DNA of 64,000 bases, from the NCBI RefSeq assembly GCF_026810445.1, contig NZ_CP113949.1, forward strand, positions 248,001 to 312,000, given 5' to 3'. The notes under the pieces were generated by a model. It searched no databases. It was not told the DNA's origin and worked only from the letters and a program-made list of their open reading frames with translations. Shown here in pieces: positions 1 through 64,000 of the stretch; position 1 is the stretch's first letter, and the number at the start of each line of letters is the position of its first letter. The position numbers were made by a program, and so were the translations under genes. The stretch is from Pseudomonas sp. BSw22131 (GTDB taxonomy: Bacteria > Pseudomonadota > Gammaproteobacteria > Pseudomonadales > Pseudomonadaceae).

Positions 1-293
1 GTGGCGAGAACATTTCCACCATCGAAGTTGAAGACGTCCTCTATCGCCATCCGGCGGTCCTGGAAGCGGCAGTGGTTGCGCGCCCGGATGACAAATGGGG
101 CGAAACACCCTGCGCGTTTATCACGCTTAAAGTCGGGCATGAGGACACGCGAGAGGCTGACGTCATTCAGTTCTGCCGTGAGCATCTGGCGGGTTTTAAG
201 CTGCCCAAAACCGTGGTGTTCGGCGAGCTGCCGAAAACCTCGACGGGCAAGATCCAGAAGTATTTGCTGCGCGATACGGCCAAGGCACTCTGA
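1..293 (+). CDS. acyl-CoA synthetase (AMP-binding enzyme), C-terminal end only
   Basis: The gene runs in from outside the window; the reading frame is the third one and ends at TGA 291-293. The visible 96 residues are the C-terminal lid domain of the ANL adenylating enzyme superfamily: [17 protein letters not shown], the WGE motif, and the terminal [14 protein letters not shown], whose lysine in TGKIQK is the catalytic lysine that activates the substrate as an acyl-adenylate. Enzymes of this kind make acyl-CoA from a carboxylic acid, ATP and CoA. The substrate cannot be judged because the binding domain is missing. The long open frame over the same bases (1-717) is a shadow. Confidence 0.9.
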
Positions 294-826
294 AAAGAGC
301 GCCCCTTGGAATCACCTGCGTGGATCGTATGTTGCCCATCGCCGGAATCGGCCCACGCCGGTATGGCAACGGAGCAGGGCTGGGGACATGCCGGCTCGGC
401 TCTCAGGGTTCCCCGAGTGTCCGGAACATCCCGCTATCGTTCAGCCGCAATCAGGTGATACTGCTTGTGGACCTTGTCGTGGTCGGGCGGGGGAGGTCGA
501 TAATTCGCAGGGTTCATTGGACTGCGTAGCGTCAGGCGCGCCGGCATCCTCTTGCAACAAGGTATCGCAGGCAAAAAAATCGGCGGGTCGGCAATGCTTC
601 TCGAGAGCAGCATTGTCGAGATGGAAGGGATATGTTCTGAAAAAAGGCATCTGTGGCCTCCGGTGCAATCCCGATGGCGGGCTGATAAACAGGGGCGGAA
701 AATCAGCAGTTGATTGAACCGTTCGCCGCAATCCATTCGATTGATTGACGACTGAGGACAGCGATCAACAATCAACGGGCTGCAGCAAAGGGCTTGGGGA
801 CCTTTTGGACCCGCAGGTCTGGCTGA
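294..826. other. non-coding stretch, no gene recognised
   Basis: About 530 nt between the acyl-CoA synthetase stop and the NTF2-like gene. Short open frames cover it on both strands, but none has a credible ribosome site or recognisable protein motif. It is probably a decayed intergenic region of the island. Confidence 0.5.
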
Positions 827-1264
827 TTACAGCCGCGCTGCTTTCTGCGGTTCGCCGCCGCCCCAATACAGCCAGGTCCAATCGTCAGCATTGCGCTGAA
901 AGACTCCGGTCGCCACATATTGGACGATCGTTGGCTCTTCGTTTTCAAGCGTGTGGCCGTCGATGCGAATCTGTGCCCAGGCAATGTCTCCGCGCATCCA
1001 GGACACCACGAGACGTGGTTCCCAGCGGATGTTCAAGGTGGTCACCCAAGTCACTCCATTCTGCACTGCCTCGGCGCCCATGAAGTACTCGTCCAGGCCG
1101 GAGCCGGCGATCGCGACGTCCGGATCGGCGAAGTACTTGGCGACGTCCGAGCCAGTGGTGGAAAACCCCTGCAGAACCTTCTTGATAAACGCATTGAGAG
1201 ATTCCCGGGTTGCCGGGTCGGTAATCATGGACGGCGACTGGTATCCCGCGAGGCTGTCGATCAT
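827..1264 (-). CDS. NTF2-like / SnoaL-type small protein
   Basis: 145 residues. The pattern of an N-terminal helix pair, a central VTTLNIRWEPRLVVSW strand and a C-terminal WLYWGGG strand fits the cone-shaped alpha+beta fold of the NTF2-like superfamily (SnoaL, ketosteroid isomerase relatives). Members are small enzymes or binding proteins with very diverse substrates, so no reaction is proposed. The ATG at 1264 is preceded by a good Shine-Dalgarno (AGGAG). The gene stands alone behind a strong promoter that is overlapped by palindromic operator sites (see 1338-1406), so it is probably tightly regulated. Family-level call only. Confidence 0.6.
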   Translation of the reverse strand: MIDSLAGYQSPSMITDPATRESLNAFIKKVLQGFSTTGSDVAKYFADPDVAIAGSGLDEYFMGAEAVQNGVTWVTTLNIRWEPRLVVSWMRGDIAWAQIRIDGHTLENEEPTIVQYVATGVFQRNADDWTWLYWGGGEPQKAARL

Positions 1265-1337
1265 AAATACTCCTGATTGCTTGCGCGTTGGGTGGGTTGT
1301 CTTCGGTTGAAGATATCTGTCCGTGCGCCAGGCAATT

Positions 1338-1406
1338 CATACGCGGCGTATGTGTTTATATTATTTGGCATACGCTCCGCATGTCAAGTTGCATGCATGC
1401 CGTATG
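1338..1406 (-). promoter_or_regulatory. sigma-70 promoter embedded in three operator-like repeats
   Basis: On the minus strand TTGACA (1382-1387) and TAATAT (1358-1363) are separated by 18 nt and point to the NTF2-like gene. Three related 15-mers surround them: CATACGCGGCGTATG (1338-1352, a near-perfect dyad), CATACGCTCCGCATG (1369-1383, in the spacer) and CATGCATGCCGTATG (1392-1406). A repressor bound here would block RNA polymerase. The cognate regulator is not identified. Confidence 0.65.
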
Positions 1407-1594
1407 TCCCTGCATAAGCCGCAGCAGGGGAAGGTTGGGAGTGGGGGGGCAACGTGTTCAGAACCAGTGGAGGGTTGGACGCGAACAGTCTTGAAATGAC
1501 AAAAAAGCATCCAGCAGCTTGAACGTGAACTGCTGTGCTATGCCTTGAGTGCGATCGAACGGCAAGACGCTGGGCAACAGCCCAGCGCACGCCC

Positions 1595-1660
1595 CTCTAC
1601 ATCGAGGATATTTACAGCCGCAAGGCCATGGGTTGTGAGGTTTACGAAGGCCTTCTGCGC
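1595..1660 (+). pseudogene. IS3-family transposase fragment
   Basis: A 20-odd codon piece reading LYIEDIYSRKAMGCEVYEG, nearly identical to YLIEDIYSRKAVGWEVYD of the DDE transposase in the IS at 6447-8099. Nothing else of the element remains here. It records an earlier insertion or deletion in this part of the island. Confidence 0.6.
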
Positions 1661-1688
1661 TCAGCTAAGAAATTCAGGACATCGCTGG

Positions 1689-2114
1689 TCAGTTTTCCTC
1701 CGACACTGGCTCGTCGCCAGATGCTTCGATAAGTGCCTGAGCGCTGGCCATATTGGTTTCCAGTTCGTCCAGGGCTTCTTGGTGTTCCTCTCCCCAGCGA
1801 TAAAGCATTTCCACTGCTTCGGCGAAAGTTTTGCCAAGCGGCGTTAATGCGTATTCCACCTTGGGTGGCACCACGCTATGAACGTGGCGCGTTACCAGTC
1901 CTCGCGCCTCCACGTCGCGCAGTGTCTGCACCAGCATTTTCTTGGAAATACCGGGCAACGCCCTCTGTAATTGCCCAGTGCGACAACGTCCACCCGGCCA
2001 GCGATCGAGTGCGTGCAGCACGATACTGACCCACTTGACGGCGAATAGGCCCATGACCCTGCGTGGCGCGCAGTTGGCGTCAAACACCAAGTGAATATCA
2101 TCGATTTTCGGCAT
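1689..2114 (-). CDS. HxlR-family transcriptional regulator
   Basis: 141 residues with the HxlR winged-helix layout: a short N-terminus with a cysteine (NCAPRRVMGLFAVKW, Cys at about residue 15), a recognition segment (LPGISKKMLVQTLRDVEARGLVTR) and the wing (VEYALTPLGKTF). HxlR proteins are dimeric regulators that often respond to electrophiles or oxidants through the N-terminal Cys. It is divergent from the MFS transporter at 2227, and the 112-nt gap holds two palindromes, so it probably represses that pump and itself. The acidic tail after residue 125 is not part of the domain. Confidence 0.85.
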   Translation of the reverse strand: MPKIDDIHLVFDANCAPRRVMGLFAVKWVSIVLHALDRWPGGRCRTGQLQRALPGISKKMLVQTLRDVEARGLVTRHVHSVVPPKVEYALTPLGKTFAEAVEMLYRWGEEHQEALDELETNMASAQALIEASGDEPVSEEN

Positions 2115-2122
2115 TTTATGGT

Positions 2123-2171
2123 TACCAATTGGTATCTATGTCCCTTGATAGTACCTAATTTCCTATTAGGT
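2123..2171. promoter_or_regulatory. two palindromes, probable HxlR operators
   Basis: TACCAATTGGTA (2123-2134) is a perfect 12-bp palindrome; ACCTAAT-5-ATTAGGT (2153-2171) is a 7-bp inverted repeat. Both carry a TACC...GGTA or ACCT...AGGT core and sit between the divergent HxlR and MFS genes, where a shared regulator would act on both promoters. Confidence 0.6.
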
Positions 2172-2226
2172 TCTATGCCTATAGAGTTCTCTATCAACTT
2201 TGCACTTCAATTGAGAGGGACTTTTC

Positions 2227-3417
2227 ATGCCTGCTGCCATTTGGGCTCTGGCCATTGCTACGTTCGGCATTGGTGTCACCGAGTTCGTCATCGTCGGTTT
2301 GCTACCCGGGATCGCTGTCGAGTTCGACCTTTCCATACCCGCTGCTGCCTATATGGCGACCAGCTATGCATTGGGGGTTTTTGTAGGGGCGCCGCTGCTG
2401 ATCATTCTGGGCGCGAGGTTGCCTCAGAAAACCATGTTGGTGTCGCTCATGGGATTCTTCATCGTGGGCAATTTACTGACCGCGATTGCGCCGACCTTTG
2501 CCTGGGCCCTGACCGGTCGAGTCGTCACTTCGCTGACCCATGGCGCGTTTATCGGCATCGGCTCGATCCTCGCTTCAGAGCTAGTGGCACCTAACCGACG
2601 AACCGGCGCCATTGCCTTCATGTTCAGCGGCCTTACGCTGGCCAATCTGATCGGCACGCCCGCCGGCACCTGGCTGGGGCAGATGGTGTCCTGGCGCGCA
2701 ACCTTCCTGGCGATCACAGTGATCGGTGTCGTGGCGATGCTAGCCGTGGCATTGCTGGTGCCGAAGGGTAAGCAACACAAGGCTCCCAGTTTGCGTCACG
2801 AGTTTTCAGCTTTCATAGACGTACAAGTTTTGCTGGCGATGGGCATTACCGTGCTCGGGCCTGCCGCATTCTTCACAGCAATCACCTACATATCACCCAT
2901 GATGACGGAGTTGTCGGGCTACACCGACCACGGTGTAACCGGTGTCCTCTTTCTGTTCGGCCTGGGACTGTTCATAGGCAACTTGCTGGGCGGCAAACTG
3001 GCCGACCGCGCCTTAATGCCGTTGTTGTACGTGACCTTGGCGGGGCAGGCGCTGGTGCTGTTCGCGTTTTTCTTCGTCGTGGAAAGCCGCGTTGCGTCGG
3101 CTTTGTGTGTGTTCCTGATGGCCGGATTCGGCTTTGCCAGTGTGTCGCCGATTCAGCGTCTGGTGATGGACAAGGCGCGTGCCGCTGGGGCGCCCAACCT
3201 CGCGGCGTCCGTGAACATTGGGTTGTTCAATCTAGGCAACGCGATCGGCGCCTGGCTGGGCGGTTGGGTGATCGCCCAAGGCTTCGGTTATGCAGCGCCG
3301 AATTGGGTAGGCGGGATTCTGTCAACCTGTGCATTGCTGCTGGCGTTGGCTTCAGGCTGGTTCACCGTTGCTCATCTTGCCAAGCGCAAGGGAGGCCTTA
3401 CGCCTTCTGCGGGTTGA
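2227..3417 (+). CDS. MFS transporter, DHA1-type sugar/drug efflux family
   Basis: 396 residues with 12 hydrophobic segments. The N-terminus (FGIGVTEFVIVGLLPGIAVEF) and the TPAGTWLGQ-like motif in helix 5 (GTPAGTWLGQMVSWR) are typical of the AraJ / arabinose-efflux branch of drug:H+ antiporter family 1 in the inner membrane. These export sugars, drugs or small metabolites by proton antiport; the substrate is unknown. The ATG follows GAGAGGGA. The divergent HxlR regulator probably controls it. Confidence 0.85.
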   Translation: MPAAIWALAIATFGIGVTEFVIVGLLPGIAVEFDLSIPAAAYMATSYALGVFVGAPLLIILGARLPQKTMLVSLMGFFIVGNLLTAIAPTFAWALTGRVVTSLTHGAFIGIGSILASELVAPNRRTGAIAFMFSGLTLANLIGTPAGTWLGQMVSWRATFLAITVIGVVAMLAVALLVPKGKQHKAPSLRHEFSAFIDVQVLLAMGITVLGPAAFFTAITYISPMMTELSGYTDHGVTGVLFLFGLGLFIGNLLGGKLADRALMPLLYVTLAGQALVLFAFFFVVESRVASALCVFLMAGFGFASVSPIQRLVMDKARAAGAPNLAASVNIGLFNLGNAIGAWLGGWVIAQGFGYAAPNWVGGILSTCALLLALASGWFTVAHLAKRKGGLTPSAG

Positions 3418-3542
3418 GCAAACAAATAAGCGAACCATCGTTAGTAAAAGCGTGCGTCGAGTCCCGACCAATATTGTTCATGCGCCGGAACCAGCGCTGG
3501 ACGCTATATTCGGAATTGGTTTCGACATGGTGCAAAGTACGA

Positions 3543-4172
3543 TCAACCAATAGCCGGACGATCGATACATGACGCATCCCATAAAGTCATGATTTGCGTC
3601 ACGGCATCGTCTATTTGTTTGAGTGGCACACCGTCTCGGGCCAGTACCGAAACTCCCAGAAGAAAGCTGTCAAACACCGTGGCCAATGCCTCGGGCACAA
3701 CCGTTGGTCGCAGCTCCCCGTATGCGATAGCGCGTTCGACACACGCCACGATCCCTGCACGGTTCAAGGATCTTGCGTCAGCCAGCGGCTGGGAGATGGC
3801 TTTGCTTTCATCCGTGCAGGCACTCAGAAGACCCAGCGCCACTAGGCATCCTGTCGGGTGGTCGGGCTCACACTGCATTTTCGCGGAGCGCCGCAGCGTG
3901 AGTTCGATCGACTCTCTCGGGGGGAACGTGGTGTCAAACAGGCTATCGGTCACCCGTCCGTGGGTGTTCAGATAACGTTCCATCACTTCATTGAACAGCG
4001 CCTGCTTTGAGCCGAATGCAGCGTAGAAGCTGGGTGCGGTGATGCCGCCGCCGATATTTGCCTTGAGCTGGCTGAGTGATGTTGCGTCATAGCCGTGCTC
4101 CCAGAACAAATGCATCGCCTGAGTAATCGCCACGCTACGGTCAAAGGTGCGTGGACGTCCCATCTGTGCCAT
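3543..4172 (-). CDS. TetR/AcrR-family regulator
   Basis: 209 residues. The N-terminal HTH is clear: GRPRTFDRSVAITQAMHLFW, then TSLSQLKANIGGGITAPSFYAAFGSKQALF, followed by a helical ligand domain with the MQCEPDHPTGCLV segment common in this subgroup. The start at 4172 is chosen because AAGGAGG lies 5 nt upstream; an in-frame codon further upstream (4193) would put the ribosome site inside the gene. It is divergent from the MFS gene at 4280 with a perfect palindrome between them, so it most likely represses that pump. Confidence 0.9.
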   Translation of the reverse strand: MAQMGRPRTFDRSVAITQAMHLFWEHGYDATSLSQLKANIGGGITAPSFYAAFGSKQALFNEVMERYLNTHGRVTDSLFDTTFPPRESIELTLRRSAKMQCEPDHPTGCLVALGLLSACTDESKAISQPLADARSLNRAGIVACVERAIAYGELRPTVVPEALATVFDSFLLGVSVLARDGVPLKQIDDAVTQIMTLWDASCIDRPAIG

Positions 4173-4248
4173 ATGAACCTCCTTTTCGATCACTTAAATA
4201 CTAATCGATATATAAGTCGTTGACTAGATCGCGGTATAGCCCCCATAT

Positions 4249-4264
4249 TATACCGATCGGTATA
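4249..4264. promoter_or_regulatory. perfect 16-bp palindrome, probable TetR operator
   Basis: TATACCGATCGGTATA lies 15 nt upstream of the MFS start at 4280, overlapping a -10-like TATTAT (4246-4251) and just downstream of TTGACT (4220-4225). A bound TetR dimer would block this promoter. Confidence 0.65.
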
Positions 4265-4279
4265 TATGTGAGGTGGCAA

Positions 4280-5485
4280 ATGACTACAGATGAGCGACAG
4301 GGCGGAAAGCTTCCGCTTGGGGCCTTACTTGCACTGGCGATGACGGGTTTCATTTGCATTGTCACCGAGACCTTGCCAGCGGGCTTGCTGCCCGAAATTG
4401 GCAGTGGCCTGGGTGTCTCTGCGTCTCTGGCCGGACAGATGGTGACTGTCTATGCGTTGGGGTCGTTGCTGGCGGCAATCCCGCTGACCATTGCCACGCA
4501 AAGCTGGCGCCGAAGGACGGTACTGCTGCTGACGATTGTCGGCTTCCTGGTATTCAACACCCTCACAGCGCTGTCTTCCGATTACTGGCTGACGCTGATC
4601 GCACGGTTTTTCGCCGGGGTTTCAGCGGGGCTGGCCTGGAGCCTTATCACGGGCTATGCACGGCGCATGGTCGCCCCTCATTTGCAGGGGCGCGCATTGG
4701 CGGTGGCTATGGTGGGTACGCCCATCGCGTTGTCGTTGGGTGTGCCGATGGGAACCTGGCTGGGTGGATTCATGGGCTGGCGCATGGCCTTTGGGTTGAT
4801 GTCCGGCATGACCCTGGTGTTGATCGTTTGGGTGCTGATCAAAGTGCCAGATTACCCAGGCCAATCATCCTCACAGCGCATGCCGTTACGTCAGGTGTTT
4901 TTCACCCCAGGCGTCCGCTCGGTATTGGCTGTCGTCTTCACCTGGATGCTGGCCCACAACATTCTTTACACCTATGTCGCGCCCTTCGTTTCCAAGGCTG
5001 GGCTGAACAGTGACGTCGATTTGGTATTGCTCACATTCGGTGTCGCGGCGCTGGCGAGTATCTGGCTCACGGGCCGACTGGTAGACCGGCACCTGCGGAC
5101 AACCGTGCTGGCCAGCCTTGCGACATTCGCAGCGGTTTCGATTTTCCTTGGAGTGTTCTCAAGCTCCGCCGCCGCCATTTACGTGGGTGTCTTCATTTGG
5201 GGGCTGACCTTTGGTGGCGCGGCCACCCTGCTGCAAACAGCACTCGCCGACGCCGCAGGTAAGGGCTCTGACGTTGCGCTCTCCATGAACGTAGTGGTCT
5301 GGAACAGCGCTATTGCCGGCGGTGGACTGCTGGGTGGCGTGTTACTCGGCCAATGGGGAACGAGTGCATTTGCTGGCGTGTTGCTGGCGTTGCTATTGAT
5401 CAGCCTGGCCATTGCATTTCGGGCACGGGCGCATGGTTTTCCCCAAGGTCAACGGCACACCACCCAGGAGATCCACGGTCATTGA
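4280..5485 (+). CDS. MFS transporter, DHA1 family (second pump)
   Basis: 401 residues, 12 predicted membrane helices. It shares the DHA1 signature with the pump at 2227 (ETLPAGLLPEI, GSLLAAIPLTIATQSWRRR, GVPMGTWLGGFMGWR) but is clearly a different protein. The start at 4280 has GAGGTGG eight nt upstream; the longer open frame from 4220 would begin in the promoter. Regulated, by inference, by the divergent TetR gene. Export substrate unknown. Confidence 0.87.
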   Translation: MTTDERQGGKLPLGALLALAMTGFICIVTETLPAGLLPEIGSGLGVSASLAGQMVTVYALGSLLAAIPLTIATQSWRRRTVLLLTIVGFLVFNTLTALSSDYWLTLIARFFAGVSAGLAWSLITGYARRMVAPHLQGRALAVAMVGTPIALSLGVPMGTWLGGFMGWRMAFGLMSGMTLVLIVWVLIKVPDYPGQSSSQRMPLRQVFFTPGVRSVLAVVFTWMLAHNILYTYVAPFVSKAGLNSDVDLVLLTFGVAALASIWLTGRLVDRHLRTTVLASLATFAAVSIFLGVFSSSAAAIYVGVFIWGLTFGGAATLLQTALADAAGKGSDVALSMNVVVWNSAIAGGGLLGGVLLGQWGTSAFAGVLLALLLISLAIAFRARAHGFPQGQRHTTQEIHGH

Positions 5486-6476
5486 TCTGGGGATAGCACG
5501 CCTTCGCATAGTCGTAATTTTCAGCCATAACTCGATGGAGAAATAAAATGAAAAAGCGCATTAGATTGGCCCTCGCCGCAGTCGCAATCACCCTGGCTTT
5601 ACCATGCGTGGCTCAAGCGGCAGAGTTTCCTGTTCCAGCGGGATTCAAGAGTGAATTCAAAACCGTAGACGGCGTCAGGCTCCACTATGTGAAGGGCGGT
5701 TCCGGGCCTTTGGTTTACCTGGTCCACGGATTTGGTCAAGCCTGGTATGAGTGGCACAGCTTGATGCCCGAACTTGCGAAGACTCACACCGTCGTTGCGG
5801 TGGATTTACCGGGCCTGGGCGAGTCGGAACCGCCCAAGACCAGTTACACCGGCACTGACGTCTCGAAATATCTGTTCGCCCTAGCGACACAGCTAAGCGG
5901 CAACCAGCCGTTTGACTTGGTTGCGCATGACATCGGTATCTGGAACACCTATCCCATGGCAGTAACCCACCAAAGCCAGATAAAGAAACTGGTCTACATG
6001 GAGGCACCGATTCCCGACAAGCGCATCTACGATTTCCCGGCATTCTCACCACAGGGTGAGTCACTGGTCTGGCATTTTAGCTTCTTCGCCACTGGCGACC
6101 AGTTGGCCGAAAAGTTGATCACAGGGCATGAAAAGCTGTTCCTCTCGCACTTCATCAAAGAACACGCGACCAACAAGGATGTCTTCACGCCTGAGCTGCT
6201 CGATCTGTACGCCAAGTCATACGCCAAGCCCAGTACGCTGAACGCGTCGTTCGAATACTACCGAGCGCTTAACCAATCGGTCGCTGAAAACGTCGAGCTG
6301 TCAAAGACTCCACTGAACATGCCTGTGCTGGCAATCGGCGGTGGAGGGCACGGTGGAATGGGGCAGTTTCAAGTGGATCAAATGAAAGAGTACGCGACCA
6401 ATGTAGAAGGCCAAGTCTTGCCTAATTGTGGGCACTGGTCGGCGTTTTTCAAGGTAGTTGTCGCGTCACCGTCTAA

Positions 6477-7501
6477 CTATGCTGCTCTTTTCTCGACCTG
6501 TTGCTCTCGATCCGGATTCAGCAGCACGGTGCCAATCGGCTTCCAGTTACGCGTCCGACCTGACCAACGCTCCGGTTTGTTTTCCTTCGCTCGTTCGTAC
6601 AGCTCATGTCGCTGGGCCAAGACCTGATGATCCAGTCCTCGATGCCGCTCAGCCGGTGTGACGAACCGGATGCGGCTATGTCGGTGCTCGTTGTTGTACC
6701 AGCGCATAAAACCCCTCACCCAAGCCCGAGCAGCATCCAAACTGGCAAAACCATCCTGCGGCCATTGCGGGCAGTATTTCAGGGTTCTAAACAGCGACTC
6801 CGAGTACGGATTGTCGTTGCTGACACGCGGTCGGCCACGTGACGGGTGATGCCCAGGTCGTACATTTTGCTCAGCAGTGTCACCGACTTCATCGGTGCAC
6901 CGTTGTCCGAGTGCAGCACCAGCGGTTCGCGTAAACACTGCTCGCCTATCACGCTGCGTTGCAGCAGTGCGGCGGCTTTCTCGCCGCTCTCCACGTCGTA
7001 GACCTCCCAGCCCACGGCCTTGCGGCTGTAAATATCCTCGATCAGATAGAGGTAGTAATACTTGCCGCGTACCGGCGACGGCAGATACGTGATGTCCCAC
7101 GACCACACCTGATTGGGTGCGTTGGCTGCGTGTGTTGTCGGTGCTGCGTGTCTTCTGGGCCGCAGGCTACGGCCTCGATGTTGCTGCTGGCCCGCTGCGC
7201 GCAAGACGCGATAAAACGTCGACTCCGACGCCAGATAACAGGCTTGGTCGGCCAGTCGCGGCACGATCTGGCTTGGCGGCAAGTGGGCATACTGCGGGCT
7301 GTTACACAGCGTCACAATGGCCTGTCGCTCTGCCTCGGTCAGCGCATTTCGTGGCGTTGGCCGTGTGACCGTCGTACGGGCGTCGGTCTGGATAGCGTCT
7401 GTTTGAGTCCACCGTTGCAAGGTGCGCAGCGACAGACCAACTTCCCGACAGGCCCTGATTTTTCTGGCTCCCGCCGCGACCGCTTCGCCCAGCCAGGCCA
7501 C
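6477..7501 (-). pseudogene. IS3-family transposase orfB (DDE), frameshifted
   Basis: The protein reads through an HTH-21-like segment (FYRVLRAAGQQQHRGRS), the first catalytic Asp (WSWDITYLPSP) and second Asp (LVLHSDNGAPMKS), then breaks near 6844. The rest continues in another frame from SRGRPRVSNDNPYSESLF, which holds the catalytic Glu and the WYNNEHRHSRI motif. The break is in a run of G (C on the coding strand): one more C would restore GITPSRGRPRVSN. So this is a one-base deletion or a sequencing error; as read, the transposase is inactive. Confidence 0.8.
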
Positions 7502-7527
7502 GAGTAACTGCCGCTCTGGCAGAGACG

Positions 7528-8031
7528 TTAGTTGGCCTCGTCGTCGGTCGTTCCCCAGTAGTCGTTGAGCTTTTTTCGCAGCACCAATAACGCGGCTGTT
7601 TCAGCGAGCGCCTTGTCTTTGCGGCGCAGTTCGCGCTCAAGTTCCTGGATGCGTTTCTTGTCTTTGCGCGCCTGGTCTCGTTCTTCTTTTTGCAGGGCCT
7701 TTTCCGATTTCTGGCCGGTGATGAAGGCTTGTCGCCAGGCCGTGATTTGCTCGGGGTAAAGGCCTTTGCGGCGGCAGTATTCACCCAGGTCGATCTCGGA
7801 CAAACCGGCGGCTTCAAGCACGACAGCAAACTTGGTTTCGGCTGACCAGTTCTCGGTCAACGGCTTGTTTTCGGACACTGCACTTCCTTCAGAACTGAGC
7901 TGTTTGCGCCAGTTGGACAAAGACATTTCGCTGACCCCTTCGCGCCGGGAAACCTCGGCCATCGACAGGTTCAGCGGGTGAAGCAGCATCTTGAGTAATG
8001 CGGCTCTGCGTTCAGGTGAATAGTACGGCAC
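7528..8031 (-). CDS. IS3-family transposase orfA
   Basis: About 167 residues from a GTG at 8031 (AAAGAGA upstream): a helix-turn-helix (LSMAEVSRREGVSEMSLSNW), a second HTH-like block (GEYCRRKGLYPEQITAWR) and a C-terminal coiled coil rich in K, E, R (KEERDQARKDKKRIQELERE). This is the DNA-binding partner of orfB in IS3 elements of the two-HTH type. It ends just before orfB, as is usual when the two are joined by ribosomal frameshifting. Confidence 0.75.
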   Translation of the reverse strand: MPYYSPERRAALLKMLLHPLNLSMAEVSRREGVSEMSLSNWRKQLSSEGSAVSENKPLTENWSAETKFAVVLEAAGLSEIDLGEYCRRKGLYPEQITAWRQAFITGQKSEKALQKEERDQARKDKKRIQELERELRRKDKALAETAALLVLRKKLNDYWGTTDDEAN

Positions 8032-8169
8032 GACCAGTCTCTTTCCGCCCCCGATATACTTTTTTAGGAAAAACCGGAGAGGCGACAACTATCCTGACAC
8101 CGGGGGTGGTTGCCGGAGGAATGCTCCGCTGAATTGAATCCTCTGGTGGTCAAATTCTTGAATAACTGA

Positions 8170-8441
8170 CGGATATTCTTGATGTGTGAGGTGGCTGCTA
8201 TTTGAAACGCGGCGGCCACCGATGTGAGCTGAGTCCGGGATTTCGCCAATGTCGGCTTTTGGTCGCTTTCAGTTGGTCGCCACAGTCAGAAAACGGCCAA
8301 TTCCTGACTCTCAAGACTGAACGAAATCCACAACCCATTGCAGTCATTCGCGAAAAATAGCAATCGACCAGAAGCGGACTTACAGAACATGGCCGATTGT
8401 TGATGGTTGCCATTGCCTGGGCCCGCTTGGAGATTCACGAC
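8170..8441. other. non-coding stretch with decayed repeat
   Basis: No gene seen. It contains a degenerate form (GTCGGCTTTTGGTCGC near 8240) of the TTTTGGCCGA repeat that also occurs at 23.6 kb and 27.5 kb. Confidence 0.4.
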
Positions 8442-9308
8442 CTAGTCACTGTCCGCATCAATGCACGCGCTTGTGATATCGGCAACATCCAGTAGGGATA
8501 GGCCAAGCGCCTTGTTGTGCGGTGCGAGCATTGCCCAGGCCTCGGCACCATTCATGTGCGGAATATGTTCGACGACACTTAGCTCGTGGCCTCTTTCATC
8601 GCACTTGGCGATTGCGTATGCAAAGCCGTTTTGTCTGCTGTTTACCAGGCAGAAGGCCTGGCGCAGTTCGGGTGTGCGGCCAGTTATGGATTCAATGAAG
8701 GTGTTGTAGAGCGGCATCGATACCGCTCCGGTGAAGTTCGTGGCCTGTAGGGAGGCTGGGTGAAGGGTAATTGACCAGACAGTGACCGTGAATGCACCTT
8801 GGCCCTGAGCGTTGGCAAAAGTCATCACGGTAGGAGTGTGATTGCCGTTGCCGTAGTCGGGCTCGTGAGGAGCAAATGCCACTTTCTGCTCCAGGAGACG
8901 GCCGGGGAACGGAGCGAACAGGTAAGACCAGTGTCGTGGTTTCACATACCCTACCGGATCAGGTCTTGAGTAGTGTGAGACGGTGAGGCTTGTCGGATTG
9001 AAGGATTGGTTGATCAGGTAATCGCGAATCTTCTCGGGCAAGCGCCATGGCGCGTCGCTGCCGACGCTCAAGAACGACTTCGGTACTACTGACGGTATCT
9101 CAAGTAAGGCAAAAGCAACATGCGTAGTCTCGTGTGGGTGCGCAGGCAGCATTGCGCATGCCCCATTCCAATCATGGAAACCGAGAAGTTGGCTGAGCAT
9201 TTCTCGCTGAGAGGCGAGCTTGCTGACGCAGCCGAGAGATTTGGATGTGGAGTGAAGAATCTGCGATAGCAGTTTTACATCGTGCGAGGAGAGCGCGGGT
9301 ATCGACAT
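8442..9308 (-). CDS. protein of unknown function
   Basis: 288 residues if started at the ATG at 9308; the open frame extends to 9512 but the upstream 68 codons have no convincing start. The N-terminal 50 residues (LLSQILHSTS...REMLSQLLGFHDWNGACAML) resemble the short helical LGF-W module found at the N-terminus of many plasmid and island proteins; the rest is not recognised. No membrane segment or catalytic motif stands out. It is transcribed away from the regulator gene at 9809. Confidence 0.5.
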   Translation of the reverse strand: MSIPALSSHDVKLLSQILHSTSKSLGCVSKLASQREMLSQLLGFHDWNGACAMLPAHPHETTHVAFALLEIPSVVPKSFLSVGSDAPWRLPEKIRDYLINQSFNPTSLTVSHYSRPDPVGYVKPRHWSYLFAPFPGRLLEQKVAFAPHEPDYGNGNHTPTVMTFANAQGQGAFTVTVWSITLHPASLQATNFTGAVSMPLYNTFIESITGRTPELRQAFCLVNSRQNGFAYAIAKCDERGHELSVVEHIPHMNGAEAWAMLAPHNKALGLSLLDVADITSACIDADSD

Positions 9309-9740
9309 ACGAGGCACCAGATTAGCGATCCATGTGCATCTGGTTCCCCCGGTTACAGACACTAGATCAAGCTGATGTAGGGCCATGCATGAATTTGTCG
9401 CGCCTCCGCAAGCGGAGGAGGAGAAAGCATTTACCGTGCACGTATGTGCGATAGGGGAGGCAGGAGCTTTCAAAACCGTCGTGAGGATATGGCCTATTCG
9501 AACTCGCTGCAATGGCCTCGAGAATCGGGAGCGAGTTTATGTTCCCTGGTCTGAAGGTCAGCTTCTGGCCGCTCTCTGCCGATCGTCACAACGGCGTGTG
9601 CTGGTCCAGTCGAAAGCAAACGGTTCGTCAGCACGGATGCAAATGGCTGGTCAGTGGCAATGCAAATGAGTGGTCAAGTCCATGCAATTATCGACTTAGT
9701 AAGGTGATTATCCAGATCAAACCGTAATAGGTAGCACTTG
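9309..9740. other. intergenic stretch, nothing recognised
   Basis: Together with 9741-9808 this makes a 500-nt gap between divergent genes. Apart from the inverted repeat described next I see no gene or RNA here. Confidence 0.4.
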
Positions 9741-9796
9741 CTGTCATTTTGTCGCTATTATGCCGCCACGCCTGCAAAATGCCCTCAAAATGACAG
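9741..9796 (+). promoter_or_regulatory. inverted repeat operator before the RHH-HTH regulator
   Basis: CTGTCATTTTG (9741-9751) and CAAAATGACAG (9786-9796) form a perfect 11-bp inverted repeat, centres 45 nt apart, with a third partial copy GCAAAATGC (9774-9782). A -10-like TATTAT (9756-9761) lies between the arms. The site ends 12 nt before the regulator ATG at 9809, as expected for autoregulation. Confidence 0.6.
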
Positions 9797-9808
9797 CGAG
9801 TATCGTCC

Positions 9809-10705
9809 ATGGCCAGATTAAGCGTTCGCGACTTTCCTGATAACTTGCACCAACTGCTGCTCCAGTCAGCTGCCAGGCATGAACGCTCGCTAGAGGGGGA
9901 AACCCGGTTTGGTTTGGCGCGCTACCTTGAATCTCTCAAAGCACCCAAACCTGAGGCGGCGTCCTTGTGTGAATCCTGGCAGCGCTCTACAGGCCAGCGC
10001 TTGCTAGCGCTATTTGCGCGCTTGCGCGAAGACAACGTTTTTTCTTGGGGCGAGCGCAGCGATTTGCCTCACTTGGCCTTGGCCTTGGGGGAACCGTCGC
10101 CGGCAACGCTGATGAACTGCGTCGACGGTCGTGAAGCGTTGCCATTTGATCTGGCCATACGTATTGCCGACCGCTATGGGTGCAACCTGGAGTGGCTTAT
10201 CAACGGCTCTAGCTCTATGTTCCCTTACCCAGAAATTGGCGGTGACTATCGCGAGTTTTTCGAGCCAGCTATCAGAGGCACCGGTATCAGTATCAAGCTG
10301 GTCCGGCTCTGCATCTCTGAGGATGCCGAAGGTAATCCAGGCCGACATGACGGTACCTTGCTGATGTTCAGATGCAAGGACGACAAACTAAGCATTGCCG
10401 CGGGGTATAGCGGTCGCTTTTATCTCAATGGCCATATGGGTGGTGGTGGCCATAGTTGCCTAGAAGGTTTCGTCAAATTTCTCAATGAGAGTAAAAACTT
10501 GCAATTCAGCGAATACAACTGCACGGCGCCGATTGACGAATCTGCGATGTGGGACCACCACCCCAACTACTACCTTGATCTCAAGCATTGCAGTCAGGCG
10601 TCTTGGCTATACCCACTGCGCGCTGGTAGATCGCCTTCCAGCATTGACTGGACGCAGCAGCACACCTATATGACTCCAAAGCAAAGTGAGCAGCTACTTT
10701 CATAA
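9809..10705 (+). CDS. FitA-like ribbon-helix-helix plus HTH regulator
   Basis: 298 residues in three parts. Residues 1-45 (MARLSVRDFPDNLHQLLL...RHERSLEGE) match the FitA-type ribbon-helix-helix of antitoxins. Residues about 80-135 (SPATLMNCVDG..., AIRIADRYGCNLEWLINGSSS) look like a Cro/CI-type HTH. Residues about 145-298, with a glycine-rich LNGHMGGGGHSC segment, are unrecognised and could sense a ligand or bind a partner. It lies 97 nt upstream of the HEPN gene on the same strand, behind a perfect inverted repeat. Inference: autoregulated repressor of a two-gene unit with that effector. It may also be an unrelated regulator. Confidence 0.6.
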   Translation: MARLSVRDFPDNLHQLLLQSAARHERSLEGETRFGLARYLESLKAPKPEAASLCESWQRSTGQRLLALFARLREDNVFSWGERSDLPHLALALGEPSPATLMNCVDGREALPFDLAIRIADRYGCNLEWLINGSSSMFPYPEIGGDYREFFEPAIRGTGISIKLVRLCISEDAEGNPGRHDGTLLMFRCKDDKLSIAAGYSGRFYLNGHMGGGGHSCLEGFVKFLNESKNLQFSEYNCTAPIDESAMWDHHPNYYLDLKHCSQASWLYPLRAGRSPSSIDWTQQHTYMTPKQSEQLLS

Positions 10706-10802
10706 GCAAGGCTCAGCTGCTGGGCACTGGCATGGCCTTTAACCTCCGGCTGAATGCGCCAGTTAGGAATGAGGCATGTCTTGGGAATAATAGGGAGCCA
10801 AG

Positions 10803-12065
10803 ATGAATCTTTGTGAGTGTTTTAGGTGTATCACCTGCGGGACTGAAATCGACTGTCGGATAGGGATGTCAAATCGTGACGTCCAACCCTTCCAGTTCGC
10901 CTGCCCCAAATGTGAGGAAAGGATTTCATTTGTATTCGGGCAAGCTGACGCCGAACTGCAGGGGGCTGAGAAGGTCGAGGGTTTTGAGGCTCCATTCAAG
11001 GGTGAAAAGCCTTTCGTAGACCTCCACCTAGATTTTCCTGTCTATGTTGGGAAGTACAAGATGGGGATGACTACGTTTCTTCGTGTGACTCAAGAGCTCG
11101 GTATGGGAGCGTACTCACATCTTAATCAGCGACTGCATATGCTGAATTACCTCCATCCAGTTCAACGAGATCTGTTCAGCCTCATTACCCAGTACAAAAG
11201 AGGTGATCTTGATAATTTTGAAAAAGTTTGTGCAAGGATTCCAGGAGTAACTTTAACATCCAGAAATAAGCAAGATGTTTTGGCAGCACTGTATTCTGCG
11301 ACTTCAATAATGTCCTCGCCATTTACAATACATGAGCATAACGCTGAGATCAGTGATGTGGCTCCTAAAATTTATTACTGGCTACTTGACAATCACCGCG
11401 ACAAAACCATTGAGTTCATCGACAGTATTTTGAGCAATGGCTTCCTTAAGAATTTACACAACGATTGCCTGTCTTTATATCCAAAATTAGTTTCGATGGA
11501 CCTCGCGTTTCGGCCCGCCCTCTTCTATGACTACGCAGATACAGAAGAGTTGGGTGATATTCCAGCCAGGATGTCGACTGCAGACTTTGAAACTTGCAAT
11601 AACTTTTACAAAGACCTTGCTGAAGTATTCTCACGTCAAATAACACTTATTGCTGGTATTAACAATCTACTGAAACGTGGTGACTGCAACCAGTTCGAAC
11701 CATCTTTAAAGCAAACCAAAAAGGGTACTAGGCCCGGGCTGGAAAGCCTTGACGCCTTTGCCAACGTCGACCTGGGCAACAAAATCGATTTTATAGACAA
11801 ATCATTTTATGCAATAGACCTTGATGCCATCGATAACAAACTTAGGAATGCGATCGCTCACTACAAGTATGACTACAAGGAATCAAGTCAACGCATCACG
11901 TATTATCCGAGCAAGGAAGGCATGAGCCGGGAGAAGTGCTATGAAATCCAATTCATGAGTTTCATTAGAAAGTCACTGCTCCTATTCAGAGAGGTTCATA
12001 ATGTGAACCACATTATTAAGGCGACGCTTTTTCTATGTGTCTTGGTATTGAAAAAGGACATATAA
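10803..12065 (+). CDS. zinc-ribbon protein with C-terminal HEPN RNase motif
   Basis: 420 residues. The N-terminus has a zinc ribbon: C9-x2-C12 and C34-x2-C37. The middle (residues about 70-320) is helical and not recognised. Near the C-terminus KLRNAIAHYKYD gives R348-N-x3-H353, the RNxxxH signature of HEPN ribonucleases, inside an all-helical stretch. HEPN proteins with this motif are commonly metal-independent RNases in toxin-antitoxin, abortive-infection and CRISPR systems. A strong ribosome site (ATAGGGAGCC) precedes the ATG. The base composition is more AT-rich than the chromosome on the right. It is followed by a terminator at 12225. Inference: the toxic effector of a defence or toxin-antitoxin unit with the upstream regulator. 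Confidence 0.6.
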   Translation: MNLCECFRCITCGTEIDCRIGMSNRDVQPFQFACPKCEERISFVFGQADAELQGAEKVEGFEAPFKGEKPFVDLHLDFPVYVGKYKMGMTTFLRVTQELGMGAYSHLNQRLHMLNYLHPVQRDLFSLITQYKRGDLDNFEKVCARIPGVTLTSRNKQDVLAALYSATSIMSSPFTIHEHNAEISDVAPKIYYWLLDNHRDKTIEFIDSILSNGFLKNLHNDCLSLYPKLVSMDLAFRPALFYDYADTEELGDIPARMSTADFETCNNFYKDLAEVFSRQITLIAGINNLLKRGDCNQFEPSLKQTKKGTRPGLESLDAFANVDLGNKIDFIDKSFYAIDLDAIDNKLRNAIAHYKYDYKESSQRITYYPSKEGMSREKCYEIQFMSFIRKSLLLFREVHNVNHIIKATLFLCVLVLKKDI

Positions 12066-12224
12066 AAGGCAGGAGGTTATTTCGCATTACTGGCGAGAGT
12101 ATAGTTCACTGTCGTAAGGGGTAGGTCGTGGGTAGCCGTCTCGTGCTACGCCCACGCCATATGACGCGAAACTGGCCCTGATCGAACCGATGAGGGCTGG
12201 CCCACGAAACTCACGAATGCACCT

Positions 12225-12254
12225 CCAACCAAGCGTGGCTTGGTTGGCCCCTTT
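12225..12254 (+). terminator. Rho-independent terminator
   Basis: CCAACCAAGC / GCTTGGTTGG stem (10 bp) with a 3-nt loop, followed by CCCCTTTT. It ends the unit transcribed from the RHH-HTH and HEPN genes before the convergent helicase gene. Confidence 0.7.
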
Positions 12255-12295
12255 TCGATTCCCTCAACAACTACCGGATTGCCCTTAGCCATACC

Positions 12296-13726
12296 TTATG
12301 CCGGCAAGTGTCGAACTGTCCCGATGATGGTGAGAGATTTCGCTCCTCGGGTCATCGCGACGTACAAATCCTTCGCATCAAGCGAGTCGGCATCAAGAAT
12401 GACGGCGTGGTCATACTCAAGGCCTTTAACCAGCAACGTAGTACCAATCAGCTTGCGGTGGTTGATCGGTCGGCCCGAATGCCTCATCTCACGCTGATAA
12501 AGAATGCCAGCCTCAACGAGCGTCGTGGCTTGACCATCAATATGAATCTTGAGCACGTTTAAGAAACGATAGAGTAAGTCACGGCGATAGGCTGATGTTT
12601 CGGGGTTGCTCTTCAATGTTTCGAAGAAGGCCTTAAGATGGCTGCTGGACGGGTCAGTCAGATAGTCATTTGCAGCTTGAAGGACCAAAGGGTATTTAGT
12701 GGTCCTGCGCAGCTTGGTTACTTCGCCTCGTCTGGTTCCGGCCGTCAACGCACTGGGTACACCAGTGAGACATTTCATCGCAAATTTCACTACAAGGAGA
12801 AACCCCGCCTGAACAGTCTTGACGGCAACAAGCTTTTTGATAAACGAATGCAGATCTTTACCTTCGATTTCCTCGATTGAGGAAAAACGTCCGGCCATGG
12901 TTTTCGCCAAGAGATGCGTTTTGTTCTTGGACTGCTGATCGCCACCGTGCAGGGCGATGACGCTCTCATTATGGTTCAACAGCCCACAGAGCGCTGAGTA
13001 CTGTTTAGCTGCGAGATAGTCGGGCTGGGTGTATGCACGAATTACGCTCGGTGGCAGATGGGCTGACAGATCAATCTTTTGGCCTAGCTCGATCTTCCGC
13101 CTCACATTTTTGAGCCATTCGCCAAGTTCCGGACTCTTCGCCTTGACCCACCGCCAAGGGACCTCCAGCTGTCCCAAGCAATCAAATTTGGGGTAAACGC
13201 TGACTTCCCAATCAACGGGCTTGCCATCGTCAAAATCAAATATGGATTGGAGGGGGTCTCCCAACAGTCGGCTTGGAAGAAATTCTGCCAGGTTGCAGAC
13301 GAGATCATGTTGTACGTCTGAGCAGTCCTGGTACTCGTCGACGTAGAGACCTATGTAGCTGGACGACACGGCCTTACGAATGAACCTCTTCCCCAGCAAA
13401 CGGGAGCAGCACTCGTACAACTTACTCCACTGCTTGCTAGTCGGGTTTTCAATTTTCCACCCCGATGCCTTCGGGTACGCTAGACAGAGTCGAAGTGCCC
13501 AGCTAGCGATCGTATCGACCTGGTACTGGGAAGCACGAACGCTCAAGCTCGCCATTTTGGTTTTGATTGAATTCACGCCGGCAAAAGTGTGCGTCAGGAT
13601 AAGCTGCCGGCCACTGGACGCTCGCACCGCCATTGCGATGAGATGAGTCTTTCCAAACCCCGCTGGCGCGATTACATAGCCCTTAGAGGTACAGTCGTTG
13701 AGCTTGATTGCGAGGTCTTCAGACAC
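12296..13726 (-). CDS. gajB: UvrD-like superfamily 1 helicase, GajB-like
   Basis: 476 residues from a GTG start that overlaps the end of the OLD nuclease gene by 8 nt. SF1 motifs in order: Walker A APAGFGKT (about 22-29), Walker B YVDEYQD, motif III GDPLQSIFDF, motif IV PWRW, motif V TTLLVKGLEYDHAVI and motif VI YVAMTRGAKS. The length is close to known GajB proteins. In Gabija GajB associates with GajA, and the pair blocks phage by DNA cleavage. The symbol is given by architecture; similar OLD-UvrD pairs also exist outside the strict Gabija family. Confidence 0.75.
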   Translation of the reverse strand: MSEDLAIKLNDCTSKGYVIAPAGFGKTHLIAMAVRASSGRQLILTHTFAGVNSIKTKMASLSVRASQYQVDTIASWALRLCLAYPKASGWKIENPTSKQWSKLYECCSRLLGKRFIRKAVSSSYIGLYVDEYQDCSDVQHDLVCNLAEFLPSRLLGDPLQSIFDFDDGKPVDWEVSVYPKFDCLGQLEVPWRWVKAKSPELGEWLKNVRRKIELGQKIDLSAHLPPSVIRAYTQPDYLAAKQYSALCGLLNHNESVIALHGGDQQSKNKTHLLAKTMAGRFSSIEEIEGKDLHSFIKKLVAVKTVQAGFLLVVKFAMKCLTGVPSALTAGTRRGEVTKLRRTTKYPLVLQAANDYLTDPSSSHLKAFFETLKSNPETSAYRRDLLYRFLNVLKIHIDGQATTLVEAGILYQREMRHSGRPINHRKLIGTTLLVKGLEYDHAVILDADSLDAKDLYVAMTRGAKSLTIIGTVRHLPA

Positions 13727-15425
13727 GCTCCGCCCACTCCCAAAGCTTTCCCATCTTTACGGCGAGATTTGTTCTCCCGAACACGGGATCATTGAAAGCT
13801 CCACCCACAACCTTGAACCAAAGGTCGCCTCTAGTGGTGTCCTTGAACCACCCCGCGCTCTTTGCTGCAGCACCGATAGCAGTTCGTAACTTGGGACTAT
13901 CCGGCCACTCGCGGATGTCTGGGTCCAACACGTCCTGATACTTCGACCGCACTTGATCGTATAACGGGTAGAAGAGTTCGACCTGGGCAAGCGTCAAACT
14001 AGCAAGTACGTAAGCCCAGGGCAGATCCACAAACGCCCGTTCCTCAAGCGAAAATTTGTCGCTCCAGACGTAGGTCGGGATTCCCATCGCCACAAGACCA
14101 GCAGCATCAGCGGTTGAGAACTGTTTCTCGGCATCACCATCAGCTAGCACCGACACGTCATAGCCAAGCTTTTTGAAGGCAATGGCCATGTCCTTAACTT
14201 TACTGGCCCCTTTGGCGTCCAACAACGCCACACCGTGATACGACAATGGATCTTTCCCATTCTCGAGCTGGTGATCGTCAAAGCCCCTGAGGAAGCCCAC
14301 CTCGGTAGCGCCCTCACATACGACGACCTTTTTGGCCAGAAACGCTTCAGCGCTTGAGCGAATCTTCCCCTGAACCTCATGTTCTTCGAGGCCCTTCTCG
14401 GCAGCGGAGACGATCGTCACGACCCCGCCCTTGCTGTGAACGATATGAAGGTCCTGCACCGTGAGTTCGCGGAGCACCATGGGCGAATGAGTGGTTAGGA
14501 AATACTGCCCGCGTTTGTCCTCTCTTATGTGCTTGATGAGACGCGTAATGCGATGGGGCTCGAGGCCGAACTCCAACTCATCGAACAAGGTGATATGGCC
14601 TTCCTCCAGACCCGCTTTCTGGATTCCACACTGAAGCATGCGACGAGATCCCAGACCTAACTGGCGCAACGGGATTTCGCCGTCATGCAGGGAAAGACCG
14701 CCGACTTTCAGGTTGATGGACGCCAAGTCGAGATGGGCCTTATAGGCATCAAGTACAGGGACACCTAGGATCTTCGCAATCTCTTGCGATTTGGTTGCTG
14801 CAGTGTCGAAGTTTGTCAGGGTGACAGCCCGGTCGACATCGAGCGAACTCCTGGCGGTCCTCGATGCATTGGCCAATAGCTCGCTCAAGCTCTGCGCCGC
14901 AGTAAGCTTGGCAAGAGCAGTTCCGTTTGCCCAGGAAAGCTCTCGTTCGCTGAATACGCCGATGAGGCCAACCCCGACCTTGTTTCTGTCTGCCTGTTTA
15001 AAGGGCACCCCGTCCGGGTTGCGATCGCACACCACTGCCCATTTCGGCTCCAAGTCCTTCTCAACGGTTAGCCGGGCGGTCAATACGCTTTCCAGATGAT
15101 CATCTGGCTCATCAAGCAGCTTCTGAGCTACCGCATCCCAGCCCCGAAGGTACAGCCCATACTTATTAAGTGCGGAGAAGTCTGCGGCTAAATGCCCAAT
15201 CGTGATCTCAATGATGATGGGATCAGCGATTTTGCACTGGTAAAAATCTGAGTCGCTCAGGGCCAGATTCCACTGGGGATGGAATGTGTAACGGATGGCT
15301 TCCAAAATTGTGGACTTGGAGGAGTCTCCTTTCCCTATGAGACAAAAAATGTCAGCAGCTGGCACGTTCCAATCAAGCGTTTTCACTCCACGAAAGTTCT
15401 TGATCACGATCTTTCTGATTTTCAC
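13719..15425 (-). CDS. gajA: OLD-family ATPase/TOPRIM nuclease, GajA-like
   Basis: 568 residues, GTG start at 15425 with AAGGATG upstream. The N-terminal ABC-type ATPase has Walker A G31-KGDS-S-K-S38 (serine where glycine is usual), signature-like LGLGSRRML, Walker B ITLFDELEFGLEP and H-loop LTTHSPM. The C-terminal TOPRIM has VVVCEGATEVGFL (Glu) and VLADGDAEK (DxD), then a tail of about 130 residues. This is the class 2 OLD layout, which is normally paired with a UvrD-like helicase as here. In Gabija, GajA is the nucleotide-sensitive DNA endonuclease. Expected role: cleavage of invading DNA. It is on the same strand as the tns genes but separated by 165 nt. Confidence 0.8.
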   Translation of the reverse strand: MKIRKIVIKNFRGVKTLDWNVPAADIFCLIGKGDSSKSTILEAIRYTFHPQWNLALSDSDFYQCKIADPIIIEITIGHLAADFSALNKYGLYLRGWDAVAQKLLDEPDDHLESVLTARLTVEKDLEPKWAVVCDRNPDGVPFKQADRNKVGVGLIGVFSERELSWANGTALAKLTAAQSLSELLANASRTARSSLDVDRAVTLTNFDTAATKSQEIAKILGVPVLDAYKAHLDLASINLKVGGLSLHDGEIPLRQLGLGSRRMLQCGIQKAGLEEGHITLFDELEFGLEPHRITRLIKHIREDKRGQYFLTTHSPMVLRELTVQDLHIVHSKGGVVTIVSAAEKGLEEHEVQGKIRSSAEAFLAKKVVVCEGATEVGFLRGFDDHQLENGKDPLSYHGVALLDAKGASKVKDMAIAFKKLGYDVSVLADGDAEKQFSTADAAGLVAMGIPTYVWSDKFSLEERAFVDLPWAYVLASLTLAQVELFYPLYDQVRSKYQDVLDPDIREWPDSPKLRTAIGAAAKSAGWFKDTTRGDLWFKVVGGAFNDPVFGRTNLAVKMGKLWEWAERV

Positions 15426-15590
15426 CGGCCAGCATCCTTCTGAACGTCATATATGAGTAACGGCGAAACCCGTTTATAGCGCCTCCCCTGGCTCCCAGGA
15501 ACGCATCGGAATGGCCATTTGCCTTAACCCATCATAGATACATCCCGCGATGTCGGGGGAACTGTTCATATGAATCCGTCGAGGATCTTG
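15426..15590 (-). other. gap before the OLD gene, with a possible 31-residue ORF
   Basis: The gap holds a minus-strand ORF 15569-15474 (ATG to TAA, 31 codons, beginning MNSSPDIAGC) without a strong ribosome site. It may be a leader, a remnant, or chance. The gap is the likely promoter region for the OLD-helicase pair. Confidence 0.25.
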
Positions 15591-15920
15591 TTATCTCGCG
15601 GGTTTAACCGACACCAGCTCTATGTATCTGAATTTCTTGCGAGCGGTTTTCGTTGCATCTAGCTCGGCTTGGAGCGTGCTCAAGGTGTGCGCCTCATGGA
15701 TGAACAGCTCTGTCTTCCCTTCAAATTCATTACCAACGCGCAAGGTGACCACCACTTTGGGGCCAGCCGATCCTGACGCTTTACGTTTTGTTACCGGCTT
15801 GCGAGGCGATGGAGCTGAGGCAAGGGTCTCGTCCTGTTCCTCAGGAGCCGGCGATGAAACCGCTCCGGCAGGTCCAAACAAGGCTCGACGCATTTCTTCT
15901 TCAGAAAGATTTGGGCACAT
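15591..15920 (-). CDS. small unknown protein in the tns operon (third)
   Basis: 109 residues from the ATG at 15920 (a TTG at 15926 would overlap the preceding stop). The N-terminal half is low-complexity (P, A, S, E, K: PAPEEQDETLASAPSPRKPVTKRK); the C-terminal half is compact (VVVTLRVGNEFEGKTELFIHE, then KKFRYIELVSVKPAR). It is not recognised. The layout, a flexible linker plus a small domain, suggests an adaptor. It follows the 122-residue gene directly and ends the run of genes after tnsC. Confidence 0.6.
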   Translation of the reverse strand: MCPNLSEEEMRRALFGPAGAVSSPAPEEQDETLASAPSPRKPVTKRKASGSAGPKVVVTLRVGNEFEGKTELFIHEAHTLSTLQAELDATKTARKKFRYIELVSVKPAR

Positions 15921-15922
15921 GG

Positions 15923-16291
15923 TCAATTGTCCAAGGAGTGTTTACGCCGCAGGTGCTCGTCCAGATCCACCGCACGCCTTTGAACCATTGTCAGTTGACC
16001 ATCCCGAATATCGAAATCGGATGGAGATATGCATATCTCGATTTCAGCAGCCTCCTTTAAGGCCATTTGAAAATAGGCACGCCCGTGAGCCTGGATTTTG
16101 TGCCCACTGGAAAACTCGATTTCAATTATCCCGGCCGTATCCTCTTCATCAGCAAGGTTGCCTAAGGGGGATACGCGCGCTCCCGTTAGTACGTGCACCA
16201 GCGGACCCCTACTGGCGACATTGCACTGAAACTGGGGCAACTGACGAAGCGCATCAACGTAGCGAACGCTCAGATTTTTTGGCAAAGCCAT
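15923..16291 (-). CDS. small unknown protein in the tns operon (second)
   Basis: 122 residues, not recognised. A central beta-rich stretch (GIIEIEFSSGHKIQAHGRAYFQMAL) is followed by charged segments (SPSDFDIRDGQLTMVQRRAVDLDEHLRRK). GGAG lies immediately before the ATG, closer than usual, so the start may be a few codons off. It overlaps the preceding short ORF by 22 nt and abuts the next gene, which supports co-transcription with tnsABC. Confidence 0.6.
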   Translation of the reverse strand: MALPKNLSVRYVDALRQLPQFQCNVASRGPLVHVLTGARVSPLGNLADEEDTAGIIEIEFSSGHKIQAHGRAYFQMALKEAAEIEICISPSDFDIRDGQLTMVQRRAVDLDEHLRRKHSLDN

Positions 16292-16512
16292 ACTCCTTTC
16301 ACTTGTTGAGTTGGCCTGAGGACCAGCGCGACCATGCCGCGGACGTCCGTGTCAGCGGCCGGTATCCACGTCATCATCGCAGACGTTTGCCTGAGGGTCC
16401 CATACGAATTGATGCTAATGGGCTCGGCAGCGCAGGTGTTGCCTGCGCTATTGCAGGCGATACCCTTGAGATAAAGCTGGCAGCAGCTCAGCAGATGTGC
16501 GAGTGCTTTCAT
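16270..16512 (-). CDS. possible 80-residue ORF right after tnsC
   Basis: Starts 5 nt after the tnsC stop and overlaps the next gene. The sequence has several cysteines (SCCQ, GIACNSAGNTC, VWLCQKI) and no recognised domain. Support is only its position and tight packing; the ribosome site is weak, and it could be non-coding. Confidence 0.35.
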   Translation of the reverse strand: MKALAHLLSCCQLYLKGIACNSAGNTCAAEPISINSYGTLRQTSAMMTWIPAADTDVRGMVALVLRPTQQVKGVWLCQKI

Positions 16513-16517
16513 AGCGC

Positions 16518-17870
16518 TTACTTTGCAGGCCCTCGAGGCTTAGGCGATCCCTTAGACTCGAATAGCAGTCGGCTGTACGCATCCTCCAAGCCCTCCCGAG
16601 TCTGCTTGGGTAAAGCCGGTTTCTTCTCACGCTCGGGCTTCAAAGAAGGATTGGAAGCTGAACCTAGCGGATAGATCTGCTCGAAGTTCTTGCGCTCCTC
16701 GGCCGTCAACGCTGCGACGAAAACCTTCTCGCTGACCCGTGCGGCACGATCTTGCTTAGTGAAGGTCAAGACGTTCGATTGGACCGGCACGGGGAACGGA
16801 CAACGAAGGTCGGGCCTGAATCCGGGTTTACATTTCTGAAGGTTGAGGAGGAATAGATCTTCGACGTCGCGTCTGCTGCTGGAGTAGGAGGCGGAGAGGT
16901 ATGCCTTGGTGATGTCCTCAATACCGAACGTATGGCGACGGTCTGCGCGTGCTTCAAGATAAGCCGTTTTGATCAGATGCACCGTCAAACGCTTTATACC
17001 GAACGTACACCGATACAGCTCATGCATGAGGGCGGCTGGATCTGCAGATACACGCTGTCCACTCACTCGGATACATTCACGAACGTATTCCTCCCAAGCC
17101 TTCGAGTCAGGATGATCCGGCAGCATTACGCGAGGTTCGGAAAGAAGCCGTTGCTTGTCCTCACTGTTCCTTGTCAGCAATTTGTGACCCAGGCTGTAGT
17201 TGGCCACATAGATCATTGGAATCCCAAGCCCGGCCACTGTGAGGAGAATATCCGTGACCCGGGCTACGCCTTGACCGGTGCTCTGATGCTGCATCTCTTC
17301 GAGCATCATTAGTGATACACCATCACGATTGATTCTACGCCGGCACTCCGTGAGCAGCTTTGATGTATTCGCTCTAACTCCTGTCGCGTCACCGCCTAGG
17401 AAGTCTTCCAGCAACTGCCTGCCGCCAGCCTTCCCCCTTGCGCTGGCGTACCAGTGCGAGGTTAGGATGTGTGGTTCATGGAAATGGGCGGATGTATAAG
17501 GTGCACCTCCAGGCATCACTTTCATCAGCGCACTGATAGTTTGGCTCTTCCCAACGCCAGCAAGGCCGGTGAGGCATATAGGAAACGCCTCATCCTCGGG
17601 GGGGTTATACAGCCGCTGCTGATATTGCCGATCGGTGGAGAAATTATCGGCGGAAAAGCTGCGCGCACGATCAACACTGTCTTTGATGAAGTCCAAAGAA
17701 AACTGGTTGGGAAGGAAAATCGTCTTCAAGACCTCTGACAGACGCTCAGCTGCCAATGCGGGGCTCAACTCCTCAAGACCGGTCACCGGGTCAGGATGCA
17801 CTGTAACCAACCGCCGGATATCAGCCGGCGTGTCCGGTCCGTCAAAGCGCGTGGAAAAGATGTTAGTCAT
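16518..17870 (-). CDS. tnsC: Tn7-like transposition regulator, AAA+ ATPase
   Basis: 450 residues. Walker A LAGVGKSQ (about 125-132) and a Walker B region SLMMLEEMQHQSTG, followed by a sensor-like region, are those of TnsC/TniB AAA+ proteins. In Tn7 TnsC forms an ATP-dependent ring on target DNA and links the target selector (TnsD/TniQ) with TnsA-TnsB. The long N- and C-terminal parts (KEREKKPALPKQTREGLEDAYSRLLF) fit regions that contact TnsD and TnsA/B. The start overlaps the tnsB stop by 8 nt, so the genes are translationally coupled. Confidence 0.9.
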   Translation of the reverse strand: MTNIFSTRFDGPDTPADIRRLVTVHPDPVTGLEELSPALAAERLSEVLKTIFLPNQFSLDFIKDSVDRARSFSADNFSTDRQYQQRLYNPPEDEAFPICLTGLAGVGKSQTISALMKVMPGGAPYTSAHFHEPHILTSHWYASARGKAGGRQLLEDFLGGDATGVRANTSKLLTECRRRINRDGVSLMMLEEMQHQSTGQGVARVTDILLTVAGLGIPMIYVANYSLGHKLLTRNSEDKQRLLSEPRVMLPDHPDSKAWEEYVRECIRVSGQRVSADPAALMHELYRCTFGIKRLTVHLIKTAYLEARADRRHTFGIEDITKAYLSASYSSSRRDVEDLFLLNLQKCKPGFRPDLRCPFPVPVQSNVLTFTKQDRAARVSEKVFVAALTAEERKNFEQIYPLGSASNPSLKPEREKKPALPKQTREGLEDAYSRLLFESKGSPKPRGPAK

Positions 17871-19896
17871 GGCCTTTCCCCATCAACCGCTTCTGGTCGG
17901 TGGCATCACGCTCGGCCGCTCCGCCCTTTGCAGGACGCCCCAGCTTGCGAGTACCACTGTCCCAGGCTTTGCTTGTTGCGTGAAGAAACTGGGCATTGCG
18001 ATCCTGGAGTATCGCGGGCTGTTCTTCACGAAGCTGCGCCTTTCCGCGCAGCCGATTCTCATTGAGCACTTGAAGATCCGAGAGCGAAATGTCGACACTG
18101 CTGGGATGGACGCTCGCTGGCTTTACAAAATCGAGTTCGTACAAGACACCCTCTAACTCGATCCAGATATGTCTGACACACATGGTCATCACATAAGCTG
18201 TGACAAGTATCTGGCCATTGAGCGCAATCCTGTCAAAAACTTCGGTATCAATCAGCTTTGAAGAGTTGTACTTACGGCCATAAAAATAAACTCCACTCCT
18301 TTTGATTTGCGCCGGATGAGGAGTCAGGAACTCTCGTACGGCGTAGTCAAAACTAACCTCCGTTCCCGCATCGTAACCAAGATTACTATAGAACTTGTAA
18401 ATATTATGTGGGGTCGGACTGAAGCCCACCTCCAACATCTCAGGCGTCATCCTCCCCTCAGCATCAGAAGCGTCATTATCGTAAATAGCTTGCAGAATAT
18501 GCCGCTTGCACATCTCCACGAAGTTTAGCGAGCTATGAAAATGTGTTGGCTGATCATTATTAGACTTGGTCCGAGGATGTGACGACTCAACCGTCGCTTT
18601 CGACTGACCCGAGTGGGTAGGAGTTAGCTCAAGCCTGGATAACCAACTCATCATTTCGTCACGAGCGACCGCTTCGGAACGAGTCGGTACGCCCATGGTA
18701 GAGCCAGGTCCACGATCGAAGACGATGTTTTGTGGCAGTCCGAAAGTGGGCCACTGACCTTCTCTGAGCGTCAATCCGAATAACGAGGCATATTTGACCT
18801 TGCCTACAGCCGTCGAAAACAAAGCCATACGGTAAGCTTCCATGCTCTCTTTGTTTTCGGAAAACCCCAAGGCAATGACGGCTCCAGACTGGCCACACAC
18901 CCCTCGAACTATACAAGCCGAATCCATAGCGGATCCTTCGAGCAAACCAGATATCTTTCCTTTGGGGTTATAACCATCGAACTCAACAAGTTGGTTAACA
19001 TTGACCAGATCGTGAGCGAAGCTTCCAACTATGCCAGACTTTGCTCGAGCACCGCTGGGACCTCTGCGTGCTTTCCTATACGCCTTGGTGCTTATCACCT
19101 GACCAAGATAGTAGTCATACTGTCCTTTTGTGGGAAATGGCTTCCCTTCAGGATGATAGAACTTCTTACTTCCCTCTGAAGTTGTTAGAGGAATACAACC
19201 GAACTCACCTACTAGCACGGCACCAAAAATCTCAGCGTCAGATTTTGTTTTATCATTGTAATTGATGAACCCATTGATAATAGAAGCCTGCATTTCGGGC
19301 GTAGCGGGGAATCGGGATTTGCGTCCCGACCTAGGCGGCCGTCCCAACATTTGCCCGTCTGCGGCCTGTTCCCTCTTGCCTGTCCCACAACGGTCGAACT
19401 TAGGCATAAGCGCCCACTTCGAGCGGCCGAATACCAGATAGGTAAAAAACCAAAACCTCAACCGGGCGGCGTTCTGAGAGGGAGACTGGTTGGCGGCATA
19501 GGCATTGATGATCGACTCGGGATTGTCGCTGGAGAGGATCTCCTCAGCATCGTCTACCAAATCCGCTATGGCGAGGTAACGCTTGTTTACCATTTCATCG
19601 TAGCTTTTCGTTGGCCTTACCCGATCCTTTTCCAATTGATCCACTGAAATACCCCTGATGGCCTGCAACCAGGGAGGTGTGGCGTCACTGCCACATTCCA
19701 AAAGATCACCATTGGTCAACGCCAGATCAAATTCAGGCCGGGAAAACGTTAGCAAACTCGCAGTGGTGCCTTTTTCATCAAAAAATACAAGGCGCGCCCT
19801 ATTCGCCTTGCCGTCACTTGCAAGAAAATAGTATTCGACATCCTTCGTCAGCCCTCTAAATCCCTCAGGTGCTTTCAGCTTGGAGCCAGTTATCAT
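17863..19896 (-). CDS. tnsB: Tn7-like DDE transposase
   Basis: 677 residues. The catalytic triad is readable: D307 (NQLVEFDGYN), D394 (NIVFDRGPGS) and E437 (KATVESSHPR), in the rve integrase-like fold, with an N-terminal DNA-binding region and a Mu-type C-terminal barrel. TnsB binds the ends of the element and joins the 3' ends to the target. The ATG overlaps the tnsA stop (ATGA). Probable binding sites are the repeats at 27728-27852. Confidence 0.93.
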   Translation of the reverse strand: MITGSKLKAPEGFRGLTKDVEYYFLASDGKANRARLVFFDEKGTTASLLTFSRPEFDLALTNGDLLECGSDATPPWLQAIRGISVDQLEKDRVRPTKSYDEMVNKRYLAIADLVDDAEEILSSDNPESIINAYAANQSPSQNAARLRFWFFTYLVFGRSKWALMPKFDRCGTGKREQAADGQMLGRPPRSGRKSRFPATPEMQASIINGFINYNDKTKSDAEIFGAVLVGEFGCIPLTTSEGSKKFYHPEGKPFPTKGQYDYYLGQVISTKAYRKARRGPSGARAKSGIVGSFAHDLVNVNQLVEFDGYNPKGKISGLLEGSAMDSACIVRGVCGQSGAVIALGFSENKESMEAYRMALFSTAVGKVKYASLFGLTLREGQWPTFGLPQNIVFDRGPGSTMGVPTRSEAVARDEMMSWLSRLELTPTHSGQSKATVESSHPRTKSNNDQPTHFHSSLNFVEMCKRHILQAIYDNDASDAEGRMTPEMLEVGFSPTPHNIYKFYSNLGYDAGTEVSFDYAVREFLTPHPAQIKRSGVYFYGRKYNSSKLIDTEVFDRIALNGQILVTAYVMTMCVRHIWIELEGVLYELDFVKPASVHPSSVDISLSDLQVLNENRLRGKAQLREEQPAILQDRNAQFLHATSKAWDSGTRKLGRPAKGGAAERDATDQKRLMGKGHD

Positions 19897-20879
19897 TCGG
19901 GCAGTCCGGCAAAAAGTGAGCCATAGACTTGCAGAACATCCGGCGCATCCGTCACCAATGGATGATCGATAAGAATCGGGTCAAACAAACTGACCTGTAG
20001 CTTACGCTCCCATATGTCTTTGTAGATCTTCGTCAAAAACAGATCGCGCCGGCCCCACCGCTGTCCGTACGCTAAGGCAACAGACGCTACTGGCCTCCCA
20101 TGAGCGACACAGTCACCGACGTCGTGCGAGAAGTCCTCGAGAAGATTAGATTCGAGGCTGATTTCGCGATCATGATAGCCATATAAAAGATCCATGTTGG
20201 CCACCAAAACTGGGTCCAGCAGGTCCCTAGAAACCCTCACAGTCCTGATACCTGCACTATGGTAGTACGCCTCTTCCAAGGCATGCCGCGAGCGAGCTTT
20301 CTCGCGGTCTTCTTTCTGTTTCGCCAAGCTCTTCAAGCTTCCCCGAGCGACCTCATCAAAATCCATCGCACTCAACTTCACTGTCCAGTTCACAGCGTAG
20401 GGAACTGAGCTTTGCGGTTGGATATAGAGAAGCAGATCGCCCAGGTAGGGATGGGGAACCCTCTGGCGTTCACCATCACCGTAGGTCACGACTACAGTCG
20501 CGTGTTTAAGCCCGACTTCCTCAGCTACTAATGAGGTTCCCTTCACTGGCAGAAGTTCCAGTCCTGCAGCTAAGGGGTGCCCTTGAAGTGGATGAACGTG
20601 TGGAATAGGGCTGAGCATTTTCTGCTCGTGCAACTCAAATACGTCGGGATTATAAAGAGCCAGTTGGGCGAAGATCCTTTCAGGTGTAGAAAGAAGATGC
20701 AGTGCTCGGCCAAGCTTCCTGCTGTTAAGGCGGCAAATACGAGAGCCCTTGGGGGCTTCACCAGGAACTGCGTAAATTCCTGCTACATAGCTATCTCCCC
20801 ACTTGAAGCGGCCTTGTCGAGCCATAATGCGAAACAACGATTTTTTAAGATCCACTAATTTTATCCATCGTCCATTCAA
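19893..20879 (-). CDS. tnsA: Tn7-like endonuclease subunit
   Basis: 328 residues if started at TTG 20879; an ATG at 20825 is the alternative (start uncertain). The restriction-endonuclease-like core shows FELHEQ (Glu), YLGDLLLYI (D148) and NWTVK (K168). In Tn7 TnsA the last motif is QxK; here the position before V-K is threonine. TnsA cuts the 5' ends so that the element moves by cut-and-paste. First gene of the tnsABC operon. Confidence 0.88.
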   Translation of the reverse strand: MNGRWIKLVDLKKSLFRIMARQGRFKWGDSYVAGIYAVPGEAPKGSRICRLNSRKLGRALHLLSTPERIFAQLALYNPDVFELHEQKMLSPIPHVHPLQGHPLAAGLELLPVKGTSLVAEEVGLKHATVVVTYGDGERQRVPHPYLGDLLLYIQPQSSVPYAVNWTVKLSAMDFDEVARGSLKSLAKQKEDREKARSRHALEEAYYHSAGIRTVRVSRDLLDPVLVANMDLLYGYHDREISLESNLLEDFSHDVGDCVAHGRPVASVALAYGQRWGRRDLFLTKIYKDIWERKLQVSLFDPILIDHPLVTDAPDVLQVYGSLFAGLPE

Positions 20880-21572
20880 TCCTTAGCAGGCAACGTATAA
20901 CAGTCCACCTGTATCGGATGAATATGCAGTCCAATAACGCGTTGGCACGCCAAGGGCTACACCCACGCGCAATTTACTTTTCTCGGGATGAGAGGAGCCG
21001 TGCAGGGCTTGACGCCCTACGCTAGTGAATGGACAATGGATTCGTCAGGAGTCGAAAGCTGACTTATCCTCAGAGGCCCAAGGTCACACTTGGGCCTTTG
21101 TCTATCTGGCTCCTGGGTTTTCTATCCAGTTTCCATTTTGTTTTCCTCAGGCCTGATTAATAGGCCGGCAACTATATAATTCTAGCTGTCTGCACTTTGG
21201 CAGCTGCCTCTCCCTAAATTAGGCAGAGTTTCATCGCTTGTTTGTCGTGCACTTTCAGTTCCAGTAATGCCTTTAGTAACCGTTACTTAACGCAGCATGG
21301 TAACGCCGAAAAATGGCAGTTGACAACCGGAATAAATCAGCTATGTTCCGCCTCCGACGGCGGATTTATGCAGAATTTCCAGTATTTTCGGTGCTTGGAC
21401 GGCTAAAAACTGGCCCACCTAGACGATAAAGAAATTAAAAACTAACGGTAAATGCCTACGGTTATGAGAGCTCAGATTCGTGAATAACCATCCGCTGTTT
21501 AGGTGGAATGGATACGAAGCACGAGGTGCCGGCCGCTATACTAATCTCCTCTGACCCCGATTAGGAGGCCGC
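20880..21572. other. divergent intergenic region between tnsA and tniQ
   Basis: About 690 nt that must carry the promoters of tnsABC and tniQ. It contains a terminator-like hairpin (21074-21097), several GGA triplets just before it (see sRNA candidate), and related motifs GTAACCGTTAC (21276-21286) and AACGGTAA/CGGTTATG near 21444-21466 that may be operators. No copy of the CGACAGACTTTATT end repeat is present here. Confidence 0.5.
20985..21105 (+). ncRNA. candidate small RNA with GGA motifs and terminator
   Basis: AGGCCCAAG / CTTGGGCCT (9-bp stem, 6-nt loop, 21074-21097) followed by TTGTCTATCT resembles an intrinsic terminator on the plus strand, with no protein gene before it. Five GGA triplets lie in 20985-21050, as in Rsm-type RNAs that bind RsmA/CsrA. 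No promoter was identified. Tentative. Confidence 0.3.
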
Positions 21573-23189
21573 ATGAGCGCCGCTTCAGGGCAGGAGTGGG
21601 TGGCAAGGCCATTCCCTCGGCTGGACTGGCTACCCGACGAAACACTGTTCAGTTTGTGCAGTCGACAGCATCTGGTAATGGGTAACTTAAACCCTGCGAC
21701 GACATCCACCGCTGTGTTGGGACTGCGTCAGCAATTTATAAAACATGATATTCCCTGCGGAATTTCAGCGTTAGAACGAACTGGGTTCGAATACTTGGGC
21801 AGTGCAGAATCTATTCTTCTTAATCACACAATATTCCCACTATTTGTTCCATTTCAAAATAAAGTTAAAATTGAAGACGCGTTAATGACTGTAAAAAGCG
21901 ATCGCCTTGATTCAATTAAATATCGACTTGGCCTGGTATCAAGCGGCTTCGGCGCTGAACACCCGTTGAAAGCATGTCCGTACTGTATGTGCGAGGATGT
22001 GCACGCCCATGGCATAGCTTACTGGCACCTCACACACCAATATCCAGGTGTGCTGATCTGTCCACGCCATCAAGCTTGGCTCATGGCATCCACCAAAAGT
22101 AGACGGTGGTCGGGTCGGTTTGAATGGTCGCTACCTGCCAACGAATTCTTGATCGAACAGGCCTCATCTCAGAAACTCTGGTCACGTCCAGTTTTTTTGG
22201 CCTTGGCGGACAATGTCATCGACCTTGCGTCCATCGGCCGAGCGACGTCCTTCGAACCTTGCGCCGTCGCCAGGGCCTATCGAACAGCTGTACTCCAGGG
22301 GAGCAGATCTGCATCACTGCTCGACCGCACCGAGCAGCTTCGCCGCTTTCATCTCTTTGAATCATTGCCGACAGACAAAAGAAGCTCAGAGTCATTTGTG
22401 AACCAGTTTGTCCGTACCCCCCGCAGAAGCATTCATCCTCTGAAACATCTGATTCTGATTGATTGGCTATTTGATGACCTGCACTCGTTTCTAGAGGCCT
22501 ACAACGCCGAAGTGGCCAGATCAGCCCAGCAAGTGGCACGCACTCCATCGCGGTTACCTGATAAGCGAGTCTCGCTATCAAGCTCTGGGGCTCCAGCCAA
22601 AAACGCTCCCAGGCCAAAACGACTAAAAGGCCGGCTCAGAGAGGATCTGCTTTTAAAACTGGCTGAGGGCGTATCGAAACAGGTGCTTTGTGAAGAGTTT
22701 CAAATCACTGTCTCCACGATCAATAAGCTGCTACGTGCCTATCCAGCGACCTACGCCATAGCACTTAAAGCTAGGCACCGCCGCGAGACTGATGAGCACA
22801 GGAGTCAGTGGCAACACCTGCACGGTTTGTATCCTGAACTGGGAGTCCAGGCTTTGAGGAACAAAATGCCTCCTCTCTACGCCTGGCTTTACCGAAACGA
22901 CAAAACCTGGCTGATAGCCGAAGGCCAAACCTTCGCCAAACCTGCGCACGTGAACAAGCACCATGTTGACTGGGAGGCCCGAGATTATCGGCTACTGAGC
23001 ATGTTACGAATGGCATGCGATTCGATCGCTTTACCGCAGCGCGGTCCGGTCACAATGGCCCAGCTGTACGCCATGATCCCCATACTCTCGACTTGCCTGG
23101 AAAACCGGTGCCAATACCCCGAGTCCAGAGCATACCTGTCTACGGTGCTGGGTCGCTCCAAGCCGCAAGATCTCCTCGACCACGGATAG
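21573..23189 (+). CDS. tniQ: TnsD/TniQ-family target selector
   Basis: 538 residues. The N-terminal TniQ domain begins FPRLDWLPDETLFSLCSR; a zinc finger follows, CPYCMCEDVHAHGIAYWHLTHQ with CPRH downstream. Residues 345-440 hold a helix-turn-helix (GVSKQVLCEEFQITVSTINKLLR) and the C-terminal 150 residues another DNA-binding region, as in TnsD. TnsD/TniQ proteins recognise a fixed chromosomal site and recruit TnsC. Here the recognised site is probably in the 3' end of the HAD gene at 27.9 kb. It is divergent from tnsA rather than last in the operon as in Tn7. Confidence 0.88.
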   Translation: MSAASGQEWVARPFPRLDWLPDETLFSLCSRQHLVMGNLNPATTSTAVLGLRQQFIKHDIPCGISALERTGFEYLGSAESILLNHTIFPLFVPFQNKVKIEDALMTVKSDRLDSIKYRLGLVSSGFGAEHPLKACPYCMCEDVHAHGIAYWHLTHQYPGVLICPRHQAWLMASTKSRRWSGRFEWSLPANEFLIEQASSQKLWSRPVFLALADNVIDLASIGRATSFEPCAVARAYRTAVLQGSRSASLLDRTEQLRRFHLFESLPTDKRSSESFVNQFVRTPRRSIHPLKHLILIDWLFDDLHSFLEAYNAEVARSAQQVARTPSRLPDKRVSLSSSGAPAKNAPRPKRLKGRLREDLLLKLAEGVSKQVLCEEFQITVSTINKLLRAYPATYAIALKARHRRETDEHRSQWQHLHGLYPELGVQALRNKMPPLYAWLYRNDKTWLIAEGQTFAKPAHVNKHHVDWEARDYRLLSMLRMACDSIALPQRGPVTMAQLYAMIPILSTCLENRCQYPESRAYLSTVLGRSKPQDLLDHG

Positions 23190-23233
23190 GGCATTAATGC
23201 ATCCGAGCGTAGATAGCTACAGGTCGAACAAGC

Positions 23234-23470
23234 ACGACGACTGCGACCTCTGCCCGCCAAGACCAAAATCTGAGTAACTTCATTACCGAAGCCCAACGCT
23301 GGACAGTGAAATGCCAAGATCCTGCGGATGGAAGTGGCGACGTCATCATTAACTTGCGTCCGGACCTACACACCAGTTTAGGACTGAGCATCGGCGACGT
23401 ACTGACCACTGAAGTGATCGGCGGCGCGATAGTTCTAACGCCGAAGTCGAGCGACTCACCTACACCCTGA
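23234..23470 (+). pseudogene. antitoxin-like small ORF lacking a start codon
   Basis: A 78-codon open frame ending at TGA 23468-23470. The protein pattern WTVKCQDPADGSGDVIINL..., LGLSIGDVLTTEV, GGAIVLTPK is that of small AbrB/MazE-like swapped-hairpin proteins. The frame has no ATG, GTG or TTG at its N-terminus; it opens ACG-ACG-ACT where a start would be expected, just after an in-frame TAG. Either the start has mutated or a rare codon is used. No toxin partner is seen. Confidence 0.5.
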
Positions 23471-23764
23471 ATCGCACCGGAGCGCTTTATCTAATCTTCA
23501 AACGGGCGAACGGCACATCTGGGTGGCGGCGTTTGGGCATTGATTGCCGGCGGCGAAAGTACGTATGGGGTGTAGATTCAACCGTTCGCGAGGGCAGTAA
23601 TCGGCCAAAAGCAGTCACTCGGGAAAGTCTATAATTCCAAAGCCGGTTCACGCCACAGTCGACTGCCTCTATCAGGCAGGCCAGACGATTTATGTTGCCG
23701 GTATGCTCCGGTGCAGTTGGCGCGACCCTGCTACGCTTACCCTTCGCGTTGAGGAATTGTCGCC
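23471..23764. other. no gene seen
   Basis: Contains a fragment (AATCGGCCAAAAGCAGTCAC near 23600) of the repeat family found at 8.2 and 27.5 kb. The open frame on the opposite strand has no ribosome site or known motif. Confidence 0.4.
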
Positions 23765-23977
23765 ATGCCAGCAAACACGCATTTGCCGGAGATTCTCGAA
23801 AAACTTCACGAGAACCAGCTCGCGCTTGCCGACGCCATCGAATCGATAGCGATGTGGATAGACCAGAGAGGGGCCACGGGAGTATCAAGTACAGCTCTAG
23901 GAGCCATAGCCACGCTCGACGTGAACGCCGAGTCCATTAGAAAGGGCATTGACTCGCTGAGAAAAACCATTCGATGA
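23765..23977 (+). CDS. small helical protein, unknown
   Basis: 70 residues with a good ribosome site (TTGAGGAATTGTCGCC-ATG). Two amphipathic helices are likely (EILEKLHENQLALADAIESIAMWI and NAESIRKGIDSLRKTI). Not recognised; it could be a small regulatory or partner protein of the element. Confidence 0.5.
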   Translation: MPANTHLPEILEKLHENQLALADAIESIAMWIDQRGATGVSSTALGAIATLDVNAESIRKGIDSLRKTIR

Positions 23978-24095
23978 ACCCGATTCATCAATTCCCCATA
24001 TCGCGTCCGACTCAATACTCGGATTTCGAAAGGGTACGAGCTTTACTGATTAGACTCGTAGTGGACCTGAACCACCACACGAAGGGACTCTAGTG

Positions 24096-24278
24096 ATGCA
24101 GATTAGAATCGAAGAAGCGAACACGCCCGAAGGCTGGCTGGTCTGGATGGACGCGTGGTGCGTCAAATTTCGCAGCTATGCAGAAGCTGAAGCCTTCGTG
24201 AAAAGACTGGAAGATCGCGTAAACGCAGCCCATCCCTTGCCGATCAGCATAAATAGACCTGTATTAGAGATCTCTTAA
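24096..24278 (+). CDS. small unknown protein
   Basis: 60 residues from the ATG at 24096, with GAAGGGA eight nt upstream (a GTG directly before it is less well placed). Pattern: beta-rich N-terminus (EGWLVWMDAWCVKFRS) then a helix (EAEAFVKRLEDRVNA). Not recognised. Confidence 0.55.
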   Translation: MQIRIEEANTPEGWLVWMDAWCVKFRSYAEAEAFVKRLEDRVNAAHPLPISINRPVLEIS

Positions 24279-24297
24279 GGCGTTGTCTTCGATGCGG

Positions 24298-25161
24298 CTA
24301 CACATCGTCATCGTTTTGAAATCTTACGCCAGTAATACTCAGGTCATTCAACGCGTGTTCGTTTCTTCCGCTGCCTCCAGGCAGCTTTTTTTTGCCTGAT
24401 GATTTTGGCAACAGCTTCGCCAGATCGACCAATTGGGCCTCTGCTTTATCGAGTGCGGTGGCTGCGCAGCGCTGCCATACCTTTTCCAGCGGGAGTAGAT
24501 CAGATTCGATCAGTGCCTTTTGGCACCACTGGTAATGGTCATGCCAGGCACCCAAAGCCGATTGCAGGGCTTTGAGAGAACTCGCCGCTTTACCCGAAAG
24601 CGGTGACAGTTTTGGAAAAGCCTCTGTCAGATAGCGAGTCCGCTTGACCAGGATTCTCAACTCATGTCGATCAAATCCAGCGTCATCCACAGCAGCATGC
24701 AGCCGGTCGATCTGTTTTTTTAGCGCTTTTTCAATTTGAGGCTGGACGTGCTTCAAACCGCCGTTGACTTCAACTGACCGAAAAATAGTAGGCCACTCGT
24801 CCAATTGAATGAACAAGTTATTGAGATGAGGGCTTTTTAGAATCTTGGAGTAGTTAGATGCTAAGCGCGCTTTTCTGAACTGAGCTTCGGCAAGAAAGCC
24901 CCTGGTCTCCAGCTCCTGAACCATCACCTCCATATCGCGAGTGGGTGTGGTTATCCTTCCCACCTCAGCTGCCGCAATGTTCAGCGCCGCCACCTCGCTC
25001 ATGGTGCGCATCGGCCGCAGCAAACTCCTGATACGCCTCACTGCGATCCGGAGATCGTGCAAAGCTTCGCTATCAGTCCGCGCTTCCAATCGAGCACGCG
25101 AATGATACAACGCAACCTGTAGAGACAATATTTCAGCAACAAACTTGTCTACGAATGACAT
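24298..25161 (-). CDS. CHAD-domain protein
   Basis: 287 residues from the ATG at 25161 (AAGAG upstream; the frame extends to 25251 without a ribosome site). The CHAD domain is marked by LHDLRIAVRRIRSLLRPMR (conserved His and basic residues) and DRHELRILVKRTRYLTEAF. CHAD proteins are helical, positively charged and bind inorganic polyphosphate. It stands alone; why it is carried on the element is unknown. Confidence 0.85.
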   Translation of the reverse strand: MSFVDKFVAEILSLQVALYHSRARLEARTDSEALHDLRIAVRRIRSLLRPMRTMSEVAALNIAAAEVGRITTPTRDMEVMVQELETRGFLAEAQFRKARLASNYSKILKSPHLNNLFIQLDEWPTIFRSVEVNGGLKHVQPQIEKALKKQIDRLHAAVDDAGFDRHELRILVKRTRYLTEAFPKLSPLSGKAASSLKALQSALGAWHDHYQWCQKALIESDLLPLEKVWQRCAATALDKAEAQLVDLAKLLPKSSGKKKLPGGSGRNEHALNDLSITGVRFQNDDDV

Positions 25162-25307
25162 CCGGTCATCTCTTTGAAACGGTATGGTCACGAGCTTAGC
25201 AGAAGAGTGGACCGTCAGTTTCTGACTGTGCTCCGGAGATGCTACTTGCATCCGCGAAGGAAAAGGTCATCGACCACAAACGGTTGCGGGAATGGCTGCT
25301 TTGGGTC

Positions 25308-26985
25308 CAGGCTGTGTGAAAACGCGCTAAACACCTAGAAAACTGAGAGTCGCGAAGGTTGCCTATGGAATCAGCGGGCGGAAGCGCGAATTAGCTTAGT
25401 CAGTGACATAGACGTTCGTAATGCCGTTTGGGCCGCGTCAGCGGCCCAAACGGCTTCTAACTTGCGAGCCAAGCGGCTGGGTTCACGCCCTGATCGCCTC
25501 AAGCAGTCCTGCGATGCCGAAGATGCTCATCATTCGTTTGAGGTTGTAGGCGAGCACGTGAAGGCTCATCTCAGTGCTCACCCTCGGCAGGGTTTTGGTC
25601 AGGAAGTGGGTACTTCCCATCCAGCACTTGAGCGTTCCAAAAGGATGTTCAACGGTCTGTCGACGAACCCTCATCATCGCTGGATCATGTTCTAGCCGAA
25701 CCTGCATCGCGTCGACTACCGACTCATGTTCCCAGCGCTTCACACGGCGCTCCTTACCCGTCGTACATTGCTTTTGCATTGAGCAGGACTGGCAGCCTGA
25801 GAAGTAATAACAATGCAATAACATGCCGTCTTCCGTCGACGAATGTCGCCTGGTTAGTAACTGCCCTGCAGGGCATCGATACTCGTCCGACGCCGCAAGA
25901 TAGATGAAGTCCTGCTTGCCAAATCGGCCTTCGGCTTTGCTGCCAGATGTGAGGGGCTTGGGTACGAAGGTAGTGATGCCAGCTTGCTCGCAAGCAAGGA
26001 TTTCCAGACCTTTGTAATAGCCTCGGTCGGCCACCACCGTTAGCGATTCAGCCTTGATTTCTTCACGCGCCTGGTTCGCCATATTGCTCAGTTGCCCACG
26101 ATCATTACCAACGTTGGTCACCTCATGGGCAACGATCAGATGGTGTTTGTCGTCGACAGCGGTTTGTACGTTGTAACCAACCGTTCCGGTGCCTCGGCCG
26201 CTCGTAGCCATTGAGCGTGCATCTGGATCGGTGAGGGAGATCTGTTGGTCTGGACTGTCGTGGAGCTGCGCCTCGATGTCCTTGAGTTTCTGCATCTGCT
26301 TTTTCAGTGTTTCTATCTTTTCTTTAAGCCGCTCTGCTTTGGCCTCGGCCACCTCGGGCGTTGCCCGATCCGCCGAATCCATCGCCGCCAGATATCGATC
26401 AATGCTCTGCTCGATCTGCTGCATGCGAGCCTTCACCTTGCCCTGAGTGAAGTTGCGGTCGCGATTATTGACGGCTTTGAATTTGCTGCCGTCGATGGCG
26501 ATGATCGATTGGGAGAAGAGATTGAGGTTGCGACAAAGAACTACGAACTGGCGGCATACGCTGCGAATGGCTTTGCCGTTGTCTTTGCGAAAGTCGGCAA
26601 TGGTTTTGAAGTCCGGAGCCAAACGCCCCGTTAGCCACATCAACTCGACGTTGCGCTCGGCCTCACGTTCAAGTCGGCGGCTGGACTGAATCCGATTGAG
26701 ATAGCCGTAGATATAGATCTTCAGCAACACCGCTGGGTGATAGGCTGGACGACCCGTTGCGGCAGGATCGACGCCCTCAAAACCAAGTGCGCCCAGGTCG
26801 AGTTCATCGACGAAAACGTCGACCACACGGACTGGATTTTCTTGGGTCACGTAATCGTCCAGGCACTCCGGCAGCAAGGTGACTTGCGTCCGAGCCTCAC
26901 CTTCAATAAATCGCTTCATGATCGCCCCCGCTACGATCTCGACGATCAGAAGATTAGACAATTGCGGGAGTTTTCACACAGCCTG
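25308..26985 (-). mobile_element. IS1182-family insertion sequence
   Basis: 1678 bp with terminal inverted repeats CAGGCTGTGTGAAAAC (25308-25323) and GTTTTCACACAGCCTG (26970-26985), perfect over 16 bp. Directly outside on both sides is GGTC (25304-25307 and 26986-26989), a 4-bp target duplication. Near the left end, 25423-25454 forms a perfect 14-bp hairpin (GCCGTTTGGGCCGC, loop GTCA) after the transposase stop. The intact duplication suggests a fairly recent insertion. Confidence 0.85.
25483..26919 (-). CDS. IS1182-family transposase
   Basis: 478 residues from the ATG at 26919, with GGGGGCG before it. The N-terminus FIEGEARTQVTLLPECLDDYV and the DUF772 block (PAYHPAVLLKIYIYGYLNRIQSSRRLE) are typical, followed by the DDE core (ITIAIDGSKFKAVN-type segment SIIAIDGSKFKAVNN, TVVADRGYY) and the C-terminal HPFGTLKCWMG. 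A coiled coil separates them. The frame is intact, so the element may be active. Confidence 0.92.
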   Translation of the reverse strand: MKRFIEGEARTQVTLLPECLDDYVTQENPVRVVDVFVDELDLGALGFEGVDPAATGRPAYHPAVLLKIYIYGYLNRIQSSRRLEREAERNVELMWLTGRLAPDFKTIADFRKDNGKAIRSVCRQFVVLCRNLNLFSQSIIAIDGSKFKAVNNRDRNFTQGKVKARMQQIEQSIDRYLAAMDSADRATPEVAEAKAERLKEKIETLKKQMQKLKDIEAQLHDSPDQQISLTDPDARSMATSGRGTGTVGYNVQTAVDDKHHLIVAHEVTNVGNDRGQLSNMANQAREEIKAESLTVVADRGYYKGLEILACEQAGITTFVPKPLTSGSKAEGRFGKQDFIYLAASDEYRCPAGQLLTRRHSSTEDGMLLHCYYFSGCQSCSMQKQCTTGKERRVKRWEHESVVDAMQVRLEHDPAMMRVRRQTVEHPFGTLKCWMGSTHFLTKTLPRVSTEMSLHVLAYNLKRMMSIFGIAGLLEAIRA

Positions 26986-27022
26986 GGTCGATTGTTGCCT
27001 GTCGTGAAGGATGAACCGTTTG

Positions 27023-27385
27023 TCAGGCATACAAGCCATACCCTGCCGCGATGATCAGCGGAGAAACCAGGAGCGTTGCCCAGAACCCAGATTTTGGAAC
27101 AGCAATGACGCAAATGATCGAGATCATCAGCACATAGATGCCAACAATTTTAAGTAGCGCGAGATCGCCAACGGCTACGGCGTGGATCGCTGTCTGCCCT
27201 GCGAGCATAAAAAGCGGCCCCAGCATGGTAAACCAGAGGGCTGCACGCCGATCTTCGTGCGCCCTGAACTGGTCAACGAAGCCAGTATTTACAGCGGCGG
27301 CGAATGCTGCTTTGAACTTGAAAATACCGAATGGAATATGGAGCACACCCAAGGAGAACAGGGTCCATGCGACGATGTTTGACAT
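27023..27385 (-). CDS. DUF6463-type small membrane protein
   Basis: 120 residues with four hydrophobic segments: residues 4-25, 47-70, 76-95 and 100-118. The pattern LGVLHIPFGIFKF ... DRRAALWFTMLGPLFMLAGQ is that of the DUF6463 family of inner-membrane proteins of unknown function. It is monocistronic. Confidence 0.65.
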   Translation of the reverse strand: MSNIVAWTLFSLGVLHIPFGIFKFKAAFAAAVNTGFVDQFRAHEDRRAALWFTMLGPLFMLAGQTAIHAVAVGDLALLKIVGIYVLMISIICVIAVPKSGFWATLLVSPLIIAAGYGLYA

Positions 27386-27727
27386 GTCTTATATGCTCCG
27401 TAACGGTTAGGTAGTTTAGAAGTGGTCACGGCAAATGAGACATTGCTCTGGGAGAAACGCAGCATGGTTGACGGCAAGGACTGCAGCCCTCGAACGAAGC
27501 TATCCATTTGCCATCACCGTGTCCACCGTCCACTTTTGGCCGACTGCCGCCCGTCATCACAGCCTCACATCGGCCAAAAGAGTAGTCGGATGGCTTGTTG
27601 TTAGACTCTCCATTAGGCACCTAACGGCGTAAGGCATTCTGGGTCGTCGTAGCGCCATTGTGCTTGCGCTCGGAACATTTGCTGGCTTTTATTGAAAAAG
27701 CTTTTTAATCAATAGCTTGCATGTTAA
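27386..27727. other. non-coding region inside the transposon end
   Basis: Holds an 11-bp perfect inverted repeat, CTTTTGGCCGA (27533-27543) and TCGGCCAAAAG (27570-27580), a repeat also found in decayed form at 8.2 and 23.6 kb. No gene seen. Confidence 0.5.
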
Positions 27728-27865
27728 CGACAGACTTTATTTAGTAGGTCTGGCTTCAAAATCTTAAAAAATGGCGTTGCGACAGACTTTATTTCTGATT
27801 AGCCCACTGACTAGTCTCTGGAATTGCTGAGTTAAATCCGACAGACTTTATTCCGTAGGATCACA
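27728..27865. repeat. Tn7-like transposon end with three TnsB-type sites
   Basis: CGACAGACTTTATT occurs three times in the same orientation at 27728, 27780 and 27839, spaced 52 and 59 nt. On the other strand each reads AATAAAGTCTGTCG, sharing the 10-mer AATAAAGTCT with the TnsB sites of Tn7 as I recall them. Reading inward from 27865 the terminus is TGTGATCCTACGGAATAAAG, starting TGT as Tn7-family ends do, with the first site 12 nt in. Confidence 0.75.
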
Positions 27866-27896
27866 GTGATGAGTGTGCAGTAAGCGAGCGGTGCGT
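27866..27896. other. probable attachment site flank
   Basis: 31 nt between the transposon terminus and the HAD stop codon. The first five bases, GTGAT (27866-27870), are the expected target duplication; the matching copy should lie at the left end outside the window. Confidence 0.5.
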
Positions 27897-28592
27897 TTAA
27901 CTCCAGCGCGCCAGGACTTCTGGCAGTTGGGTCAGGCTGCTGATTTCGGCGTCTGGGGCTTTTTCTGCTTCCCATGGCTTACCACTGGGGTTGTACCAGA
28001 TCGCCCGCATGCCGGCCTGTTGCGCGCCAGCGATGTCGTCACCCGGATGATCGCCGACATGCACGGCGTGCCGAGCGTCTGCGTTGCCACGCCTGAGAGC
28101 TTCCACGAATGGCGCGGGATCAGGTTTACCGATGCCGATGTCTTCTGCGCACAGGGCAAAAGCAAAGTAATCGGCCAGGCCCAGACGACGTACATCGGCA
28201 TTGCCATTTGTGATCACGCCCAAGGTGTAGGTCTTGGCTAGCAACTCCAGTGTCGGCACCGCCTCCGGAAAAATCTCCAGTTGATGGCGGCCGTGCAAAA
28301 ACACCTCAAATGCCTGATCGGCCAGATCTTGCGCCTGCGCATGGTCGTAGCCTGCATCTTCCAGCGCATGAAATAGCACACGGCGCCGCAGCGCACTGAT
28401 CCGGTGCTTGAAGCCGGGATCAGCTTCGATTAGTCGCGAACGAATTTCCCAAAGATGTTCGACCGCAACAGGGCCCAGCTTTGGTGCGTGGGCAGCCAGC
28501 CAGTCTCGCAACATGGCCTCGGCACCGACAATTGCCGGAGCGGTTTCCCACAGCGTGTCGTCCAGGTCGAACGTAATCAGCTTAATGCTCAT
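27897..28592 (-). CDS. HAD-family hydrolase (YjjG-like phosphatase)
   Basis: 231 residues. HAD motifs: I, FDLDDTLW (nucleophile D); [26 protein letters not shown] and [18 protein letters not shown]. The cap is of type C1, as in small-molecule phosphatases such as the nucleotidase YjjG. The start at 28592 overlaps the xerC end by 11 nt, so it belongs to the dapF-xerC operon. Its 3' end is the presumed target of the Tn7-like element; the gene itself is intact. Confidence 0.88.
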
Positions 28593-29487
28593 GGTCAGAA
28601 GAACCTTTGCGTTTGGCCCTCGGGTGGGCGCTGTCGTACACGGTTGCCAGGTGCTGAAAATCCAGATGGGTATAGATTTGTGTGGTCGCGATGTCGGCGT
28701 GCCCGAGCAGTTCCTGCACGGCGCGCAGGTCTTGGGATGACTCCAGCAGATGGCTCGCAAACGAATGGCGCAGCATGTGCGGATGCAGATTCTGCCCCAG
28801 TTCGCGCTCGCCAGCCGCCTTGACCCGCACCTGAATCGCTCTCGGCCCCAGGCGTCGGCCTTGTTGGCTGATAAAAACCGCATCGTCCGCAGGATTGGCC
28901 AGGGCACGCAGCTTCAGCCATTGTGTCAGCGCCTCACGGGCCTTGCTGCCAACCGGCAGCACACGGGTTTTGCTGCCTTTGCCAAGCACCTGGACCAGGC
29001 CGTCGCTCAGATCAAGTTGCTCGCAGTTCAAGCCCGTGAGCTCGGATAACCGCAAGCCAGAAGAATAGAAAAGTTCAAGAATCGCCTGATCACGGCGGGC
29101 CAGAAAATCATCCTCCACGCCACCTTCCAACAGTTGCAGCGTGCGGTCGGCATCCAGAGTTTTGGGCAGCCGTCGCTCGCCCTTCGGCGGGGACAAACCG
29201 TTGGCCGGGTCGTGCTCGCAAATCCCTTCGCGATTGAGGTACTGATAGAAGCCGCGAACTGCCGACAGCAGCCGTGCCAGGCTGCGTGATGATTGACCCT
29301 GCTGATGCAGGCGCGCAGTGAGGCTGCGCATGGACTGAATATCCAGCGCGGCCCAGGTCGTCAGGTTTTGTTTCTGGCAGAAGGCGAGCACTTTGCTCAA
29401 GTCACGGCGGTAGGCTTCGAGCGTGTGGGGCGACACCTGACGCTCACTGCGCAGGTGCATGCAGTAAGCGTCCAGATGCCGTTCCAT
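28582..29487 (-). CDS. xerC: site-specific tyrosine recombinase XerC
   Basis: 301 residues, full length. An N-terminal SAM-like core-binding domain (1-90) is followed by the catalytic domain with R146 (GLRLSEL), K170 (LGKGSKTR), H237 and R240 (HMLRH), H263 (LGHADIATT) and Y272. With XerD it resolves chromosome dimers at dif during division. The order dapF-DUF484-xerC-HAD is the standard Pseudomonas operon. Confidence 0.96.
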
Positions 29488-29489
29488 GA

Positions 29490-30227
29490 CTAGCGAACCG
29501 AGCGCAGGGCGTTGGTATGGCGTGGCAGCAGGCGTGCCAGCACGTCGGCTATGTAGCTCAAAAACAGCGTGCCCACTGAGCTTTTGTAATGCTGCGGATC
29601 GCGGCTGCCGATGGCCAGCAGGCCATGCAGGCCTTGGTGGTTAAGCGCGACGATCGCGGTCGAGCCGACTTCCTTGCTTTGTTCGGCGCCGAACAGGAAC
29701 TCGAGCTCGTGTTCACGCAGTGCGCCGCAAATCGTCTTGCCGCCCGAGATCAGACCGCCGACGGCTTTATGCGCTTGTTCGCTGCTGACCCAGCGGCCAA
29801 CCGGCATCGGGTTATCACTGAACAGGATCAGGCTCACGAACGGCACCTGAAATTGCAGGCGGAGGCTGTCTTCGACGGCGATGACGATCTCTTCCAGGCT
29901 GGTTGCATCCATCAGGTCGAGGATCAGGCGCCGGGTCTTGTCGAACAGCCGGTCATTGTCGCGGGCCACATCCATCAATTGCGACAGCCGATGACGCATC
30001 TCGATGTTGCGTTCGCGCAGCAGCTTGAGCTGGCGTTCGACCAGCGACACCGTGTCGCCACGCTGGTGAGGAATGCGCATGGCCGACAGCAGTTCATCGT
30101 GCTCGGCAAAAAATTCCGGATGCTGTTGCAGATAAGCCGCGACCGCCTCGGCTTCAAGGTTTGGCACTGCGTTATCGGCAGGCGATTCGCTAGGCGTATC
30201 GGTTGAAGCCTGAGGCTGGTCGGTCAT
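29490..30227 (-). CDS. DUF484 family protein
   Basis: 245 residues. A predicted helical N-terminus ([23 protein letters not shown]) leads into a GAF-like domain ([13 protein letters not shown] ... [14 protein letters not shown] ... [13 protein letters not shown]). DUF484 proteins lie between dapF and xerC across gamma-proteobacteria; the function is unknown, though the GAF-like fold suggests ligand binding. The stop is 2 nt before the xerC start. Confidence 0.92.
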
Positions 30228-30240
30228 TGGATGATCTCGC

Positions 30241-31071
30241 TCATAGACGTACTTGGCCTTCGTAAACCCGCACTGCCGGGCCGGTCATCAGGACGGGATG
30301 GCCAGGGCCTGCCCACTCGATGGACAAGCGCCCGCCAGGCAGATCGATCAGCAACGGCGAATCCATCCAGCCCTGGCTGATTGCGGCGACTGCGGCAGCA
30401 CAGGCGCCGGTACCGCAGGCCTGGGTTTCCCCTGCACCGCGCTCCCAGACGCGTAATTGCGCGCGCTGACGATCGACTACGTGCAAAAAGCCTACGTTTA
30501 CCCGAGCGGGAAAGCGCGGGTGGTGTTCGAGTTTGGGCCCAAGCGTGTGGACCGGCGCATTGTTGATGTCGTAAACGCGCACCACCGCATGCGGGTTGCC
30601 CATCGACACGGCCGCCAACTGGAGATTCTGGCCGTCTACCTCAACGATGTAGCTGTCTGCCTGAGCCGGCGCGTCGAACGGAATGTCCGCAGGCACCATC
30701 CGGGGAGCGCCCATGTCGACGCTGATCTGGCCGTCATTGCGGATATCGAGCTCGATGATGCCGCTCTTGGTCTCGACGCGAATCTGCTTTTTGGCGGTCA
30801 GGCGCTTGTCGAGCACGAAGCGGGCAAAGCAGCGCGCACCGTTACCGCACTGCTCGACTTCGGAACCGTCGGAGTTGAAGATTCGATAGCGAAAATCCAC
30901 ATCCGGATTGCTCGGCGCTTCTACCAGCAGCAGTTGATCGAAACCGATACCGGTGTGGCGATCGCCCCACTGTTTGGCGTGCTTGGGCAAGATGTGAGCG
31001 TGCTGGCTCACAAGGTCCAGCACCATAAAGTCGTTGCCCAGGCCATGCATCTTGGTAAAACGCAGCAGCAT
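30241..31071 (-). CDS. dapF: diaminopimelate epimerase
   Basis: 276 residues from the ATG at 31071 (CCGGAG upstream; the frame extends to 31104 inside lysA). Both catalytic cysteines are present in mirror-image motifs: [12 protein letters not shown] and [13 protein letters not shown]. It converts LL- to meso-diaminopimelate for lysine and peptidoglycan. It starts 4 nt after the lysA stop, so the two pathway enzymes are made together. Confidence 0.97.
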
Positions 31072-31075
31072 GGGG

Positions 31076-32323
31076 TTACTCCGGCAGCAGGCTTTCGCCG
31101 GCAAACAACTCAGTCACGGTTTCACGGCGACGTACTTCGAAAGCGGCCTGGCCATCTACCAGTACTTCGGCAGTACGGCCGCGCGTGTTGTAGTTGGAGC
31201 TCATGACGAAGCCATATGCGCCTGCAGAGTGCACCGCCAGCAGATCGCCTTCAGCCAGAGACATCTCACGCTCTTTGGCGAGGAAATCGCCGGTTTCGCA
31301 GATCGGCCCGACGATGTCATAGCTGCGCGTTGCGCCCTCGCGCGGCTGCACGGCTGTCACGTTCATCCAGGCTTGATACAGCGCCGGACGAATGAGGTCG
31401 TTCATGGCCGCATCGACGATGGCGAAATCCTTGTGCTCGGTGTGCTTGAGGTACTCGACGCGAGTCAGCAGCACGCCGGCATTGGCAACGATGAACCGAC
31501 CCGGCTCGAACATCAGTGTCAGGTCGCGTCCTTCAAGGCGCTCGCGCACGGCTTTGATGTAGTCGCCGGCCAGCGGTGGCTCTTCGTCGCGATAACGCAC
31601 GCCGAGGCCGCCGCCCAGATCAATGTGGTTCAGCAGAACGCCACAATCGGCAAGGCGATCAACCAGTGCCAGCAGGCGATCCAGCGCATCGACGAAGGGC
31701 TCCAGCGTGGTCAGTTGCGAGCCGATGTGGCAATCGACGCCAATAACGTCGAGGTTCGGCAACTGTGCGGCACGTATGTAAACGTCTTCGGCGTCCGCGA
31801 TGGCGATGCCGAATTTGTTTTCTTTGAGGCCAGTGGAGATGTAAGGATGGGTGCCGGCATCGACATCAGGGTTGACGCGCAGCGAGACGGGGGCACGAAC
31901 GCCCATTTGCCCGGCCACCACTTGCAAGCGCTCAAGCTCGTCGGTGGATTCGACGTTGAAGCAATGGACGCCGACTTCGAGGGCGCGACGCATGTCTTCG
32001 CGGGTTTTGCCTACGCCGGAGAACACGATTTTATCGGCGTGGCCGCCAGCGGCCAGCACACGCTCAAGCTCGCCACGGGAAACAATGTCGAAACCAGCGC
32101 CCATCCGCGCCAGGACATTGAGTACGCCCAGATTGGAGTTGGCTTTGACCGCAAAGCACACCAGATGCGGCATGCCGCTCAACGCATCGGTAAATGCACG
32201 GTATTGGGCTTCGATATGAGCCCGGGAGTAAACGTAGGTTGGCGTACCAAAGCGTTCGGCGATGGCAGACAACGAAACCCCTTCCGCGAACAATTCACCG
32301 TCGCGGTAGTTGAAGGCGTCCAT
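31076..32323 (-). CDS. lysA: diaminopimelate decarboxylase
   Basis: 415 residues. The PLP lysine is in [13 protein letters not shown], with a glycine-rich phosphate loop at [12 protein letters not shown] and the substrate/dimer motif [11 protein letters not shown] (catalytic Cys). A fold type III alanine-racemase-like barrel. It makes L-lysine from meso-diaminopimelate, the last step of the pathway. Confidence 0.97.
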
Positions 32324-32332
32324 GAATAATCC

Positions 32333-32497
32333 CTAGTTGGTCGTGTGCTTGTGCGGAGCCGGGTGCGTTTTGGCTTCAGCGCTGCTGGCGTTAGACGAGT
32401 CGTCATCCGGCAAGTACAGCGGGCCTTTTTGACCACAGGCAGTAACAAGACACGCAACCGCTAGGAGCGCAGCTAAGGAAGAGATCAGGCGCTTCAT
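32333..32497 (-). CDS. lptM: small LPS-assembly lipoprotein LptM (YifL/LppL)
   Basis: 54 residues: signal peptide with lipobox ([18 protein letters not shown]), the conserved [12 protein letters not shown] right after the lipid-bearing Cys, and a short disordered tail. LptM helps maturation of the LptD-LptE outer-membrane translocon. First gene of the lptM-lysA-dapF operon; the frame extends to 32719 but the ATG at 32497 gives the signal peptide. Confidence 0.92.
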
Positions 32498-32735
32498 GGC
32501 GAAATCCTTTGTATAAGCATTAATTGCGCCCGAGTATACCGACCACCCGACTGATTGCCTATGTGCCGAACTTCCCGTCTGGCGGGGCTTTGACGCGATT
32601 GGCGAGAATGTTGCGTTGATCGGGCGGATTTTTGGCGGCGCGACCCGCAGTTGGGCGGGTAAGCTTTGCAATTGCTGCGGAGCGACCGTATCTTGCGTCG
32701 CTGCGCCATCAGTAGACACTTTCGAGGTTCCTGCA

Positions 32736-33077
32736 ATGAGTTTGACCGAAGCCCGTTTTCACGACCTGGTCGATGCCACCCAAGAAAAGCTTGAGGATAT
32801 CTTCGACGATAGCGGCCTGGATCTGGACCTTGAGAGTTCGGCCGGTGTGCTGACAGTCAAATTCGAAAACGGCAGTCAGCTGATTTTCAGTCGTCAGGAG
32901 CCTTTGCGTCAGTTGTGGCTGGCAGCGCCGGCCGGTGGCTTCCGCTTCTATTACGACGAAGAAGAGAAGCGCTGGGTATGCGACAAGAGCGAGGAATTGC
33001 TGGGCGAAATGCTTCAGCGTCTGGCCAAGAGCCAGGCCGGAGCCGACATAGATTTTGAGCTCATCGACGGAAATTGA
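32736..33077 (+). CDS. cyaY: frataxin homologue CyaY
   Basis: 113 residues from the ATG at 32736. The acidic first helix ([20 protein letters not shown]) and beta sheet ([26 protein letters not shown]) with the frataxin core [15 protein letters not shown] are clear. It binds iron and adjusts IscS activity in Fe-S cluster assembly. Divergent from lptM across 238 nt, as usual in Pseudomonas. Confidence 0.95.
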
Positions 33078-33079
33078 TC

Positions 33080-33310
33080 GTGACCGCCACTGCTACGACC
33101 CCGCCCCGCGCTCCCAAGCCGCTGTTCAGCAATGTCAGTCCGGCCGTGAAGTCGCCTTGCATCAGTGTCTGCCGGCTTGATGAGCAGAAAGTTTGTACCG
33201 GCTGCTATCGCCACGTCGAAGACATTCGCGAGTGGCGCGCCGCGACGGACGAACGACGTCGGGCGATTGTGGCGGAGTCCGAAGCCCGGCGCGCCACTTA
33301 CACCCTGTAG
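33080..33310 (+). CDS. DUF1289 family protein
   Basis: 76 residues from the GTG at 33080, two nt after the cyaY stop. The DUF1289 motif is visible: SPCISVCRLDEQKVCTGCYRHVEDIREW, four cysteines likely to bind a metal ion. Function unknown. Confidence 0.88.
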   Translation: MTATATTPPRAPKPLFSNVSPAVKSPCISVCRLDEQKVCTGCYRHVEDIREWRAATDERRRAIVAESEARRATYTL

Positions 33311-33379
33311 GAGCCAACGTCGTGGCGAGGCAGTGTCAAAGGGTGAACCATTGCCACCGTCTCGCGAATGAATTCGCTA
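33311..33379. repeat. intergenic repeat of the GTAGGAGC...TTCGCTAC type
   Basis: TGTAGGAGCCAACG on one side and CTCGCGAATGAATTCGCTAC on the other flank 70 nt between convergent genes; the same short sequences recur at 36836-36995. They are dispersed Pseudomonas extragenic repeats. Confidence 0.5.
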
Positions 33380-36247
33380 CTAAAGTGGTTTGATGGCTTC
33401 AGGCCCGTCCATTGCCTCGTTGAGCGACTTTTCCAATTGCGCTTTGTAGCGCAGAAACAGAATGGTCTGGCCCCGTTTTTCGCTGAGTAAGCCGGACAAG
33501 TCCAGATCCGTGATGTAGCAGCGGTAGCGCGCAGGCTCTGTGCGTCGGTCAAGAATCTCTCTGGCGACAACGTCGAACAACTGCTCGCCAAACTCCAGCT
33601 CTGAAAACTCTTTGTTGTTGCAGTACAGCGTGACGCTCACTTGCCCTGGTGATGCCTCTTCAACAATCGCCTGCACATCATAAAAAGCCCTGTCCACCGT
33701 CAGCGCAGGCGCTTGGCGCCGTTCGACGTGTCGGGCGCGACCGGCGCCTTCCGGGGTGAGCCGGTAATACAGGATTTCCAGCGCGGACGGCTCAAGCGGG
33801 TTTTCGAGGTGCAGCGTGGCGCCACGACGGTACATGAGCGAGTTCAGAAACCGTTGAAGCGGCAGCAACAGGCTGGATTCATCGTAATAGGGCAAGTGCT
33901 GATGCCACACCGCATTGTGCTCATCGAGCACGTAGAGATCAGCCTGCGATTCGTTGATTCGGTAGAACACCTGTATGCACTCCGGCTGCCCGTGCGCGAT
34001 GAGCAGTGACAGGTCGCTGTCGTCCAACGCCTGCGGATCGAGGTGCAGCGGGCTGTACGACGGCAGTTCTTCACTCAGGTAGTCAAACAGCGCGGGCAGG
34101 CTGTCAAGCACGACATGACTGACGTGCCCGGGGATGATTTCCAGGACGTGATAGCGCTGCTGGACCTGAATCAGATACCGATGATTGAGGCCACGTTTGA
34201 GCAGTAATTGCGCGGTATTGATCAACTCCTCGACGCGTTGCTCAATGGCATGAGCGCGGTTGTGGCAGAAGCAGCGTACGCGCACCACAGGTTCTGGTCG
34301 ATTGGGCACCTGACCATTGAGCAGGTCAACCATGCAGTCGAGCAGGGCATAGGGGCCATCGAACCGGTTGACCAGCACCTCATTCCAGCTGTTGAGCGTC
34401 ACTTGGTCGAACGTCAGCACCAGATTCTCCCTGACGCCTGCGTAGCTCAGCGAATCCGTACGCTCGGTCGTCATCAAGATGTTCAGGTCTTTGTGGTGCT
34501 TGAGCGGATCGACACCCACGTTTACCAGCAACAGGATTTCGCGTGGTGCGCTTGGGCTGAGCAAGGCGACTTCGCTGACGGGCTCAAGCGGCAAGGCGAC
34601 GCTTTGCTGAAGCGCGCCTTGCAGGTTGAACAGTTCGAATTCGGTTAAATCGCTGGTGCCGGGATGCAGCGCAAGGCGCGTAGTGGTATCGATCACGCTG
34701 TTGCGGTGGCACCAGGTGAGCAGTTCCAGCAGCTCACGGCTGCGTTTGATTGGCGAGAAGTTCACCCACTCGTGCACGCCCAGATTGCCGTTATACAGTG
34801 CCCACTGCGTCTGGCCGGGCTCGCGTTTATTGGGCGATTGCACAAGCGTCAGCGTGTCTTCGGCCAAATCCGGCGCAATGCCAGGATTGACGAATTCGAC
34901 CTTGCCCGCCTTGCGTTCAAATGTTGCGTACAGCCGACGACCGAGCACATTGAGGTCGCGTCGGGTAATCGAGCTGACCGCATTTTGCGTACGCGCGAAC
35001 TGCGTCAGGAAGCGATAGCTGTAGTTGAGCTCAGTCACCAACGCTCTTCGCTCGACGCAAACCTGCCGCACTTTCCATTGGCTGCGGCTGTCGAGCAGCG
35101 TCAATTGTCGCTCGTCCCATTGCCATTCTTTGGCCAGCCGTTCCAGCAACAGGCGCTGCCAGCTGCTGCTGCGCGCCCGTGAGGGCCCGGTCAGCTTCTT
35201 GTTGACCTTCAGATAAAGACTGCGGCGCACAAGCTCCAGGCGTTCCGGTTCGCCGCGAGCGTGCAGGTACTCCTCGATCCGGCGATAGACCATCATGTAC
35301 GGGTCCAATTCGTCGAGGTCGACCTGATTGGCGAACACCGCTTGCTTCAACCGCAGACTGAGGCACTGAACCTGCGGATGCTCGCTGGCGTAAACCTCGG
35401 TCAGCAGCAGCTTGAGCACCGATTTGTAGGGCGACTCTATGCCTTTGAACAATTGCCAGAGCCCGGCGCCGATAAATTCACCGGGCGGGATGTGCGCCAT
35501 AGGACCCAGGTCAAGAATCTCGTCCTCGCGAATAAACCGCTTGGACAGCAACGTGTGCGTGTACTCGCTGTAGCGTGCTTCCTCGTACACGGGCACCAGC
35601 CACCACAGCGGCGTCCGCCCGGCCAGCCAGATGGCCGTCCGGTAAAACTCGTCGAGCAATAGATAATGCTGAGTGGTGCCGCAGTCTTCGCCACTGAGTT
35701 GCGCATCCCGCTCGCCAAGGACAAAGCGTTGCGGGTCGATCAAAAAGAAATGCGCCTCGGCGCCCATCGTTGCGGCCCAGGCTTCCAGTGCGTGGCATTT
35801 CTTGCGCAGTTCCTGCACCGCCTCGGCTGAAAGCGTTGAGTCGTGACACACCCACACGTCCATGTCGCTCTGGTCTGCCTGAGCCAGCGTGCCGAGGCTG
35901 CCCATCAGGAAAAGACCATGAATAGGCGCAGGCGCGTTACCGCGTCGAGGCTTGTAGGAGAATGAGCGCGTCAGCCGCTGTGCTTCGGTGAGCGCATGAG
36001 CGTCGGGGTCATAGCCGCAAACCCCCGCCGGCGTGCTGCCCGACACATAGCCTGGCAGCAAGGGATGATTAACATGAAAAAACAGCGCAAGCAGTGCCAG
36101 CACCGATTGCTGGCGCGACGACAGGCCTTCATTGGCGCGAGACAGCCGCCCTTCGTTGAGGGTCAGAAATCGGTTTCGCAACTGGCTCAGCACCTTGCGG
36201 TCGATGCCTTGGTCCAGATCGGGTCGAATTTCAAAACTACGCTTCAT
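33380..36247 (-). CDS. cyaA: class I adenylate cyclase
   Basis: 955 residues, full length for the enterobacterial-type enzyme. The nucleotidyl-transferase motif FLMGSLGTLAQADQSDMDVWVC (Gly-Ser and D-x-D) is at about residues 110-130; the large C-terminal half is regulatory. It makes cAMP from ATP for Vfr/CRP-type regulation. Convergent with DUF1289, in the expected Pseudomonas position. Confidence 0.95.
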   Translation of the reverse strand: MKRSFEIRPDLDQGIDRKVLSQLRNRFLTLNEGRLSRANEGLSSRQQSVLALLALFFHVNHPLLPGYVSGSTPAGVCGYDPDAHALTEAQRLTRSFSYKPRRGNAPAPIHGLFLMGSLGTLAQADQSDMDVWVCHDSTLSAEAVQELRKKCHALEAWAATMGAEAHFFLIDPQRFVLGERDAQLSGEDCGTTQHYLLLDEFYRTAIWLAGRTPLWWLVPVYEEARYSEYTHTLLSKRFIREDEILDLGPMAHIPPGEFIGAGLWQLFKGIESPYKSVLKLLLTEVYASEHPQVQCLSLRLKQAVFANQVDLDELDPYMMVYRRIEEYLHARGEPERLELVRRSLYLKVNKKLTGPSRARSSSWQRLLLERLAKEWQWDERQLTLLDSRSQWKVRQVCVERRALVTELNYSYRFLTQFARTQNAVSSITRRDLNVLGRRLYATFERKAGKVEFVNPGIAPDLAEDTLTLVQSPNKREPGQTQWALYNGNLGVHEWVNFSPIKRSRELLELLTWCHRNSVIDTTTRLALHPGTSDLTEFELFNLQGALQQSVALPLEPVSEVALLSPSAPREILLLVNVGVDPLKHHKDLNILMTTERTDSLSYAGVRENLVLTFDQVTLNSWNEVLVNRFDGPYALLDCMVDLLNGQVPNRPEPVVRVRCFCHNRAHAIEQRVEELINTAQLLLKRGLNHRYLIQVQQRYHVLEIIPGHVSHVVLDSLPALFDYLSEELPSYSPLHLDPQALDDSDLSLLIAHGQPECIQVFYRINESQADLYVLDEHNAVWHQHLPYYDESSLLLPLQRFLNSLMYRRGATLHLENPLEPSALEILYYRLTPEGAGRARHVERRQAPALTVDRAFYDVQAIVEEASPGQVSVTLYCNNKEFSELEFGEQLFDVVAREILDRRTEPARYRCYITDLDLSGLLSEKRGQTILFLRYKAQLEKSLNEAMDGPEAIKPL

Positions 36248-36439
36248 CGCGACTCAGGCCGGCGAGCGGCAATGCAGGGGGCGGGCAGGGCGACGACAGT
36301 AACGGCGCTGGCTGGGGGCGTGGCGACCGGCTGTTATTAAGGTGGCGCCAATGGGTATCGGCGTGCCACTCGGAAAATGAAGGGGTCGCGAAACCTTTAT
36401 TTCATGCGTCCGGGCGAAGGTTTCGCGAGATGGCCTGTA

Positions 36440-36688
36440 TCAGGCCGCTTCCTGGGTAATGGCCAGAATGGTCAGCAACGACTGCGCATGTTTTGCGGCT
36501 TCCAGCCCCAGGCTGGTCAGATAGCCGCCGTCGACCTGGGTCGTCAGCCCTTTGTCGTGAAGCCTTTTTGCTGCGGCGATGGCCGACGGTGCGGCCACGT
36601 GATGGACTTTGAGACCCTCCTGGGTATTGGCCAGATTGAACAGCGACAGGATTTCCAGTTCGGCTACCAATTCAGGTGTAAACGACAT
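36440..36688 (-). CDS. TIGR02647 family protein (small DNA-binding-like)
   Basis: 82 residues from the ATG at 36688 with CTGGAG upstream. The pattern MSFTPELVAELEILSLFNL ... LTTQVDGGYLTSLGLEAAKHAQ matches the TIGR02647 family, a short winged-helix-like protein found next to cyaA/argH in Pseudomonas. Its role is unknown. Confidence 0.85.
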   Translation of the reverse strand: MSFTPELVAELEILSLFNLANTQEGLKVHHVAAPSAIAAAKRLHDKGLTTQVDGGYLTSLGLEAAKHAQSLLTILAITQEAA

Positions 36689-37049
36689 AGGCGCTCCAGA
36701 CTTTTTAGTTGATACGCGACGATGTAAATCGACAGGCGTGAAAGCCCCGTTGGTCAAGCGGCAGCGGGACGTTTGCAAGTGTAGTAGCGTCTGGAGGATT
36801 TGCAGGGGGAATGTTGCGAGGGCGGGGATGGAGCCCCTGTAGGAGCGAATTCATTCGCGAGACGTCGGGATTGATTCAGCCCATGACGCCATCTCGCCAA
36901 CACGTTGGCTACTACAGAACTAGCACTAGCCGACTACATCGCGCTTTGCTGCGTTCCCAATCTGTAGGCGCGAATTCATACGCGCGGCGGCATGACTGAT
37001 TCGACGCGCAAGACGTTTCGCCAACAAGTTGGCTCAGAGGCAGCGTCGT
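36689..37049. repeat. intergenic region with extragenic repeats
   Basis: Holds two divergent copies of a short Pseudomonas repeat: TGTAGGAGCGAATTCATTCG (36838-36857) and CTGTAGGCGCGAATTCATAC (36961-36980), each a degenerate palindrome around GAATTC. The rest is the 5' region of the TIGR02647 gene. No gene seen. Confidence 0.55.
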
Positions 37050-37349
37050 TTATTCTTCGTCGGTCTTCACGCCGGGCGGCATTTCCGGCAGTGCACGCAG
37101 GGCGGCCTCGTACCATTGTGTGTTGAACGGTCGGTCTTCCTTGAGGATCCCGTCGATCTCGACGGCAAGTACGTGAGCCATCATTTCCAGAATGTCATCG
37201 CGCTCGTAGCCCACCAGCGTCAGCTTGTTGAACGTCGCTTTGGCGGCTGGCGGGTTGTCGCTCTCGATCTGATTCTCGATTGCCTCGATCAGGGTCGCTT
37301 CAGCGAACTGTTCTTCATCTTCTTCATTTTTTTCGATTATGTCGCTCAT
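37050..37349 (-). CDS. conserved acidic protein, unknown
   Basis: 99 residues from the ATG at 37347-37349. Very acidic N-terminus (IIEKNEEDEEQFAEATLIEAIENQ), a helical middle (YERDDILEMMAHVLAVEIDGIL) and PFNTQWYEAALRALPEMPPG. I know it only as a conserved Pseudomonas protein encoded beside argH. Same strand as argH, 73 nt downstream. Confidence 0.75.
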   Translation of the reverse strand: MSDIIEKNEEDEEQFAEATLIEAIENQIESDNPPAAKATFNKLTLVGYERDDILEMMAHVLAVEIDGILKEDRPFNTQWYEAALRALPEMPPGVKTDEE

Positions 37350-37422
37350 GATGTTCTCGATGTCCTGGCAATGAAAACCGCGCCACCCTCGGGTAGCGCG
37401 TCTGTTTGGTGGCGTTGAGTGT

Positions 37423-38817
37423 TCAGCGATGGATGAGCAACGACCGGCCCCGATTGACGGCAGCTTTGACCTGGTTGGGCGCGGTGCCACCGATATGGTC
37501 ACGTGCATTGACCGAGCCTTCCAGCGTCAGGACGGCGAACACGTCCTGCTCGATCTGGTCGCTGAAACGGCGCAATTCTTCCAGGGTCATTTCTGCCAGA
37601 TCCTTACCGCTTTCCACGCCGTATTTCACGGCGTGGCCAACGATTTCATGGCAGTCGCGGAACGGCAGGCCACGGCGAACCAGATAGTCAGCCAGATCGG
37701 TGGCGGTAGAGAACCCGCGCAGCGCAGCTTCACGCATGATCGCGTGTTTTGGCTTGATTGCCGGGATCATATCGGCGAAGGCGCGCAGTGAGTCACGCAG
37801 CGTATCGGCCGCATCGAACAGTGGCTCTTTGTCTTCCTGGTTGTCTTTGTTGTAGGCCAGTGGCTGGCCTTTCATCAACGTCAGCAGCCCCATCAGCGCC
37901 CCGAACACCCGACCGCTTTTGCCTCGTACCAGCTCGGGAACGTCGGGGTTTTTCTTTTGCGGCATGATCGAGCTGCCGGTGCAGAAGCGATCAGGCAGGT
38001 CGATGAACTGAAATTGCGCGCTGGTCCAGAGCACCAGCTCCTCGGAGAAGCGCGACAGGTGCATCATCGCAATACTTGCAGCCGAGCAGAATTCAATGGC
38101 GAAGTCGCGATCGGACACGCTGTCCAGCGAGTTGCCGCCCACGGCTTCAAAACCCAGCAGCTGGCACGTCAATTCCCGGTCGATCGGGTAAGTGGTGCCC
38201 GCCAGCGCAGCGCTGCCCAGCGGCATGCGATTGGTGCGCTTGCGGCAATCGATCAAACGCTCGTAATCGCGGCTGAGCATTTCGAACCACGCCAGCATGT
38301 GGTGACCGAACGTCACCGGCTGTGCGGTCTGCAGGTGAGTAAAGCCGGGCATGATGGTTTCGGCTTCCCACTCGGCCAGGCCCAGCAGGCCTTCTTGCAA
38401 GCGGGTTATTTCGGCGAGGATCAGATCGATTTCGTCACGCAGCCACAAGCGGATGTCAGTGGCGACCTGGTCATTACGGCTGCGTCCGGTGTGCAATTTC
38501 TTGCCGGTGATGCCGATGCGGTCCGTCAGGCGCGCTTCGATGTTCATGTGCACGTCTTCCAGGTCCACGCGCCAGTCGAAGCTCCCGGCTTCGATTTCGC
38601 CCTGGATGGTCTTCAGGCCGTCGACGATGGTATCGCGCTCCGCATCGGTCAGCACGCCGACCTTGGCCAGCATGGTGGCGTGGGCGATGGAGCCCAGGAT
38701 GTCGTGGCGGTAGAGGCGCTGATCGAAAGTGACGGAGGCGGTGAAGCGCGCGACGAAGGCGTCGACGGGTTCACTGAAGCGGCCGCCCCAGGACTGGTTG
38801 GTCTTGTCGGTGCTCAT
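37423..38817 (-). CDS. argH: argininosuccinate lyase
   Basis: 464 residues from the ATG at 38817. The fumarase/aspartase-superfamily signature [12 protein letters not shown], the N-terminal WGGRF and the [16 protein letters not shown] segment are intact. It splits argininosuccinate into arginine and fumarate. The longer frame to 38982 runs through the divergent promoter and is not used. Confidence 0.97.
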
Positions 38818-38963
38818 GGATTCGCTCGCTGCTCTGCTGGTTGCTGTACGGGGAAATTGACGTGCGCCGATTTCGAAAAAAGGCGCCGGCGATAATAACA
38901 GCATTGCCATTTTTTTATCCCCGACAGCTTGCCGCTGAGGGGGCGAGGGCAGAGACTGAGCCG

Positions 38964-40040
38964 ATGCGAAAACAGCGAACAAAACCGGGCCAGAGCGCCG
39001 CCAAAGAATTCTTCCTGCCCGAACTGTGCCTGCCCCAGGCCTTGCTCGTGCTCGTCGTCCTGGCGGAGTTGATGGTGCTTGTGCTGGTGTTGGTCGAGCC
39101 TATGCAAGCAGGCTTCGATTGGGTGCGCATGGCGCTGATGTCGCTGTTCGTGCAATGGATCGTGCTGCTGTCTGCTGCGTTGCTGTGCGGGCTTCGTCCC
39201 TGGCTTGCGCGGCTGCACCCGGGCCTCGCCGGCGCGTTGGGATGCCTGTTGGTGGTCGGTGTGACGCTGGCGTGTACGGCGGTGGCTGATTATTGCCAGT
39301 TGAGCGGTGAGCTGCCGGTTGATCGCGACGTCGAGCGCTATGCGCGTTATTCATTGATCGCTGTGATCATGTCGGCGCTGATGCTGCGTTACTTCTATCT
39401 GCAAAGTCAGTGGCGCAAACAGCAACAGGCGGAGCTGGGCGCGCGAATCGAATCGCTGCAGGCGCGCATCCGTCCGCATTTCCTGTTCAACACCCTCAAC
39501 AGCATCGCCAGTCTGGTGACGAGCGATCCGGTCAAGGCCGAGCAGGCGGTCATGGATTTATCCGACCTGTTTCGAGCCAGCCTGGGCAAGCCCGGCAGCC
39601 TGACCACTTGGCGAGAAGAGATGGAGTTGGCTAAACGTTATTTATCGATTGAGCAATATCGACTTGGCGAGCGTCTACAGTTGGACTGGGACGTCAGTGC
39701 AATTCCCGACGACTTGCCGATTCCCCAGCTAACCTTGCAGCCATTACTGGAAAACGCGTTGATCTACGGCATTGCGCCTAGAGTTGAGGGCGGGATCGTC
39801 AGAGTCGAAGCTGATTATGAGAGAGGGGTGTTCATATTGCGTGTCAGTAATCCCTACGACGAGGTGGCCGGGCGTCAGACTTCAAATGGTACACAGCAGG
39901 CCCTGACAAACATCGGAGCTCGAATCACGGCACTTTTTGGTCCTCACGCCAGTCTGAGCGTGGAGCGCCGTGACGGTCGTCACTTCACCTGTCTACGCTA
40001 TCCTTGTGCGAGACTCACGCAGGAAGCCAGAGCAATATGA
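38964..40040 (+). CDS. algZ: sensor histidine kinase of the LytS type
   Basis: 358 residues from the ATG at 38964, the same length as P. aeruginosa FimS/AlgZ. Four hydrophobic segments (residues about 25-115), then [20 protein letters not shown], the LytS-family phospho-acceptor region with PHFLFN, and a degenerate ATP-binding part ([12 protein letters not shown]). It controls AlgR phosphorylation and thus twitching, alginate and virulence. The stop overlaps the algR start (ATGA). Confidence 0.92.
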
Positions 40041-40783
40041 ATGTCCTGATCGTTGATGACGAACCCCTTGCCCGCGAGCGACTAAGTCGCATGATAGGCG
40101 AGCTTGAGGGCTATAGGGTCCTGGAACCCAGCGCCACCAATGGCGAAGAAGCGTTGGCTTTGATCGACAGCCTCAAGCCTGACGTGGTGTTACTGGATAT
40201 CCGCATGCCGGGCCTTGATGGCCTCCAGGTAGCGGCTAAATTATGCGAACGCGATACGCCTCCCGCCGTGGTTTTTTGCACGGCTCATGATGAATTTGCG
40301 CTTGAAGCGTTTCAGGTGAGCGCGGTGGGGTATCTGGTCAAGCCAGTGCGTCCCGAGAGCTTGCTTGAGGCGTTACGCAAAGCCGAGCGTCCAAACCGTG
40401 TTCAGTTGGCAGCGTTGACCCGCCCGGCGGCGGAAAGCGGAAACGGGCCGCGCAGCCACATCAGTGCCCGCACCCGCAAAGGGATTGAACTGATCCCGCT
40501 GGATCATGTGATCTATTTCATCGCTGACCACAAGTACGTGACGCTGCGTCACGAGGACGGCGAAGTGTTGCTGGACGAGCCTCTGAAGGCGCTGGAGGAC
40601 GAATTTGGTGACCGGTTTGTGCGGATCCACCGCAATGCACTGGTGGCGCGCGAGCGAATCGAGCGACTGCAGCGGACACCACTCGGGCATTTCCAATTGT
40701 TCCTCAAAGGGCTTAACGGAGATGCATTGATCGTCAGCCGTCGGCATGTGGCAGGCGTGCGCAGGATGATGCAACAGCTGTAA
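40037..40783 (+). CDS. algR: response regulator AlgR, LytTR family
   Basis: 248 residues. The receiver domain has the acidic pocket D7-D8 and phospho-acceptor D54 (VVLLDIRMPG); the C-terminal LytTR DNA-binding domain (RTRKGIELIPLDHVIYFIADHKYV ... FVRIHRNALVAR) is intact. AlgR activates algD, fimU-pilX and other promoters together with AlgZ. It overlaps algZ by 4 nt. Confidence 0.96.
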   Translation: MNVLIVDDEPLARERLSRMIGELEGYRVLEPSATNGEEALALIDSLKPDVVLLDIRMPGLDGLQVAAKLCERDTPPAVVFCTAHDEFALEAFQVSAVGYLVKPVRPESLLEALRKAERPNRVQLAALTRPAAESGNGPRSHISARTRKGIELIPLDHVIYFIADHKYVTLRHEDGEVLLDEPLKALEDEFGDRFVRIHRNALVARERIERLQRTPLGHFQLFLKGLNGDALIVSRRHVAGVRRMMQQL

Positions 40784-41036
40784 GTCACTGGCGGCCTTCT
40801 TGTCAGAGCGCGCTTGGCCGCCACAGATTTTGGCCGCAAAACTGCTTGCGTGAGACGGGCTTCATTGCGTCCATGTGCGCCCCTGCAGACGATCCAGAGC
40901 CGGAAGTCGCGACACGCCGTCACATGGGCCTGGCGGGTCGATTGAGATCATGATGCGCGTAGATTCAAGACGCCAATGAGGCCCTGCGGGGCTGAACTGG
41001 TATTATCCGCCGCATTTACTCAGTACGGATTGATTC

Positions 41037-41978
41037 ATGTCCCCTCGCGAAATCCGCATCGCTACTCGCAAAAGCGCGCTGGCCCTCTGGCAGGCCGAAT
41101 ACGTGAAAGCCCGCCTGGAACAGGCTCACCCCGGATTGCTCGTGACGCTTGTGCCCATGGTGAGCCGTGGCGACAAGCTGCTGGATTCTCCGCTGTCGAA
41201 AATCGGCGGCAAAGGGCTGTTCGTCAAGGAGCTGGAAACAGCGCTGCTTGAACATGAAGCCGACATCGCCGTGCATTCCATGAAAGACGTGCCGATGGAC
41301 TTTCCTCAGGGACTTGGTCTGTTCTGCATCTGCGAGCGCGAAGACCCGCGCGATGCGTTCGTCTCCAACGCTTATCCCAGCCTTCAGGCGCTACCGCCCG
41401 GCAGCATCGTCGGCACCTCCAGCCTGCGCCGCCAGGCGCAACTGCTGGCTCGGCGTCCTGATCTGATCATTCATTTCCTTCGTGGCAACGTCAACACGCG
41501 ACTGGCCAAGCTCGACTCCGGCGAGTACGACGCGATCATTCTGGCCGCCGCTGGCTTGATTCGTCTCGGTTTTGAGGACCGCATCACCGACGCCATCAGT
41601 GTCCAAGACAGTCTGCCCGCTGGCGGGCAGGGCGCGGTCGGCATCGAATGCCGCAGTGTCGACACCGAGTTGCATGCCTTGCTGGCGCCGCTGCACCACG
41701 ACGACACCGCCGTGCGAGTGACCGCCGAGCGAGCGTTGAATAAACATCTGAACGGCGGCTGCCAAGTGCCAATTGCCTGTTATGCCGTGCTGGAAGGCGA
41801 TCAGATCTGGCTTCGCGGTCTGGTGGGTGATCCTTCCGGAACTGTGCTCCTGCATGCAGAGGCCCGCGCTCCCCAGGTGGATGCTCAAGCCTTGGGCGTC
41901 CAGGTAGCTGAAGCGCTTCTGACCCAAGGCGCGGCAAAAATCCTCAAGGCGGTTTACGGTGAGGCTGACGAAACGTGA
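41037..41978 (+). CDS. hemC: porphobilinogen deaminase
   Basis: 313 residues. The dipyrromethane cofactor Cys lies in [28 protein letters not shown] and the arginine-rich [13 protein letters not shown] segment are conserved. It polymerises four porphobilinogens to hydroxymethylbilane. First gene of hemCDXY. Confidence 0.97.
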
Positions 41979-42748
41979 GCAATTGGCGGCTGTTGCTGAC
42001 TCGCCCGACTGACGAATGCGAGGCGCTGGCGCAGACGTTGGCAGAGTCTGGCGTGTACAGCGCCAGTCTGCCGTTGCTGGACATCCATCCGCTGCCAGCA
42101 ACTGCACAGCACCAGTCAGTCATTTACGGCTTGCATCAGTACTGCGCGGTCATCGTTGTCAGCAAGCCCGCTGCGCGCCTTGGCCTTGCGATGCTTGACG
42201 AGGTCTGGCCGCAGCCGCCGATTCAAAAGTGGTTCACGGTCGGCGCTGCGACCGCGAAGATTCTCGATAACTATGGCCTTAGCGTGAATTTCCCGGAGCA
42301 GGGAGATGACAGCGAAGCGCTGCTGGACTTGCCGCAGTTGCAGGAGGCCATCGCCGGTCATGATCCCAAGGTGCTGATCATGCGCGGCGAAGACGGCCGC
42401 GAGCTATTGGCTGAACGCTTGCGTGAACAGGGCGTTACTGTCGACTATTTGCCGCTGTATAGCCGCAGCCTGCCGCAATATCCTCCTTCGACATTGCCGG
42501 ATCGTGTCCAGGCGGAACGCTTGAACGGGCTGGTGGTCAGCAGTGGACAAGGTTTTCAGCATTTGCGGGAGTTGGCAGGTGATTTTTGGCCACAACTGGC
42601 GCAGTTGCCTTTATTCGTACCGAGCCCTCGCGTTGCTGAGTCAGCGCGCGCAGAAGGTGCTCAAAACGTAGTGGATTGCCGTGGCGCGAGTGCTGCGGCT
42701 TTGCTGGCGGCGTTAGGGGAACAACCCGAGCCTGCTTCACAGGCGTAG
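41975..42748 (+). CDS. hemD: uroporphyrinogen-III synthase
   Basis: 257 residues from a GTG that overlaps the hemC stop by 4 nt. The bilobed fold is recognised by [29 protein letters not shown] and [22 protein letters not shown]. It closes hydroxymethylbilane to uroporphyrinogen III. The C-terminal segment [14 protein letters not shown] is typical. Confidence 0.95.
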
Positions 42749-42799
42749 AAATCGACGACTCGTATGACGCGATAACGCCCAAATGCAAAGGATGGACAC

Positions 42800-43942
42800 G
42801 TGAGCGAGACACTCTTGCCTAAAGATGACGTTGAACCGGTACTGACCCAGAAGCCTGAGCCGATCCCGGGGCCCGCGCGCAAAGAACCCTCGGGCGGGCG
42901 CGGTAATGGCCTGGCCATTCTGGCATTGCTGCTGGGCGCCGCCGGCGTTGCGGTTGGCGGCTGGAGTGTCTGGCAATTGCGTGCGATCCAGAGCGGTAAT
43001 CAACAACAGTCCAGCTTGATCCAGGATGTGGGGTCGCAAACTCAGACGCTCAAGCAGGATCAGCAATCGCTGTCTGCCCGGCTTGCACAATTGCCCGGAG
43101 CGCAAGAGCTCGAAGAGCGCCGCCGGCTGGTCACTCAGCTTCAGGGCGATCAGCAACGTTTGAGTCAGCGGGTTGAAACCGTACTGGGTGCCAGCCGCAA
43201 GGACTGGCGTCTGGCTGAAGCCGAGCATCTGCTTAGGCTGGCGAGCCTCAGGCTCTCGGCGCTGCAAGATATCAACAGCGCTCATGCGTTGGTTCAGGGC
43301 GCAGACGAAATCCTGCGCGAGCAAGACGATCCGGGCGCTTTCGCTGCACGCGAACAGTTGGCGAAAAGCCTTGCGGCGCTCAGCAGTGTCGATCAACCGG
43401 ACCGCACGGGACTGTATTTGCAGCTGGCGGCCGTCCGCGAGCAAGCCATCGCACTCAATGCGCTGGCGCCGGAATATAAAGACGAAGGTCAGTCGCTGTT
43501 CGGCCTGACTGACGGCAACGAAGATACCTACTGGGCGAAATGGTGGGACCAGATCTCCCGTTTCGTACGCATCGACTTCAACGCCGACAAAAACCTGCGT
43601 CCGTTGCTGGCCGGTCAAAGCCTTGCCCAAGTACGCCTCGCACTTAGCCTTGCGCTGGAGCAGGCGCAGTGGGCGGCTTTAAATGGTCAGGCGCCGGTTT
43701 ACACCAAAGCGATGGCCGAGGCGAAGAGCGTACTGGATAGCAATTTCAATCAGGACAACCCGCAAAGCAAATTCATAGGCGCGCAGATAGAAGTGCTGGC
43801 TAAGAAGCCGGTTGCTGTGGCGACGCCTGATCTTGCGTCAAGCTTGAGTGCGGTTCAGGCATACCTTGCGCAACGCCATTCGCCGGTCGGCGGGGCGTTG
43901 AGCAATCAGGGCAACAGCGCTCAGCAGGAGACTCCTCAATGA
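42800..43942 (+). CDS. hemX: HemX membrane protein
   Basis: 380 residues from a GTG. A short P/E-rich cytoplasmic start, one transmembrane helix (GLAILALLLGAAGVAVGGWSVW, about 36-57) and a long periplasmic coiled-coil (QQSSLIQDVGSQTQTLKQDQQ). Often annotated as uroporphyrin-III methyltransferase, but no SAM-binding domain is present. Operon with hemD and hemY. Confidence 0.92.
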   Translation: MSETLLPKDDVEPVLTQKPEPIPGPARKEPSGGRGNGLAILALLLGAAGVAVGGWSVWQLRAIQSGNQQQSSLIQDVGSQTQTLKQDQQSLSARLAQLPGAQELEERRRLVTQLQGDQQRLSQRVETVLGASRKDWRLAEAEHLLRLASLRLSALQDINSAHALVQGADEILREQDDPGAFAAREQLAKSLAALSSVDQPDRTGLYLQLAAVREQAIALNALAPEYKDEGQSLFGLTDGNEDTYWAKWWDQISRFVRIDFNADKNLRPLLAGQSLAQVRLALSLALEQAQWAALNGQAPVYTKAMAEAKSVLDSNFNQDNPQSKFIGAQIEVLAKKPVAVATPDLASSLSAVQAYLAQRHSPVGGALSNQGNSAQQETPQ

Positions 43943-45186
43943 AGCGTGCTTACCTGATTGTGTTCGTGGCAATCATCATCGCCGCCTTCGTTGGGCTTGC
44001 CGTCTCTGAGCACGCAGGCTACGTACTCATCTCTTACGATCAGTTCCGTTATGAGTCGAGCCTATGGGCGCTGTTGGCGTTACTGGTGGTTGTGTGGTTG
44101 GTGATCTGGGTGATTCGTGCCGTGGTCGGTGTGCTGACGACTTCCGGGAAGGTGGTCAATCCTTGGTCAAATCGTAATCGAAGCCGTCGCGTGCAATCGT
44201 CAATCGAGCAGGGGCAGCTTGATCTGGCCGAGGGGCGCTGGGCCAGCGCTCAGCGGCATTTGCAGCGGGCTGCGGAAGCTGAGCGTCAGCCGCTGCTGTA
44301 CTACCTGGGTGCCGCTCGTGCTGCCAACGAGCAGGGCCTCTATGAAGAGAGCGACAGCCTGCTTGAACGTGCGCTTGAGCGTCAGCCGCAGGCCGAGCTG
44401 GCCATTGCACTCAATCATGCGCAGCTTCAGCTGGATCGTGGCGACACCGACGGAGCGCTCGCCGCCTTGCAGGCCATGCAAGAGCGTCACCCGCATAACG
44501 CGCAGGTGCTGCGGCAGCTACAGAGGGTTTATCGTCAGCGAGGTGAGTGGTCACAACTGATTCGTCTGATGCCCGAGTTGCGCAAGGACAAGGTCTTGCC
44601 TGCTCAAGAGCTCGCAGAGCTTGAGCGTCGCGCCTGGGGCGAAAACCTTTCGCTGGCAGCCTATCGTGATCAGGTCGATGAAACGGGCCTCACCGGCTTG
44701 CCAGCACTGGAAAACGCTTGGAAGCAGCTTACGTCTGCGCAGCGGCAGGAGCCTGCGTTGGTGCTGGCGTATGCCGAACAACTCCGCCGACTGGGCGCCG
44801 ATACGCAGGCAGAAGAAGTATTGCGCGCCGCCATGAAGCGCGACTACAACACCCATTTGGCGCGCCTGTATGGGCTGGTCCGTGGTGGCGATCCTTCCCG
44901 GCAGTTGCAGACAGCGGAAGGGTGGCTCAAGAATCATCCTGATGATCCAGGATTGTTGCTGACGCTGGGCCGGCTGTGTCTGCAAAGCAGTCTGTGGGGC
45001 AAGGCGCGCGATTATCTTGAGGCCAGTCTTCGCCTTCAGCGCAACCCGGAGGCGTGCGCCGAGCTGGCACGGTTGCTCGGGCAGTTGGGTGAGACAGAGC
45101 GCAGCAATCAACTTTTTCAGGAAGGATTGGGCTTGCTGGACGAACGTTTATTGGCCCGTCCGCTTCCGGCATTGAGTGGCGCCTGA
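43939..45186 (+). CDS. hemY: HemY, TPR-containing membrane protein
   Basis: 415 residues. Two N-terminal transmembrane helices (about 5-25, 40-64), then TPR repeats (LDLAEGRWASAQRHLQRAAE, EESDSLLERALERQPQAE, DPGLLLTLGRLCLQSSLWGKA). A scaffold protein of the inner membrane in proteobacterial heme synthesis; not the Gram-positive oxidase of the same name. Overlaps hemX by 4 nt. Confidence 0.93.
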   Translation: MKRAYLIVFVAIIIAAFVGLAVSEHAGYVLISYDQFRYESSLWALLALLVVVWLVIWVIRAVVGVLTTSGKVVNPWSNRNRSRRVQSSIEQGQLDLAEGRWASAQRHLQRAAEAERQPLLYYLGAARAANEQGLYEESDSLLERALERQPQAELAIALNHAQLQLDRGDTDGALAALQAMQERHPHNAQVLRQLQRVYRQRGEWSQLIRLMPELRKDKVLPAQELAELERRAWGENLSLAAYRDQVDETGLTGLPALENAWKQLTSAQRQEPALVLAYAEQLRRLGADTQAEEVLRAAMKRDYNTHLARLYGLVRGGDPSRQLQTAEGWLKNHPDDPGLLLTLGRLCLQSSLWGKARDYLEASLRLQRNPEACAELARLLGQLGETERSNQLFQEGLGLLDERLLARPLPALSGA

Positions 45187-45208
45187 GGTTCGAAAGTTAC
45201 GTCACTAA

Positions 45209-45236
45209 AAAGGCCCTACTTGAGGGCCTTTTTTCA
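45209..45236 (+). terminator. Rho-independent terminator of the hem operon
   Basis: AAGGCCCT-acttg-AGGGCCTT followed by TTTTCATTTT, 23 nt after the hemY stop. Confidence 0.9.
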
Positions 45237-45434
45237 TTTTATGGGTTGTGATGTAGGACGAATCGCTTATTCCATCTCATCTGCTGAATCGCCTTAGGCC
45301 TCCTAGTAAAAAGTCGACTGGAAGAGGTCCGTAAGTCCTTACTTAAACACAGAAATATCCTTGTCCCGCTGCCTTGAAAGCGATGCGTGCTTTCCTCTAC
45401 CGTAGCGGCCTTTGTACTTTGTCACGGATTTTCC

Positions 45435-45962
45435 ATGCACTTAGCTCGGCTGCGCATTGTGTTCCTTATGGCATTTGTTTCCTGTGCATTGTGCTTAGGG
45501 GCCGCGTTCTATTTTGATATGCGTCTCGGGCCGTCGCTGAGCCCATTTTGTCTGGTTCAACGAGGCCTCTACGTAGCCTACGGCGTGTTATGCCTGCTGG
45601 CCGTTGTGCACGCGCCGCGCATTTCGGGTTGGCGCGTTTATGCCGGCTTGATGCTGATCATCTCAATCTCTGGCGCTTTGATTGCCGGCCGCCAAGTGTT
45701 TCTGCAGGCCTTTGCGCCCGACGATATCGTGGCGTGCCAGGCCAATTTGCAATTCATGCTTGATACTCAGCCCTTTCTGAAAGTCCTTGGCATGGTGCTG
45801 AGCGGCAATATTGGATGCGCCGAAATCACTTGGTCATTTTTTGGCATCAGCATTCCCGAGTGGAGCCTGCTGGCCTTTACGGGCCTCGGCGTGTTCGCGC
45901 TACGGCATGTTTTTATCGGGCTGCGGTGGCTGGGAGCAACGGCGTCGGGTGCCGAGGATTAA
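45435..45962 (+). CDS. DsbB-like disulfide-bond protein
   Basis: 175 residues from the ATG at 45435 with four transmembrane helices in the DsbB layout. The second periplasmic loop has two cysteines, DDIVACQANLQFML and SGNIGCAEITWSFFGISIPEWSLL, as in DsbB. In the first loop, however, the usual C-x-x-C is S-P-F-C (LSPFCLVQRG): the first cysteine is replaced by serine. DsbB reoxidises DsbA with quinone; with this change the quinone-side pair is broken. In the position of dsbH of P. aeruginosa. Function uncertain. Confidence 0.75.
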   Translation: MHLARLRIVFLMAFVSCALCLGAAFYFDMRLGPSLSPFCLVQRGLYVAYGVLCLLAVVHAPRISGWRVYAGLMLIISISGALIAGRQVFLQAFAPDDIVACQANLQFMLDTQPFLKVLGMVLSGNIGCAEITWSFFGISIPEWSLLAFTGLGVFALRHVFIGLRWLGATASGAED

Positions 45963-46144
45963 ACACTTGTATGAACTTTATCTGCTGCGTACCTTGAAGG
46001 CCTAGTCATGCGGGCATAGTCTGGCCCGCACGCGTTATCGTAATGTCACTGCTGTCGACGTTTTTTGGATCCGGCTTTCTGATTTCAGGCCGCATCGTCA
46101 ATTCGATCAGAGGCAGCATGCCCCTGAAGGGAAGAGAGAACATC

Positions 46145-46621
46145 ATGCTGGAAAGTTGTCAGAATGCTCAGGAACGCTGGGGCGGGGTTCACAAGTTGAT
46201 TGATCGCTGGTTACAGGATCGCAACGAGCTGATCCGGTCTTACGATGCACTGGGGGATACACCGGAAGCATTGGCCGCCGACCGAAAGGGGCTACAGACT
46301 TTTTGCGAGCTGTTGGTCGATTACGTATCTGCAGGGCACTTTGAGGTCTACGAGCAACTGAATAGAGAGGCCAGGGCGTTCAACGACGAGCGCGGTCTTG
46401 AGCTTGCTGACACCATCTATCCACGTTTGAACGTCATCACCAAAACTGCTCTTGCCTTTAATGACAGGTGTGACAAAGGTGACTGCTCGGATTGTTCGGC
46501 AGTGGCTGTAGAGTTCAACACGCTGGGCGGTCTGCTGCATGAGCGCTTCGAGCTGGAAGATTGCTTGATCGAAGTGCTGCACAACGCTCACAAAGAACAG
46601 GACGCCGCTGTTCAGGCGTGA
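46145..46621 (+). CDS. algQ: anti-sigma-70 factor AlgQ (Rsd)
   Basis: 158 residues from the ATG at 46145. The Rsd/AlgQ family is marked by [20 protein letters not shown], the conserved His-containing helix, and [19 protein letters not shown]. It binds sigma 70 and frees core polymerase for alternative sigma factors, favouring alginate and siderophore genes. The frame extends upstream to 46043 without support. Confidence 0.95.
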
Positions 46622-46646
46622 TGAATCGAGCGTATTTTGCGACATG

Positions 46647-46680
46647 AAAAAGGGGTGCACATTGTGCACCCCTTTTTATT
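46647..46680. terminator. bidirectional terminator
   Basis: AAAAAGGGGTGCAC / GTGCACCCCTTTTT, a 14-bp stem with a 3-nt loop between the convergent algQ and FKBP genes; the A run and the T run serve both directions. Confidence 0.9.
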
Positions 46681-46702
46681 GGCCCCAACGTTGCCGGCGC
46701 CG

Positions 46703-47377
46703 TTACTGAGAGACCGAAATCAGCTCGATGTCGAATACGAGCGGTGTGTAGGGATCGATCAGGTCGCCCGCACCCTCAGCCCCATAGGCTTGTGCTGAAG
46801 GAATTACCAAATGCCACTTGGCGCCAACCGGCATTTCCTGGAGCGCGGTTGTCCAGCCGGCGATCACGCTGTCGAGGCGAAACCATTGAGGTGCGGCGCT
46901 TTGGTCAAAGATCGTACCGTCAGGCAATCGGCCAACGTATTTGACCTGCGCGCGACCATTGATGTCGGGCTTGGGGCCTGAGCCCGGCGTCAGCTCTGTG
47001 ACGAGAATCCCGTCCGCGATTACGCGCACGCCGGGCTTGGCCTTTTCGATGTCCATGAAGCGCCGTTCCTCTTTCAGCGCAGCTTCGGTTTGAGGCTCTG
47101 GCTGTCCGGAGGTCTCCGCCTGGGCAACGGCTGCATCGTGATCGCTGAGAATTTGCTCGATGCGTTCCTGTTTGATCGCCAGCGGTTTGTTCTGATACGC
47201 CTGCTGCAACCCGTCAATCAACGCTTGCAGTTGAAGACCCGGCGCCTCCTGGCGCAGCCGCTCGCCCAGACTCGCCCCCAGGCTGTACGCCAGATCGTGG
47301 GCGTTGTCGGAGGGAGCATCTGCGGCGTGTGCGAGGGGTAGCAAGAGGAACAACGACGTTAACAGGTAGCGCGACAT
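46703..47377 (-). CDS. FKBP-type peptidyl-prolyl isomerase, exported
   Basis: 224 residues from the ATG at 47377. A signal peptide (LLTSLFLLLPLAHAADA), a helical FkpA-like dimerisation region (residues about 25-105, LAYSLGASLGERL), then the FKBP domain (VKYVGRLPDGTIFDQS ... VIAGWTTALQEMPVGAKWHLVIP). It folds proline-containing proteins in the periplasm. Homologue of the gene next to algQ in P. aeruginosa. Confidence 0.93.
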   Translation of the reverse strand: MSRYLLTSLFLLLPLAHAADAPSDNAHDLAYSLGASLGERLRQEAPGLQLQALIDGLQQAYQNKPLAIKQERIEQILSDHDAAVAQAETSGQPEPQTEAALKEERRFMDIEKAKPGVRVIADGILVTELTPGSGPKPDINGRAQVKYVGRLPDGTIFDQSAAPQWFRLDSVIAGWTTALQEMPVGAKWHLVIPSAQAYGAEGAGDLIDPYTPLVFDIELISVSQ

Positions 47378-47556
47378 GAATGCTCTCCGGCCTAGGAAGT
47401 GGGGATTATGCCAGCGCGGCGTCTTTAATGTGATGGGGATGTGGGTGATTTTGCGCGTCTCGCAACAGAGCAGGGTTTGTAGTGTCAAGATGCCCTAGCG
47501 GCAGTGCGGGCAGAGGTCTATTATGAGCCGCATTCAAATCAGCCAGGAGGTAAGTC

Positions 47557-48543
47557 ATGTCGGCCAAAAAGAAGCCAGTAAATACCCCGTTGCATTTGCT
47601 CCAACAGCTCTCCAGTAGCTTGCTCGAACACTTGGAAAATGCGTGCACCCAAGCGCTGGCTGATGCTGAAAAACTGCTCGCCAAGCTCGAAAAGCAGCGT
47701 GGCAAGGCGCAGGAAAAGCTGCACAAATCGCGCACCAAGCTTCAGGACGCGGCCACTGCCGGAAAGGCCAAGGCGCAGTCCAAGGCAAAAGAGGGCGTCG
47801 CAGCACTTGAATCACTGCTTGATGCTCTGAAAGACCGTCAGACTGAAACCCGTGCATACATTCTCGAGCTTAAGCACGATGCCCAGGAAAGCCTGAAGCT
47901 GGCACAGGGCGTGGGCCATGTGAAAGAGGCCGTGGGTAAGGTGCTGAGTGACCGCGCTGCAAAACCTGGCCCTGCCAAGCACGGCGCCAAGTCTGCTCCC
48001 AAGCCGCCTGCTCCTGGTAAAGCCAAACCACCTGCTAAATCGCCTGTTAAGCCAATTTCAAAAACCGGTGCAGCAACTCCTCCGGCAAAACCGGCTGCCA
48101 AGCCCTTGGCCAAACCCGCTGCTGCCAAAGCGCCGGTGACCAAAGCTGCTAGCAAGCCAGCGGCTAAACCTGCTGCCAAATCATCCGCGGCTGCAAAATC
48201 CTCAGCGACGGCTGTGACTGCCAAGGCACCGGCTAAAGCCGCCTCGGCCACCAAGCCCGCAGCCGCCAAGCCTGCCGTGAAAGCGCCGGCTGCCAGCGCT
48301 GCTGCGAAGTCCGCGGTCAAAGCGCCCGCTAAAGCTGCGGCCAAACCCGCTGCGAAAACTGCGGCAGCCAAATCTGCCAGTGCCAAGCCTGCGGCACGCA
48401 AAGCTGCTGCGAAGCCAGCTGTAGCCAAGGCAACCCCTGCTGCTGCCAAGCCGGCTGCGGCGAATGCTTCGTCGCCAACGCCTGCTGCGTCACCCGCTCC
48501 GGCCGCGCCTGCAACCGGTTCTACATCGGGCAACGCTTCCTGA
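47557..48543 (+). CDS. algP: histone-H1-like regulator AlgP
   Basis: 328 residues. The N-terminus (1-130) is a coiled-coil region (LLQQLSSSLLEHLENACTQ, KLEKQRGKAQEKLHKSR); the C-terminal 190 residues are a low-complexity tail of K/A/P repeats (KPAAK, KAPAK), histone H1-like. AlgP (AlgR3) binds DNA and affects alginate expression. The repeats on the DNA level are prone to length change between strains. Confidence 0.95.
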   Translation: MSAKKKPVNTPLHLLQQLSSSLLEHLENACTQALADAEKLLAKLEKQRGKAQEKLHKSRTKLQDAATAGKAKAQSKAKEGVAALESLLDALKDRQTETRAYILELKHDAQESLKLAQGVGHVKEAVGKVLSDRAAKPGPAKHGAKSAPKPPAPGKAKPPAKSPVKPISKTGAATPPAKPAAKPLAKPAAAKAPVTKAASKPAAKPAAKSSAAAKSSATAVTAKAPAKAASATKPAAAKPAVKAPAASAAAKSAVKAPAKAAAKPAAKTAAAKSASAKPAARKAAAKPAVAKATPAAAKPAAANASSPTPAASPAPAAPATGSTSGNAS

Positions 48544-48544
48544 T

Positions 48545-49018
48545 TTAGAGGGAATCCGCCACGACGCGCAGCACGTGCAGCGCGTCATGGTTGTTAGCGA
48601 TGGCCGCATCGCCCGCAACCGCGCTCAGCCAGGCGCCTGCTCCCTGCGGGAGCTGCCTCGGCCAATCCTGGGCGAGGCCTTGCAGTCGTGACAGCAGTAT
48701 CCGTTCAGCGTCTAGCTCAAGTGCTTTCACGCGCTCTCGTAACAGTCCCCATTCTGCGTCACCGACGGACTCCGCCTTCCAGCGTGTGCGCAATGCCCTC
48801 AGCGGCTGTACGACCTGATTGTCCCAAGGCGTCGCCAATTGTCCGATTTCCAGCACTCGCTGATCGTCCAACGCCACGCCTCTTCGTGCCAGCCACACCC
48901 CGCATAACACCGCACACACGTTAGCCCCACTGGCTTGAAGCGCCAGGCAAGCTTGCTCGACCCCCTGCCTTGCGTAGAAATCCTGGGTGAAACTCCAAAG
49001 GTCTGAGGGCATAGTCAT
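48545..49018 (-). CDS. TIGR02444 family protein
   Basis: 157 residues. Begins SDLWSFTQDFYARQGVEQACLALQASGANVCAVLCGVWLARRGVALDD, the pattern of the TIGR02444 family found beside algP in Pseudomonas. Mostly helical; function unknown. Convergent with algP and divergent from the ABC-F gene, 40 nt away. Confidence 0.9.
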   Translation of the reverse strand: MTMPSDLWSFTQDFYARQGVEQACLALQASGANVCAVLCGVWLARRGVALDDQRVLEIGQLATPWDNQVVQPLRALRTRWKAESVGDAEWGLLRERVKALELDAERILLSRLQGLAQDWPRQLPQGAGAWLSAVAGDAAIANNHDALHVLRVVADSL

Positions 49019-49058
49019 CTACCTGTTCTGGACGAAGCTGGTAGACTCCGCCGCCATT

Positions 49059-50969
49059 ATGATCCGAATCCAAAGCCTTACCTTACAGCGTGGTCCGCAA
49101 CGTCTGCTAGAAGACGCCGAGCTGACCCTGCACGCCGGCCAGAAAGCCGGCCTGATCGGTGCCAATGGCGCCGGTAAATCCAGCCTGTTCGCGTTGCTTC
49201 TGGGTGAGCTGACCCCGGATTCAGGCGACTGTCTGCTACCCGCCGACTGGCGCATCGCGCACATGCGTCAGGAGATCGACACCCTCGATCGCCAGGCGGT
49301 GGAATACGTGCTCGACGGTGATATCCGGTTGCGGCAGGTCCAGCGTGACCTCGCGTTGGCGGAAGCGAGTCAGGATGGCGCTGCTCAGGCACGCATGCAC
49401 TCGGAGCTGGACAGCGCCGATGGCTACACCGCAGATGCCCGCGCCCGCAAATTGCTCGCAGGGTTGGGCTTCACCAACGAGCAAATGGAACGCCCTGTCA
49501 GCGATTTCTCCGGTGGATGGCGGATGCGTCTGAATCTGGCGCAGGCTTTGATGTGTCCGTCCGACCTGTTGATGCTCGACGAACCGACCAACCACTTGGA
49601 CCTCGACGCCATCCTCTGGCTCGAAGACTGGTTGAAGAGTTACCCCGGCACCCTGCTGCTGATCTCCCACGACCGTGATTTTCTCGATGCCGTGGTCGAT
49701 CACGTTGCGCATGTCGAGCAAAAGAAAATCACCCTCTACCGTGGTGGCTACAGCGCCTTTGAGCGTGCCCGGGCCGAGCGTCTGGCGCAGCAACAACAGG
49801 CTTACGACAAGCAGCAGGCGCAGCGCGCGCACATGGAGAAATTCATTGCGCGCTTCAAGGCCCAGGCCACCAAGGCCAAGCAGGCGCAGAGCCGGATCAA
49901 GGCTCTTGAGCGCATGGAGGAGTTGTCAGCGGCGCATGTTGATTCGCCTTTCGACTTTACCTTCCGCGAATCCAGCAAAATCTCCAGCCCCCTGCTGGAT
50001 TTGTCTGACGCTCGCCTCGGTTACGGCGATGTCACGATCCTGCAGAAGGTCAAGCTGCAACTGACGCCGGGCGCGCGTATTGGATTGCTCGGGCCCAATG
50101 GCGCAGGCAAATCGACCCTTATCAAAAACCTCGCGGGGGAGCTTGAGCCCCTGAGCGGGCGCATGGTGCGTGGCGAGAATACCGTGGTCGGTTATTTCGC
50201 CCAGCACCAGTTGGATTCGCTCGACTCCAAGGCCAGCCCATTGCTGCATCTGCAGCGCATTGCGCCAACCGAGCGCGAGCAAGCCCTGCGTGACTTCCTC
50301 GGTGGTTTCGATTTCCGTGGTGCGCGTCTGGACGAGCCGGTGCTGAATTTCTCTGGCGGCGAGAAGGCGCGTCTGGCCCTTGCGCTGATTGCCTGGGACA
50401 AGCCCAACCTTTTGCTGCTCGACGAACCCACCAACCACCTTGATCTCGAAATGCGCCTGGCGTTGACCATGGCGTTGCAGGAGTTCAGCGGCGCTGTATT
50501 GGTGGTTTCTCACGATCGTCACCTGCTCAAGAGCACCACTGACGACTTCCTGCTGGTGGCCGATGGCGTGGTGCAGGCGTTCGACGGTGACCTCGACGAC
50601 TATGCGCGCTGGCTTGTGGATTATCGCTTGCGCAATGCGCCGGTCAGCAACACGCCGGTCAATGTCGACAAGACTGACAAGAAAGCCCAGCGTCAGCAGG
50701 CGGCTGCGTTGCGTCAGCAATTGGCCCCACACAAGCGTGAAGCCGACAAGCTGGAAAAAGACCTGGGAACACTGCACGAGAAGCTTGCGAAGATCGAGAC
50801 TGCACTCGGCGACAGCGCTATTTATGAGGCTGCCAACAAAGACAAGCTGCGCGATACGCTAGCTGAGCAAGCCAAGCTGAAAGTCCGAGAAGGCGAGCTG
50901 GAAGAGGCCTGGATGAGTGCGCTGGAACTGCTTGAGTCGATGCAGGCCGAGCTGGAAGCGTTGTCCTGA
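49059..50969 (+). CDS. ABC-F ATPase (YheS-like)
   Basis: 636 residues from the ATG at 49059. Two ABC domains: Walker A GANGAGKSSLF and GPNGAGKSTLI, signatures FSGGWRMRLNLA and FSGGEKARLALA, Walker B LLMLDEPTNHLDL and LLLLDEPTNHLDL, with the P-site tRNA linker rich in Q/K (QQQAYDKQQAQRAHMEKFI) and a C-terminal coiled coil. ABC-F proteins act on ribosomes, not transport. Confidence 0.95.
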   Translation: MIRIQSLTLQRGPQRLLEDAELTLHAGQKAGLIGANGAGKSSLFALLLGELTPDSGDCLLPADWRIAHMRQEIDTLDRQAVEYVLDGDIRLRQVQRDLALAEASQDGAAQARMHSELDSADGYTADARARKLLAGLGFTNEQMERPVSDFSGGWRMRLNLAQALMCPSDLLMLDEPTNHLDLDAILWLEDWLKSYPGTLLLISHDRDFLDAVVDHVAHVEQKKITLYRGGYSAFERARAERLAQQQQAYDKQQAQRAHMEKFIARFKAQATKAKQAQSRIKALERMEELSAAHVDSPFDFTFRESSKISSPLLDLSDARLGYGDVTILQKVKLQLTPGARIGLLGPNGAGKSTLIKNLAGELEPLSGRMVRGENTVVGYFAQHQLDSLDSKASPLLHLQRIAPTEREQALRDFLGGFDFRGARLDEPVLNFSGGEKARLALALIAWDKPNLLLLDEPTNHLDLEMRLALTMALQEFSGAVLVVSHDRHLLKSTTDDFLLVADGVVQAFDGDLDDYARWLVDYRLRNAPVSNTPVNVDKTDKKAQRQQAAALRQQLAPHKREADKLEKDLGTLHEKLAKIETALGDSAIYEAANKDKLRDTLAEQAKLKVREGELEEAWMSALELLESMQAELEALS

Positions 50970-51087
50970 CGGAGTCGTGAGCGGGACACAGTTCCCGCAC
51001 AACTCACCGTAACAGTTGGAAAACATTGGTTTTCAGGCATCGAAAATACTAGGTTGAAAAACCTGTTTTTTCCGCATGAGGTGTGTG

Positions 51088-51714
51088 ATGTCGCTCGATA
51101 CGTGGCTGGCCTTTTTCGCGGCTTGCTGGATCATCAGTATTTCTCCTGGCGCTGGCGCCATCGCCTCAATGTCGAGTGGCCTTCAATACGGCTTCTGGCG
51201 CGGTTACTGGAACGCCATCGGCTTGCAGCTCGCGCTCATCGTGCAGATCGCCGTCGTGGCTGCCGGGCTCGGTGCCGTACTGGCGACTTCGGCGTTGGCG
51301 TTCACCCTTATCAAATGGTTCGGCGTGGCGTACCTGATTTACCTCGGCATCAAGCAATGGCGTGCCCTCCCGGCCGACCTGGCCGACGACGCCAGCGTCC
51401 GCCCGGTTGGCAAACCATTGACGCTGATGGCGCGGGGGTTTCTGGTCAACATCAGCAACCCTAAGGCGCTGGTGTTCATGCTCGCGATCCTGCCGCAGTT
51501 CATCGACATCCACCTGCCACTGGTGCCGCAGTACGCGATCATCATGGCGACCATGGTGACTGTCGATTTGATCGTGATGGCTGGCTACACAGGGCTTGCG
51601 TCCAAAGTGTTGCGCATGCTGAAAACCCCCAAACAACAGCGGCGTATGAACCGCACGTTCGCCGGTTTGTTCGTCAGCGCTGCGGCGTTTCTGGCGACTC
51701 TGCACCGCGCCTGA
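51088..51714 (+). CDS. LysE-family amino-acid exporter
   Basis: 208 residues from the ATG at 51088 (the ATG at 51076 leaves GAGGTG inside the gene). The LysE/RhtB signature SISPGAGAIASMSSGLQYGFWRG, six hydrophobic segments and ISNPKALVFMLAILPQF are present. It exports amino acids such as homoserine lactone, threonine or lysine; substrate unknown. Monocistronic. Confidence 0.93.
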   Translation: MSLDTWLAFFAACWIISISPGAGAIASMSSGLQYGFWRGYWNAIGLQLALIVQIAVVAAGLGAVLATSALAFTLIKWFGVAYLIYLGIKQWRALPADLADDASVRPVGKPLTLMARGFLVNISNPKALVFMLAILPQFIDIHLPLVPQYAIIMATMVTVDLIVMAGYTGLASKVLRMLKTPKQQRRMNRTFAGLFVSAAAFLATLHRA

Positions 51715-51842
51715 TCCAGGATTGCGTCGCCGCCAGCCGGTGGACGCAAAGCCTAAAATTCTTAAATTGATCTCGGCACTTGAGTGCGCCGCGCTGTGCG
51801 TGAACAATGGCAATCCCTCGCATTCCTATTTGAGATTCGCTC

Positions 51843-53738
51843 ATGTTCTCCGCGTTCAGGCTTCTGCGCTGCGTTGGTCTTTTCCTGTTGGCGTCGTGCA
51901 GCTTTGCCGTGCTGGCGGACCCTGTTGACGGTGCGGCTCAGGCGCTGCACTTGCTTGATTACGTGGGGGCCGATTACCCCGCGACGGTGTTGGACGGCAA
52001 AGTGGTCGACGCGTCTGAGTACCAGGAGCAGCTTGAGTTTCTGGCCCGCTTGCAGGGGTTGATCGTCGCGTTGCCGGCCCGGCCTGAGCGCACCGAGCTT
52101 GAGCGCGCCGTGGCCGATCTGCGCAAATCGGTTGATCAGCACGCTGATGGTGGGGTGGTTGCACGTCAGGCCCGTCAGTTGGGCGCGCGATTGGCGGTCA
52201 CGTACGAAATCAGCCAGGCGCCCATCATCACGCCTGACCCTGCGCGCGGCGCCCCGCTGTTTGCCCAGCATTGTGCGGTCTGCCACGGCGATGCTGGCGC
52301 AGGGGACGGCCCTGCCGGCATTGGCCTGACGCCTCCACCTTCAAACCTGCGCGACGCCGCACGCCTTGATCGCCTCAGCCTTTATGACCTCTACAACACG
52401 CTGGGGCTGGGGATTGAAGGCACGGACATGCCTTCGTTCGCCGATCAGCTCGATGACCGCCAGCGCTGGGACGTTGCCACTTACATCGCAGGCTTCAGCG
52501 CCGATTCAGCGGCCGCGCAGGGCAAAACCTTCAATCTCGCGGATCTGGCACGCCAGACACCTGCTGAAGTCAGTGCAACTGACGGTCCTCAAGTGGCTGC
52601 GACCTTCCGCGCTCAACGTGCACATCCTCCTCAGGTCCAGCGCGGACCGGCGCAATTGCTGGACTACACCGCCAGCACGCTGGACAAGAGTCTTGCGGCC
52701 TATAAGGCGGGCGACCGGGAACAGGCGTATGACCTGTCGGTGGCGGCGTATCTGGAAGGGTTCGAGCTGGTCGAAAGCTCGCTGGATAACGTAGACGCCA
52801 ACGTGCGCAAAGACACCGAAAAGGCGCTGATGGCGTATCGGCAATCGCTGCAAGACGGGTTGTCGGTGCCGCAGGCTGCGCAAAAGCTGGAAGCGGCGAA
52901 GGCCAAGCTCAAAGCGTCCGCTGGTTTGCTGGGCGGCGACAATTTGAGCACTTCGTTGAGCTTCATCTCCGGGCTGTTGATTCTCTTGCGTGAGGGGCTG
53001 GAAGCGATTTTGGTGCTGGCCGCGATTCTGGCGTTCCTGCGTAACACCGGGCAGGAATCGGCAGTGCGTAGCGTCAATATCGGTTGGGGGCTGGCGCTGT
53101 TGGCTGGTTTGGGGACGTGGGCGTTGGCGGCGTACGTGATCGACGTCAGCGGTGCGCAGCGTGAGTTGCTTGAGGGCGCAACCGCGCTGTTTGCCAGCGT
53201 GATGGTGTTGTGGCTTGGCGTCTGGATGCATGACCGCCGCCATGCCGCTGCCTGGCAGGACTACATCAAAAGTAGTCTGGTGGGCGGTGGAGGGCGTTTC
53301 GGATTTGCGATTCTGGCGTTTTTCTCGGTCTACCGAGAGCTGTTCGAGGTGATCCTGTTTTACGAAACCCTTTGGCTGCAAGCCGGCCCGGCAGGTCATA
53401 ACGCCGTACTTGCGGGTGGCGCCACAGCCCTGGTGCTGTTGGTGGGTCTGGCGTGGATCATTCTGCGCGGGTCCGCGAAGCTGCCGCTGACGTTATTTTT
53501 CAGCATCAACGCGGCATTACTCTGTGCGCTGTCAGTGGTATTTGCCGGGCACGGCGTCAAGGCTCTGCAGGAAGCGGGCATTTTCGGTACGCGTCCAGTG
53601 CCATTCATTGAATTCGACTGGCTGGGTATTCACGCCGATGCGTACTCGCTGAGCGCACAAGCCATCGCGATTCTGGCGATTACTGTGCTGTATGGCCGTA
53701 GCTGGCTGACGGAAAAGCGGCGGGCTGAGGCGGCATAG
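51843..53738 (+). CDS. cytochrome c - FTR1 iron permease fusion
   Basis: 631 residues. A signal peptide is followed by a cytochrome c domain with CAVCHG (heme) at about residue 139, then a FTR1/EfeU-like permease with seven membrane helices; LREGLEAILVLA and SVYRELFEVILFYETL carry the REGLE/RExxE iron-binding motifs of Ftr1. It is thought to couple iron oxidation with uptake in the inner membrane. No efeO/efeB genes are adjacent. Confidence 0.92.
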   Translation: MFSAFRLLRCVGLFLLASCSFAVLADPVDGAAQALHLLDYVGADYPATVLDGKVVDASEYQEQLEFLARLQGLIVALPARPERTELERAVADLRKSVDQHADGGVVARQARQLGARLAVTYEISQAPIITPDPARGAPLFAQHCAVCHGDAGAGDGPAGIGLTPPPSNLRDAARLDRLSLYDLYNTLGLGIEGTDMPSFADQLDDRQRWDVATYIAGFSADSAAAQGKTFNLADLARQTPAEVSATDGPQVAATFRAQRAHPPQVQRGPAQLLDYTASTLDKSLAAYKAGDREQAYDLSVAAYLEGFELVESSLDNVDANVRKDTEKALMAYRQSLQDGLSVPQAAQKLEAAKAKLKASAGLLGGDNLSTSLSFISGLLILLREGLEAILVLAAILAFLRNTGQESAVRSVNIGWGLALLAGLGTWALAAYVIDVSGAQRELLEGATALFASVMVLWLGVWMHDRRHAAAWQDYIKSSLVGGGGRFGFAILAFFSVYRELFEVILFYETLWLQAGPAGHNAVLAGGATALVLLVGLAWIILRGSAKLPLTLFFSINAALLCALSVVFAGHGVKALQEAGIFGTRPVPFIEFDWLGIHADAYSLSAQAIAILAITVLYGRSWLTEKRRAEAA

Positions 53739-53779
53739 CCTAGAAGATGCTTCGTCTTACAGCCGCAGTGCTTTCGCGA

Positions 53780-53890
53780 AGCAAGGGGCGGGTAGTGCGA
53801 GGGAGCTTGCTCGCGATTGGATGATCGGTAGCCAGAATATGTGGCGAGTGTACCGGTCTCATCGCGAGCAAGCTCCCTCCCACAATCGGT
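53780..53890. repeat. inverted REP pair
   Basis: GGGAGCTTGCTCGCGAT (53809-...) and its complement ATCGCGAGCAAGCTCCC (about 53861-53877) form a long stem with about 35 nt between. This is the typical Pseudomonas REP doublet, between convergent genes. Confidence 0.8.
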
Positions 53891-53923
53891 AGCCAGCCGA
53901 TGTTGGATGACAGCGTGCTTGAA

Positions 53924-55306
53924 TCAGCTCACTTCTTTGTTTGGCTCTTCCGCATGTGCCCAACGATAGTCCAGGCGCGGGGCGAACACTTTGATGCGGC
54001 GCTTGATCTTGATCAGGATCGGGTCATGCACCGGCTCAGGGTCTTTCAGGAATGCGGTCAGCACTGCGCTCAGAGCGTACAGTCCGCAAAACGCCCAGAC
54101 CACGCCCTCGATACCAAATCGCTCATTGAAGATCGCAACCACAGCCGGGCCTACCCACGTGGATGCACCCGCGCCGAGACTCAGCACCGATAAGGCAGCA
54201 GCCTTGTTTTGCGGAGCCAGCGCCGGGGCCAGGGCCGAAAGTGGAACGAAGCATGCCAGCGTCAGGCCGTAGAACGCTCCAAATACCGAGGCGATCAGGA
54301 AATCGTGCGGGTACGCCTGCGGCATGAAGAAGAACAGCGGCGTGCTGATCGTGCTGCCTACCGCACCGAACCAGAGGATCGTGTTGCGGAAGCCGATCTT
54401 GGTGCTGATCACGCTGGAGCCCAGATTACCGATGATGTTGAACACGAAGACAATGGTCAGCAAACGCAGCCATTCTTCCAGCGTGAAACCCACCGTGTGC
54501 ATGAAGAAGCCCGGCATCACCACCAGAAAGCCGAACATCGACGACGTGTTGATCACCCGAATCAGGCCGGCCAGCGATACCTTGGGGCGCGTCCACATGA
54601 TGGTGATGTTCTTGGCCATCGACACCATAGGCTTCTCGCCTTCAGGCGCCAGACGACGCATGCCGTGAGCTTCGCGCATGCCAACCAGACCGATCACGCC
54701 ACCCACGACCACCAGCCCGAACGACAGCCAGAAGGTTTGCAGCGCGCCAATCAGCGGAATCGCGATGCTGGCAACCAGTGAGCCCAGCATCGGCAGTCCT
54801 GCCGCGTAAGCGACCCAGAACCAGCCCACGGCCATGCCCATTTTACGCGCTGGTGTTGCAGCGGCGATCCAGACCAGAAAACCGTAAGCGAACAGCGGAT
54901 AGCCGAAGCCTCGCAGTCCGTAGGTCAGCAGAATCATCGAGTAGCTCATTTGCTGCAGGCCATAGATCAGGAACAGCACTTCGAATGCGCTCCAGATGAT
55001 CAGGCCCAGGAACATCACGCGCTTGGGTCCCCAGATGTTGGATAGCGCGCCGGCGAGCCACGATGAGATGCCGACTGTTACACCGTAAACGGTGAAGATC
55101 ATGGCGATTTCATCGCCAGGCATACCGCGATCACTGAGGAAAGGGGAGAGATACCCGAGTTCTACGCCGTCGCCGATCATGAAGATCAACAGGCCGACGA
55201 AGCCCCAAAACAGGGGATAAGGGATACCGATTTTGTCGCAAAGTCTGGCGAGTGAAGAGTTCGGACTGGATTGATCGCTCAATTTTCCGTTCCTTGTTTG
55301 ATGCAC
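53924..55306 (-). CDS. MFS transporter, RbtT/DalT/CsbX-like
   Basis: 460 residues with 12 membrane helices. The helix 1 motif GFVGLLIFMIGDGVELGYLSPFL, the SSWLAGALSNIWGPKRVM loop and GYPLFAYGFLVWIAAATP are those of the polyol-type (ribitol, D-arabinitol) MFS group. Start: GTG 55306, or a TTG at 55282 that has AAGGA well placed; the first eight residues are therefore uncertain. Substrate not assigned. Confidence 0.85.
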   Translation of the reverse strand: MHQTRNGKLSDQSSPNSSLARLCDKIGIPYPLFWGFVGLLIFMIGDGVELGYLSPFLSDRGMPGDEIAMIFTVYGVTVGISSWLAGALSNIWGPKRVMFLGLIIWSAFEVLFLIYGLQQMSYSMILLTYGLRGFGYPLFAYGFLVWIAAATPARKMGMAVGWFWVAYAAGLPMLGSLVASIAIPLIGALQTFWLSFGLVVVGGVIGLVGMREAHGMRRLAPEGEKPMVSMAKNITIMWTRPKVSLAGLIRVINTSSMFGFLVVMPGFFMHTVGFTLEEWLRLLTIVFVFNIIGNLGSSVISTKIGFRNTILWFGAVGSTISTPLFFFMPQAYPHDFLIASVFGAFYGLTLACFVPLSALAPALAPQNKAAALSVLSLGAGASTWVGPAVVAIFNERFGIEGVVWAFCGLYALSAVLTAFLKDPEPVHDPILIKIKRRIKVFAPRLDYRWAHAEEPNKEVS

Positions 55307-55656
55307 GGCGTTGGTCGCGCCGAATGAATGGCCTCAATGAGGTTGCAGGGCAGGCTGGATAGCGCAGATATCCGCTACGGGCAGCGGCATCAATTGGCTT
55401 GATAAGTGAAGCGAGGGTCGATCTGTAACGCGGCTGACGTCGACCCATTAATCTATGTTTTTCTAGATTTTCGAGCCCGTAGCCCCCATTTTATGCCAGA
55501 TGAAACGATTCATCACAACCTTTTGTGTTTTCTGTGGGTGCGACAACCTGCCCGGTTGTGTTGGCTCTAGGGCGCGGCTTCGGGGGCTATAGGTGTTTCC
55601 AGGTGTGTCGGAAAATAAATTCACCAGCCGGGCAATCTTGCGCGCTCATGTCACGG
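55307..55656. other. intergenic region between the MFS gene and vgrG
   Basis: 350 nt without a gene. A short hairpin ACAACC-TGCCC-GGTTGT (about 55541-55557) may be the vgrG terminator region. No effector or immunity gene is found here. Confidence 0.45.
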
Positions 55657-57594
55657 TTACGCCTTCTGCGAGAACACCGATTCAACCCGGGATTCAATCG
55701 TGGATTTGACGCCTTGGGCCATGGCATTCACCTCCGTCGCACCGCCTGAGTTCACATCCAGGCGCACGCCGGTGTCGATATCGCCTTTCTCGCTGGCATA
55801 GAGCTTGAACGATGTGCCGGAGATATTTATCTCGCCACTGGCATTGAACTCAAGCACGCTCTTGCCGCAGACTAGGCGAATTTGCGAGCCCGCTTCGATC
55901 AGATAACTGGAGCCGATGCTGTCGATTTTGGCGCCTCCGACCTGCAACGTGTCATCGCTGCGCACCACCCGCACCCGATGGCTGCCAATCGTCACTGTCT
56001 CGTCATGACCGATACTTTTGACCCGGTCATGCCCCACAGAATGGCTTTCGTCGACCTCAACCACGCTGTCCTGATTGCGCTCGGCATGGATGTACAGCTG
56101 CTCTTCACCCTTCTTGTCCTCCATGCGGATTTCGTTGAAGTTCGCCGAGGTTCCACCTTTGCTGGAGCGGCTTTTGGTGCCGCTTTGCGTTGCATTGGCC
56201 GGCAAATCGTAGGGCACTGCCTGCTCGGCGTTGTAGACGCGACCGGTGATGATCGGCCGGTCAGGATCACCTTCCAGAAAGCTGACAATCACCTCTTGGC
56301 CGATGCGCGGAATCTGCATCGAGCCCCAGCTCTTGCCAGCCCAGGCTTGCGACACGCGAATCCAGCAAGAGCTGTTTTCGTTCGACTGGTCGTGGCGATC
56401 CCAGAAGAAATGCACTTTCACTCGGCCGAACTGATCAGTCCAGATTTCCTCACCCGCAGGGCCGACTACTCTGGCCGTCTGTGGGCCTTTGACCAATGGT
56501 CTCGGGGTACTCGGTTGAGGGCGGAAGCTCTGTTGCGCGTCGATGCACGTCAGGCTGCTTTCAAACTGTTTACCTGTGGACGCGCCTTTGCCACTTTCCA
56601 GGCTTTCCTGATGAATGACGTACCGAGCCTTGACGATCAGGTACTCGCGGTTTTGGTCTTCTCGCTCAAAGCCCCTCATGCTGAACACGTGACCGGACCC
56701 CGGCCCACGGGCATTTCCGCTTAGCTCGACTTGCTCGTGCAGGCTTTGAATCGCGTCGATGCGTGTTCGGGCGTAGTGCTCCCCGTCCTCGCCTTGCGTG
56801 TAGGCACCGGGGTAGTCGAACAGTGGATAGTCGCCCGCCGCGTGCGCACGCGAGGTCGCCGATCGGACGTCGATCCTGGCGCTGGGACGTTCGAAGTCGT
56901 AGTCGTTCAGCTCCAGCGAGCCCGGCTGGACAGCTTGCGCCAAGCGCCAGTGATTGATGTGATCACGCTCGCGATGTTGGCCGTCCGGTGGGAAAAACGG
57001 CACTGATTCATAACCCGGCGCGGCGTGATGCGCCCCGTAGGCGTCGGCCAGTACCAACACATGACGATCCTGGTCATGACGGAAGAAGTAATAAATACCT
57101 TCCTGCTCCATCAGCCGGCTGACGAAATCAAAGCTGGTCTCACGGTACTGGACGCAGTAGTCCCACTCCCGGTATTGGCGACCAAGAGCGTCCTCGAAAT
57201 CCGAAAAGCCCAGGTCGCGGAATACCTGGCTGATGATTTGCGGGATGGTCTGGTGCTGGAAAATCCGACAGTCCGAGGTGCGCGTCAGCAGCCACAACCA
57301 GGGTCTTAGCGTGACTTGATAGCTGGCGAACTGACCGATGTCTGCGGTCTGGCTGCACCCGGCAACGATACCGTGAAAACACCGCCGAGCGCTGATGCCC
57401 ACTTGCACAGACACGCACATCGGTTTGCCAAGCAACTGATTGAGGTCGATGGCGCGATCACTGGAGGCCAGCTGCAACTCGTAGCTGAATGGCCGTCCGA
57501 GTTCGTCGTCGCCTGTCATCTTTTTGAGCAGCAAAACATCCATATCGAGCGGGCTTGTTACCTGCGTCAGGCGAGTGATTTGTTCGAAGGCCAT
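55657..57594 (-). CDS. vgrG: type VI secretion spike protein VgrG (TssI)
   Basis: 645 residues. The gp27/gp44-like N-terminal part (LTQVTSPLDMDVLLLKKMTGDDELGRPFSYEL), the gp5 OB-fold (RVVGPAGEEIWTDQFGRVKVHFFWD) and the C-terminal beta-helix (EQLYIHAERNQDSVVEVDESHSVG) are complete. The C-terminal end carries no extra domain, so it is not an evolved effector VgrG. It ends the cluster, 2 nt after clpV. Confidence 0.95.
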   Translation of the reverse strand: MAFEQITRLTQVTSPLDMDVLLLKKMTGDDELGRPFSYELQLASSDRAIDLNQLLGKPMCVSVQVGISARRCFHGIVAGCSQTADIGQFASYQVTLRPWLWLLTRTSDCRIFQHQTIPQIISQVFRDLGFSDFEDALGRQYREWDYCVQYRETSFDFVSRLMEQEGIYYFFRHDQDRHVLVLADAYGAHHAAPGYESVPFFPPDGQHRERDHINHWRLAQAVQPGSLELNDYDFERPSARIDVRSATSRAHAAGDYPLFDYPGAYTQGEDGEHYARTRIDAIQSLHEQVELSGNARGPGSGHVFSMRGFEREDQNREYLIVKARYVIHQESLESGKGASTGKQFESSLTCIDAQQSFRPQPSTPRPLVKGPQTARVVGPAGEEIWTDQFGRVKVHFFWDRHDQSNENSSCWIRVSQAWAGKSWGSMQIPRIGQEVIVSFLEGDPDRPIITGRVYNAEQAVPYDLPANATQSGTKSRSSKGGTSANFNEIRMEDKKGEEQLYIHAERNQDSVVEVDESHSVGHDRVKSIGHDETVTIGSHRVRVVRSDDTLQVGGAKIDSIGSSYLIEAGSQIRLVCGKSVLEFNASGEINISGTSFKLYASEKGDIDTGVRLDVNSGGATEVNAMAQGVKSTIESRVESVFSQKA

Positions 57595-57596
57595 GA

Positions 57597-60308
57597 TTAT
57601 TCCGAAGTCCTGAAAGTCGAGGGTGCGCTGTCACTGTCATCCGTATTGCCGAACCGGTACTCGAACTCGCCCTCCCGACAGGCGATGTGCACGCTCGTCA
57701 TCGGCTTTGCGTCGAGCATTCGGTTGAGAAACTCCCGGCTCATGGCTGGCAGCAGGGTGTTGGTCAGAAGGGAGTCGATCATTCGCCCACCGCTTTCGGT
57801 TTCGGTGCAGCGCGAGACGATCAATGCGATCACCGCGTCGTCGTACCCGAATGCCACATTGTGGGTCTGCGTGACACGCTTCTTCACCCGCTCCAGTTGC
57901 AGGCGAGTGATGGTGTGAAGCATTGCGTCGCTTAACGGGTAGTACGCGATTGTCACTAACCGACCGAGTAATGCAGGCGGGAAAACCTGCAACAAGGGTT
58001 CGCGCAGTGCCTTGGCAATGTACCCGGCGTCAGGCAGGTTGTGCGCGTTTTTGCAGAGGCCGGAAATCAGCTCGGTGCCAACATTGGTGGTCAGCAGAAT
58101 CAAAGTATTCCTGAAGTCGATCACGCGGCCTTCGCCGTCCTCCATGACGCCTTTGTCGAACACCTGAAAGAAGATTTCGTGCACATCCGGGTGAGCTTTT
58201 TCCACCTCGTCCAACAGCACCACGCTGTAGGGTTTACGCCGGACGGCTTCGGTCAGCAAGCCGCCTTCGCCGTAGCCAATGTAGCCAGGTGGTGCCCCCT
58301 TGAGCGTAGAAACGCTATGAGCTTCCTGAAACTCGCTCATGTTGAGGGTGATGACATTCTGTTCGCCGCCGTACAGCGCTTCAGCCAGCGCGAGTGCGGT
58401 TTCGGTCTTGCCCACCCCTGAAGTGCCCGCGAGCAAAAACACACCGACCGGCTTGTGCGGATTGTCGAGCCCTGCGCGTGAGGTCTGGATGCGGCTGGCA
58501 ATCATCTCCAGTGCGTGATCCTGGCCGATGATGCGGGTCTTCAACTGCTGAGCCAGGTTGAGCACGGTGTGCAGTTCGTTGCGCGCCATACGTCCTACCG
58601 GAATGCCGGTCCAGTCTGCAACCACCGAGGCGACAGCCTGGTAGTCCACGGTCGGCAGGATCAGCGGGTTTTCATCCTGTAATGCGCCAAGGCGCTGCTG
58701 CAGTTCGCTCAACTGTTCGCGCTGGGCGTTTTGAAGATTTTCGGCGTCTTCGTCTGTACTGGTTGTTTCTGCGAGCTGTACCCGCAGTTGCAGCAGTTGA
58801 TCGACCAGCGCTTTCTCGTCTTGCCAGCGGATTTCCAGACCTGCGAGCCGTTGCTGTTCCTCGTCCAGTTGCTGTTGGGCACGGGTTTGCCGTATCCCGA
58901 CTGACACGCCAAAGGACGCTTCCCGGACGATGATGCGCAGTTCGGTCTGCAGCGCTTCGATGCGCCGTCGACTGTCATCAACCTGAGCCGGCACAGCGTG
59001 CAGGCTGACCGCGACGCGCGCGCATGCGGTGTCCAGCAGGCTGATTGATTTGTCTGGTAACTGACGCGCGGGGATGTAGCGATTTGACAGCTTGACGCAG
59101 GCTTCCAGCGCCTCATCGAGGATCTGCACCTGGTGGTGCTTTTCCATGGTTGCTGCCATGCCCCGCATCATCAGCAAGGCAGTTTCTTCGGCTGGCTCTT
59201 TGACCTGGACCACTTGAAAGCGGCGGGTGAGGGCGGGGTCTTTTTCGATGTGCTTCTTGTACTCCGCCCACGTTGTTGCAGCGATGGTGCGCAAGGTGCC
59301 GCGGGCCAGCGCAGGTTTGAGCAGGTTTGCGGCATCGCCAGTCCCTGCGGCGCCGCCTGCGCCTACGAGGGTGTGCGCTTCGTCGATGAACAGGACGATG
59401 GGCCTGGGAGATGCCTGAACGTCTTCGATGACCTGGCGCAGGCGCTGCTCGAACTCGCCTTTCATGCTTGCCCCGGCTTGCAGCAAGCCGATGTCCAGGC
59501 TGCGCAGTTCGATGTCTTTCAAGGCGGGCGGCACGTCACCGGCAACGATACGCAGGGCAAAACCTTCGACTACGGCAGTTTTACCAACGCCGGCTTCACC
59601 GGTAAGAATCGGATTGTTTTGCCGCCGACGCATGAGAATGTCGACCATCTGGCGGATCTCTTCGTCCCGACCAATGATGGGGTCAAGCGTGCCGTTGCGC
59701 GCCTGCTCTGTGATGTCGACGGTGTAGCGCTTGAGCGCTTCCTGTTTGCCCATGGCGCTGGGGCTCATCGCGCCGCTGGCATCGCCGGGGACTGCGCCAG
59801 CGCTGACAGCCGCGCTGGGGCGTAATCCGTTTTCGGGTGAGTCGCCCAGGTGCTCGCCCAATCGCTCGCTCAGAGTTTCTACGTCAACTTTTTCAAACTG
59901 CGAAGACACGCCCAACAGCGCCCTTCGCAAGTTCGGGGTCTTGAGCATTCCGATCAGCAAATGACCACTGCGCACCTGCTCGGCGCCAAACATCAGGCTG
60001 GCATAGACCCAGCCACGCTCGACTGTTTCCTCGACGTGGGCGGACAAGTCCGTGATCGATGTCGAACCTCTGGGCAGCCGGTCGAGGGAGTGGGTCAGGT
60101 CTTGCGCAAGTCGTGCCGGGTCCAGGTCGAACTGGCGAATGATCCGGTGCAAGTCCGAATCTGGCATTTGCAGAAACTGGTGCAGCCAGTGCGACAGCTC
60201 CACGTAGGGGTTGCCCCGGAGCTTGCAGAACACAGTCGCCGCTTCCATGGCTTTGTAGCCGATGCTGTTGAGTTTGCCGAACAGCGTTGCGCGACTGATT
60301 TCACTCAT
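57597..60308 (-). CDS. clpV: T6SS sheath-recycling ATPase ClpV (TssH)
   Basis: 903 residues. Clp N-domain, two AAA+ modules with Walker [14 protein letters not shown] and [14 protein letters not shown], Walker [16 protein letters not shown] and [14 protein letters not shown], and a middle coiled coil. ClpV disassembles the contracted TssBC sheath. It overlaps the tssG end by 8 nt. Confidence 0.96.
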
Positions 60309-61335
60309 GTTCTGTGCTCCTTGCCTGTGACGGTGGGGTGGTTATGGAAGACGTTGCTTGCACAGCGCTCTGGTGGGAAACGATCAGATCGTCAGCGTCC
60401 GCTGATGGCCGGCCAAGCCACGTGTTGAAACCCAGGCGTGATGCGCCGTTAAGTTTGAAAGCCGGGATTTCGCGTTGCAGCAGTACCAGGTTGACGTCCC
60501 AGTCCAACTCGTACCCGATGTACTCCGCGACCCACGCCGCCAAGTGCTGAAAGGGCTCGCTGTCTGGCACCATGCCCATGTATTCATCGAGCGTGAGCGG
60601 GCCTAGGCGGATACGAAACGCATGCTGTCGATCCCAGACATGCTGGCCCACGCACAGGTCAATTCCCAGTCGGTGGGCGTTGATCCCGATGCGGCTGAGT
60701 TCCGGCAGTCCAAGCCACTGGCCGACGTACTCCTGAATATCGACGGCGACCCCGAAATAGTCACTGAGAATGGCTTTCAAACCATCGGGGTAGCGGGTCT
60801 GCGCGGCCATATGACCGCTGAAATGCAGCTTGGCGATTCCGCGGATCAACCCTTGATCAAGCAGACTCGACATTCCCCGACCACTGAAGGCGGCAAGCCT
60901 TGCTGCCCAGTAATCATCGTCAGGCCGGTCATGGCTGACCGTTGGCCGAGCGTCGGCCCAGGTGCGGTAGAACAGACTCAACAGGCGATGGTGGAACACG
61001 TCCAGAAAGCGTTTGCCGGCGCTGTCGCCGTTGTTGCGCTGCCGGTCGCGCAGGTACTCGGTGATGTGCAGCGGCAGGGGACCATTGGGGCCGCCCAGGC
61101 CGAAGAAGAACTGCTCAAGCCGCGCCGGCACGTCGTCATGTGCGGGCGCCACTGAGGCCAATGTCGAGGGTGCGAACGCGCATTCCAGTTGTTGCCCCAG
61201 GCGCAAAGCGTCGTCAGCCAGGCGCAACGAATGTCCCAGACGCGGCATGTGCGGTGCTTCACATTCGATCAGCCGCATCGCCTGAAAAAAATCATATTTC
61301 CAGGGCTGATCCTGCATGACGTTGAGCGCACTCAC
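60301..61335 (-). CDS. tssG: T6SS baseplate protein TssG
   Basis: 344 residues from a GTG at 61335 that overlaps the tssF stop (GTGA); the frame runs further to a TTG at 61368 but the coupled start is more likely. TssG features: QPWKYDFFQAMRLIECEAP, LPLHITEYLRDRQR and GINAHRLGIDLCVGQHVWDRQHAFRIRLGPL. It forms the baseplate wedge with TssF and TssE. Confidence 0.94.
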   Translation of the reverse strand: MSALNVMQDQPWKYDFFQAMRLIECEAPHMPRLGHSLRLADDALRLGQQLECAFAPSTLASVAPAHDDVPARLEQFFFGLGGPNGPLPLHITEYLRDRQRNNGDSAGKRFLDVFHHRLLSLFYRTWADARPTVSHDRPDDDYWAARLAAFSGRGMSSLLDQGLIRGIAKLHFSGHMAAQTRYPDGLKAILSDYFGVAVDIQEYVGQWLGLPELSRIGINAHRLGIDLCVGQHVWDRQHAFRIRLGPLTLDEYMGMVPDSEPFQHLAAWVAEYIGYELDWDVNLVLLQREIPAFKLNGASRLGFNTWLGRPSADADDLIVSHQSAVQATSSITTPPSQARSTEHE

Positions 61336-63191
61336 AGCGTAGGCCGCCGGCCGGGTTGGGCTCGCCAACGCATGATCTCGCCGCGTTCGGTCGTGCGAAT
61401 GATGGTTTCGGTGAAACTGTTGATCGATACATAACGCGCCAGAAATCGCTCGAACACGGCGCCGAGAAGAAACACGCCGGTGCCGCGAAACGCGTTTTCA
61501 TCGAATGTCAGCGTGATCTCCAGGCCTCGACCGAACGCAATCGGCCCGGGCATGGGCAGTCTGCGTGTGCAAGGCTTGCTGCTGACATCCAGCAACCCCT
61601 CGATTTGCAGCGCCATCACCGGGTCGTTGTCGTCGCCGTATAGACGCAGCAGTTCTCGCAACGCGGCGGCGCCTTGCCCCTTCTCGCTCAGCGACAGGTA
61701 GTTCAGCGATAACTGGCTGATCAACCGCCACGCGCTTCCGTCGTGAGCGCGGCTGGCGTGTGGTCGACTCGGGCCCGCCAAACAGCGCACGGCCCTGACG
61801 GGCGCGCCGTCGCAGAGCGTGAAGTCTGTCGCGCCGCTGCCCACGCTCATGAACAGCGGCAGGTCGCGGTTGGTACACAGTGCTTGCACGCCCAGTTGAC
61901 GCAATGTCTGGCGATACGGCGCCTGCTGACTGTCAACCAGACTGATGAATGTTTCGCTGCCGACGTAAGTCGAGCGCGTACCACTGCGGCGTTGTTCGCT
62001 GGAAAGCACACGCGGCTCTCGGCGCACGGTGTAGAAAGCGTTTCCCTTCCCGTAGCGAGAGGGCTCGCGCACGGCGTAGAACGGCAGGAAGTCTTGTTCG
62101 GGTCCAGCGCTGTGCCCTGTGACACCGGACAAGGAATGCACTTCGAAATCCGTGGGGCGTGTGCGGTCGGCGATGATGTGGTGCTCGTTGACCCGATCGC
62201 TGAGATGAATGCGGTCCGCACGCATCGGGAACAGGTTGATCGCCGGTGTGCAGAACAACGCGAAATGCTCTGCGCCCACATTGTTTTCCAGGCTTGGATC
62301 GACCCGGTCAAACAGCACCAACAGTTCCAGTTCCTGACCTGTGCAGCGCTTTACTGCGCCAGACAAATGGGTGATATCGACGAACAGATAGCGTTGCGGC
62401 AGCGCAAAGTACTCTTGCAGCAGTCGATAACCCTGGAAGGCCTGCGGGACCGCGGGTAACGCGGTCTCGCGGTCATCGAAGCCACAGGGTTTGAGCGAGT
62501 CATGCGGCAGGCGCTCGGCCCATGTATCGCCGGGCTGGCGGGCAAATACTGCGCAAACATTTCCCATCAAATGCTCATACAGCCGAAACGGCTGCTCATC
62601 TGCACCGTTGAGGTAAAGCGGCAGGTTGCTCAGGTTCAGCCTGTTGAATGGCACGCCGGCGCCGGTGCGCAACGTGATGCGCAGCCCCGCTTTGGCCCTG
62701 GGTTCGCTGGCGGCGAGCTGCCCCCAGAGCGCCTGCGGATTGCCAATGTATTGCGCGTGGCTGACGGTCACCGGCCAAAGCGTCACGGCATGTGCGGTGC
62801 GAAATTCACATGTAGTCGCCAGATCGCGGCTCAGGCTGGCGCGTAATCGGCTGCCACGCGACAAGGTAAAGCCGCTGACGAGCGAGCCTTCGTCGTGATC
62901 GATTTGCAGCTGCACGACGGTCATCGAGGGCGTCGGCGCGAGGTAATGCGGGTAGGCGATTTCCAGCAGGTTATGGGTGAAGACCGGGTATTGCGCATCC
63001 AGCTTGAGCTGAACGCGAGCAGTGAGATACGCGAAGCCTTCGAGCAAGCGCTCAACGTAGGGATCGGCGCAATCGATTCCGGACAGCGTCAGGCGACCGG
63101 CAATCTTCGGAAACTCTTTGGCGAACTCCGCAGCGTTTTCGCGCACGTGTTGCAGTTCCTGGTTGTAAAGATCAAGCAGTTTTGGGTTCAT
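61332..63191 (-). CDS. tssF: T6SS baseplate protein TssF
   Basis: 619 residues. The N-terminus LLDLYNQELQHVRENAAEFAKEFPKIAGRL and LLEGFAYLTARVQLKLDAQYP are highly typical; the long beta-rich centre and the ITLTFDENAFRGTGVFLLGAVFERFLARY end are intact. A major wedge component. Its ATG overlaps the tssE stop. Confidence 0.96.
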   Translation of the reverse strand: MNPKLLDLYNQELQHVRENAAEFAKEFPKIAGRLTLSGIDCADPYVERLLEGFAYLTARVQLKLDAQYPVFTHNLLEIAYPHYLAPTPSMTVVQLQIDHDEGSLVSGFTLSRGSRLRASLSRDLATTCEFRTAHAVTLWPVTVSHAQYIGNPQALWGQLAASEPRAKAGLRITLRTGAGVPFNRLNLSNLPLYLNGADEQPFRLYEHLMGNVCAVFARQPGDTWAERLPHDSLKPCGFDDRETALPAVPQAFQGYRLLQEYFALPQRYLFVDITHLSGAVKRCTGQELELLVLFDRVDPSLENNVGAEHFALFCTPAINLFPMRADRIHLSDRVNEHHIIADRTRPTDFEVHSLSGVTGHSAGPEQDFLPFYAVREPSRYGKGNAFYTVRREPRVLSSEQRRSGTRSTYVGSETFISLVDSQQAPYRQTLRQLGVQALCTNRDLPLFMSVGSGATDFTLCDGAPVRAVRCLAGPSRPHASRAHDGSAWRLISQLSLNYLSLSEKGQGAAALRELLRLYGDDNDPVMALQIEGLLDVSSKPCTRRLPMPGPIAFGRGLEITLTFDENAFRGTGVFLLGAVFERFLARYVSINSFTETIIRTTERGEIMRWRAQPGRRPTL

Positions 63192-63700
63192 GCTCGTGTC
63201 CGGTTCCCGGCTGGGATGACCTGCATGTGTCCGGACTCAAGATCGAGCTCGGTGCGCAGCAACAGTGGGAGCACCATTGGCTGCGCCCACAAGTCGCCGG
63301 CAATCTCGAAACCCAATACGTTGAAAGTGATTTGATCGGATGAAGTCTCTGCCCGCACGCGTAAGGTGGCCGCCAGAATGCGCGGCTCGTACGTGATGAT
63401 TGCCTGATGAATGAGCTTTTCAAGCACTGGGACTTCAACACTGTAAAGGCTGTGCCCGGCAAGGGGCGGCAGACCGAAGTTGATGACGGAATGGTCGGCG
63501 GGCGTTTGGCGCTTCGTGGCTGTATCCAGCAACGACGTCGCATTGAGCAACCACGCCAGATCACGCAGGACCGAGGACTTGAGCCGGGTCAGCGAGAGCA
63601 TGCGTGTGTCGGGGCTGTCATGAGGGTTGCCCGGCTCCTGGTCGGTCAAACGGTCCAGCAGCGAGGGCTGCAAGCGTTCGCGGGAAGTCAGGGCGGTCAC
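63188..63700 (-). CDS. tssE: T6SS baseplate protein TssE (gp25-like)
   Basis: 170 residues from a GTG. The gp25-like lysozyme-fold domain (LHQAIITYEPRILAATLRVRAET) is preceded by the TssE N-terminus SLLDRLTDQEPGN. Connects sheath and baseplate. 135 nt after hcp, with a hairpin between (GCCCTC...GAGGGC, 63803-63828). Confidence 0.93.
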   Translation of the reverse strand: MTALTSRERLQPSLLDRLTDQEPGNPHDSPDTRMLSLTRLKSSVLRDLAWLLNATSLLDTATKRQTPADHSVINFGLPPLAGHSLYSVEVPVLEKLIHQAIITYEPRILAATLRVRAETSSDQITFNVLGFEIAGDLWAQPMVLPLLLRTELDLESGHMQVIPAGNRTRA

Positions 63701-63835
63701 CGGTCGGTTTGCCAGAAGGCCGTGTTTTGATCCCGATCATCAGGACCGCACGTATTAAAACGGGTCAGCAACGTGCTCGCTCCGCAGGGGTGTTTCCGAA
63801 AACGCCCTCGACCGCTGCCGGAGAGGGCGCAGCCA

Positions 63836-64000
63836 TCAGCGCTTGGTGTTAGTGCGGATGTTCCAGCCGTACTTGATCGGGCCGCCTTCTTTGGTGCCGT
63901 CGGCTTTTTGTGGTTGGTAGTCGACCATGACCTGAGCGAAGTTGAGTGTCAGGTGCTCTGTGAAGCGATCCTCGGTACTCGATCCGCCGGTATCCAGCGA
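63836..64000 (-). CDS. hcp: T6SS tube protein Hcp, 3' part
   Basis: Only the last 54 residues are in the window: DRFTEHLTLNFAQVMVDYQPQKADG and the end YGWNIRTNTKR before TGA at 63836-63838. The F-x-x-V-x-V-Y-like strand and DGT..-GP motif are those of Hcp, the inner-tube hexamer and effector carrier. The gene continues beyond the window. Confidence 0.88.
   Translation of the reverse strand, partial: SLDTGGSSTEDRFTEHLTLNFAQVMVDYQPQKADGTKEGGPIKYGWNIRTNTKR

Follow-up and report, generated by a model that had tools for sequence, protein, structure and literature searches.

ApeA is a single-gene HEPN defence. A comparable one-protein system is DS-11, in which a CBS sensor is combined with a HEPN and HEPN residues are required for protection (PMC13092281), and PD-T4-2, PD-T4-5, PD-T7-3 and ApeA are grouped under one HEPN Pfam entry (PMC10952713). 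As far as its description goes, the HEPN protein of the type IX retron (retron-Kva2) is an RNase effector of abortive infection, a 19-kDa protein without the canonical motif that is encoded with reverse transcriptase and winged-helix partners (PMC13405049). Tn7-like transposons, in turn, carry defence cargo that includes Gabija (PMC8649781).

The gene studied here lies in the window, by which we mean the whole 64-kb stretch of DNA that was analysed, and encodes a 420-residue protein that resembles DS-11 and ApeA in placing a predicted HEPN effector in one protein. Whereas the sensor of DS-11 is a CBS, the window protein has a putative zinc ribbon and an uncharacterised middle region. Unlike retron-Kva2, it has no reverse transcriptase or winged-helix genes alongside; by size, motif and partners, as these are given for the retron (PMC13405049), identity with the type IX effector was ruled out. 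The features of the locus are as follows:

9691..10703, plus strand: DNA block common with the Tn7-like elements of genomes G119, G136 and G272 (84-86% DNA identity), holding the RHH-HTH gene and its own upstream region
9740..9797: inverted repeat with 12-bp arms (9740-9751 and 9786-9797), upstream of the RHH gene
9809..10705, plus strand: RHH-HTH gene, 298 aa, with a FitA-like RHH, a Cro/CI-type HTH and a C-terminal alpha/beta part
10764..15544: DNA block common with a P. helleri element (88-92% DNA identity), holding the HEPN gene and Gabija, no RHH
10803..12065, plus strand: HEPN gene, 420 aa, with zinc ribbon and HEPN motif; a candidate single-gene defence RNase
10827..10913, plus strand: putative zinc ribbon of the HEPN protein, C9-x2-C12 ... 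C34-x2-C37, seen as conserved cysteines
11844..11861, plus strand: RNAIAH (R348-H353), HEPN RNase motif, seen as a sequence motif
12225..12247, plus strand: probable terminator, a perfect 10-bp stem with a short T run, lying where the convergent HEPN and gajB genes face each other
12296..15425, minus strand: Gabija pair gajB/gajA, from PADLOC model matches
16518..23189: Tn7-like core of TnsC, TnsB and TnsA (minus strand) and TnsD/TniQ (plus strand), from Pfam, gene order and lengths

The first-pass annotation, made from the letters of the window, had described the same anatomy of inverted repeat, RHH-HTH protein, zinc-ribbon/RNAIAH protein and probable terminator, and we confirm it, with 12-bp rather than 11-bp repeat arms; the 12225..12247 stem is absent from the output of an automated site scan of the window. 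Upstream of the RHH gene, a 356-aa open reading frame on the minus strand (8442-9512) has no family match above cut-off.

The same annotation had seen the locus as defence cargo adjoining a Gabija-like pair beside Tn7-like genes, a view that our searches support through the Gabija matches and a target selector that lies above cut-off for both TnsD (PF15978, E 4.5e-33) and TniQ (E 3.2e-11). The matches of TnsA and TnsC are sub-threshold only and TnsB has no Pfam match; these three genes are named from gene order, length and weak matches, which synteny with other genomes fits. Homology of the core with the G119, G136 and P. helleri elements extends to 23152-23185, and no convincing end repeats were found for the window's Tn7-like element. 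The DNA at window positions 27565-27863, just 3' of a HAD-like gene (assigned by eye), recurs close to the G119 and P. helleri elements, there on the opposite side of the tns genes, possibly an attachment site with rearrangement.

The sister transposons carry different parts of the window's cargo. In the P. helleri element (L038), the HEPN gene adjoins Gabija and TnsC and there is no RHH gene; an insertion of about 1.2 kb that looks IS3-like by eye interrupts this HEPN copy after roughly 93 residues (L038:6365-8865), with full-length Gabija alongside. Gabija, directly adjacent to and convergent with the HEPN gene and part of the same DNA block in the window and P. helleri elements, is an independent two-gene system, unlike the single HEPN gene. 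The elements of G119, G136 and G272 (L045-L047) hold the RHH gene and its upstream region near TnsC, and no HEPN gene. Fragments similar to gajA near the G119 element (L045:2793-3053 and L106:11680-12035) suggest a decayed Gabija and hence cargo turnover. Three of the sister transposon loci (L038:1881-6159, L045:3276-7554 and L046:8974-13252) have in common an 808-aa and a 331-aa gene and a DUF6088/AbiEi-like gene next to the spot where RHH or HEPN follows; the 808-aa and 331-aa genes are probably IetAS-like, the 331-aa protein resembling a protein of locus L063 that matches IetA.

Searches with the window HEPN protein returned 501 relatives at E<=1e-3, and those with a Sinorhizobium homologue 34% identical to it returned 448. 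The RNxxxH motif that the first reading had pointed out is borne out by all of the 240 listed relatives (120 among the matches listed for each of the two queries). We aligned 93 full-length sequences, adding to the window protein 92 of the 240 listed relatives that were picked for completeness and diversity; R348, N349, A352 and H353 are invariant in all 93 rows, and the motif takes the form RN[AGS][IV]AH. The four ribbon cysteines are likewise invariant in these selected rows, although the alignment excludes 148 listed relatives, 54 of which are without both CxxC pairs. Both pairs are present in 184 of the 240; the 56 proteins that lack one or both are mostly gene models with their start placed at the internal Met22. 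In L030, L031 and L037, for example, the annotated start at Met22 drops the first CxxC pair even though the upstream DNA encodes it. At the DNA level, both pairs and the motif are encoded in one frame at 27 of 29 loci, the two exceptions being L013, where Trp replaces the first cysteine, and the P. helleri gene with its insertion. An Enterococcus plasmid relative with 23% identity keeps the motif, as RNAIQH, along with all four cysteines and ends in an additional SEC-C tail. In NCBIfam, residues 7-42 resemble RNA polymerase subunit P below threshold (20.8 bits, cut-off 63), and the C9/C12/C34/C37 region is a probable zinc ribbon.

The HEPN protein matches no Pfam or NCBIfam model above its cut-off, and we infer the HEPN fold from the motif together with sub-threshold profile matches. 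Among 21 C-terminal segments, three match pEK499_p136 HEPN (PF18736) below threshold (best E 0.0097; the window segment, E 0.04, over the motif); no other Pfam family is matched by two or more segments. In a scan of the 93 whole proteins, PF18736 appears sub-threshold in six and the unrelated T4_baseplate family in nine; since unrelated families equal or exceed PF18736 there, that scan alone is no evidence for HEPN. Profile-profile comparison (hhalign, against small HEPN sets) gave at best 16% probability, again for pEK499_p136, over 15 columns at the motif and in register, whereas the C-terminal part scored below 1% against DUF4145 and Abi_C. The likeness to pEK499_p136 is thus a weak, in-register and sub-threshold match at the LRNAxxH segment, and the two proteins of that family that we fetched (147 and 175 aa) lack the N-terminal ~250 residues of the window protein. 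An hmmsearch of PDB sequences with the family found no HEPN protein, and a simple form of Chou-Fasman averaging over the family made no helix bundle visible. With the fold resting on sequence (hhalign at most 16%), the protein might instead be a catalytically inert nucleic-acid binder that bears a HEPN-like motif. The invariance of R, N and H in aligned rows as low as 34% identity to the window protein argues against this, and we consider such a protein very improbable.

The first-pass annotation had further proposed that the two genes form one unit, in which the regulator restrains the HEPN RNase. In a toxin-antitoxin pair or a regulated defence unit of this kind, the RHH-HTH protein would repress the HEPN toxin, bind it, or both. 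The two genes do lie on the same strand, 97 bp apart and with no promoter-like site listed between them, and RHH proteins are described as often antitoxins and HEPN proteins as often toxins (PMC2701414, PMC3710099). Co-occurrence of the genes in other genomes had been named as a check, its lack as grounds for giving the proposal up, and this is where the proposal fails. Among 298 Pseudomonas genomes, the HEPN gene is present in nine and a near full-length RHH gene in seven, the window's own included in both counts (an RHH match of some kind occurs in 16, but nine of these had partial matches only and were not counted as holders); both genes occur together in a single genome, the window's own (G000). 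Profile searches found HEPN in none of the six other RHH genomes and RHH in none of the eight other HEPN genomes; the latter search contained no positive genome, and the same eight were also RHH-negative in the 298-genome search, where G000 matched. Within our locus collection, HEPN is matched by 42 loci and RHH by 23, many of them overlapping or repeating one place; the only three that match both all represent the window's own locus. The two DNA similarity blocks, 9691-10703 with RHH and 10764-15544 with HEPN and Gabija, meet between the two genes.

Base composition also differs, with 54% GC in the RHH gene against 43% in the HEPN gene, but since the HEPN gene differs from Gabija (52-54%) as well, the contrast is weak evidence alone; four chromosomal genes have 59-62%. 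The lack of co-occurrence elsewhere, sister transposons that carry one gene or the other and an inverted repeat kept in genomes without HEPN led us to reject RHH-HEPN as a single unit, and a unit of the kind proposed is in our estimate highly unlikely. By these comparisons of sequence, the RHH-HTH gene is an independent neighbour and not part of a HEPN unit. Read-through from RHH into HEPN in the window's genome is possible but would be accidental.

What the inverted repeat serves is better seen from the RHH homologues. It recurs, with one to three arm mismatches, upstream of those in G119, G136, G272, G051 and a P. ficuserectae plasmid; since the four G genomes keep it without a HEPN gene, the RHH gene itself is its most likely natural target. 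The repeat is thus a probable autoregulatory operator, and repression of its own promoter is the most likely role of the RHH-HTH protein. This protein shares with FitAB/VapBC an N-terminal FitA-like RHH domain (PF22513, 32.3 bits against a curated cut-off of 27; 31 of 31 aligned relatives match it at E<=1), but differs in having an additional helix-turn-helix of the Cro/CI (XRE) fold and a C-terminal part. Membership in FitAB/VapBC was ruled out, as no PIN match was found among the neighbouring proteins scanned. A Foldseek search with a model of the RHH-HTH protein gave nothing at E<=0.001. Relatives are present in 1074 plasmid records, 736 of which cover at least 80% of the query; the six plasmid loci that we viewed have an integrase nearby in three cases and neither a HEPN gene nor an annotated PIN toxin alongside, and a scan of viral contigs with the RHH profile found no relative. 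Residues ~147-290 (window 10247-10680) form an alpha/beta part with conserved HDGTLL, MGGGGH and HHP segments, which it has in common with relatives on many Klebsiella plasmids.

The HEPN gene, for its part, is sparse and found on several kinds of mobile DNA. It occurs in 24 of 72,556 records of a plasmid collection (Yersinia, Enterococcus, Leclercia, Sinorhizobium, Pseudomonas and Aeromonas), in 11 viral contigs, in 12 of 5426 E. coli genomes and in one of 369 class-wide genomes, the window's own. The two E. coli loci viewed both lie in an integrase-bearing element next to tRNA-Thr; there, the homologue WP_001395316.1 (L103:8350-9612 and L104:8350-9612) is downstream of an MltR-family gene in the integrative element. 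The protein belongs to PHROGs family phrog_13366 (E 2.1e-153), listed there as of unknown function, and despite this strong match tblastn gave no hits in 50,697 phage records. A pattern scan of genome contigs gave only three loci.

Comparing open reading frames of at least 70 aa across 28 loci (27 others and the window, a few of them near-duplicates), we found the HEPN gene to be the only gene common to more than four, with a recombinase-like group reaching four. There is therefore no conserved gene pair of the kind that a type II toxin-antitoxin system would have, and the HEPN gene behaves as a one-gene module. A solitary and mobile gene of this kind could still be a conventional toxin neutralised by an adjacent, unannotated RNA or very small antitoxin (type I/III-like), and HEPN toxins are described in toxin-antitoxin systems (PMC3710099). 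Yet no neighbouring frame of at least 70 aa is conserved, and DNA similarity begins just 39 bp (P. helleri) or 14 bp (G143) upstream of the HEPN ATG, with no common upstream stretch of antitoxin size; we regard such an antitoxin as improbable.

The neighbours that do occur are often defence genes. Hachiman, Lamassu, IetAS, TIR or PDC-S06 genes flank the HEPN gene in at least five of 24 loci, in addition to Gabija in the window and P. helleri. Ten neighbours, selected by eye, were tested individually in PADLOC and gave matches to PDC-S06 (L013), TIR-TM (L040), LmuB (L043), HamB (L042) and IetAS (L063); three of the ten had nothing at E<=1e-4 and one (L069) matched weakly. In an unselected scan, 149 neighbour frames of 24 HEPN loci (at least 115 aa, within 3.5 kb of HEPN, excluding the window and the near-duplicate P. 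helleri loci L038, L039 and L062) matched 122 PADLOC models at E<=1e-20, against eight models for 140 frames from arbitrary Pseudomonas stretches, although the 122 models overlap (among 25 listed, several fall on one protein) and the control is mostly core chromosome, which makes the contrast an upper estimate that partly reflects mobile versus core DNA. The control drew on 16 stretches from 15 genomes, HEPN genomes among them, and used 140 of their 161 frames, after exclusion of those above 1500 aa and a further trim to a set total of residues. A protein that serves its mobile element, in RNA processing, anti-defence or maintenance, rather than anti-phage immunity would fit the presence of the gene on plasmids, transposons, viral contigs and integrative elements alike. 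It fits less well with the recurrent adjacency to diverse immune systems and the lack of a tie to any single element type, and we think such a role unlikely, if less so than a small or RNA antitoxin.

We therefore favour, with a probability of roughly 0.6, the reading that the 420-aa gene encodes a self-contained, horizontally mobile HEPN RNase of abortive infection, and that the RHH-HTH gene is an independent passenger of the transposon. By analogy with the one-protein HEPN defence DS-11, we propose a single-chain, autoinhibited RNase with a built-in sensor. The C-terminal HEPN domain (RNxxAH) would act as a homodimeric RNase, held off by the N-terminal C2-C2 zinc ribbon and the middle part of about 200 residues of the same polypeptide. 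These N-terminal regions would also sense a signal of infection, upon which the released HEPN would cut RNA, either tRNA or mRNA, and bring the cell to arrest; no antitoxin gene would be required. The RHH-HTH gene would be an autoregulated passenger of the same transposon family, placed upstream of HEPN by cargo shuffling. What the comparisons show directly is the conservation of the motif, the mobility of a single gene that has no constant partner, surroundings rich in defence genes and the lack of co-occurrence with RHH; the fold, RNase activity, autoinhibition, trigger, target and cell arrest are proposed.

Neither the RHH nor the HEPN protein matches any family of PADLOC 2.0.0 at E<=1, and a word search of an open-access library found no mention of phrog_13366 or WP_001395316.1 and no text joining HEPN, zinc ribbon, RNxxxH and anti-phage. 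The family may coincide with one of the HEPN systems, four in number, that PMC13092281 describes. We put at even odds the broader claim that this is a previously unnamed family of single-protein immune systems, in which a zinc ribbon is coupled to a HEPN RNase so that one chain both senses and kills. Under that claim the family would pass between Tn7-like transposons, plasmids, integrative elements and viral contigs, with a sparse distribution that reaches from Pseudomonas and enterobacteria as far as rhizobia and, more distantly, to Enterococcus.

The family is of moderate interest: it is broad, the libraries searched assign it no function, and its E. coli homologue makes it open to testing in laboratory strains. 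The locus also illustrates how cargo shuffling can by accident create what looks, in a single genome, like a regulator paired with its effector. If our reading is true, the defence repertoire would gain a compact HEPN effector of immunity, its active-site motif fully conserved and its zinc ribbon a possible direct sensor.
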